Source: Methanothrix harundinacea (GTDB lineage: Archaea; Halobacteriota; Methanosarcinia; Methanotrichales; Methanotrichaceae). Taken from it: a stretch of DNA of 39,479 nt. Below are positions 1-39,479 of the stretch, one piece after another. The position numbers were made by a program, and so were the translations under genes. The stretch's first letter is position 1. The number at the start of each line of letters is the position of its first letter. The notes under the pieces are model-generated. The model saw nothing but the letters and a program-made list of their open reading frames with translations. It ran no database searches and was not told the DNA's origin. Location: NCBI GenBank assembly GCA_001509375.1, contig LGFT01000013.1, forward strand, positions 1 through 39,479, written 5' to 3'.

Positions 1-90
1 ATTCATGAACGTATTATGACAGTCCTGGCGACATCGAAGCAACAGGGACTCGATACCCGAAAGATACTGATATCAAGTCTGGCCAGCTAA
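1..90 (+). CDS. C-terminal tail of a probable IS66-type transposase (cut by window edge)
   Basis: Frame 1 is open from the first base to a TAA at 88-90 and reads as a 29-residue tail with the pattern ERI-T-x5-KQQG-D followed by a short hydrophobic end. From memory this resembles the C-terminus of IS66-family transposases, where an ERI...T.+QQG stretch precedes the end. Only the tail is visible, so family and intactness cannot be judged. No terminal inverted repeat was recognised downstream. It may be the right edge of an insertion bordering the compositionally distinct 1-15 kb stretch. Confidence 0.45.
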   Translation: MHERIMTVLATSKQQGLDTRKILISSLAS

Positions 91-485
91 ACACGTACGG
101 CACACTTAATTTTTTGTTGGGATATGCTCCACCACATATTAAATATTCCATGAAATCTTAACCAACCACAATTACTAGAAACTCCTACTTATTTCAGTAT
201 CAAGCCCATTTTTCGAATTCCTCAAGTATGTTTAATATATAAAACTCATTTCTTAGAAAAATCAGATTGAAATGGCACTAGCGACGAGCAAGTCAAAATC
301 TTCAAAGCACCAATAAATACTAAAGGCATGTTGCGACACATTACTATGTGGGCCTGTCGAAGCCTTTGCCATCTCTTGATCCACTCTTGATCCAAGTAGA
401 GCTTTGAGCGATCCCCACTGGCCGGCAACCGATGGTTTGCCACTGTTTAGCTTAACCGGGTATCAAAAATAGATTTTAAGCCAAA
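91..485. other. AT-rich intergenic region upstream of the glucan synthase
   Basis: About 395 bp without a convincing gene. It is clearly AT-rich compared with the flanking genes. A TATA-like stretch (TTTAATATATAAAA) sits near 230-243, which would give a long leader for the gene at 486. No strong Shine-Dalgarno sequence precedes that ATG. A 65-codon reading frame on the minus strand has no family resemblance or ribosome site and is not called. Confidence 0.5.
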
Positions 486-3400
486 ATGAAGTTCATAGAT
501 AGATTAAACCGCCTCAAGGCGCGCCGCGACAGCAATGGCTTCCTGCGCCAGTATAGCTATGAGCAGCCGCTGCGATCTGAGCTGTTCAGCATCGACCAAC
601 TGGAGCGGCATGCCAGAGCGCTGGCAGAACGACATGAGATCGATCCAATTCCCGGCAAGGACCTGCTTCTGCCAAGGCTGGCTGAGAACGAGGAGATCCT
701 GCTACAGGCAAACGAGCTGCTTACAGAGGCAGTAGCATCGAATCTGCGGATTGCGCCAGCTTCGGAGTGGCTACTCGATAACTTCTACAAGATAGAAGAA
801 CAGATTCGCATTGCCAGGCGGCATCTGCCCAAGGGTTACAGCAAAGAGCTGCCGCATCTGCTCAAAGGGCCGCTGGCCGGTTATCCGCGCGTTTATGACC
901 TCGCCAAGGAACTGGTCCTTCATACCGATGGTCGGGTGGATGCAGAAAGCCTGAAGCGCTTCGTAGATGCGTATCAAACGGTCAGTGTGCTTGACCTTGG
1001 CGAGCTTTGGGCAGTTGCGATCATGCTCCGCCTGGCGCTGATAGAGAACCTACGGCGCATATCTCTCTCCATCGCCAAGAGCAAGACCGACCGCAACCTG
1101 GCAGGATACTGGGCAGATAAGGTAATCTTGACAGCAGAGACCGATCCCAAGAGAATGATCGTTGTGGTGGCCGATCTGGCCAGCTCAGAACCTCCAATGT
1201 CCAGCGCCTTTGTTGCTGAATTTGCCCGAAGGTTGGAAGGACAGAGCTTTGCTCTGGCTCTCCCGCTAACATGGATTGATCAACGACTATCTGAAATGGG
1301 AAAGACCACTGCGCAAATGGTCCAGGAAGATATCCAGCAAGAGGCTGCAGATAAAGTCTCTATAGGCAACAACATTGGAAGCTTCCGCTTTCTTGAGTCG
1401 ACTGATTGGCGAAAATTTGTAGAAGGGACTAGCGCTGTCGAGAGGGTGCTGCACATGGACCCTGCAGGCATCTACAGCCAGATGGACTTCGCCACCCGGG
1501 ATCGTTACCGCCACACTGTTGAGTGGGTCGCAAGGTGCAGCTTGTTATCTGAGCAAGAGGTTGCACTCAGGGCAATAGAACTGGCCCAGACAATTGTTGA
1601 TGCTGGGGACGGTGAAGATCGGAGTGCACATGTTGGGTTCTACCTGATAGATAGGGGAGTACCTGAACTGGAGAGGGCTGCCGAGATGAGCTGGTCGCTG
1701 ATGGACTCCCTTGGCAATACCATTCACCGGTTCCCACTGCTCAGCTATGTCGGCACGATAACGCTGGTCACTGCAACAATTTCTGCCGCAGTGCTGGCTC
1801 AGGCATACAAGCTTGGGTCGAGCGGATGGACGCTGATCTTGGCTTCCATCCTTCTGGTGCTCTGCATGAGCAGTCCTGCGGTCGGCCTCATAAACTGGCT
1901 GGCGACTCAGCTGATCAGGCCTCATGCTCTCCCCAGAATGGACTTCTCATCAGGCATTCCTCAAGAGCTGCGAACGCTGGTGGTAGTACCTTCTGTTCTG
2001 AACAGCCCCGAGAAAGTCGAGGATCTGCTGGAGGGGATTGAGGTTCGGTACCTGGCAAATCGAGATATAAACCTTTACTTCGGCCTTCTGACGGATCTCC
2101 GCGACGCAGAGCAGGAGGTAATGCCCGAGGATGAGCATCTGTTGCTCATGGCTCGTCAGGGGATCGAGGCTCTGAACGAAAAGTACCACGATAGGATCTT
2201 CTTCCTCTTCCCCCGCCAGCGCAGATGGAACCCTGAAGATAGGATCTGGAGGGGCTATGAGCGCAAGCGGGGCATACTCGGTGAGCTCAACTCACTGCTG
2301 CGAGGGGGGTCTGGGGATAGCTTCTCTTCTATTGCGGGCGACGTATCGATCCTGCCTGAAGTGAAGTACGTCATCACGGTCGACGAAGATACCAGGATGC
2401 CCTATGACTCTGCCAGGCTGCTCGTTGAGACCCTTGCTCACCCTCTGAACCGCCCCCGGTACGACGAGAACAAGCGGTATGTCACCGAGGGCTACAGCAT
2501 ACTCCACCCACGCCTGAGCGCAGGCTTGCCTGAGGCAGACAGGTCGAGGTTTGTGGCCCTCTTCGGAGGGGAGCCAGGCATCGATCCTTACACGCGTGAA
2601 GTCTCTGATGTCTACCAGGACATCTTCGGTGAAGGCTCCTTTACCGGCAAGGGGATCTACGACGTCGATGCTTTCTTGGGTTCTTTGGAAGGACGCTTTC
2701 CAGATAACCTAATTCTCAGCCACGATCTGCTAGAGGGAAGCTATGCCAGAGCTGCGCTGGTCAGCGATGTGCAGTTCTATGAGGATTATCCCTACCGCTA
2801 CACCTCTGATGTTAGACGACGGCACAGGTGGATCAGGGGGGACTGGCAGATTGCCAGCTGGCTCTTGTCGCGCGTGCCAGGCCCGGGAGGCCTGGTCTTT
2901 GATAATCCCATCTCTGGCTTATCCAAATGGAAGATCCTCGACAACCTCAGGCGCAGCCTGGTGACCCCAGCCCAGATTTTATTGTTGTTCCTCGGATGGT
3001 TGGTGCTGTTGCAGCCATGGTTCTGGACCACTGTGGTAGTAGGGGCTGTTCTAACACCACCGGTGCTTGCTTGCATCCGAGTGATCTTGCGAAAGGCTGC
3101 CGACCTGCCCATTGATCAGCACCTGTACTCAGCTGGAAGATCGATAGTCAGATACCTAGCTCAGGCAGGGCTCAGCCTGACTTTTATGCCGTATGAAGCC
3201 TTTTTCAGCCTGGATGCAGTTGTGCGCACAGGCGGACGATTGCTATTCACACATAAGCGGCTACTGGAATGGAACCCGGCGAGCAATTCCAATGGTAGTG
3301 GGCGCAGTGATTTAGTGGGGTTCTACCAGTCGATGTGGATCGCTCCGGCTGTAGCCATTGCCATAACCTCTTATCTGGAGTTTCAGCGTCCTGATTTGCT

Positions 3401-6400
3401 CTACATCGTCTGGCCACTTCTGGCGTCTTGGAGCCTCTCACCTGCTGTTGCCTGGTGGATCAGCCTGCCCCTTGATACACCTAAGGCAAAACTGAACGAT
3501 GATCAGACGATCTTCCTGCGTAAGCTTTCGAGGAGGACCTGGAAGTTCTTCGAGACATTTGTGGGACCCGACAACAACTGGCTTCCGCCGGACAACTATC
3601 AGGAATACCCCCGCTCAGTGGTTGCCAACGGCACATCGCCCACGAACATGGGGCTGTCGCTGCTGGCGGACTTGGCTGCGTACGACTTTGGTTATATCTC
3701 TGCAGGGAGGCTGATAGAGCGGAACGGCAGCACACTTAGAAGCATGAAAGGCCTGGAACGGTTCCAGGGCCACTTTTACAACTGGTACGATACTAAGCTG
3801 CTTGAACCTATGCAGCCAAAGTACATCTCAACTGTTGATAGCGGTAACCTGGCAGGCCATCTGCTGACCCTGCAGCAGGGGCTAATCGAGCTTCCGGACC
3901 AGAAGATCCTGCCAGATCAGGCCTTTGTTGGCTTTCGGGATACCTTAGAGGTCATCAAGGATGTAGCCAACGGAAACGAGCATTCAGATAATAATAGCCA
4001 AGAGGGATTAGTGCCGTCTCAGGTGATCGCTCAGATCGATGGGTTCTGGGCAGAAATGCGGTCGCCTCCAATAACCCTCTCAGAGATATGGATGCTGCTG
4101 GACAAGCAGGCAAGGGCTGTAGCCGGGTTAATAGATAGCCTCGACTCGGAGGTAGACGAACAGGTGAAATGGTGGATCCAGGCTTACGAGAGGCAACTCC
4201 GGGACCATCTAGATGATCTGATCCTAATGGCTCCGTGGCTTTTGTTGCCGATGTGGGCTATGCTTCATCCACCCATGGAAGATATCTTAGCCGGGGGCTC
4301 GGCGAAAAAGGCAAGAAAGCTGAGCGAATTGCAGACTGAACTGCTCAGACTTGAAAATATTCCATCACTTCGAGAGGTGCCGGATATCGCCTTGAATCTG
4401 ATGTCTTTGATAGACCAAACCATCGCCTACCACAAAGGCATAGAGCGCCAGGAAGAGAAGGAGCGTTTCCTCCAACTCCGCCAGATGATCAAAGAAGCCG
4501 GGGATAGCGCAAGTAAGAGAATCACATCCATCAATATGCTCGCACTCGACTGCAGAGAGCTGGCAGATATAAAATACGATTTTTTATTTGACGAATCTCG
4601 CCAGCTTCTTGCCATAGGCTACAACGTCGACGCCTCCAGACGCGATGAGGGCTGCTATGATCTGCTGGCATCTGAGGCCAGGCTATCCAGTTTCATTGCC
4701 ATCGCCCAAGGGGATCTGAAGCAAGAGCACTGGTTTTCCTTAGGCCGCATGCTTACCACCGCAGACGGAGAGCTGGCTTTGCTCTCGTGGGGAGGAACCA
4801 TGTTCGAGTATCTCATGCCGCAACTGGTCATGCCGACCTATGAGAACACTCTCCTGAATCAGACTTACAGATCAATAGTCCGGCGGCAGATCGAGTATGG
4901 ACAGCAACGAAGTGTTCCCTGGGGCATCTCAGAGTCCGGCTACAACATGACCGATGTCAACCAGATTTACCAATACCGTGCCTTCGGAGTGCCTGGCCTG
5001 GGGCTTAAGCGCGGGCTGGTCGAAGACCTGGTGATCGCACCTTACGCATCGGCTCTGGCATTGATGGTGGAACCGGCTGAGGCATGCACTAACCTGCAGC
5101 GGATGGCTGCAGAGGGCTATCTTGGGCTGTATGGCTTTTACGAGGCGATTGATTACACCTCATCACGTCTGTCCCGAGATCAGACTAATGCAACTGTGCA
5201 ATCCTTCATGGCCCACCACCAGGGCATGAGCTTCCTCTCTCTGGCTTACGTGCTTTTAGACCGACCTATGCAGAGGCGATTCATGGCCAACCCCATCTTC
5301 CAGGCTGCGGATCTGCTTCTTCTGGAGCGGATTCCCAAGTCTGCGCCATTCTATCCCCATGCTGCTGAGGTTGAGGCACCAATCTGGAGGGCGGGAATGC
5401 TGGATCGGCGGGAGGCCTTACGGATCATCGATGATCCGAACACGTTTCGGCCTGAAGTGCACCTGCTCTCTAACGGCAGATACAGCGTAGTGGTCTCCAG
5501 TTCAGGCGGGGGCTACAGCCAGTGGAAGGAGATCGCTGTTACTCGTTGGAGTGGTGACCCCACCCGCGACAATGATGGCATGTTTTTCTATATCCGCGAC
5601 CTGGACAGTGGCGAGGTCTGGTCTACAGGATATCAGCCTGCTCTCAAAGATCCTGAGACATACCAGGCGATCTTCCGGGGGTCGATGGCAGAGTTTCGGT
5701 CAAGGGTTCAGGATATTGAAACTTACGCCGACGTGGTCGTCTCACCTGAGGATGATGTCGAGCTACGTAGCATCAGCGTCACCAACCGATCATTGAGAAG
5801 GCGGAGGATAGAGTTGACCAGCTATGCGGAGGTTGTCTTGACTACCCCTGCAGCCGATGCGACGCATCCCTCTTTCAGCAAACTCTTCGTAGAGACGGAG
5901 ATCGTCCGCAAGAGATCTGCAGTCCTATGCAGCCGGCGGCCGAGGTCGAAGGAGGAGAGGACGCCCTGGATGCTACACCTGATAGCAGCAGAGAAGATCG
6001 AGGTCGACGAGATCTCCTATGAAACAGATCGTTCGAAGTTCATTGGCCGTGGAGGAACCGTCGCGAATCCTGTAGCTTTGACGGGGCCGTCAGAACTCTC
6101 AGATAGCGAGGGCCCTGTCTTAGACCCTATCGTTGCCATCAGGTGCAATTTCACCATCGATCCTGGAGAGATGGCCCGGGTGAACTTCATTACAGGCATA
6201 GCAGAGACGCGGGCTGATGCTATGGAGTTGATCGACAAATACCACGACGCGCACATGGCAGATCGCGTCTACAACTTGGCCTGGACCCACAATCAGATGA
6301 TCATGCAGCAGCTCAACATCACCGAGGATGCTATCCAGCTCTATGAGCGCCTTGCCAGCGCAATAATCTATCCCAGTCCAAACTGGCGCGCCAGCCCGAG

Positions 6401-9272
6401 CCTTCTTTTGAGCAATCATAGTGGCCAGTCAGGTCTGTGGGCTTACGGCATATCGGGCGATATGCCAATTGTCCTCCTTCGGATCCGGGACCGATCTTGT
6501 ATCGAGCTGGCGCACCAGCTCTTGAAGGCCCATGCATACTGGCACATGATGGGGCTTGCAGTGGATCTGTTGATCTGGAACGAAGATCGCTCAGGCTATC
6601 GGCGGGAGCTTCTGGATGCTATCATGGGCCTGATCTCCGTCAGCACCGATACCCGTACCAAGGAGAGACCGGGTGGCGTCTTCGTAATACACTCGGACCA
6701 GATCTCAGAAGAGGCGGGAGTCCTACTACAGGCCGTAGCCAACATCATCTTCACAGATGACCGGGGAACTTTTGAGGACCAGCTCGAACGCACATGCAGA
6801 TTCTCAGTAGCCGTTCCTCTTTTAAAGCCAGTTCGGCCTTTACGAATTGAGAAATACAAACCGGCTCAATCCTTAGGAGAAGACCTGATCTTCTTCAACG
6901 GCCTAGGCGGGTTCACCCAGGATGGTCGCGAGTACATAATCCGCATCGCTCCTGGACAGGCAACACCGGTACCGTGGTCGAATGTGATATCGAACCCCAA
7001 TTTCGGGACAGTAATCTCTGAGAGCGGAGGAGCATATACGTGGGGTGAGAACTCCCAGCAGTTCCGCCTTACCCCCTGGTATAACGATCCTGTGAGCGAT
7101 GCCAGCGGCGAGGCTCTGTACATTCGTGACGAGGATAGCGGCCAGTTCTGGTCGCCCACGGCCATGCCAGCATGCGGGTCGACGCCTTACACCTGTAGGC
7201 ATGGGTTCGGTTACAGCGTTTTCGAGCACAAAGAGAGCGGGATTGCATCCGAGTTGTGGGTATATGTGGCATTAGACGCGCCAGTGAAGTTTTTCGTGCT
7301 CAAGCTCCGCAATGATTCAGGCATATCTCGCAGGCTATCTGTGACCAGCTACGTCGAGCTGGTGTTAGGGGAGATGCGTTCTAAGTCTGGGATGCACATT
7401 GTCACAGAGATCGATCCCAGGACAGGGGCCCTTCTTGCCAGAAACCCGTACAATGCGGATTTTCCCGGGCGGATCGTCTTCCTGAATGTGAACGAAGGGA
7501 TGGGCAGCTTCTCTGGGGACAGGACTGAGTTCCTTGGCCGAAACGGCAGCTTAGCGAAGCCTGCCGCCCTGGCGCGGGAGCGGCTCTCTAACAGAGTTGG
7601 GCCAGCCATGGACCCATGTGCAACCATGCAGATCAAGATCGATCTGGCAGACGGGCAGGAGAGTGAGATCGTCTTCATCTTGGGCACCGGGCGAAATGTT
7701 GAAGAGGCTCGCAGCCTTATCAAGCGGTTTCACGGGTCTGGTTCTGCACGCTCTGCGCTAGAGGCGGTGTGGAGCTACTGGAACCGCACCCTTGGCGCAG
7801 TCTACGTGGAGACACCAGATAAGTCCCTCAACGTGCTAACCAACGGCTGGCTCCTCTACCAGACCCTGGCGTGCCGCATCTGGGCGCGCAGCGGATTCTA
7901 CCAATCGAGCGGAGCATTCGGCTTCCGCGACCAACTGCAAGATTCAATGGCGCTGATATATACAGAACCACAGCTTGCACGTAAACATCTCCTGAGATGC
8001 GCGGCCCACCAGTTCCTGGAGGGAGATGTTTTGCACTGGTGGCATCCTCCTTCTGGACGGGGCGTGCGGACGCGTAGCTCGGATGATCGCCTCTGGTTGC
8101 CGCTGGCAGCTCACCGTTACGTCACTTCTACAGGAGACGCCGGCGTGCTTGACGAGCGCATCAACTTCATCGAGGGCAGGCCATTGAAGCCTGACGAGGA
8201 CTCCTACTACGACCTACCCACCAAGTCAGAAGAGTCCGGCACCCTATACGAGCACTGCATAAGAGCCATCAGGAGCAGTCTTGAGTTTGGCCAGCACGGT
8301 CTGCCCCTCATAGGCTCTGGAGATTGGAACGATGCCATGAACCGCGTGGGATATCAGGGCAAAGGCGAGAGCATCTGGCTGGCCTTCTTCCTGTACCATG
8401 TGCTCATGAAGTTCTCGGAGATCGCCCTTCTGCGTGACGATGCAGCCTTCGCAAATCAATGCAGCAGCGAAGCTGCCAATCTGCGGCAGAAGATCAAAGA
8501 GTCCGGATGGGATGGCAACTGGTATCTGCGCGCCTACTTCGATAACGGGGAGACCCTCGGGTCCTCGGCCAATCCAGAATGTCAGATCGATTCCATCTCC
8601 CAGAGTTGGTCTGTTCTATCCGGGGCAGGAGATGCGGAAAGATCAAAGATGGCTATGGAGGAAGTTTATCGCCAACTCGTCAAAAGAGATGTCTCGCTGA
8701 TACAGATCCTAAAGCCGCCCTTCGATAAGTCTGACTCTGATCCTGGCTACATCAAAGGCTACATTCCGGGAGTGAGAGAGAATGGCGGGCAGTACACCCA
8801 TGCCGCTGTGTGGGTGGCCATGGCCTTTGCCGCTGAGGGCGACAGCGCCCGGGCCTGGGAGCTGTTGTCAATGATCAATCCACTGAACCATGGCTCGACT
8901 CCAGAACAGGTTATGATCTACAAAGCAGAGCCATACGTCGTAGCAGCAGATGTCTATGCCCTCCCACCACACACAGGGCGCGGCGGTTGGACCTGGTACA
9001 CCGGTGCGGCGGGCTGGATGTACCGTCTTATAGTGGAATCGCTGCTGGGGCTGACGCTAGAAGTGGACAAGCTGCAATTTCAGCCTTGTATTCCCGCCGA
9101 TTGGGAATCGTTTCAGGTGCATTACCGTTACCGCGAGACATTCTACCACATCACGATTATGAGGACGGAGGTAGCGCAGGGCGTGATGGTGGACGGGCTT
9201 TTGCAGAGCGATGGGACGATACACCTCATTGATGATCGAAAAGAGCATTTGGTGGAGGTAATGATAAACTGA
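486..9272 (+). CDS. ndvB: Cyclic beta-1,2-glucan synthase (NdvB/ChvB type; GT84 + glycoamylase-like + GH94), 2928 aa
   Basis: A giant membrane enzyme. In bacteria this family makes cyclic beta-1,2-glucans from UDP-glucose. Visible order: an N-terminal soluble part; membrane segments near residues 416-478; a GT84-like transferase with an acidic DED motif at 633-635 and NdvB-typical motifs (SDVYQD-FGEGS-TGKGIYDVDAF, then HDLLEGSYAR and RRRHRWIRGDWQ); more membrane segments near 817-865 and 946-996; a glycoamylase-like middle domain about 1010-1620 (YNMTDVNQIYQYRAFG; MAHHQGMS), the cyclisation domain of the family. Two beta-sandwich units follow (about 1655-1960 and 2140-2430). The last part is a GH94 phosphorylase-type domain with GDWND at 2612-2616, which carries the likely general acid and controls chain length in bacteria. 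Length matches bacterial NdvB (about 2800 aa) and the frame is uninterrupted. It is monocistronic here. Product linkage in an archaeon is inferred; acquisition from bacteria is likely. Confidence 0.9.
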   Translation: MKFIDRLNRLKARRDSNGFLRQYSYEQPLRSELFSIDQLERHARALAERHEIDPIPGKDLLLPRLAENEEILLQANELLTEAVASNLRIAPASEWLLDNFYKIEEQIRIARRHLPKGYSKELPHLLKGPLAGYPRVYDLAKELVLHTDGRVDAESLKRFVDAYQTVSVLDLGELWAVAIMLRLALIENLRRISLSIAKSKTDRNLAGYWADKVILTAETDPKRMIVVVADLASSEPPMSSAFVAEFARRLEGQSFALALPLTWIDQRLSEMGKTTAQMVQEDIQQEAADKVSIGNNIGSFRFLESTDWRKFVEGTSAVERVLHMDPAGIYSQMDFATRDRYRHTVEWVARCSLLSEQEVALRAIELAQTIVDAGDGEDRSAHVGFYLIDRGVPELERAAEMSWSLMDSLGNTIHRFPLLSYVGTITLVTATISAAVLAQAYKLGSSGWTLILASILLVLCMSSPAVGLINWLATQLIRPHALPRMDFSSGIPQELRTLVVVPSVLNSPEKVEDLLEGIEVRYLANRDINLYFGLLTDLRDAEQEVMPEDEHLLLMARQGIEALNEKYHDRIFFLFPRQRRWNPEDRIWRGYERKRGILGELNSLLRGGSGDSFSSIAGDVSILPEVKYVITVDEDTRMPYDSARLLVETLAHPLNRPRYDENKRYVTEGYSILHPRLSAGLPEADRSRFVALFGGEPGIDPYTREVSDVYQDIFGEGSFTGKGIYDVDAFLGSLEGRFPDNLILSHDLLEGSYARAALVSDVQFYEDYPYRYTSDVRRRHRWIRGDWQIASWLLSRVPGPGGLVFDNPISGLSKWKILDNLRRSLVTPAQILLLFLGWLVLLQPWFWTTVVVGAVLTPPVLACIRVILRKAADLPIDQHLYSAGRSIVRYLAQAGLSLTFMPYEAFFSLDAVVRTGGRLLFTHKRLLEWNPASNSNGSGRSDLVGFYQSMWIAPAVAIAITSYLEFQRPDLLYIVWPLLASWSLSPAVAWWISLPLDTPKAKLNDDQTIFLRKLSRRTWKFFETFVGPDNNWLPPDNYQEYPRSVVANGTSPTNMGLSLLADLAAYDFGYISAGRLIERNGSTLRSMKGLERFQGHFYNWYDTKLLEPMQPKYISTVDSGNLAGHLLTLQQGLIELPDQKILPDQAFVGFRDTLEVIKDVANGNEHSDNNSQEGLVPSQVIAQIDGFWAEMRSPPITLSEIWMLLDKQARAVAGLIDSLDSEVDEQVKWWIQAYERQLRDHLDDLILMAPWLLLPMWAMLHPPMEDILAGGSAKKARKLSELQTELLRLENIPSLREVPDIALNLMSLIDQTIAYHKGIERQEEKERFLQLRQMIKEAGDSASKRITSINMLALDCRELADIKYDFLFDESRQLLAIGYNVDASRRDEGCYDLLASEARLSSFIAIAQGDLKQEHWFSLGRMLTTADGELALLSWGGTMFEYLMPQLVMPTYENTLLNQTYRSIVRRQIEYGQQRSVPWGISESGYNMTDVNQIYQYRAFGVPGLGLKRGLVEDLVIAPYASALALMVEPAEACTNLQRMAAEGYLGLYGFYEAIDYTSSRLSRDQTNATVQSFMAHHQGMSFLSLAYVLLDRPMQRRFMANPIFQAADLLLLERIPKSAPFYPHAAEVEAPIWRAGMLDRREALRIIDDPNTFRPEVHLLSNGRYSVVVSSSGGGYSQWKEIAVTRWSGDPTRDNDGMFFYIRDLDSGEVWSTGYQPALKDPETYQAIFRGSMAEFRSRVQDIETYADVVVSPEDDVELRSISVTNRSLRRRRIELTSYAEVVLTTPAADATHPSFSKLFVETEIVRKRSAVLCSRRPRSKEERTPWMLHLIAAEKIEVDEISYETDRSKFIGRGGTVANPVALTGPSELSDSEGPVLDPIVAIRCNFTIDPGEMARVNFITGIAETRADAMELIDKYHDAHMADRVYNLAWTHNQMIMQQLNITEDAIQLYERLASAIIYPSPNWRASPSLLLSNHSGQSGLWAYGISGDMPIVLLRIRDRSCIELAHQLLKAHAYWHMMGLAVDLLIWNEDRSGYRRELLDAIMGLISVSTDTRTKERPGGVFVIHSDQISEEAGVLLQAVANIIFTDDRGTFEDQLERTCRFSVAVPLLKPVRPLRIEKYKPAQSLGEDLIFFNGLGGFTQDGREYIIRIAPGQATPVPWSNVISNPNFGTVISESGGAYTWGENSQQFRLTPWYNDPVSDASGEALYIRDEDSGQFWSPTAMPACGSTPYTCRHGFGYSVFEHKESGIASELWVYVALDAPVKFFVLKLRNDSGISRRLSVTSYVELVLGEMRSKSGMHIVTEIDPRTGALLARNPYNADFPGRIVFLNVNEGMGSFSGDRTEFLGRNGSLAKPAALARERLSNRVGPAMDPCATMQIKIDLADGQESEIVFILGTGRNVEEARSLIKRFHGSGSARSALEAVWSYWNRTLGAVYVETPDKSLNVLTNGWLLYQTLACRIWARSGFYQSSGAFGFRDQLQDSMALIYTEPQLARKHLLRCAAHQFLEGDVLHWWHPPSGRGVRTRSSDDRLWLPLAAHRYVTSTGDAGVLDERINFIEGRPLKPDEDSYYDLPTKSEESGTLYEHCIRAIRSSLEFGQHGLPLIGSGDWNDAMNRVGYQGKGESIWLAFFLYHVLMKFSEIALLRDDAAFANQCSSEAANLRQKIKESGWDGNWYLRAYFDNGETLGSSANPECQIDSISQSWSVLSGAGDAERSKMAMEEVYRQLVKRDVSLIQILKPPFDKSDSDPGYIKGYIPGVRENGGQYTHAAVWVAMAFAAEGDSARAWELLSMINPLNHGSTPEQVMIYKAEPYVVAADVYALPPHTGRGGWTWYTGAAGWMYRLIVESLLGLTLEVDKLQFQPCIPADWESFQVHYRYRETFYHITIMRTEVAQGVMVDGLLQSDGTIHLIDDRKEHLVEVMIN

Positions 9273-9930
9273 GCAACGGAAGGGCGATATTTCCATTTTC
9301 TCTTTCCGATCGTCAGTCTGCTAAGCTGGGCTTCTCAGGAGGGGCATCAAGCGCATGAAGAGCCGCCGGAGCCATCTTTAACGGTAATGCAATTTTGGAC
9401 GATCTTTAAGCTATGTCCTTTCCATGGCAAACAGCGAGGAGCCAAAAAAAAACGTTTAGTGCTTGAGTATATCTGATGCTGCTATGCCCGCTGCGAAAAC
9501 ACATCGTTGGGATGAAGTTATTTTGCGGGATAATTTTATGGGGGGAGGGGAATTCAGCGCGTGTTTACGAGTAAGTTAATATCGGTCTTTAATGTTGAAA
9601 GCTCTATCAAAGGCCCACCTGTTCGAAACTCCAGAGAGGACGAGGCTCAAATTCTAGTCGAAGGCCTTGAGGTCGAACTTAACAACGCCTCTGAACTGAA
9701 ACGAGAGTTCAGCTGCTCGATTCACCAAATCCGTATTCCCGCAGCCGTACCACTCCCAACAGATCCGAAGGCGACCACTTCTATTACCATCGATTCCAGC
9801 ATCTCCCTCTCCCAAGTCCACAAGCCTCTCTGAGGCCCTTTTGGGTTCGACTTCACCCTGGAAACGAAGGCGTCAAGACTTACGAGGGGTGGGGACCTGA
9901 AGGTGCCAGTGGGACTCGTTTTGGCGGTTA
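9273..9930. other. Intergenic region with no confident gene
   Basis: About 660 bp between convergent genes. A T-rich tract just after the glucan synthase stop (about 9288-9307) could end its transcript. An A9 run lies at 9444-9452. A GTG-started 90-codon frame (9561-9833, preceded by a G-rich GGGGAGGGG) and opposing minus-strand fragments are present, but none has recognisable domains and they contradict one another. They may be decayed sequence. Confidence 0.4.
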
Positions 9931-10476
9931 TCACCTGGCGGTACTCGTCGCCCAGCCCATCGACATGACCGCATCAGGGAGTCCTGACGGCCGGAACTCT
10001 AAGATAATCTCCCGGGCAGCCTCTCCAGCCACCTCCAGGCGTTTAAGTTCGGGCTCCAGATCCTTTAGCTTCTCATCACGTTCGGCCTTCAAGGATAGGG
10101 CTTTCGGATCGGTCTCCAGGTCGACTGGCCGGCTCAACTGGCGAAAGTCTTTAAGATGCCTGACAAGTTCGACCCGATATATATTATGAGCCCGCAAAAT
10201 AGCGGTTTTTAAAACTCCGATCCGATCATAAAGCTTCCTCGCCGACTCGAAGCCGCCTAAGGTCGTCCTCAGCTTCTCCAGGACCTCGGAGTTTTTGGCC
10301 TCCAGATCGTGGAGCCGCGCTGCCTCAGAGTTTAGGGCCTCCAGCCACCCCTTATCCAGGACTTCGCTTTTGCTCGATGGCAAAAAGCTCACCGACGGGA
10401 CAGTTTCAGTTTTTATCGCCCTGATCGCCGATTTACACTTATCTATATCCTTTTCAATGTCTTTAACATCCGTCAT
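9931..10476 (-). CDS. Coiled-coil protein of unknown function, 181 aa
   Basis: A highly charged protein rich in Lys, Glu, Leu and Ala with heptad-like stretches over most of its length (for example LHDLEAKNSEVLEKL and LKDLEPELKRLE). It has no signal peptide or membrane segment, so it is probably cytoplasmic. Start: an ATG at 10485 lies inside a GAGGATGAT ribosome site, whereas the ATG at 10476 follows that site by four bases, so 10476 is preferred. It lies 42 bp downstream of the CoA-transferase/GNAT gene on the same strand and may be the last gene of a thermosome-CoA transferase unit. The last few residues change character (small and polar), so the C-terminus may be altered. Function unknown. 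Confidence 0.6.
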   Translation of the reverse strand: MTDVKDIEKDIDKCKSAIRAIKTETVPSVSFLPSSKSEVLDKGWLEALNSEAARLHDLEAKNSEVLEKLRTTLGGFESARKLYDRIGVLKTAILRAHNIYRVELVRHLKDFRQLSRPVDLETDPKALSLKAERDEKLKDLEPELKRLEVAGEAAREIILEFRPSGLPDAVMSMGWATSTAR

Positions 10477-10518
10477 TTTTATCATCCTCGTATTGATCTC
10501 TGCCTGTATGTCATGAGT

Positions 10519-12414
10519 CTATACCTCAAGATCTCTGAACATCATGCGCATTTCATAGACACCTTCTTCACTTCTCTTTTCCGTATCGAATCCCATTTTT
10601 TTGAAGAGATTGAGCATCGGCTTATTCTCAACCAAGACCTCAGCGGTAAATCCCAGCAGGCCCCCCCGCCTGGCCAGACTGGTGAGATAAGAGAGCAGAT
10701 CGTGGCCTACGCCCATATTTTGATACTTATCCTTTACCACCAGCGCAACCTCGGCGGTATGCATCTTTTCATTTATTTCATATTGTCCAATCGCGGCGAT
10801 AGTTTCTCTGCTATCACCCTCGACAATGGCCAGGATCATCATGCGGTTGGCATAATTCACAATACCGAACTCTTGCAGCCGCTCATGGGGCATGTCCATC
10901 CTAACGGACATGAACCTTCGGTACATGCTGTCATTGGAAAGAGCATAGAAAAAATCTTTCATCAAAGGCTCATCCCCGATTTTGACGGGCCTGAGGAGAA
11001 TATTGAGCCCGGTTTTGGTTGTCCTGAACGTCTCCAGAGCCGCCGGGTATACCCCATTCATCCCGGGTATGAACGCCTGATCTTTGTAGATGAGCAAACG
11101 CTTCTTGGCCTCTTTGATGAGCCACGGCCTGAACTTGGGATGGGCAATCGCAATCAGATCCATAGCACGTTCCCTGATATTCTTGCCATGGAGATATGCT
11201 ATGCCATACTCAGTTACTACATAGTGTACATCGGATCGGGTCAGAGTCACTCCTGTACCCTCCTGAAGAGATGGCACTATCCTTGAAATTGTGTCGTCGA
11301 GGGCTGTTGAGGGAAGGGCCAGGATGCTCTTGCCGCCCGGCGCAAGCGCGGCACCTCTCATGAAATCTGCCTGGCCACCTATGCCGAAGTAGAATGTCCC
11401 GCTCAGTGATTCTGCGGTGGCCTGACCTGTCAAATCAATCTCCATAGCGCTGTTGATTGCGGTCATCAACCTATTCTGGGCAATAATCAATGGATTGTTT
11501 ACATAATCGATGGTCTTGAACTCGATAGTTGGATTTTCATCCAGGAGATCGTAAGTCTCCTTCTTGCCCATGCAATAGGAAGCCACAGTCTTACCTGTAT
11601 CGATAGACTTCTTGGTGTTATCAACCACGCCTTTTTGCATCAGATCGATGATGCCGTCACTTAAGAGCTCGGTGTGGACCCCAAGATGCTTTTTCTCACC
11701 CAAGTAAGAGACCACAGCATTGGGTATGATGCCATATCCAACCTGCAACGTAGATTCATCTTCAACGATCCGTGCAACATATTTTCCTATCGATTTGATG
11801 ATGTCCCCTGGATCTTCTAACGTATACTCCAGCAATGGTTCATCGTGAGAAATAATGAAATCTACATCATTTATATTTATGAAACCATCGCCCTGAGTGC
11901 GAGGCATATGGGAGTTTATCTGAGCAACGATCAATGATGCCTTCTGGGTCGCAGCTTTTACAATATCTACGCTTATCCCTAGGCTCATATAACCGTGCTT
12001 ATCTGGAGGAGATGTCTGGATTAAGGCTACGTCTATTGGTATTATCTCCCTTCGGATTAGGCCAGGGATGGCGGAAAGAGATACGGGCGTGTAGTCTGCT
12101 GCGCCTCTGTTGATCGCATTTCTCGTGCCTTCGCTGATGAAAAATGAGTCGATCCGGAAGTTGTCACGAAATTGTTCATCTATGTAGGGAGCAGCTCCCA
12201 AGGTCCATACGTGTATTAACTCGATACCGAAAAAAGCTTTGGGATTTCTGCCGACAAAGTTCACCAATGCCTGAACCAAGTACTGGGGTTCACCGCAGCC
12301 CGTGCCTATGAAGATCTTATCGCCAGGATGTATATGGCTGAATATTTCATCTTCTGATGCAAACTTCTCAGGCCAGGTCTTCTTTAAGTCCTCCAACTGA
12401 TTGCTTCTATCCAT
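10519..12414 (-). CDS. Acetyl-CoA hydrolase/CoA-transferase fused to a GNAT acetyltransferase, 631 aa
   Basis: Residues about 1-460 form a class I CoA-transferase of the acetyl-CoA hydrolase/4-hydroxybutyrate CoA-transferase type. Visible marks are GCGEPQYL near the N-terminus, TSPPDKHGYMSLG, GIIPNAV...LGVHTEL with the likely catalytic Glu249, and the glycine-rich GIGGQADFMRGA near the CoA site. Residues about 475-631 form a GNAT fold with the acetyl-CoA-binding pattern VVKDKYQNMGVGHDLL and a terminal KKMGF. Family knowledge: the first domain moves CoA between acyl groups via a glutamyl-CoA intermediate; GNAT domains acetylate amines or protein lysines. In an acetate-using methanogen this could tie acyl-CoA pools to protein acetylation, but substrate and coupling are unknown. 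It starts 56 bp after the thermosome stop with no obvious promoter between, so cotranscription is plausible. Confidence 0.85.
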   Translation of the reverse strand: MDRSNQLEDLKKTWPEKFASEDEIFSHIHPGDKIFIGTGCGEPQYLVQALVNFVGRNPKAFFGIELIHVWTLGAAPYIDEQFRDNFRIDSFFISEGTRNAINRGAADYTPVSLSAIPGLIRREIIPIDVALIQTSPPDKHGYMSLGISVDIVKAATQKASLIVAQINSHMPRTQGDGFININDVDFIISHDEPLLEYTLEDPGDIIKSIGKYVARIVEDESTLQVGYGIIPNAVVSYLGEKKHLGVHTELLSDGIIDLMQKGVVDNTKKSIDTGKTVASYCMGKKETYDLLDENPTIEFKTIDYVNNPLIIAQNRLMTAINSAMEIDLTGQATAESLSGTFYFGIGGQADFMRGAALAPGGKSILALPSTALDDTISRIVPSLQEGTGVTLTRSDVHYVVTEYGIAYLHGKNIRERAMDLIAIAHPKFRPWLIKEAKKRLLIYKDQAFIPGMNGVYPAALETFRTTKTGLNILLRPVKIGDEPLMKDFFYALSNDSMYRRFMSVRMDMPHERLQEFGIVNYANRMMILAIVEGDSRETIAAIGQYEINEKMHTAEVALVVKDKYQNMGVGHDLLSYLTSLARRGGLLGFTAEVLVENKPMLNLFKKMGFDTEKRSEEGVYEMRMMFRDLEV

Positions 12415-12470
12415 TTTTTCCCTGTTGTTCCGTGGTATTACTTTGCGGATCGCAGAATGGGAGTTAGGAC

Positions 12471-14108
12471 CTACTCGAAGTCCTCTCCGCCCATACCACC
12501 CATGCCGCCGGGCATTCCGCCCATGGCTCCCGGTCCTGACTTGGAGGCTATGACATCATCGATCCGAAGGATCATGACCGCGACCTCGGTTGCAGATTTG
12601 ATGGCCTGAGTCTTGACCCTGAGCGGCTCGACGACTCCCAATTTCAGCATCTCCACAGGCTTACCGGTATCCATGTCCAAGCCTGCGCCCTTCATGCCCT
12701 TCTCGTGGGCGCTGCGCAGCGCGACAAGCGTATCAATCTGATCAAGGCCGGCATTCTCTGCCAGGGTCTTGGGTATGACCTCCATGGCGTCGGCAAAGGC
12801 CTCGATGGCCAGCTGCTCGCGGCCGCTTACGGTGGAAGCGTACGCTCTGAGTCTCAGTGCCAGCTCCACCTCTGGAGCGCCGCCTCCGGCGACCAACATC
12901 TTATCCTCAAAAGCGACGCCCACAACGCGCAGTGCGTCCTCCATGGCCCGGTCCAGCTCATCGACCACGTGCACCGTTCCTCCACGCAAGATTATGGATA
13001 CGGACTTGGGGTTATCGCACTGCTGGACGAAGGTCATCTTATCATCGCTGACCTTTCTCTCCTCGACCAGGCCCGCCTTGCCCAGATCGTCCTTTGAGAT
13101 CTCGTGAATGCTGGTGATGACCTTTCCGCCTGTGGCGCGCGCTAGCTTCTCCATGTCGCTCTTCTTAACCCTGCGCAAGGTGTAGATCCCGGCCTTGGCC
13201 AGGAAGTGCTGGGCCAGATCATCTATGCCCTTCTGCACGAATAATACGTTGGCTCCAGAGGCGACGATCTTATCGACCATGCCCTTGAGCATCTTCTCTT
13301 CCTGGTCCAGAAAAGCCTGGAGCTGATCTGGGGAGGTGATCTGAATCTTGGCATCAACCTCCGTCTTCTCGATCTCCATGGCTACGTTGAGCAGAGCAAT
13401 TTTGGCATCAGTGACCGACTTTGGCATGCTGGGGTGGAGCCGATCCTTATCGATGACCACTCCGCTCACAAGCAAGGAGTCGGTTATGCCGCCGCCGACC
13501 TTCTTCTCCACGGTGATGTTGTCGGTATCGACAGTCCCGTCTTCATCTACCACCGATCTGACTGCCTCAACAGCCATCACTGCCAACTCATCTCGGGCTG
13601 ATTGAGAGCCCTTACCAGCCATGGCCGTGAAGGCGATCTTCATCAGAAGATCCTCGTCTTTTGCCAAGACGCTTACGGTTAAGCCCTTGAGAATCTCCAT
13701 GGACTTGTCAGCCGCAGCTCTGTAACCTGCCGCAATTATCGTTGGATGGATCTCCTGCTCCAGCAACCCCTCGGCTTGCTTAAGCAGCTCTCCTGCCAGC
13801 ACAACAGCGCTGGTCGTGCCGTCTCCCACTTCCTGGTCCTGAGTCTTGGCGATCTCCACCATCATCTTGGCCGCAGGATGCTCTATATCCATCTCTTTGA
13901 GTATAGTGACACCGTCGTTGGTGATCACAACGTCCCCCATGGTGTCTACCAGCATCTTGTCCATGCCCTTGGGGCCAAGTGTGGTCCTTACCGCGCCAGC
14001 AACTGCCTTGGCAGCCATGATATTCGATCTCTGTGCATCTCGTCCGGCAGTCCTCTGGCTGCCTTCTCTGAGTATGTATATAGGTGTGCCACCGAATTGT
14101 CCAGCCAT
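12471..14108 (-). CDS. ths: Thermosome subunit (group II chaperonin), 545 aa
   Basis: ATP-driven protein-folding chaperonin of the archaeal cytosol; subunits assemble into a double ring with a built-in lid. Visible family motifs: the nucleotide-binding loop [14 protein letters not shown] at about 42-55, [15 protein letters not shown] with the ATPase Asp at about 95-109, [14 protein letters not shown] in the C-terminal equatorial half, and a flexible Gly-Met-rich tail ending GGMGGEDFE. Length is normal. The ATG follows a clear GAGGTAA ribosome site. A perfect inverted repeat lies at the expected transcription start (separate entry), suggesting stress control. Which paralogue (alpha or beta) cannot be told. 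The gene heads a probable leftward unit with the CoA-transferase/GNAT gene. Confidence 0.97.
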
Positions 14109-14134
14109 AAATTACCTCAATAATGATACCAATT

Positions 14135-14153
14135 AAACAATTGATGATTGTTT
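14135..14153 (-). promoter_or_regulatory. Inverted repeat (AAACAAT-N5-ATTGTTT) in the thermosome promoter
   Basis: A perfect 7-bp inverted repeat with a 5-bp spacer lies 27-45 bp upstream of the thermosome ATG. A weak TATA-like stretch (TTTGATATAG on the minus strand, about 14159-14168) would place transcription start inside the repeat. That is where an archaeal repressor would block initiation. The N5 geometry resembles the CTAAC-N5-GTTAG site reported for the Archaeoglobus heat-shock regulator HSR1, though the sequence differs. Function is inference. Confidence 0.45.
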
Positions 14154-14205
14154 GAGCTTCTATATCAAACACACGCTCTAATTGAGTGAAGCTGGTTAAA
14201 ATCAC

Positions 14206-15043
14206 GGTAAAAGTCTTGAGTACGTCACCTAAGATCTATCAGGCAATGGAGAGCGAACGCAGGAACATGACGATGGGTATGCTCGAATTAGCATCGGGTG
14301 ATGCAACCGACCATCTGAAGGACTGCTTCCATTATGGTTCCAAAGGTTACCTATACCTATTTTTGGACCCTAGGTGCTCCCACCGCCCCCAATGAACGCT
14401 GCATCGAGTCTATAGCTTCTTCAGCTTCCTTATGTTCTCCATGACCTATGCACGTTTCCTCAGCTTTTCGTCTTGGAGCCGCTTTATAATCTCGTCAATG
14501 GGCGTGATCAGGGTATAATAGACCAACGAAAATAGACCAACGAAAGTCGCCCCTTGCCTCTTGTCTTAACCTCTCGCGCGCCGATCCAGTTCTAGTTGCG
14601 GATATCTCGAATCGTGGTGCAGACCTCGGGCTGACTCAGGCGCGTTGCCTGCCTCATTGATACCGGCGATAACCTCCAAGTTGCAAGCTGCGGGGTATTG
14701 GTATGAAAATAGGTCCGCACAACAAACTTATTTCATCAGCATGGGTGGCCCTTTGGGCCACGAACGTTTCATTTTAAACCTTAACTCCTCATTCAATAGG
14801 GAATATAACCCAACCCAGGTTTTCCTTCTAGGTCCCGAACTTTCTTCGGAACCTCAGAGATTAAAGTCCGCGTTCTAATCTTAATGTGATACACCTTGCT
14901 GTACTGCAATAACAGATCTGCTGGAGAAACCATCCGATTCAGCTTCATTTTTTTTAATGTTACAAGACTTGTCGGGCTTGACCAAATAACTCACCAAAGA
15001 ATTAATTTGGCCGCCGGACTATTTAAAAATTATTGGTAAATGA
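14206..15043. other. AT-rich, gene-poor stretch between the thermosome promoter and tRNA-Glu
   Basis: About 840 bp with only short, contradictory reading frames. A 69-codon plus-strand frame at 14186-14395 (GTG start, no good ribosome site) and a 77-codon frame at 14645-14878 show no known domain. A minus-strand stretch near 14430-14560 reads like a lost C-terminus (IDEIIKRLQDEKLRKRA) interrupted by stops. The stretch looks like decayed gene remnants and sits at the junction between lower- and higher-GC DNA. A T-rich tract near 15020-15035 on the tRNA strand could terminate the tRNA transcript. Confidence 0.45.
14518..14545. repeat. Tandem duplication, 2 x 14 bp
   Basis: Two exact adjacent copies of ATAGACCAACGAAA. 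Short and isolated, in apparently non-coding DNA; probably a replication-slippage scar. Confidence 0.8.
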
Positions 15044-15118
15044 TGCTCCGGTGGGGATTTGAACCCCAGTCGCGGGAGTGAGAGTCCCGCATGATTGGCC
15101 GAGCTACACTACCGGAGC
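15044..15118 (-). tRNA. tRNA-Glu (anticodon CTC)
   Basis: The reverse complement folds as a 75-nt tRNA. The 7-bp acceptor stem pairs GCTCCGG with CCGGAGC plus discriminator A. The anticodon stem is CGGGA/TCCCG around the loop CTCTCAC, giving anticodon CTC. The T-arm is CTGGGG-TTCAAAT-CCCCA. The body matches archaeal tRNA-Glu (GTGTAGCTC, GGCCAATCAT). CCA is not encoded. A TATA-like ATTTAA (15147-15152) about 30 bp upstream overlaps the stop codon of the endonuclease III gene. The 3' end faces the lower-GC region, the side on which integrating elements usually lie. Confidence 0.95.
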
Positions 15119-15148
15119 GCAGTGGCCCTTCAGTCGGCGTTCTCCCAT

Positions 15149-15892
15149 TTAACCCTTTTGCCCCGCCAGGTCCGGGTAAGGGCACACCTCCCTCAGGATG
15201 CAGCCATCGCAAAAGGGAGCCCGCGCGCTGCAGACGGCCCGGCCGTGCCGGATGAGGTTGACGTGAAAGGAGCAGTACTTGTCCCGGGGGGTGATCATCT
15301 CAAGGATCCTCTCCGCCTCCTCCAGGCTCGCCTCCACCGGGACGAATCCGAGCCTCCGGGAGAGCCTATTCACGTGGGTGTCCACGGGAAGAAGAGGCAT
15401 GTTGAAGGCGAAGAGGAGGACAACGGCCGCGGTCTTCGGCCCCACCCCCGGAAGGTCCATGAGGCGGTCGCGCGCCACCTCGGGATCTGCATCCTTCAGG
15501 AAATCCAGGTCTATGGACCCTGTCCCCTCCCCCCTCTCTTTGATCTTCTCCAGGGCCTCTTTGATCCTCTTCGTCTTGATGTTGGCAAGGCCTCCGCATC
15601 GGATCGCCCGGGCTACTTCTTCGTCGGGGGCGTCCAGGAGGGCCTGGTAGTCGGGGTACCTCCTCTTGAGATTCTCGAAGGCCCTGTGGGTGTTCGCTGA
15701 GGTGGTGTTCTGGGATAGGATCGTCTGAACCAGGAGATCGACGGGGTTTGATCCCCGCCTCTTCGGAAGGCCGTACGCCCTCTCCATCAGGTCTATGCAC
15801 CTCCGAAGCCGCTCGAGGGTCTCGGCGGGATTTTCGGCTTGGATGCCGAGATCGGCCTTCTTCTTGATATCGGTGGCAGCCATCCTTCTCAT
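15149..15892 (-). CDS. nth: Endonuclease III (DNA glycosylase/AP lyase), 247 aa
   Basis: Base-excision-repair enzyme that removes oxidised pyrimidines and cleaves the abasic site by beta-elimination. Seen directly: the helix-hairpin-helix LPGVGPKTA with catalytic Lys153, the catalytic Asp171 in VDTHVNRLSRRLG, and a C-terminal [4Fe-4S] loop with cysteines 221, 228, 231 and 237 in the classic C-x6-C-x2-C-x5-C spacing. Length is typical for archaeal Nth with a short N-terminal extension. The ATG at 15892 has GAAGGT five bases upstream; an in-frame ATG three codons later is a lesser option. Its stop codon overlaps the likely tRNA-Glu promoter. High-GC codon use matches the right-hand part of the window. 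Confidence 0.95.
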   Translation of the reverse strand: MRRMAATDIKKKADLGIQAENPAETLERLRRCIDLMERAYGLPKRRGSNPVDLLVQTILSQNTTSANTHRAFENLKRRYPDYQALLDAPDEEVARAIRCGGLANIKTKRIKEALEKIKERGEGTGSIDLDFLKDADPEVARDRLMDLPGVGPKTAAVVLLFAFNMPLLPVDTHVNRLSRRLGFVPVEASLEEAERILEMITPRDKYCSFHVNLIRHGRAVCSARAPFCDGCILREVCPYPDLAGQKG

Positions 15893-16023
15893 CCATGACC
15901 TTCGAGGATCAATAACCTGACGCTGGGTTTGAGTTGAACGGATCTAGGCCGGACATGGTCGATCCTTTTCAGCCCAATCGCTAGGCATGGAAAGATTATT
16001 AGGCGAAGGGAGGCGTCTTTAGA

Positions 16024-17304
16024 GTGATGGAGCTTGGCTATCTGAACCTGGAGGGCATCGCCTTCAGCGATCTCTACCCTTTCCTCATCTCGATTCTCAT
16101 CGGTGCCCTCATCGGGACTGAACGAGAGAGGGACCTTCTGGAGAAGAAGAAGCGGGGGGTGGCGGGGCTTCGGACTTTCATCTTGGTCGCCCTCCTGGGC
16201 ACTCTATCCGCCCACCTGGCGTCCCTCTATGGAGGTACGTTCATGATGGTGGCCTTCGCCGGCTTCGCCCTCATGGTAGCGGTGGGCTACGGCGTCAGCG
16301 TGACGAACCTGGGGAGGCTCGACTTCACCTCAGAGGTGGCGGCCGTCGTCGCCTTCATCCTCGGAGCACTCTGCCACTCTCCCGAGACGATGATGTTAGC
16401 CATCGCTCTCGCGATCCTGGTGACGGTGATCTTGGCCATCAAGAAGACCGCCCATCGGTACGTCGAGATCATCAGGGAGGAGGAGCTCCTTGACACCCTG
16501 AAGATGGGCACGATCGCCCTCGTGATCCTCCCGCTCCTCCCCAACACGACAATAGGTCCCTTCGAGGTTCTGAACCCGCGAAACATCTGGCTGATGGTGG
16601 TCTTGGTCAGCCTTATAGGGTACGTCGGCTACGCTATGATCAGGATATTCGGAACTGAAAAGGGGCTCTCCATCACCGGGGCCCTGGGGGGGCTTGTATC
16701 TAGCACCGCCGTCGCCACCACCATGGCTGCGGAGGCGAGGGCTCATAGAGAGGTGATCCCCTCGGCGGTCTTCGCCACCACCATCGCCAGCTGCACCATG
16801 TTCCCCAGGATCCTCCTCGAGGTCTTCGTGGTGAATAAATCGCTCTTCTTTCCCCTCCTTCTCCCCATGGTCAGCATGACGGTCGTCGGAGTCGTCATGG
16901 CCTTCCTCCTGTTCAGGAAGAGGGAGACGATCGAGACGGACGTCGCCCTCTCTGATCCCTTCAAGCTCTCGCCTGCTCTCAAGTTTGGGGCTTTCTTCGC
17001 GCTTGTCCTTCTCCTTTCGAAGATGGCCAACATCTACTTCGGCCAGGCCGGAACCTATGCCGCCAGCCTCGTCGCCGGCCTCGCGGACGTAGACGCCATC
17101 ACCCTATCTCTGGCAACTCTGGCGGAGAACTCTCAGGTGGAAGGGGGGGTGGCGGTGGCGGCGATCACCCTCGCCGCCATGACCAACACCCTGGTGAAGC
17201 TATCGATAACCTTCATCTTGGGGACGAGGGAGTTTGGGTACCGGGTAGCCCTTATATTCCTGCCCATGATAGGAGTGGGGCTTATGGCTATATTTTTATT
17301 CTAG
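16024..17304 (+). CDS. MgtC/SapB-type N-terminus with DUF4010 membrane protein, 426 aa
   Basis: A polytopic membrane protein with roughly 11-12 hydrophobic segments. The N-terminal part carries the MgtC/SapB signature region (SILIGALIGTERE, then RGVAGLRTF), and the C-terminal two thirds match the DUF4010 pattern (GALGGLVSSTAVATTMA; VAGLADVDAITLSLA). Family members are annotated as MgtC/SapB transport-related proteins; substrate and direction are not established. A GTG (16024) and an ATG (16027) compete for the start; GGGAGG ends about ten bases before the GTG, favouring it slightly. It stands alone and converges with the small gene at 17369-17644; a short hairpin-like GC stretch (17318-17346) lies between them. 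Confidence 0.85.
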   Translation: MMELGYLNLEGIAFSDLYPFLISILIGALIGTERERDLLEKKKRGVAGLRTFILVALLGTLSAHLASLYGGTFMMVAFAGFALMVAVGYGVSVTNLGRLDFTSEVAAVVAFILGALCHSPETMMLAIALAILVTVILAIKKTAHRYVEIIREEELLDTLKMGTIALVILPLLPNTTIGPFEVLNPRNIWLMVVLVSLIGYVGYAMIRIFGTEKGLSITGALGGLVSSTAVATTMAAEARAHREVIPSAVFATTIASCTMFPRILLEVFVVNKSLFFPLLLPMVSMTVVGVVMAFLLFRKRETIETDVALSDPFKLSPALKFGAFFALVLLLSKMANIYFGQAGTYAASLVAGLADVDAITLSLATLAENSQVEGGVAVAAITLAAMTNTLVKLSITFILGTREFGYRVALIFLPMIGVGLMAIFLF

Positions 17305-17368
17305 ATGAAAAAAAGAGCGCCGCTTCCCGATGATGGGTGCGGCTCACGCTTTGATATCTTTAAAGTCT

Positions 17369-17644
17369 TCAGCCAAAGATCTTTCGGACCGTTGCCGAGA
17401 GGATCGGCCCCGCCCTGTCAGTCACCTTCGCCTCGTATACCCATAGCTCCTCTTTGCCGAGGGCGCCCTCGACCATGATCGCCATACCCTCGTCCTCTGA
17501 AAGGTCAATCTGGTGCTTTTCGTTCGCCGCACTGTCCGGGAGGCTCGGCTTGATCAGCTTCGTCAGCCTCACAGTACAGCAGTGCTCTCTCGGCTCCAGT
17601 ATCCTGAACTCACCGTTCTCTACCATTCCCAGAAATTCTGCCAT
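17369..17644 (-). CDS. Small conserved-looking protein of unknown function, 91 aa
   Basis: A soluble, acidic protein with no signal peptide, cysteine pair or membrane segment of note (one CC pair near residue 22). The C-terminal half reads like beta-strands (GMAIMVEGALGKEELWVYEAKV). Not recognised. An upstream in-frame GTG (17653) lies inside the ribosome site itself. The GAGGTG motif sits six bases before the ATG at 17644, which fixes the start there. A good TATA box precedes it (separate entry). Monocistronic and convergent with the MgtC/DUF4010 gene. Confidence 0.7.
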   Translation of the reverse strand: MAEFLGMVENGEFRILEPREHCCTVRLTKLIKPSLPDSAANEKHQIDLSEDEGMAIMVEGALGKEELWVYEAKVTDRAGPILSATVRKIFG

Positions 17645-17677
17645 CTCGTTCACCTCAATAACATTATTGTAATGCGT

Positions 17678-17690
17678 CTATATTTATAAT
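17678..17690 (-). promoter_or_regulatory. TATA box of the 91-aa gene
   Basis: On the minus strand the stretch reads ATTATAAATATAG, a strong archaeal TATA element. Initiation about 25 bp downstream gives a short leader that still contains the GAGGTG ribosome site. Confidence 0.6.
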
Positions 17691-17892
17691 TTTTGGATTG
17701 TCTATTCAAACGAGAATCTTTGATAAAAACCGATATCAGATGTGATACTCCAATGCAAACCTCAAGATTCCTATAGAAAAATCATGGAGGCTTCTCGGAT
17801 AATCGCCTCAATGCCACGATTTCATGGGCTTATTGTGCACTTGAGATGAAATAAATTTCACAATAAGGACAGATTATTGAACAAAACAGAAA

Positions 17893-17903
17893 ACGTTATA
17901 TTT
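17893..17903 (+). promoter_or_regulatory. TATA box of the cysteate synthase operon (likely leaderless)
   Basis: ACGTTATATTT centred about 27 bp before the ATG at 17926, at the end of an AT-rich 250-bp divergent gap. Initiation would fall at or next to that ATG, so the first gene is probably translated from a leaderless mRNA. It also rules out the in-frame TTG at 17902, which would overlap the TATA box. Confidence 0.65.
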
Positions 17904-17925
17904 GCATCTCACCCGAGACCCCTTC

Positions 17926-19200
17926 ATGGGCGAATATCTGGTGAGGTGTATGGGCTGCGGGGGCGTGCAGCCGCCCCACGCTCTAAACTGTCAAAACGAC
18001 GATTCGTTGCTCAGAACCGAGTACTTCACAAAAAGGCTCATCACAAGAGATGATCTTCCGGGCCTCTGGAAGTTCTATGACTGGCTTCCCGTAAAGAAAA
18101 CCCTTCCGGGATCTGGAGAGAAGCCCGTTACCTATCGAAGCGAGGGGATTGCCCGAGAGCTCGGCCTCGAAAACCTCTACATCAGCTTCAGCGGCTATTG
18201 GCCTGAAAGAGGGGCCAAGATGACCACCTGCAGCTTTAAAGACCTCGAAGCTCCGCCCACGGTGGAGAGGATGGTTGAAAGAAAGGACGACCAGATCCTG
18301 GTGGTCGCATCGGCGGGAAATACTGCGAGGGCCTTCGCCCAGGCAGCCTCGGCGGCTCACATTCCCCTAATTCTGGTCGTACCGCCGACGGCCCTTGACA
18401 GGCTCTGGATCTCTCAAAGGCCCTCAGACTCGATCTGCGTTATATCGGTGAAGGGAGATTACACCGAGGCGATCGATTTTGCGGCAAGGCTAGCGGCCCG
18501 CTCTCGGTTCGTCGGGGAGGGGGGCGCAAGGAACGTCGCCCGAAGAGACGGAATGGGGGTGGTGATGCTGGACGGCGTTCTCTCAATGAAGTCCCTTCCC
18601 GAACACTACTTCCAGGCTATCGGTAGCGGCACCGGTGGAATAGCCGCCTGGGAGGCGTCGATCCGATTGATCGAAGACGGCCGCTTCGGTCAGCACCTTC
18701 CCAAGCTTCACCTCTCCCAGAACAGCCCCTGCGCCCCAATCTTCTATGCCTGGACCGGCTCGATGATGGTGGCGGGCCGATGCCCTGAAGGAATGTACGA
18801 TGACGTCTTATACAACAGAAAGCCGCCCTACAGCGTCAAAGGCGGCGTGAAAGAGGCTCTTGAGGAGACCCATGGAGAAGTTTACGGGATATCGAACAAG
18901 GAGGCGAGACTTTCTCAAAAGATCTTCGAGGAGGCCGAAGATATCGACATCGTTCCGGCGGCGGCCGTCGCCGTTGCCGCTCTCCAAAAAGCCGTCCGAT
19001 CCGGGACGGTTGAAAAGAAGGATTTCATTCTGCTAAATATAACCGGGGGCGGCGTCTCCCGGGCAAAGGAGGAACTGGACATGTTCATGCTCAAATGCGA
19101 CATCGAGGTCGAGCCGTCGGCCCTCTCATCGGCATTACCATCACCATCTGACAACGACCTTCTCGCCGAGATCTTTGAGATCCTGGGACGGAGGTCTTGA
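17926..19200 (+). CDS. Cysteate synthase (coenzyme M biosynthesis), 424 aa
   Basis: PLP enzyme converting O-phosphoserine and sulfite to L-cysteate, the Methanosarcinales entry into coenzyme M synthesis; it derives from threonine synthase. The sequence follows the Methanosarcina enzyme as I recall it: an N-terminal cysteine-containing module (RCMGCG...[10 protein letters not shown]), [21 protein letters not shown] with the PLP lysine at residue 105, [10 protein letters not shown] for the phosphate/substrate loop, [14 protein letters not shown], the glycine-rich [11 protein letters not shown], and LLNITGGG near the C-terminus. The start at ATG 17926 is supported by the TATA spacing and by the N-terminus of known homologues. 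It is first in a four-gene operon; the ribosome site of the next gene lies in its last codons. The C-terminal 25 residues are less conserved. Confidence 0.92.
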
Positions 19201-19202
19201 AC

Positions 19203-19973
19203 ATGACGAAAGACCCGGCCTGCAAGCTCACCATAATCGGCGGAGTCGACAAAGACGGAAAAAAAGAGCTTTTGGAGAGGCTTGATATGCGCAGGGGCGA
19301 GATCATAGGGATCGTAGGGCCCACGGGCTCGGGAAAGAGCTCTCTTATAGCCGACATCGAACAGTTCGCCCAGGGGGACACCCCCTCTGGCCGGAAGATT
19401 CTGATCGATGGATGCGAGCCCAGAGCGGAGACGAGGTCAGACCCCCGAAAGAAGCTTATCGCCCAGCTCTCCCAGAACATGCACTTTCTCGCCGACATGT
19501 CCGTCGAGGAGTTCCTCCGGATGCACGCCAAGAGCCGGGGAAGGTCGCCGGAGGTCGTGGACCGGGTGATAGAGCTGGCAAACACCCTCACAGGCGAGCC
19601 GGTCCATCCCGGCCATCACTTGACAATTTTGAGCGGCGGCCAGTCGAGGGCGCTGATGACCGCGGACATCGCCGTCATCAGCGATTCTCCGATCGTCCTC
19701 ATCGACGAGATCGAGAACGCCGGGATCAAGAAGAAGGAGGCCCTGGAGCTTCTCGCGGGAGAGGGGAAGATCGTCGTCGTGGTGACTCACGACCCGATGC
19801 TCGCGTTGATGACATCCCGCAGGATCGTGATGAAGAACGGGGGGATGATGAGGGTGATCGAGACGAGCTGTGAAGAGCAGAAGGTCTGCGAGGACCTGGC
19901 AAAAGTCGACGACTGGTTGATGGACCTCCGGGAGACGATCAGGCGGGGCGAGGTGGTGGGGGCCGCGCTTTGA
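19203..19973 (+). CDS. Lone ABC-type ATPase in the cysteate synthase operon, 256 aa
   Basis: A single ABC nucleotide-binding domain with Walker [10 protein letters not shown] (about 39-47), signature LSGGQ (about 143-147), Walker B IVLIDE (about 164-169) and the switch histidine in VTHDP (about 196). It begins with a short strand-turn segment ([15 protein letters not shown]) before the ATPase core. No membrane partner or binding protein is encoded in the operon, so it need not be a transporter subunit; soluble ABC ATPases also act in maturation, as with component A2 of methyl-CoM reductase activation. An upstream in-frame TTG overlaps the previous stop, but GGAGG is eight bases from the ATG at 19203, so that start is preferred. 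Its stop overlaps the next start (TTGA). Role inferred from context only. Confidence 0.85.
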
Positions 19974-20668
19974 AGCTTGCAGTGATCGCAGGAACGCCGG
20001 GCTCGGGAAAGACCTCGGTTCTGATCCACGCCGCAAAGAGCCTCCTGAGGGAGGGCATCCATCCCGCCGTAGTCAAGATCGACTGTCTATGGACCGAGGA
20101 CGACAAGCGGTTCCAGCGACTGGGAGTGCCCGTGGCCGTGGGCCTGGCAAAGGACATGTGTCCTGACCACTACTCGATCTACAACGTCGACGAGATGCTG
20201 GAGTGGGCGAGGGATCAAAAGGCCGACGTCCTTCTGAATGAGACGGCGGGGCTCTGCCTGAGGTGCGCCCCATATCCCGATTCGTGTCTTGCCGTATGCG
20301 TCATCGACGTCACCACCGGGCCGAACGCGCCCCTGAAGGTGGGGCCGCTTCTGACGACGGCGGACGTCGTCGTGGTGACGAAGGGGGACATGGTCTCCCA
20401 GGCCGAGAGGGAGGTCTTCCGAGAGAGGATCCTGGAGACAAACCCTGCTTGCAGGATCGTAGAGGCGAACGGCCTTTCCGGCAAGGGGGCTTCTGAGCTC
20501 GCCGAGCTGATCAGGGAGGGGCCAAAGGTCGGCGATGAGATGCTTCTGCGGCACAACCCGCCCCTGGCGATATGCACCCTCTGCACCGGGGAGCTCCGGG
20601 TATCAAAGGAGCATCATCGGGGGGTTCTCCGCCACTTGGACGGGTTTTTGGAGTACTCCGGGGAATAA
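19970..20668 (+). CDS. UreG/HypB/CobW-like (SIMIBI) GTPase with cysteine clusters, 232 aa
   Basis: A P-loop GTPase of the metallochaperone type: GTPGSGKTS at 8-16, an acidic switch region ([13 protein letters not shown], about 37-48), [10 protein letters not shown] at 90-99 where UreG and HypB carry their Walker B/metal region, and TKGD at 137-140 as the base-recognition motif (NKxD variant). Cysteines 96, 99 and 106 and a C-terminal C-x2-C (202, 205, in ICTLCTGE) could bind metal or an iron-sulfur cluster. The start is a TTG overlapping the upstream TGA by four bases, implying translational coupling. Relatives insert Ni or other metals, or handle corrinoid enzymes. Here the partners are an ABC ATPase and a 4Fe-4S protein, so a cofactor-loading role is plausible but unproven. 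Confidence 0.85.
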
Positions 20669-20733
20669 AGAGGTGCAGAAGTTAGCGATTTTTTGGGAGG
20701 TTTTGAGATCAGGTGTGAGCGAAGGTGTGCTGG

Positions 20734-21432
20734 ATGAAGGAGAGGGAGATCGCAAAGCTTCTTCCCGGCTACAACTGTGGTGAGTGCGGGTTCAAGAACT
20801 GCCGGGAGTTCTCCCGGGCCCTTCTGAGAAGCAAAGACCTCTACCCATGCCTATGTCCCTTCCTCGACCAGGAGAGGCACCTCGCCGAGAGGGAGAAGAT
20901 CGAAGAGATCCTTCCCGAGATGAGACGGCTATGGCGCGAGGGGGGAGGAGAGGGACGATTGGATGAAGAGGTCGAGGCCGAGATCCGGGGCGTCATCGAC
21001 GGCCTGGCGGCGGACTTCGCCCTGGCGCCGCTGCCGGGCGAGCCCTCCTGCCGCGAGGACGTCCACCCCTTCGACCGGGACGCGAAGTTCGAGGTGGGGG
21101 ACGTCCTCCGCTACAGGCCCCTCGGCTGTCCAGTGACTCATTTCGGAAAGATCATCAAGATCTATCATGGCCTGGTCACAGTTCACATGGTGGGGCCCCG
21201 CCACCTCCTGGGGGACGAAAGCTTCGCTCCCAAGGACGTCGGGGTCTGCCTGGTGGCGGCCTTTGAAGGCATCGTCAGCAGGGGTCGGGCCCCCGAGGTG
21301 GGGGAGACGGTGAGCTTTCTTCCCGAGCACTGCATGATGCAGAAGGTCCATTCGGGGGTGATCGTCCACTCCGAGGGGAGGATGGTGAGGATCGAGAGCA
21401 TCGATCTTAAGGTGTGGCAACCGAAGCGATGA
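20734..21432 (+). CDS. 4Fe-4S domain protein ending the cysteate synthase operon, 232 aa
   Basis: The N-terminus carries an Fe-S module of the type found in the CODH/ACS corrinoid protein large subunit: LLPGYNCGECGFKNCREF, with C15, C18 and C23 and then C39-L-C41-P. The following about 60 residues are charged and helical. The C-terminal half (from about FEVGDVLRYRPLGCPVTHFGKIIKIYHGLVTVHMVGP) is beta-rich with further cysteines. It is probably a redox or scaffold partner of the preceding ATPase and GTPase. An in-frame GTG three codons upstream exists, but AAGGTG six bases before the ATG favours 20734. It lies 65 bp after the GTPase stop. Specific function unknown. Confidence 0.8.
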   Translation: MKEREIAKLLPGYNCGECGFKNCREFSRALLRSKDLYPCLCPFLDQERHLAEREKIEEILPEMRRLWREGGGEGRLDEEVEAEIRGVIDGLAADFALAPLPGEPSCREDVHPFDRDAKFEVGDVLRYRPLGCPVTHFGKIIKIYHGLVTVHMVGPRHLLGDESFAPKDVGVCLVAAFEGIVSRGRAPEVGETVSFLPEHCMMQKVHSGVIVHSEGRMVRIESIDLKVWQPKR

Positions 21433-21440
21433 AGGTTTTC

Positions 21441-21509
21441 TTGAGGATCACATGCCTTCCCTTTTGAGGATCGTCTACCACAAATCTTGAGGATCGCCTA
21501 TCTCCATTC
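21441..21509. repeat. Three tandem 23-bp units each starting TTGAGGATC
   Basis: The nonamer TTGAGGATC occurs at 21441, 21464 and 21487, exactly 23 bp apart. The remaining 14 positions of each unit are only partly alike (units 2 and 3 share more). The array fills the 65-bp gap between convergent genes and runs into the last codons of the solute-binding protein. It could be a protein-binding array, part of a transcription end, or an old tandem duplication. Confidence 0.6.
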
Positions 21510-22574
21510 CGGCGGGAAGGCGACGCAAACGACATCGCGCTTCTCGCACTCCTCGTTGAAGATCTCGACCGTCTCCCTGGCGGGAAGACCACGAACTTCC
21601 AAATCTGCGACCCACTCACGGGTCATGTTTTGAAACGCCGCGTGCCACCGCCCCTCTTCCTCTGGCTGCAGGGAGACGAAGACGACGCCGCTCTCGTTCA
21701 GGTCGGCGATGATCTCATCGTAGGTCTCCTTCGTCATGCCGCCCGTGGTCCGGTAGGGGTTTTGGCAGACCTCCTCTATGATGGGCAACAGGTCCTCGGG
21801 GGTCTTATCCCAGGCCTCCAGGTTCATGAAGAGCCCCTCGCCGACGCAGCCGAAGGTGACGAGGGTGCAGTGATCTGCGACGTCACCGAGGCCGAAGGAC
21901 TGAACCATCGAGGGGCAGGTGACAATCCCGCCGATCGTCCCGTTCTCCATCGCCCCTCGAACGGAATCGAGGGGCATGAAGACCGGCTCCGCTCCAATCG
22001 CCTCGATGCACCTGGTCTGAAGGCCACCAGGGCTTCTTATCCGAAGTCCTCTGACGTCTTCAAGGGTGCTCACCGGCTCTTTTGTCCAGAGATGGGAGTT
22101 GATGCAAGGGTTAAGCTCGATCACCTTCACATCCGAGAACTCCTCGCGAAGAGCCCGGTCGTATACGGCGTTTCCTATATCCGTTGAGGTCTCCTTGCAT
22201 TCGATGGAGGCCGGGAGGGAGAGGACGTCGGATAGGGGAAACCGGCCCGGGGTCCAGGTGAGGGTGGCATAGCCCATATCGGACCGGCCGTTGGCGACGA
22301 TCTCGTAGTGCTCGGGCCCCGAACCGAGGACCTCGCCGTCAAAGAGGGCGTAGGTAATCCTGCCACCGCTCCCCACCTTCAGGGCGTCGAGCATCGGGAT
22401 CCAGACGGTCTGGACCTCCATGCTCTCGGAGGGATGCCAGGTGCTGAAGTTTATCGTAATGCCCTCTTCGGAGGAGGGGTGGTCCGAGGCAGTCTCAGCG
22501 CCGATCGTGCTCGCGAAAAAAAGGATCGCAAGGAGGATCGAAACGGGGAGGGTGAAGGCGTATCTCATCTTCAT
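21498..22574 (-). CDS. Orphan TRAP-type (DctP family) periplasmic/extracytoplasmic solute-binding protein, 358 aa
   Basis: Secreted binding protein of tripartite ATP-independent transporters, which usually capture small acids. A signal peptide is visible (about residues 1-26, hydrophobic core PVSILLAILFF, end IGAETA). The mature part has the DctP pattern: a first strand INFSTWHP, a mid-protein LRIRSPGG whose arginine (about residue 180) corresponds to the carboxylate-binding residue of the family, and EAIGAEPVFMPLDSVRGAMENGTI. No DctQ or DctM permease gene lies nearby, so it must work with a distant permease or another system. It converges on the coenzyme M operon; a sulfonate or other acid ligand is only a guess. 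Possible TATA at about 22650-22657 (GTATAAGT, minus strand). Confidence 0.85.
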   Translation of the reverse strand: MKMRYAFTLPVSILLAILFFASTIGAETASDHPSSEEGITINFSTWHPSESMEVQTVWIPMLDALKVGSGGRITYALFDGEVLGSGPEHYEIVANGRSDMGYATLTWTPGRFPLSDVLSLPASIECKETSTDIGNAVYDRALREEFSDVKVIELNPCINSHLWTKEPVSTLEDVRGLRIRSPGGLQTRCIEAIGAEPVFMPLDSVRGAMENGTIGGIVTCPSMVQSFGLGDVADHCTLVTFGCVGEGLFMNLEAWDKTPEDLLPIIEEVCQNPYRTTGGMTKETYDEIIADLNESGVVFVSLQPEEEGRWHAAFQNMTREWVADLEVRGLPARETVEIFNEECEKRDVVCVAFPPEWR

Positions 22575-22689
22575 TCAATATCAGTCTCCCAAACAATTTT
22601 CTTATGCTGCAAACTTGTTGGTATTACTTATCGCCCTTTGGGCTTAGGACTTATACATCCCAATAGTCCATCCTCATTTTCCTCAGAGA

Positions 22690-24408
22690 TCAGTCACATC
22701 CCGGTCCCTTTCGCTCCTTGCCCGTTTCGATTCTCAGCCTCAGCACCTCCTTTTCCAGGATCCTCTTCAGGATCGCGAGAGAGCAGGCGTAGGTGGCCTC
22801 GATCCCCTCATATCCGAGCCCCTTGCTGAGAAGGCTCACCCTCTGGCTGTAAGGTGTATCGGAGGCGTAATGGAGTATTCCGAAGTCAAACCCTCTCTCG
22901 CCTCCAAGCTCGATCTTCTCGCCCTTCTCGCCTCTGCTGGGATGGCTCTCCAGCACGGCCGATAGGTATGGTCCTGCCTCCATCTCGATGCTGTTGTAGT
23001 CGTCCCGTTTGAACTCCTCCATCGCCTCTCTATTGTGGAGGAACGTCCCCCTGACCGTCACCGCCCTCTGATCGTCGAAGACGGCAGAGTCCCGGAGATG
23101 CCCTCTTACTTCTCTCAGGGAGAAGCAGTTCTCAAACGTGAAGAGCCGCCCGGAATGCATATCGAATACGACGGCAGGAATCATCACGTCCCCAAGGCGC
23201 CCGTACATCGTCGCAGCCTTGCCCATGATGTAGACGCCCTTTAGCTCCTCCAGCTTCGATATCGCCTGGGATAGGAGGTAGCGGGCGGAGAGGCCCAGGG
23301 GGTAATCGACGTTCAGGATCAGGGCTCGGCTCTCTTTGAGGGAAGAAAGCCCCCTCATGGTTAGGCGCCCATCCATTCTATCGGGCTGGAGCTTTCCGAT
23401 CTCTATGATCGAGGCCCTGAGATCGACGAACCTAGATCTATCGTGGCGTCTTATGCCGACCTCCTCCTCTGCTGTCCTGAGGGCCCGAAAGCGCTCTTCG
23501 GAACGGAGGTGGGCTTGCATCGAGTAGTAAAGGAGGTTGTCACCGAAGCCCTGGTCGTCGTCTTTGATAAGCTCCCACCTCTTTCTTAGCCGATCGTCCT
23601 CCAGGACGTGAGCCAGGATCTCCTCCCGATTTTTTGCCGCAAAGCCTGATAGGAGGTTTGCCAGACTGTGATCATTGCTGGAGACGAAGTAAACGGGCCG
23701 CCGCTCAATATCGAGACCTCGGAAATGAGAGAGAAATTCCGTGAGCCTGCCGGCCATCGAGTCCCGGTATCTGCTGGGGTCGGCGGAGGCGAACTCAACA
23801 GTGATATCCTTGGGACCGTTGGCGATGGCCGAGAGCTTCTCGCCCCAGCAGGCATCGCCCCAGGCCTTCTGGATCATCTCCCAGTCATCTCGGGAGATGT
23901 GAAGGACCTTTCTCATCTCTTCATTTTTTTCCAGGACCTTCCCGGGGTTTGACGCGATCGCCCTGCCGAGATCCGATCTGACAAGCTTAGAGTGAATCTT
24001 GTTCCATTCCATCTGATAACAGGTGAGGGCAGGGACCAGGTCGTCCAGGTCCGAGGGGCTGCATATATTGGCTGCAAGAGTGCTCCGGCCGTCGAAGAGG
24101 GTCAGTCGGCGCCGAGAACGGGCTTGAACCTGGATGCAACACGACGAATCGATGAGCCCCGAAGATCTGAGGGCGACGTCACTTTTGCCCATCACCACCC
24201 TGTCCACCTTCACGATGCAGTCGGGAAGCCTCCTCGCCGAGTAGAGAAAGGCTGAGACGTCCACCTCGTCGGACGATGCGAGAGGATGTAGGCTCGATCC
24301 CATCCTGGCGTGACCTTCCTCTAGAAGGGAGATCTTGAGGGGACCCAGCTTCAAGAGACCTCGATAGATCCTTATATGCTCCTCGATGGGCGCATACTCC
24401 TGTTTCAT
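22690..24408 (-). CDS. Unknown protein with nucleoside-phosphorylase-like C-terminal part, 572 aa
   Basis: Soluble, no signal peptide. The N-terminal about 370 residues are mostly helical and charged and resemble nothing I recognise. From about residue 385 the sequence reads KGVYIMGKAATMYGRLGDVMIP, then later YNSIEMEAGPYLSA (near 473) and FGILHYASDTPYSQR. The order of a G-rich strand with GDV-IP, an xxEMEA motif and a late SD strand recalls the purine nucleoside phosphorylase/MTA-SAH nucleosidase fold. I believe archaeal and bacterial homologues exist as a family of unknown function (possibly DUF6909; not verifiable here). A GTG four codons upstream is possible, but GGAG before the ATG favours 24408. 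It directly follows the purine permease gene (18-bp gap) and is probably cotranscribed, pointing to purine metabolism. Confidence 0.65.
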   Translation of the reverse strand: MKQEYAPIEEHIRIYRGLLKLGPLKISLLEEGHARMGSSLHPLASSDEVDVSAFLYSARRLPDCIVKVDRVVMGKSDVALRSSGLIDSSCCIQVQARSRRRLTLFDGRSTLAANICSPSDLDDLVPALTCYQMEWNKIHSKLVRSDLGRAIASNPGKVLEKNEEMRKVLHISRDDWEMIQKAWGDACWGEKLSAIANGPKDITVEFASADPSRYRDSMAGRLTEFLSHFRGLDIERRPVYFVSSNDHSLANLLSGFAAKNREEILAHVLEDDRLRKRWELIKDDDQGFGDNLLYYSMQAHLRSEERFRALRTAEEEVGIRRHDRSRFVDLRASIIEIGKLQPDRMDGRLTMRGLSSLKESRALILNVDYPLGLSARYLLSQAISKLEELKGVYIMGKAATMYGRLGDVMIPAVVFDMHSGRLFTFENCFSLREVRGHLRDSAVFDDQRAVTVRGTFLHNREAMEEFKRDDYNSIEMEAGPYLSAVLESHPSRGEKGEKIELGGERGFDFGILHYASDTPYSQRVSLLSKGLGYEGIEATYACSLAILKRILEKEVLRLRIETGKERKGPGCD

Positions 24409-24426
24409 CTCGCTCCGCACCCTATT

Positions 24427-25764
24427 TCAATGAATGAAGCGCTCAAGGTCGATCAACAATAAGAGGGACAGGAGAGCCATCGCCCACATCACCAGTGGCA
24501 CCTGACTTCTCTTACCACATGCCGCCTTCAATACCGTCCAGCTCAGGCAGCCCCAAATTATCCCCTGGGTGATCGAGTAGGTGAGAGGCATCAAAAACAT
24601 CGCCATGAAGAAGGGGATGGCATCGTCGAGCCTCTCCCACCTGACGTAGATGAGGGGCTTGAGCATGAAGACTCCCACCAGCACCAGGGCAGGGGCCGTC
24701 GCCAGGGCGGGAACGATGGAGAGGAGGGGGGAGAGGAAGAGGAAGGGGAGAAAAAGGAGCCCCGTCACCACAGCCGCCAAGCCCGTCCTCCCTCCCTCCT
24801 GGACCCCGGCCGCAGACTCGACGAAGCAGGTGGAGGGGCTGGTCCCAAGGATTGCAGAGACTACGACCCCGATGGCGTTCGCCCGGAGGCTTTTGCTGAG
24901 GTTCCTCGGATCCCCCTCCTCGTCGATGAGGTTTCCGGCCTCGCAGACCCCTACACAGGTGGCTAGGCTGTCAAAAAGACACGAGAGGAGGAATACGAAG
25001 ATCACGGGCCAGAGGGAGAGACCGAGGGATCCGCGAAGGTCGAGCTGGAGGAGGAGGTTGAAGTCGGGAGAGGACCACAAGCCGCCCGGGAGGGTGGGCG
25101 TCACCATCCCCAGGGAGATTTCCACCCCCCAGGCCAGGAGGGCGGTCGCGGCTATCCCCAGGATCAGGCTTCCTCTGACCCTTCTCACCATCAGGACCGC
25201 GGTGAAGATGAACCCGGCCAAAAAGGTCAGGGTCGTGGCACTGATCTTTCCCCAGCCGAGAACCCCGCTCTCCAGGGGAACGACGAACCCCGCCGACTCA
25301 AAGCCCAGTGCAGCGATGAAGAGGCCTATCCCTCCGGCAAAGCCGTAGCGGAGCATCGGCGGTACCCCCTCCAGGATCAGCTTTCTCTTATCGAGGACCG
25401 TCAGGATGAGAAAGATCACTCCGGCCCAGAATACGCACCCCAGGGCCGTATCCCAGGGGACGCCCTCCACCTCCACCACGGTGTAGGCGAAGAGGTAGTT
25501 GATGCTCATCCCCGGGGCCACCACTATCGGGTTTTTGGCGTAAAGCCCCATGAGGATGCTGGAGAAGGCGCTCACCAGGACGGTGGCGGTGAGGACGGCG
25601 TTGAAGGGGAGTCCCGCCTCCGATAGGACCGCTGGGTTCACGAGGATTATGTACATCGTCGCGAGGAAGGCGGTGACCCCCGCCAGAACCTCGGTCTTGA
25701 TCTCGGTCCCGTTGTTGTAAAGGTCAAAGATCCTGGATATCCTGGTTATCATGTCCTTTACCAT
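24427..25764 (-). CDS. NCS2 family purine permease (adenine/guanine/hypoxanthine type), 445 aa
   Basis: Integral membrane importer for nucleobases with about 12-14 hydrophobic segments. Family marks of the AzgA/PbuG branch: TEVLAGVTAFLATMYIILVNPAVL near the N-terminus, VVAPGMSINYLFAYTVV (TM3 substrate region, APGMGLNAFFAYTV in many relatives), SCLFDSLATCVGVCEAGNLIDEEG and GTSPSTCFVESAAGVQEGGRTGLAAV. The divergent neighbour is adenine deaminase, which would convert imported adenine to hypoxanthine. The ATG at 25764 directly follows GGAGGG; an in-frame ATG four codons later, with AAAGGA just before it, is an alternative. Probably cotranscribed with the unknown purine-linked gene downstream. Confidence 0.92.
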   Translation of the reverse strand: MVKDMITRISRIFDLYNNGTEIKTEVLAGVTAFLATMYIILVNPAVLSEAGLPFNAVLTATVLVSAFSSILMGLYAKNPIVVAPGMSINYLFAYTVVEVEGVPWDTALGCVFWAGVIFLILTVLDKRKLILEGVPPMLRYGFAGGIGLFIAALGFESAGFVVPLESGVLGWGKISATTLTFLAGFIFTAVLMVRRVRGSLILGIAATALLAWGVEISLGMVTPTLPGGLWSSPDFNLLLQLDLRGSLGLSLWPVIFVFLLSCLFDSLATCVGVCEAGNLIDEEGDPRNLSKSLRANAIGVVVSAILGTSPSTCFVESAAGVQEGGRTGLAAVVTGLLFLPFLFLSPLLSIVPALATAPALVLVGVFMLKPLIYVRWERLDDAIPFFMAMFLMPLTYSITQGIIWGCLSWTVLKAACGKRSQVPLVMWAMALLSLLLLIDLERFIH

Positions 25765-25909
25765 CCCTCCATCGGAGTCGGCTGATCAGATCTCGTTCTC
25801 GGGGGTTAAGACGGTTTTGACTTTGTCGGCACAGATCGGAGGAAAAGGATAAAACAGGTCTCGACCTTGAGGCTCGAAGAAAGGCAGGATCGAAGGCCGG
25901 TGAAATCTC
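25765..25909. promoter_or_regulatory. Divergent promoter region, purine permease / adenine deaminase
   Basis: 145 bp between two purine genes. Towards the deaminase there is a TATA-like GGATAAAAC at about 25847-25855 and a GGTGA ribosome site at 25899-25903, seven bases before the ATG. No clear TATA is seen for the permease. No obvious purine-riboswitch core was found by eye. Confidence 0.5.
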
Positions 25910-27691
25910 ATGAAGCTCGAAGAACTGATCGCCGCGGCCCGCGGTGAGGTGGAGGTCGACCTCCTCATAGAGGGAGCAGACGTCGTGAACACCCTCTCCG
26001 GCGAGGTATACCGGTCGGACGTGGCGATCTGTGAGGGGACCGTGGTGGGGTTCGACTGTGAAAGCGCGAAAAAGGTATTGGACTTCCCGGGGATGGTATT
26101 GGCTCCGGGGTTCATCGACGGCCACGTCCACCTGGAGTCGGCGATGGTGACCGTCCCCGAGTACGCGAGAGCCGTCGTCCCCCGGGGCACGACGACGGTG
26201 GTGGCAGACCCCCATGAGATCGCCAACGTCCTGGGGGCGGAGGGGATAAGGTACATCCTCGACTCCTCGCGGCTTTCGCCTTTATCCGTCTTCGTGATGC
26301 TCCCCTCCTGCGTTCCTGCGACGCACCTCGAGACCTCCGGAGCTTGTCTGGACGCGACGGCCCTCTCGGAAATCATCGATGAGGAGGGCGTCATCGGGAT
26401 CGCCGAGGTGATGAACTATCCGGGGGTCATCTTCCGAGACCCCTCGGTCCTGGCGAAGATGGGGCTTGCAGGAGAGAGGAGGATCGACGGTCACTGGCCG
26501 AGGATCGATGGCCACTGCCCCCTCCTATCGGGCCGGGACCTCGCCGCCTACGTCGCCGCCGGGATCGGGTCGGACCACGAATGCACCTCCCTGGAGGAGG
26601 CCCGCGAGAAGCTCCGGCTGGGGATGAGGATCATGATCCGGGAGGGGACGGCCGCGAAAAACCTCGACGACCTTCTCCCTCTTGTAAACGAGGTCAACTC
26701 CCGGCGTTTCCTCTTCGTCTCCGACGATCGCCACCCCTCAGATATCCTCCGGGAGGGGCACATCGATTCCATGGTCAAGAGGGCCGTCGGAGCGGGGCTC
26801 GACCCCATTGTCGCAATCCAGATCGCAAGCCTCAACGCCGCCGAGTACTTCGGCCTCCGAGACCTCGGGGCGATCGCTCCAGGCCGGAGGGCTGACATCG
26901 TCGTCCTGGACGACCTCGACAACCTTGGGGTCCAGAGGGTCCTGAAGGACGGGGCCAACGTCGCAGAAGGCGGCCGCCTTCTCACCCCCATCGAAGAGGC
27001 CCCGAGGCCGCGATCGTCATCTATGAATGTCGGCAGGATCGGTCCCGGATCCTTCGATATAAAGGCTGATGGGAATCTGGTCAGGGCGATAGGGGTGATC
27101 CCAAACCAGATCATCACGAGATCTCTCCTGACCAGGCCGAAGGTAGAGGGGGGGAAAGTCGTCGCTGACCTTGATCGCGACCTTCTGGAGATGGCCGTCG
27201 TGGAGAGGCACAATGGAACCGGGAACGTCGGCCTCGGCCTCGTCAACGGGTTCGGCCTCGCGAGGGGGGCGATCGCCACCTCCGTCGCCCACGACTCCCA
27301 CAACATCGCCGCCGTGGGGACCAATCCCGCGGAGATTTATCGGGCGGTCTCGGAGGTTCGAAATATGGGAGGCGGCCTCGTCGTCGTGGACGGTGGTGAG
27401 GTCGAGGCATCCCTCCCGCTCCCGATAGCCGGCCTCCTCTCGGACCGATCGATGGACGAGGTCGCAGAGTTGATCGAGGAGGTGGTGGGGGCGGCAAGAG
27501 CCCTGGGCTCGAGCCTTGAAGATCCCTTCATGACCCTCTCGTTCCTCTGCCTTCCCGTCATCCCGGAGCTGAAGCTGACCGATAGGGGTCTCGTGGACGT
27601 GAACCGGTTCGACTTCGTCTCCCTCTTCGTCGGAGAGGATGAAGAGGATGGAGCCAGGTTGATGGCGAGGGGATCAGGGCCGGGAAGATGA
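25910..27691 (+). CDS. ade: Adenine deaminase, 593 aa
   Basis: Metal-dependent amidohydrolase: adenine + water to hypoxanthine + ammonia. Barrel metal ligands are visible: HVH (H72, H74) in GFIDGHVHLES, Glu166 in GIAEVMNYPGV, a histidine in the IDGHxP motif, H223 in SDHE and Asp272/273 in SDDRHPSD. TTTVVADPHEIANVLG is characteristic of Ade. The C-terminal domain has DSHNIAAVG and LPLPIAGLLSD, also diagnostic. Length is normal for the family (about 550-600). Odd: the IDGHxP motif is duplicated in tandem (separate entry), so two candidate histidines (195 and 202) exist. Its stop overlaps the next start (ATGA). It faces the purine permease across a shared promoter region, consistent with adenine salvage. 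Confidence 0.95.
   Translation: MKLEELIAAARGEVEVDLLIEGADVVNTLSGEVYRSDVAICEGTVVGFDCESAKKVLDFPGMVLAPGFIDGHVHLESAMVTVPEYARAVVPRGTTTVVADPHEIANVLGAEGIRYILDSSRLSPLSVFVMLPSCVPATHLETSGACLDATALSEIIDEEGVIGIAEVMNYPGVIFRDPSVLAKMGLAGERRIDGHWPRIDGHCPLLSGRDLAAYVAAGIGSDHECTSLEEAREKLRLGMRIMIREGTAAKNLDDLLPLVNEVNSRRFLFVSDDRHPSDILREGHIDSMVKRAVGAGLDPIVAIQIASLNAAEYFGLRDLGAIAPGRRADIVVLDDLDNLGVQRVLKDGANVAEGGRLLTPIEEAPRPRSSSMNVGRIGPGSFDIKADGNLVRAIGVIPNQIITRSLLTRPKVEGGKVVADLDRDLLEMAVVERHNGTGNVGLGLVNGFGLARGAIATSVAHDSHNIAAVGTNPAEIYRAVSEVRNMGGGLVVVDGGEVEASLPLPIAGLLSDRSMDEVAELIEEVVGAARALGSSLEDPFMTLSFLCLPVIPELKLTDRGLVDVNRFDFVSLFVGEDEEDGARLMARGSGPGR
26480..26521 (+). repeat. In-frame 21-bp tandem duplication inside the adenine deaminase gene
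   Basis: Two adjacent 21-bp units differing at four positions encode RIDGHWP and RIDGHCP (residues 191-197 and 198-204). Relatives have a single IDGHAPGLSG-like motif here. The second copy keeps the usual continuation (LLSGRDL). The base differences, mostly third positions, indicate the duplication is not brand new and has been kept in frame. Confidence 0.85.
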
Positions 27692-28845
27692 ATCCGAAGA
27701 AGAGGGCCCTCGACGCGAGCTCCTCGGGGATCTGGTTTCGCTGGAACAAGAAGAACAGCTACAGCATTGCCGCCCTCCTCCCCCTGGTGGAGGGCGCGGG
27801 CCTCGCCGACCGCCCCCGGCAGGGGATAATGCTCTACAGTTTCGCCTCGGCCCAGGCCGATGAGGTCTACCAGGAGGTCGAAAGCTCCAAAGTAGATGCC
27901 ATCTTCGTCGCCGGAGGCCCCCACCCCTCGGCAAGGCCCGAGGAGGCGCTCCGATCTTTCGATTATGTCGTCATCGGCGAGGGGGAGGAGACGCTGCCGG
28001 AGCTGATCGGCGTCATCAAGGGCGGGGGCGACCCCGAAATGGTCCTTGGCATCGCCTACATGCGAGAGGGAAGAGCGAGGATCATGCCAGCGCGAGAGCA
28101 TGTAGACCTCGACCGCTACCCACCATTCAGGCCGCCGATATTCTCTCCCCTGGAGATCAGCCGCGGTTGCCCCTGGGGTTGCGCTTACTGTCAGACTCCC
28201 CGCCTCTTCGGGCGGAAGATGCGCCACCGGTCGATCCCAACGATATTGAGGTACGCCCGCTCTTACTCAGACCTCCGGTTCACATCGCCCAACGCCCTCG
28301 CCTACGGCTCTGACGGCGTCCATCCGAGGGTCGACAAGGTCGAGCGGCTCCTGAAGTCGTTATCCGAGCTGAACAAGCCGATCTACTTCGGGACCTTCCC
28401 CTCAGAGGTGAGGCCCGACTTCGTATCCGAGGAGGCCCTGGACCTGGTCGTCAAGTACTGCAAGAACCGCCACCTCAGCATAGGCGGCCAGTCGGGAAGT
28501 GACCGGATTTTGAGGGCGGTGGGAAGAGGCCACAGCGTTGATGCTGCGAGAAAGGCCTGCTACCTCTGCCTCGAGCGAGGCATCGTCCCCAACCTTGACC
28601 TCATCGTCGGACTTCCGGGTGAGACTCTGGAGGACCAGAGGATGACCCTCGACCTGGCCCGGGAGGTGGTGGGCAAGGGCGGAAGGATCCGGGCTCATCA
28701 CTTCACCCCCCTTCCCGATACCCCCCTCGAAGACGCGATCCCAGCGCCGCTCTCAGAGGACGTGGCAAAAGAGATGGGAAAGCTCGCCCTGGATGGAAAG
28801 GCTACGGGGAAGTGGGCACCCAAGGTTAAAGGTAAAAGCGCTTGA
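27688..28845 (+). CDS. B12-binding-domain/radical SAM protein (TIGR04013/MJ1487-like), 385 aa
   Basis: The N-terminal about 130 residues form a degenerate cobalamin-binding-like Rossmann domain (VDAIFVAGGPHPSARPEEAL, FDYVVIGEGEETLPELI). The central part is a radical SAM barrel with the cluster motif C161-x3-C165-x2-C168 in SRGCPWGCAYCQTP, plus a GGQSGSDRILRAVGRGH loop and LDLIVGLPGET typical of the Elp3/MiaB/NifB-type fold. The exact reaction of this archaeal group is not known. Translation is coupled to adenine deaminase by an ATGA overlap. Its 3' end overlaps the convergent gene by 20 bp. Whether coupling implies a purine-related reaction is open. Confidence 0.85.
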   Translation: MNPKKRALDASSSGIWFRWNKKNSYSIAALLPLVEGAGLADRPRQGIMLYSFASAQADEVYQEVESSKVDAIFVAGGPHPSARPEEALRSFDYVVIGEGEETLPELIGVIKGGGDPEMVLGIAYMREGRARIMPAREHVDLDRYPPFRPPIFSPLEISRGCPWGCAYCQTPRLFGRKMRHRSIPTILRYARSYSDLRFTSPNALAYGSDGVHPRVDKVERLLKSLSELNKPIYFGTFPSEVRPDFVSEEALDLVVKYCKNRHLSIGGQSGSDRILRAVGRGHSVDAARKACYLCLERGIVPNLDLIVGLPGETLEDQRMTLDLAREVVGKGGRIRAHHFTPLPDTPLEDAIPAPLSEDVAKEMGKLALDGKATGKWAPKVKGKSA

Positions 28846-29164
28846 AGGGAAGCCTGTAGTCGTCCTGAAGCTCGTACTTCACCACGATCCTATTTTCGTC
28901 CACCAGGATCTCCTTCACCGACTGAGAGAACATGTACCATGCGTATCCTCGATCCGGCACCCTCAGCCTGTCGGGAAGGCTCGAGGCAAACTCCGTCTCG
29001 TTGAGGATGTAGGAGCGAAGTAGCTCGCTGCCCGCGGCGAAGAGGAAGGGAAAGCCCACGCGCTCCACCTCCTCTGCCATGCAGGGGTCGGTCAGCCTCA
29101 GTCGCTGCTTCAGATACTGGCGGTAATCATCTTCTTTGATCACAAGCTCTTTCAATTCGCTCAA
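28826..29164 (-). CDS. Hypothetical protein, 112 aa
   Basis: Small soluble protein with an alternating charged/hydrophobic pattern; no signal peptide, membrane helix or known motif. It ends in an aromatic-rich tail (YRLPFKRFYL). The start used is a TTG at 29164; a TATA (CTTATATC, minus strand 29191-29199) sits at the distance expected for a leaderless or nearly leaderless transcript. An internal GTG seven codons in is an alternative. It overlaps the radical SAM gene tail-to-tail by 20 bp. Codon use matches its neighbours, supporting a real gene. Function unknown. Confidence 0.6.
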   Translation of the reverse strand: MSELKELVIKEDDYRQYLKQRLRLTDPCMAEEVERVGFPFLFAAGSELLRSYILNETEFASSLPDRLRVPDRGYAWYMFSQSVKEILVDENRIVVKYELQDDYRLPFKRFYL

Positions 29165-29199
29165 CCCGATTCACCGGGATCGGGTCTTGCGATATAAGA
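29164..29199 (-). promoter_or_regulatory. TATA box and 7-bp inverted repeat before the 112-aa gene
   Basis: CTTATATC at 29191-29199 (minus strand), then the inverted repeat ACCCGAT-N8-ATCGGGT at 29164-29185 between the TATA box and the start codon. The repeat position suits an operator or a 5' hairpin. Confidence 0.4.
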
Positions 29200-29274
29200 G
29201 ATAAAAATTGCGGGGCAGGTCTTGCCCGGACTCCCGCCCCCCCAAAAAAAGTCAAGCTTCCCCGGGCAGGCGGC

Positions 29275-29335
29275 CTCTCCGGGCCAAAAAGGAGGGAGGA
29301 CCCTGGGCCGCCACAGCCTTTCGGGGATTATGGTT
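29275..29335 (-). terminator. Probable transcription end of the DHH-IscU operon
   Basis: Downstream of the IscU stop on the minus strand is a GC-rich segment followed by a pyrimidine-rich run ending in TTTTT (about 29288-29300). Archaeal termination commonly uses such T-runs. Further GC-rich inverted repeats (GGGCA-N5-TGCCC near 29212-29226) lie beyond. Confidence 0.35.
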
Positions 29336-29950
29336 TTATTCCACCGATACTTCCAGGTCCAGCCCCGTGAGGGCGCTCAAAATGTCCTCTGCCATGGTGG
29401 CCCTCGTATCGTCGTCGAGATCTTTTGATAGGACGACCCTGACCTTCTTCCCCTCGACCTCTATTCGGTCTACCCTCTTTGCCGCCACGATGTTCAGCCC
29501 CTTGGCTGGGTCGAGGACGCCGGTCATCATCCTCTTCACGAAGTCCTCGTCGACGGTCCTCTTACCCCTCTTGGCCTCGTACTTCATTATAGCGGCCTTG
29601 AGGCCGGAGGTGGCAAGCATTGCACAGTGAACCTTGTGCTTGGGAAGCCCTCCCAGCTCCTCCACCACGTCCTTGAAGTGAACCTTCTTCGCTTCCTCCA
29701 GGGTCTTGCCTTTGGCCAATTCGGTGGTGGCGCTGGTGCTGGCGATGTTGGCGGCGCACCCGAAGCTCTCGAACTTTATGTCCTCGATCACCTCGGTATC
29801 GGGGTTGACCTTCAAATATAGCTGGACCATGTCGCCGCAGGCGGCGCTCCCCACCTTCGTCGTCACGTCCGCGTCCTCGATCCTTCCCGGGTTTCTCGGG
29901 TTTCTGAAGTGGTCCAGAACCTTTTCGGTATATCCAAGGTTGCTCATCAT
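29336..29950 (-). CDS. iscU: IscU-type Fe-S scaffold with an extra DUF59/MIP18-like C-terminal domain, 204 aa
   Basis: Residues 1-128 are an IscU scaffold: YTEKVLDHFRNPRNPG, then the three cluster cysteines C38 (with Asp40 in ACGDMVQLYL), C65 (FGCAANIASTS) and C109 (HKVHCAMLA). Classic IscU stops near here. Residues about 131-204 continue with DEDFVKRMMTGVLDPAKGLNIV and later IEVEGKKVRVVLSKDL and a closing LEVSVE, which looks like the DUF59/MIP18 (SufT/PaaD) fold used in Fe-S delivery; this second match is by eye. No CxxC of Nfu type is present. The first ATG overlaps the stop of the upstream DHH gene (TGATG), and a second ATG follows at once. No IscS gene is nearby, so the sulfur source is elsewhere. 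Confidence 0.88.
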   Translation of the reverse strand: MMSNLGYTEKVLDHFRNPRNPGRIEDADVTTKVGSAACGDMVQLYLKVNPDTEVIEDIKFESFGCAANIASTSATTELAKGKTLEEAKKVHFKDVVEELGGLPKHKVHCAMLATSGLKAAIMKYEAKRGKRTVDEDFVKRMMTGVLDPAKGLNIVAAKRVDRIEVEGKKVRVVLSKDLDDDTRATMAEDILSALTGLDLEVSVE

Positions 29951-32109
29951 CAAGCCTCGACTTTTTCTTCCGATTTGGAGCCTGAAGACGGTACGGGGTC
30001 GACGGGACAGGCCGCGATCTTCTCCACGAGCTTTGCCAGGACCTCCTTTCTCATCCCGCCGACGAACTTGATCGACCCGACGACGAGGTGACCGCCGCCG
30101 TTGACGCCGCCGGCCTTGATCTCCTCCCGAAGCTCGCGGACCATCTTTGGTATGTTCATCCGGACGCCCCGGCTCCTCAGGACGGCGAAGTCCGGGCCGT
30201 AGCCGATGGTCACCACCGGCTTTCCGCCGTACTTCTTGCAGAGGCGGTCGTGGACCTCGCCCGAGGTCTTTCCCGGAGGCGGAAAGGTGAACTTGTGGGC
30301 GTAGTTTTCGACGTCCAAAACGTTCATTACAGCCCCGTTGGGGAGGGTTTGGGTTTTGACGTGGGCGAAAGAGGCCCGAAGCTGCTCTTCGATCGCCTCG
30401 TTCGCCTGCTCGCATAGGAGCTGGACTATCTTTCTGTGCCTATCGAGCCTTCCCAGGCAGAGGATGTCGTTTACAAGCCCCCTTCCATCGTTGAACCGGA
30501 GCCAGAAGGCCTCGTAGTCGAGAGCGAGAGCGATCTTCTTCAGCTCATCGATCCCGAACCGATCCTCCACGAGGCGGATGTACCTCTCGGCCTCGGGAGC
30601 CTCGCTCCGATCGCCGACGGCCGAGACCGCCGGAAAGTGCTTGATCTTCTCCTCGACATCGGGGTTGATCATCCTCGCGATCTCCGTTGCGATCATCCCT
30701 GTGGTAATCCCGAAGTCGCCGCCCTGGTGGGCGGGATTCACATGGGCTATCAGGTACTCGTCGACGGCCTCGTCGGGGTGGTGGTGGTCGACGACGAGCA
30801 TCTCAAGGCCGTAGATCTGGGCCTGTCTCATGGCGGGGACGTCCTCCTCGGTGGAGCCGTTGTCCAAGAGGACGATGAGCGGCATCTTCTGGTCGTGACG
30901 GGACTGGTCCTCCAGAGCGTAGGTGAGGTCCTTGGTCACGTCCTCCAGCTCATAGAAGGGGGCCTTCGACGGCGCCCTACGGTAGTTGTAGTATTCGGCG
31001 TCGGATCCCCCCACCTCTCGAATCATAGGGATTATGGCTGTCTCAACGGCCACCGCCGCGCTCATCCCGTCGGCGTCGGCGTGATGCCTCACCACGATCG
31101 GCTTCGACTTGAGGATCGCCCTCCGAATCTCCTTTGCGACCTCCCTCATCTTCGGCTTGAGCCTCGTTATGATCTCGCTCTCCACGAGAAGCGGCGGATC
31201 GCTCGGCTCGGCCCTCTCGTCGATGGATTTTTCGATCCGGTCCTTTACGACGGAGGCCTCGCCGCCCCAGAGCTGTTTCATCGACTTGACCTCGACCTGG
31301 ATCTGGCCGTTTCTCACGGAGACGTCTCCGATCGCTCTCACTATCATCTCGGTGTCGATCTCGGGGTATGCCCGAACTCCTGCCCGCTCGAAGGCGGCGC
31401 AGAAGACGAGGCCGCTATCGTCGGCGATGGTGAATATGGTGGGCCCGCCGGTCTGCTTTACCTGGATCACCTCCCCCTCAACGGAGATCATCTTTCCGAC
31501 AAAGCGTTGGAGGTCGCTGACCCTCGTCACCGGAAGCTCCTTTCTCACCTCTAGGGTGTGGTGCTCGCCCACCTCGACGGGCTCAAGCTCGATATTTCCG
31601 TTTGGGGCTACGTTTCTCACCCGGACGTATATCTCCTCGCCCACCTCGGGGGTTATCTTCAAAAACTTGTTGTGGGCCAGCCCCCGGACGTGATCGTTCA
31701 GGTCCACGAACGCCCCAAAGTTGGCGATCCCCGATACCTTACCCTGGTATGTGTCGCCCACCACCAGATCGCTGGTATCGCAGGCGTTCTCCAGAGTGTG
31801 GACGACGGGCTTTTTGGCGCAATTTGTACAAAGCTCGCCCTTGGTGGTGAGCTTGACGCCGCAGATGGCGCAGAGGTACTCCCGACCCAGGCCTCCGCAC
31901 TCAGTGCAGGTCTCAGTGACGGGGATCTTCCCCTCGCCCTTGCAGACGGGGCATTTCGTCGCCCCCTTGCTCACCAGGTCGTCGATCTCGCTGGCAGAGG
32001 CCTCTCCCAGGCTGACAGACTCGATCTTGCCGGTCCCCTTGCAGTTGGGACAGACCTTCTCTCCGGTCGTCAGATAGCCCTTGCCCCCGCATTTCTCGCA
32101 CAGTTTCAT
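29950..32109 (-). CDS. Archaeal RecJ-like DHH protein with Zn fingers, S1 and OB domains, 719 aa
   Basis: Nucleic-acid enzyme of the archaeal DHH/OB family. Order: DnaJ-type Cx2CxGxG zinc fingers at about 4-75 (CEKCGGKG, CPNCKGTG, CPVCKGEG, CTECGGLG) plus CAIC/CTNC to 97; an S1 RNA-binding domain about 115-178 (GKVSGIANFGAFVDL); an OB-fold about 200-280; then the DHH phosphoesterase with DADG at 345-348, DNGS at 416-419, DHHHP at 441-445, and a C-terminal DHHA1-like GGGH at 671-674. The catalytic acidic and His residues are intact, so phosphodiesterase or nuclease activity is expected; DNA versus RNA preference is open. The start is the ATG before the first zinc finger (32109); upstream in-frame codons cross the divergent promoter and lack family similarity. 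Translation is coupled to IscU. Confidence 0.9.
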   Translation of the reverse strand: MKLCEKCGGKGYLTTGEKVCPNCKGTGKIESVSLGEASASEIDDLVSKGATKCPVCKGEGKIPVTETCTECGGLGREYLCAICGVKLTTKGELCTNCAKKPVVHTLENACDTSDLVVGDTYQGKVSGIANFGAFVDLNDHVRGLAHNKFLKITPEVGEEIYVRVRNVAPNGNIELEPVEVGEHHTLEVRKELPVTRVSDLQRFVGKMISVEGEVIQVKQTGGPTIFTIADDSGLVFCAAFERAGVRAYPEIDTEMIVRAIGDVSVRNGQIQVEVKSMKQLWGGEASVVKDRIEKSIDERAEPSDPPLLVESEIITRLKPKMREVAKEIRRAILKSKPIVVRHHADADGMSAAVAVETAIIPMIREVGGSDAEYYNYRRAPSKAPFYELEDVTKDLTYALEDQSRHDQKMPLIVLLDNGSTEEDVPAMRQAQIYGLEMLVVDHHHPDEAVDEYLIAHVNPAHQGGDFGITTGMIATEIARMINPDVEEKIKHFPAVSAVGDRSEAPEAERYIRLVEDRFGIDELKKIALALDYEAFWLRFNDGRGLVNDILCLGRLDRHRKIVQLLCEQANEAIEEQLRASFAHVKTQTLPNGAVMNVLDVENYAHKFTFPPPGKTSGEVHDRLCKKYGGKPVVTIGYGPDFAVLRSRGVRMNIPKMVRELREEIKAGGVNGGGHLVVGSIKFVGGMRKEVLAKLVEKIAACPVDPVPSSGSKSEEKVEA

Positions 32110-32203
32110 CCTTGAGTTGAAGACCGGCAAGGGATTTATCGGTTTTGGAGGGGACGGGCTGGAGGGGAGAGGGGATAAATAGCATCTTGCACCTCTCCCG
32201 TCC
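32110..32203. promoter_or_regulatory. Divergent promoter between the DHH protein and Trm56 genes
   Basis: 94 bp. GGATAAATAG at about 32172-32181 is a TATA element for the rightward gene, about 27 bp before its ATG, implying a leaderless or nearly leaderless mRNA. On the other strand CGATAAATCCC (about 32133-32143) is a weaker TATA candidate about 28 bp before the DHH gene. Confidence 0.5.
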
Positions 32204-32737
32204 ATGCGAGTTGCTGTCTTGCGGCTTGGCCACCGGCCAGAGCGGGACAAGAGGATCACCACCCACGTGGGCCTCGTGGCCCGAGCCTTCGGGGCCGAGG
32301 AGATGCTCCTGGCGGGAAGGGACGAGAAGCTGGTGGCAGGCCTTGAAGACGTCGCCGAGAGGTGGGGCGGCGACTTTCGGGTGAGGTCCGTTTTGAGCTG
32401 GAGGGGGGAGGCGAGGCGGTGGAAAGATGTCGGCGGCAAAATAGTCCACCTCACCATGTACGGGACGCCCCTCTCGGAGGCGATCGGAGAGATCCGCCTT
32501 TCTGAGGCGGTGATGGTGGTAGTGGGAGCCGAGAAGGTCCCTCCCGAGATCTACGAGATGGCGGACTGGAACGTGGGCGTCGGAAACCAGCCCCACTCGG
32601 AGGTGGCGGCCCTGGCGGTCTTTCTGGACAGGCTCTGGGGAGGCGAAGAGCTGAATAGGGAGTTTGAAGGGAGGATCGAGGTCGTCCCCAGCCCTCGATA
32701 CAAAACCGTCATCGAAAGGCGAGAAGATGAGGGATGA
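32204..32737 (+). CDS. trm56: tRNA (cytidine(56)-2'-O)-methyltransferase, 177 aa
   Basis: Archaeal SPOUT methyltransferase that methylates the ribose of C56 in the T-loop of tRNA using SAM. The N-terminus has the diagnostic LRLGHRPERDKRITTHVGLVARAFGA. The knot region carries MVVVGAEKVPPEIYEMADWNVGVGNQPHSEVAALAVFLDR, which includes the SAM-binding loops. Length is standard for the family. It is probably leaderless (TATA about 27 bp upstream). It overlaps the next gene by 11 bp, suggesting cotranscription. Confidence 0.95.
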   Translation: MRVAVLRLGHRPERDKRITTHVGLVARAFGAEEMLLAGRDEKLVAGLEDVAERWGGDFRVRSVLSWRGEARRWKDVGGKIVHLTMYGTPLSEAIGEIRLSEAVMVVVGAEKVPPEIYEMADWNVGVGNQPHSEVAALAVFLDRLWGGEELNREFEGRIEVVPSPRYKTVIERREDEG

Positions 32738-33872
32738 TCGAATCCTAATCGTCGGCCAGAACGTCCGGCACATCGCATGCTCTGCGGCGCGGGCCGGGCT
32801 CGTGGTCTTCGCCGCCGACTGCTATGGAGACCTCGATCTAGAGGAGTCGGTCTCAAAGTCGTTTCTCCTTGAGTGCGATCCCTCAATCCCTGGGGCTCTT
32901 GCAAGGTCTGCCGAGAGCCTCATCATAAGAGCGCTCGATCACTGCTCCATCGACGCCCTCGTCCTGGGGCCGGGAGTCGAGGAGATGAGGATCGAAGGGG
33001 TGAGGATCCTTAACAACCCCCCAAAGAAGATATTAGAGGTCTCAGACAAGCTCTGGCTCGCCCGCTGGCTCGAAAAAGAAGGGTTCGCCTCGGTTCCGAC
33101 TTGGCCCATCGGCGAGGGGAGGGATGGGATCGAGTTTCCACTTATGATCAAGCCCCGGAAGGGGGCGGGCGGGACTGAGAACAGGCTCGTCACAAGCAAC
33201 GGAGAACTGGCCCGTCTCGAGGGCGAGATGATCGTCCAGGAGATGGTGGCTGGAACGCCGGCGAGCGTCTCAGTGATCGCAGACGGTGAGGAGGCGGTGG
33301 CCATCTCTGTCAATGAGCAGCTGATCGGGACCCGTTGGCTTGGAGGGCGCGGCTTTAGATACTGCGGAAACATCTCGCCCCTGGAGTCCCGGTACGACTC
33401 CATAGTTTCCGAGATGATCGAGATCGCCGAAGAGATCACAATGAGGCTCCACCTCATCGGCTCCAACGGGGTCGACTTCATCCTGACGGAATCAGGACCT
33501 GTCGTCCTGGAGGTGAACCCGAGGTTCCAGGGTAGCCTCGACGCTGTGGAGATCTCCACGAGGATGAACGTCTTTCGGGCTCACCAGCTCTCTTTTGAAG
33601 GGCGCCTCCCCGAAAGGCTGAAGCCTCGTGGATTTGGGGGGAGGGCGATCCTGTTCGCAGAGGACGACCTAAAAATAGGGGTGGATCTCAGGTGCGCAAC
33701 GAAGTGGGTCGCCGACATCCCGAGGCCGGGTTCGTTCGCGAAGCGGGGCGACCCCATCGCGTCCGTCCTGAGCTTCGGAGAATATAGAGAGGAAGCCGTG
33801 GACCTTCTCCGGCGGAGAAGCTCGTTGATCTATGGGGCCCTTCGACAGCCCGCTGATGCTACCAGGACATGA
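32727..33872 (+). CDS. ATP-grasp superfamily carboligase (COG2232-like), 381 aa
   Basis: ATP-dependent carboxylate-amine ligase fold. The N-terminal domain starts with a nucleotide-binding-like ILIVGQNVRHIACSAARAG and AADCYGDLDL. The ATP-grasp core shows MIKPRKGAGGTEN (Lys and glycine-rich loop), IVQEMVAGTPASVSVIAD, and LTESGPVVLEVNPRFQGS with the Mg-binding Glu and Asn. Substrate unknown; archaeal relatives are thought to act in cofactor synthesis, but nothing here settles it. An in-frame start upstream would lie deep in Trm56, and the ATG at 32727 directly precedes the conserved first strand. Overlap with Trm56 indicates an operon. The last 14 bp overlap the convergent 40-codon gene. Confidence 0.85.
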   Translation: MRDDRILIVGQNVRHIACSAARAGLVVFAADCYGDLDLEESVSKSFLLECDPSIPGALARSAESLIIRALDHCSIDALVLGPGVEEMRIEGVRILNNPPKKILEVSDKLWLARWLEKEGFASVPTWPIGEGRDGIEFPLMIKPRKGAGGTENRLVTSNGELARLEGEMIVQEMVAGTPASVSVIADGEEAVAISVNEQLIGTRWLGGRGFRYCGNISPLESRYDSIVSEMIEIAEEITMRLHLIGSNGVDFILTESGPVVLEVNPRFQGSLDAVEISTRMNVFRAHQLSFEGRLPERLKPRGFGGRAILFAEDDLKIGVDLRCATKWVADIPRPGSFAKRGDPIASVLSFGEYREEAVDLLRRRSSLIYGALRQPADATRT

Positions 33873-33981
33873 CCCGATAGAGCCAGTGGGAGATCATGGT
33901 GATGAACTTCTCAAATCCGCTTCCCTTTTCCAGCTTCTCCCGATCCTTCTCGCCGTACTTTTTATCCTTCATCCAAGACAT
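33859..33981 (-). CDS. Small protein, 40 aa, probably leaderless
   Basis: Encodes a basic peptide: a charged N-terminal half (WMKDKKYGEKDREKLEKG) followed by an amphipathic, aromatic C-terminal half (FEKFITMISHWLYRVMSW). A TATA box (ATTATATCTT on this strand, 34003-34012) is centred about 27 bp before the ATG, so transcription should start at the ATG. It is convergent with the ATP-grasp gene with a 14-bp overlap. Not recognised. Support is the promoter spacing and a protein-like composition; homologues would be needed to confirm it. Confidence 0.55.
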   Translation of the reverse strand: MSWMKDKKYGEKDREKLEKGSGFEKFITMISHWLYRVMSW

Positions 33982-34002
33982 GATTTTTGGGTTGTCGATC
34001 TG

Positions 34003-34012
34003 AAGATATAAT
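34003..34012 (-). promoter_or_regulatory. TATA box of the 40-aa gene
   Basis: ATTATATCTT on the minus strand, centred about 27 bp upstream of the ATG at 33981, the spacing of a leaderless archaeal gene. Confidence 0.5.
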
Positions 34013-34290
34013 GATATCGGTCTCTATGAAATCGACCCGTTGCGTTCCCGAGAAGCTCGCAAGCTCGAGATCGCAGAGGCGGCAAGTAACCGATGTTTTG
34101 TCAGGATAGCGGCCCCCATTTCGAAAGCATTGGAGGGAACCGTTTTGGCGAGGTGATGAAGGAGACCATCGCGGACCTATCGAGGAGAAGCCCGGCATCC
34201 GGGCCTGTCCCGGCGTCTGGGGGAGGCCGCCCCTCAAGAAAACCAAAATCTTTATGAGACATAAGAGAGGCTTTCAACCAAGTGATAAAC

Positions 34291-34398
34291 ATGGATATAA
34301 TAACCACTATCGAATACCTGCAGGCTCTGGTTGTAATGGCGCTCTTCTTCGGAATTCTGGCGGTGGGGTTCAAGGTCTGGCGCTGGAACTACGCCTGA
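34291..34398 (+). CDS. Small single-pass membrane protein, 35 aa
   Basis: A 36-codon frame: a short N-terminus (MDIITTIEYLQ), one hydrophobic helix (ALVVMALFFGILAVGF) and a basic/aromatic end (KVWRWNYA). The layout of a helix followed by K, W and R suggests membrane insertion with the C-terminus inside. A TATA-like TCTTTATGAG (34247-34256) and an AGTGAT ribosome-site-like stretch five bases before the ATG support expression. A longer overlapping frame (34254-34475) lacks such features. Not recognised; it could be a small subunit of a membrane complex or a regulatory peptide. Confidence 0.5.
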   Translation: MDIITTIEYLQALVVMALFFGILAVGFKVWRWNYA

Positions 34399-34476
34399 CC
34401 ATCCGAAAGAACCGCACGTCAACTCTTTTTGGTCTTTGCCAATGGGGCTCAGCGAGAGCTCGTCGGCTTCGTTGAA

Positions 34477-35607
34477 TCAGCTGTAAATTCCCGACCCCAG
34501 GACGATCACCTTTGTCCCCCTAAGGTCGAGCTTTGAGCCCTGACCTGAGCCTATCTGGACTGATGTAGAGCTGAACTTGTAGCCGCTGGCATCCGCAGTT
34601 ATTGAGTGCCATCCCGGGCTCAAGGAGACCCAAAAGCCGCCATCATCGTCCGCCGATACGGAGAAGAGGCCGTCGATCCGAACCCTCGCCGCCGGGATGC
34701 CGGTGCCGGTTTTGTCGGTGACCTTCCCCTCCAGCCAGCCGTATTCATCCTCATAAGTCCCGGCGGGATAAAATGCATCTCCCGTTTGGCTTCCCATCAC
34801 AACTCCCGCCGCCGAGACGGTCCCGGTCCAGACCCTGGCCGTAGTCGTGGTGAAGCTGAACCCTTCAAGCTCCGCGGTCACCGAATAGGTTCCCGAGGGC
34901 ACGTCCATCCCGTAGTAGCCTAGGGAGTTCGTGACGGTGGTGAAGATCCCGCCTTCCGTTCCAGAGATCCTGGCCCTCGCTCCAGAGATCCCGTTCCCAT
35001 AATAATCGATCACCCTGCCCACCAGGCCGTATGTGGTCGGATACCCGGCGGGATTTACAGCCACCTCCACGCCGTTGCTCCATCCGCTCACGTTGAACTG
35101 ATAATAGTGGGCCTCCAAAGTCTCAGCATGCCGGTCCAGCCTGTACCATCCCGGGCTGACAAAGCCCGAGGAGATGACCCTCCTCCCCCCGTCATAAAGG
35201 TCGAAGGTCCCCCATCTGGAGACGTAGAGCCAGAGGGTGTAGGGGGCTCCGAGGCTGACCTGCCCGCTGGTGACGAGGAGGCCGCCCGATTGGAGATAGA
35301 GCTGGTTTGGTCTCAGCACCTCGTCCCCAAGAGATAGGGCCGTATCGGGAGCGAAGGGGTTGGCGGAGAGCAGCCTAGGCGAATCGTAGCGATTGGGAGA
35401 GTAGGGGTCCCAGGCGGCTCTTCCGGGAGTATAGTACGACTCCTGGCCTGGACCATAGGGGTCCCATTCGGGCCTATCTGCTGCGAAGGGGTTTGGAAGA
35501 TATTCTATCTCATCGCCGTCGTCAGCCGCAAGACCGTTCGAGCTGAAGGCCGACGAATAGACCAATCCAAATAATATGCAAAGTGATACTCGGCAGATCA
35601 ATCTCAA
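34477..35607 (-). CDS. Secreted surface protein with two carboxypeptidase-regulatory-like domains, about 376 aa
   Basis: A signal-peptide-like start (RLICRVSLCILFGLVYSSAFSSNGLA) leads into a Pro/Tyr-rich segment with repeated WDPYxP (about 45-80). A beta-rich region follows (LYLQSGGLLVTSGQVSLGAPYTLWLYVSRWGTFDLYDGG split by turns), and then two beta-sandwich domains of the carboxypeptidase regulatory type: YGLVGRVIDYYGNGISGARARI and GWLEGKVTDKTGTGIPAARVRI, each ending in a SITA/SVTA-ExxGY/F-like strand. No membrane anchor is seen at the C-terminus. The start is uncertain: the frame stays open upstream to 35871, but a TTG at 35607 with GGGTGG eight bases before it gives a proper signal peptide. 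Divergent from the S-layer gene, so probably part of the envelope. Confidence 0.7.
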   Translation of the reverse strand: MRLICRVSLCILFGLVYSSAFSSNGLAADDGDEIEYLPNPFAADRPEWDPYGPGQESYYTPGRAAWDPYSPNRYDSPRLLSANPFAPDTALSLGDEVLRPNQLYLQSGGLLVTSGQVSLGAPYTLWLYVSRWGTFDLYDGGRRVISSGFVSPGWYRLDRHAETLEAHYYQFNVSGWSNGVEVAVNPAGYPTTYGLVGRVIDYYGNGISGARARISGTEGGIFTTVTNSLGYYGMDVPSGTYSVTAELEGFSFTTTTARVWTGTVSAAGVVMGSQTGDAFYPAGTYEDEYGWLEGKVTDKTGTGIPAARVRIDGLFSVSADDDGGFWVSLSPGWHSITADASGYKFSSTSVQIGSGQGSKLDLRGTKVIVLGSGIYS

Positions 35608-36013
35608 AGCTTCAACCACCCCATAATGAAAAGCGCTCGTCGGCGACTTAAAGATTGCGGAAGGGAGAGCGACCGCCAAAATACACCCCGAAGAGTTCAA
35701 GACCCTGATCCGATGGCCAAAATAGCCAAAATGTTTAAGTATATTCAATTTCAACCGAAAAAACTGAAATATCAGAACAATTCGAATAAACCCCATCGAA
35801 TGACGAATGGGTTGATAAAGAGCTGGAACGATTTGTACATTGGGATCGAGGAGAGTTCCATGGTCGTTCAAGAAATCATCTATTCATGAAAACGCTTAAC
35901 TCAGAACAGATTAATCGGACAATACCGCGGATCAAAAACCTGCAGCAGATAACTTATATATAGAACTGACAAATGACCATTATATTAAAGTCGATATAGG
36001 TTGGAGGAGATCC
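35608..36013. promoter_or_regulatory. Divergent envelope-gene promoter region
   Basis: About 400 bp, AT-rich. For the S-layer gene: a strong TATA CTTATATATAG at 35953-35963, a second AT-rich ATTATATTAAAG at 35980-35991, and a ribosome site GGAGGAGAT ending two bases before the ATG at 36014. For the leftward gene: a TATA-like TATACTTAAA (minus strand, near 35733-35742), giving about 100 nt of leader. An 87-codon plus-strand frame (35626-35889) looks fortuitous. Confidence 0.55.
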
Positions 36014-38883
36014 ATGAACTACCTTAGGGCTGGAGGACTGCTTTGCCTGCTCATCTTCGTCATGGTGGCAGTTCTGCCAATGGGGGCGTTGGCACAAGAT
36101 GATGCTCCAGATGATTCGGTCCTCTCGGGGGCTGAATCCTCTAGCGGTGCCGATGCTGAAGACACGAACGCTGCAGATGAACCTGAAATGCCACCAGCTG
36201 GAGATGAACCTGAAATGCCACCAGCTGGAGATGAACCTGAACTGCCACGGCCAACGAGACCTCAGCTGAAGAGACCGAAGAGGATGAGGAGGGGGCTGAA
36301 GAGGAAGAGGAGGAAGAAGAGCTCTCCACCACCGATAGGATCTGGCGCGAGGGCAAAAATCCGGCCGACTACACCTGGAACCCCCAGACCTTCTCGGGAT
36401 TCTTCTACGATCTCGATGACGACGTGGGAACTGAGACCCTCACCGTCCACCTGATGGAGTCGGGCGACGGATATGATCGGACCATCGAAGATGGGGACCT
36501 GGAGTACGTGACCGAAGCCGATTCGATAAGGTTCGAGTTCGACGACTGGGGAGAATATCAGGTCATCGGCTTCATGGCTCAGAAGTACTTCGCTGGATAC
36601 ATGGGGGCCGATCGCGATATCGTCAGCAAGGATATCAGCCTCCTGGATGAAGAGGAGCTCCGCCAGGTTCTGATAGACGACGACGAGGAGTACACCGTCG
36701 ACACCGGTTCTGTCCTGCCCCTGGAAGAGGGTTACGAGTTCAGGATCAAGGAGATCGACCTGGACGGGAACAAGGTCTGGCTCTCCCTCGCTAAGGATGG
36801 CGAGGAGATAGACAGCAAGGTGGTTGACCCGACGAATCTCAGATCTTCAACCTACAAGTACGAGATCGACCTGAGCGGTGAAGATCTGCCGCTGGTGATG
36901 CTCCACGTATCGAACATATTCAGAGGCGCCGAGTCCAGCCTCGTGACCGTAGACGGCATATTCCAGATCTCCGACAGCTACACCACCGTCGCCAGCGGTG
37001 ACAAGTACGGAGATATGGAGGTAGACTCGATATCCGGAGACACCATCAGAATGACCAACGACAACTCCATCACCTTGCGGAAGGGAAAGACCGTACCGGT
37101 GATGGGGGACGTCAGCTTCCTCGTGGGCGACTCCGACGAGCTCCGGTTCGGGCCGACGGTGAAGAGGACGGGCAATTACGAGATCAGGGGAACGATCGTC
37201 GACCCGGCAGAATACGAGAAGTTCACCTGGACCCCTTACAACTTTGAGGGCTTCTACTACGACATCGACGACGACGTCGGGACCGAGGAGCTCGAGGCCA
37301 GGTTCACCGGAGACAAGATCGACGACGGAGACCTCAGATACAAGACCGTGCCCCAATCTGTGAGGTTCGAGTATGACCGCTGGGGCAGCTACAACGTCAT
37401 AGGCTTTTTGGCTGAGAAGTACTTCGCTGGATACACTGACGAGACCGATTTCACAGATGAGTTCAGCGTCCTGAACGAGGAGGAGCTGAGAAAGGTCCTG
37501 ATCGATGACGACGAGTCTTATACGGTTCGGAGCGGCGCCACCTTCCCGCTTAAAGAGGGTTACGAGCTTCGGATAAAGGAAGTAGATCTCGACGGAAACA
37601 AGGTCTATCTCTCCATCACCAAAGACGGCGATGAGGTCGATAGCAAGGTCGTCGAGCCCGGAAGCGACGTCTCGAGCTCCACCTTCACCCTAGACGAGGA
37701 GATCGGAAGCGAGGACGTTCCCATAATCGCGATCCACGTCCAGAGCGTCTTCCGGGGAAGGGAGGAGGACCTGGCCACCATCGAGGGGATCTTCCAGGTA
37801 TCTGACGAGCCTCGATCCGTCGAGGAAGGCGAGACCTACGGCAAGATGGAGATCGACAGCATCTCTGACGGCGGAATCGAGATGGTGAACGACGGCTCCT
37901 TCAGCCTCGGCAAAGGAAAGAGCATCACCATCATGGAGAACATGTTGTTCAAGGTATCCGACAGCGATAGGAGGCTTGTTGTCCCCGTCGTCGAGGTCGA
38001 GCAGGAGCTTGAGCCCATGAGGATCGACATCCCCGAGGTGACGGTGGGGACTGCGGCCGAGCTTTTGGTGACCTCTGAAGGGGAGCCTGTGATAGGCGCC
38101 CTCATCACCATCAACGGCGATGAAGTTGGGACCACCGATGCTGACGGCATATACCTCTACTCGCCAACGTTGTCGGGCAGCTTCGACATAGAGGCGAAGA
38201 AGGACGGGTACACTGAAGTCAAGGGAGTCCTCGTCGTGAGCGAGATCCGGGAGGAGAGGTTCCTCGCCGTCACCTCGCCCCAAGAGGTGATGAAGGGGGA
38301 GAGCTTCGTAGTCAAGGTCACCATAGGCCTCGACCAGAGGCCCGTGGAGAGAGCTGATGTCACCTTTGACGATGCCAGCATCGGTGCCACCGACAGCCTC
38401 GGCACCATATCCTACGCCTCGGACGCGGTGGGCTCTCACACCATAACGGCCTCCAAAGAGGGGTTGGAGAGCGGCTCAAGGAAGATCTTGGTCGTAACCC
38501 CGATCGAGATAACGGGCATCGAGATGGACGAGACCACCAGGGCCGAAAAGACGGTCAAGATAACCGCCAACTCCGCGAACCGGGGATCCGTCAGCGACAC
38601 CACCAGCGTGGCTTTGAAGGTCAACGGGAACCTCCAGGCCACCGAGAACCTGACCGTCGGAGCTGGTGAGACGGGCTCTCTGACCTTCGAGTACAAGCCC
38701 GAGGAGCCCGGCCTGTACACCGTGGAGGTCGACGGAATTCAGAGGACTCTGACGGTGGAGGAGAAGAGCAACTCCGGCATGATCGCCGGGATTCTGGTGC
38801 TTTTGCTCCTCATCGGAGGGGGAGCTTACCTCTACTCGACCGGCAAGCTGAACGAGATTCTGGGGCAGATCAAGAACCGCTGA
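36014..38883 (+). CDS. S-layer protein with two DUF1608-type domains, interrupted by an apparent -1 frameshift
   Basis: Major envelope protein of the Methanosarcina/Methanothrix type. Frame A (36014 to about 36247) gives a signal peptide (GLLCLLIFVMVAVLPMGALA) and an acidic Pro-rich linker with DEPEMPPAG repeats. Frame B, open from 36241 to 38883, gives an acidic Glu-rich linker, then two homologous S-layer domains (about 36360-36990 and 37200-37830). Both carry FYxDxDDDVGTE, KYFAGY, VLIDDDExYTV and DLDGNKV.LS. Next come beta-sandwich domains (VTVGTAAELLVTSEG; SPQEVMKGESFVVKV; a CARDB-like end) and a C-terminal membrane anchor (MIAGILVLLLLIGGGAYLY). After 36247 frame A turns strongly basic while frame B stays acidic, so one base appears missing at about 36248-36249. 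A GTG at 36424 is not a credible start, since domain 1 begins earlier. Sequencing error, a disabled allele or frameshifting are possible. Confidence 0.88.
36176..36247 (+). repeat. 27-bp tandem repeat (2.7 copies) in the S-layer linker
   Basis: Two exact copies of a 27-bp unit encoding DEPEMPPAG (36176-36202, 36203-36229) and an 18-bp third partial copy with one change (DEPELP). The unit is a multiple of three, so copy-number change alone keeps the frame. The apparent frameshift follows directly. Confidence 0.9.
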
Positions 38884-39254
38884 TTCTGCCCCAAAACTTT
38901 CGCCATGAAATCATCCGGATAAAGGGGGATGCCCCGGACGATCCTCCTCTCCGACTCTTTTTTCCATCTCATATCTGACCCCATCGAGCATCTGAATTGC
39001 GTTTTAAATGCTCGTTTTGGCGCTTTCGATGAGATCGAATTCCAGGATCGCTATAGGTATCGTCGGGGACTATTCCGGTGGGATCTAGCGGCCGTTCTGG
39101 AAAATCGGCTCCTATCAGCTGAGGCGGAGAAGGTCGTAATGGGCCCAGATCAAAAGGGGCTTTGATATCGGTTCATGGTGGAGAAGAATTGGGCAGGGGT
39201 ATGCTGAGGCCGAAAACCTCACGATCGTCAATATCGGAAAAGCAGAGCACGTGA
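38884..39254. other. Intergenic region between the S-layer gene and tnpB
   Basis: About 370 bp without a convincing gene. A 78-codon plus-strand frame (38929-39165) has no ribosome site or family likeness. The part next to tnpB is downstream of its 3' end and probably belongs to the right end of the IS element and its guide RNA. Confidence 0.4.
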
Positions 39255-39479
39255 CTACTCCTCGCCCTGAAGGGCGGAGCTTTTAGCTTTTGGCAGAGAC
39301 TGTAGCCCCAGTCTCAGAATGTTTATTGCTGCATTCTCGTCACGGTCCATGACCAGCCCGCATTGAGGACATTCATGGATCCGCTCCGATAGCGACTTCG
39401 GAACTTTTAGACCGCACCTGGAACATAGCTGACTTGTGTTCCTGGGATCGACTAGAACCACTATCGAACCGGCACTCTC
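39255..39479 (-). CDS. tnpB: TnpB (IS200/IS605 family RNA-guided nuclease), C-terminal part, cut by window edge
   Basis: The minus strand is open from the window end. Visible: VDPRNTSQLCSRCG, then ECPQCG, forming the four-cysteine zinc ribbon, and DRDENAAINIL carrying the last RuvC Asp. This is the standard C-terminus of TnpB, the transposon-encoded nuclease guided by RNA from the element's right end. The frame continues to the last base, so an internal Met at 39461 is not the start. The tail (SSALQGEE) is encoded by the right-end hairpin. Whether a tnpA accompanies it lies outside the window. Confidence 0.93.
   Translation of the reverse strand, partial: ESAGSIVVLVDPRNTSQLCSRCGLKVPKSLSERIHECPQCGLVMDRDENAAINILRLGLQSLPKAKSSALQGEE
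39263..39276 (-). mobile_element. Right-end hairpin of the IS200/IS605-type element
   Basis: CGCCCTTCAGGGCG, a perfect inverted repeat overlapping the last tnpB codons. GC-rich hairpins of this sort at the tnpB 3' end are typical of the right end of these elements, which is also where the guide RNA is made. The exact cleavage site was not determined. Confidence 0.6.

Follow-up and report, generated by a model that had tools for sequence, protein, structure and literature searches.

The window, a stretch of 39,479 nucleotides from Methanothrix harundinacea, is contig C5 of an assembly (G000) comprising 118 contigs and 2.38 Mb. It carries, away from the contig ends, an S-layer gene which as assembled is split over two frames, the signal peptide and the start of a linker lying in one and the rest in the other. 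The gene is preceded by a leader (35954..36009, + strand) that is conserved in the alignment of congeners and holds a TATA-like stretch and a GGAGGAG ribosome-binding-like site, roles that we read from the sequence. The upstream frame, ORF1 (36014..36454, +; 146 aa), encodes the signal peptide, the N-terminal part of an acidic linker and an out-of-frame tail rich in Lys and Arg, and matched no family in PF and TIGR profile searches. Its signal peptide (MNYLRAGG...GALAQ; 36014..36097, +) was recognised by eye and has an N-terminus conserved among congeners. A 27-nt in-frame repeat encoding the unit DEPEMPPAG follows in three copies, the last degenerate (36170..36250, +), and the frame-switch zone (36241..36256, +) lies at the end of this array, where the conserved linker block of the congeners is absent. 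The downstream open frame, ORF2 (36241..38883, +), contains the rest of the acidic linker, the S-layer domains, C-terminal domains and a membrane helix; the last stop upstream of it is at 36238-36240, and its first ATG/GTG/TTG codon is a GTG at 36424.

Two neighbours were also observed. A divergent gene (34477-35871, -) contains two carboxypeptidase-regulatory-like stretches, of the same family as the weak, below-cut-off CarboxypepD_reg-like matches in the C-terminal domains of ORF2. In addition, the C-terminal part of a TnpB-like gene (39255-39479, -) is cut by the contig end.

Profile searches placed ORF2 among the PF07752/TIGR01567 S-layer proteins of Methanosarcinia, with two stretches for each profile, both well above the curated cut-offs (PF07752, 607.8 bits against 30; TIGR01567, 407.4 bits against 121.9). 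The first duplication domain covers 36334..37200 (+), approximate limits of which the N-terminal one derives from an alignment with the orthologue in the near-complete genome G010 that starts at 36337, and the second covers 37207..37962 (+; PF07752, ORF2 residues 262-513). A hydrophobic C-terminal helix, read by eye, occupies 38779..38844 (+). This anchor is in frame with the domains in the assembled sequence, and the signal peptide is not. The gene itself belongs to a known kind: its orthologues in Methanotrichaceae encode a conserved S-layer-family protein with two domains, secreted and anchored in the membrane. The first-pass annotation had reported the same division between ORF1 and ORF2, directly after 27-bp repeats, together with an upstream frame that turns basic while the other reads acidic, and these observations hold. 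Directly past the repeats, 15 of 32 residues in the ORF1 frame are Lys or Arg and none is Asp or Glu; in the ORF2 frame, 17 of 33 are Asp or Glu and only one is Lys or Arg.

The relatives carry the gene in one piece. Among 29 orthologue loci inspected, the window's own not counted, 28 have signal peptide, linker and domains in a common frame, and in the remaining one (L031) the contig starts inside the linker. This answers one check that the first-pass annotation had proposed, a comparison with the S-layer genes of related species. At the level of genomes, a near-full-length match (at least residues 17-811) was found in 44 of 50 members of the family, the present one included; the other six gave partial or paralogue matches, several of them at contig ends. 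The open frame around the match is 977-1195 aa long in the 43 other genomes, compared with 880 in the window. Orthologues in G008, G010 and G046 have the same domain order and are 86, 75 and 55% identical over the 819 aa of ORF2; congener orthologues also share the leader. In contrast to the window gene, those three are continuous, and their linkers are longer than its 81 aa.

It is in the linker that the window gene departs from its relatives. All seven congeners whose gene start is present have a linker of 136-190 aa with a DAPM..DAP block; an eighth (G014) was left out because its sequence starts inside the gene. The window linker amounts to 50 + 31 aa over the two frames, and the block occurs in none of the window's six frames. 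Nor was the lost block found elsewhere in the genome, in a search run without a positive control. The DNA alignment with congeners has a gap at the frame switch, within a low-complexity linker whose alignment is uncertain, and each of the two window frames, taken separately, matches the orthologue on its side of the junction. The shortest linker measured, 92 aa, belongs to another genus of the family (L017). Across the loci compared (L010-L038), the stretch between signal peptide and domains is hypervariable between species in length and repeat unit, and the domains are conserved.

The first-pass annotation had explained the split by a single missing base. Compared with seven congeners, the gene lacks the conserved linker block at the switch, so what was lost is probably a longer segment, of a length not divisible by three. 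Such a loss would account for the short linker and the frame shift at once; one base lost from a naturally short linker, a possible alternative, would need two events. Outside the linker, the 819 codons of ORF2 contain no stop, and raw nonsynonymous/synonymous counts with three outgroups gave 0.64-0.75 for the window branch against 0.53-0.66 for the branch of its sister G008. Together these results suggest that ORF2 has undergone no long-standing decay. The window-branch ratio nevertheless exceeded that of the sister with two of the three outgroups, which we counted against an assembly artefact; the counts would be compatible with a very recent inactivation, without demonstrating one.

The window gene has relatives within its own genome, as a search for paralogues, likewise proposed in the first-pass annotation, revealed. 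Open frames of 639, 630 and 899 aa were found on contigs C66, C62 and C114. A 12-row tree joined the window gene to its G008, G010 and G046 orthologues (100/100); the Mthe_0677-type genes and the paralogues of its own genome fell outside this group. The Mthe_0677-type dominant S-layer gene shares the domain family and an acidic, repeat-bearing linker with the window gene, but its linker follows the domains and it ends in a PGF-CTERM anchor. In Methanothrix thermoacetophila, the expression table of PMC10470525, as far as available, gives Mthe_0677 304-392 times the median, far above Mthe_0149 (17-30 times) and Mthe_1177 (4-5 times); the available text ranks MspA first in expression among surface genes, yet the values in its table row are lower. 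The orthologue in G046 (137.6-140.1 kb) is probably Mthe_0148/0149, with both the positional match and the species deduced by us. The modest expression of Mthe_0149, the presumed orthologue, means that the window paralogue need not be the "essential and abundant" envelope protein that the first-pass annotation took it for, and this premise is weakened. The only solved relative that we found is MA0829 of Methanosarcina (SlmA1; PDB 3U2G/3U2H), whose family is PF07752 (DUF1608 in older papers) or TIGR01567. According to the accessible portion of PMC3361143, this protein has 671 aa and a 60-residue linker after its domains; its signal peptide, its tandem pair of S-layer duplication domains and its C-terminal membrane helix recur in the window gene. 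The window gene differs from it in the long acidic linker before the domains, the extra C-terminal domains and the two frames of the assembled sequence.

The base-level quality of the assembly was examined by setting 471,566 bases of it (the window and up to the first 20 kb of 40 of the 118 contigs) against the initial 800 kb of G010. This yielded 72 best matches at 60% identity or more, and in 60 of them at least half of the changes fell at third codon positions. Within these 60 coding-like frames of the 472-kb sample, no internal frameshift other than that of the window gene was found on the side of the present assembly; the sample did contain one further deletion that destroys genes, at tsr3/valS. 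A first pass of 68 rows had flagged 14 as multi-frame or interrupted by stops and four as partial; apart from the window gene and tsr3, these rows were opposite-strand (shadow) frames, assigned from codon-position counts, stops lying upstream of the probable start or at the final residues, differing start sites and a change of frame in the G010 copy. In a second pass of 63 matches, 14 rows had unaligned ends or gaps: five end within a few bases of the edge of a compared stretch, one (q33779) diverges over the final 16 residues, and the remaining ones repeat the cases just listed. A secreted-looking gene, continuous here (L123:8682-9745), changes frame in G010 (C2, about 553.1-554.2 kb). A second frameshift, suspected near 32150 of the window, was discarded, its upstream piece being the shadow of a + strand ORF at 32204-32737. 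A proneness of the assembly to base errors was likewise rejected as the general cause, given the absence of other internal frameshifts on its side; within the sample, point errors are few, and the weakness lies in missing segments.

Three further loci of the same assembly appear to lack such segments. On C62 (1-474; L103), the contig start truncates an Mthe_0677-type gene, which continues through an acidic Pro/Glu repeat into a short unrelated tail and then the next gene. Its local alignment with G008 resumes about a dozen bases before the start of that next gene, and the tail shows, by eye only, further likeness to the next gene's leader. The anchor of this gene, PGF-CTERM in the G010 copy, is present in all eight other congeners and absent from the whole of the present genome in a search that had a positive control. 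On C58 (1-888; L104), an S-layer paralogue that begins at the contig edge lacks about 100 residues inside a domain, between the FAGY and IDGIWQIS motifs, relative to other domain copies; with no orthologue in one piece for comparison, this case is weaker evidence. Hints of a local frame change were also observed in this paralogue.

The third case lies on C35, at about 3178-3190 (L174), where some 350 bp present in G010 are gone from the stretch that separates tsr3 from the divergent valS. Tsr3 has lost its first ~77 residues, with the 5' half of its gene, and valS has lost its start; the first in-frame ATG/GTG/TTG codon of valS lies 63 codons after the preceding stop and beyond the HIGH motif. 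Both identifications were above cut-off (NF009687 and TIGR00422 for valS, PF04034 for the Tsr3 piece). No other valS was found in the genome, the other three matches being 32-38% identical. The valS gene is essential, and loss of its start, if real, should be lethal. The C35 junction is thus very probably unreal and likely a misassembly, which indicates that this assembly drops segments.

Four explanations of the split were weighed against these results. Programmed -1 ribosomal frameshifting in the linker could join the two frames: the shift is towards -1, the frames overlap from 36241 to 36454, and the mechanism is known in archaea from a Sulfolobus fucosidase, for which the available text of PMC8211752 describes a downstream structure in addition to the slippery heptamer X-XXY-YYZ. 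However, between 36194 and 36454 the ORF1 frame contains no X XXY YYZ heptamer, and upstream of all three four-base runs that fall at codon boundaries (36292, 36355 and 36382) the conserved residues of the other frame have already begun. A frame switch was seen at none of the 29 orthologue loci, and none of the 28 with a whole N-terminus needs a shift. Our literature search found no report of programmed frameshifting in archaeal S-layer genes. On-off phase variation through slippage of the repeat array would fit the position of the tandem repeat directly before the switch. Yet the unit is in frame, and because 27 bp are nine codons, gain or loss of whole units keeps the frame and cannot switch the gene; moreover, the longest single-base runs in ORF1 are of five bases. 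Both mechanisms are unlikely, phase variation being very improbable and programmed frameshifting having next to no probability. Expression control by frameshifting next to the repeat, as proposed in the first-pass annotation, therefore finds no backing in a gene that is read in one frame by its relatives, has no slippery heptamer and contains a repeat of whole codons.

A real and recent deletion in the linker deserves more attention. It would have inactivated a secondary S-layer-family gene in this strain or in part of the population, with other paralogues forming the layer. Such an event is easy to imagine in a linker whose length and repeats vary freely between species, the genome holds the additional S-layer paralogues described above, and loss of a paralogue may be tolerable, considering the gap between Mthe_0149 and Mthe_0677 in the available expression data (PMC10470525). 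Against it stand the near-full-length conservation across the family, the lack of decay throughout ORF2, and, within the same assembly, both the lethal-looking deletion at tsr3/valS and the damage to a dominant-type S-layer gene. On balance we regard this reading as doubtful. The inactive allele with another copy elsewhere, suggested in the first-pass annotation, is supported in that paralogues do exist, but they fall outside the group of the window gene and some of them look damaged. A broader version, in which deletions are real and frequent in the S-layer-family genes of this archaeon, leaving shed or silent surface proteins in part of the population, appears distinctly improbable; two of the gaps (window and C62) lie at acidic repeat linkers and one (C58) lies inside a domain.

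We consider it likely that the frame split is an assembly artefact in which a repeat-rich segment of the linker was dropped. The living organism would then possess one continuous gene, leading from the signal peptide through a long, repeat-rich acidic linker and two S-layer domains to the C-terminal anchor; part of the hypervariable linker would have gone missing from the assembly where the 27-bp repeats end, and a lost length that is not a multiple of three would have put the two halves in different frames. The two frames, the missing block, the continuous relatives and the missing segments elsewhere, one of them lethal-looking, were observed directly; an artefactual origin of the window gap, as of the other gaps of this assembly, is the probable interpretation. 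Error, one of the options in the first-pass annotation, is accordingly the best supported, with a dropped linker segment favoured over a single miscalled base. Some results were counted against this explanation. The damage to several S-layer genes within one assembly could also reflect a real instability of these genes. The idea that the gene generally sits on short, badly assembled contigs was rejected (mean quantile 0.43, KS p 0.46, in 26 assemblies including the present one and leaving out the near-complete G010, G013, G015 and G046), and assembly of the locus is thus not a general difficulty. In addition, no feature pointing to a specific misjoin was found at the junction. A literature search on misassembly, tandem repeats and frameshifts in metagenome-assembled genomes returned only work on a worm genome.

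These findings call for caution with draft genomes, where the dropping of a repeat segment can split a gene; a deletion at another locus of the assembly that looks lethal makes a good internal control. Should the deletions be real after all, the variability of the S-layer in Methanothrix would become a testable question, and frequent deletions in its S-layer-family genes would amount to a repeat-driven diversification of the archaeal coat.
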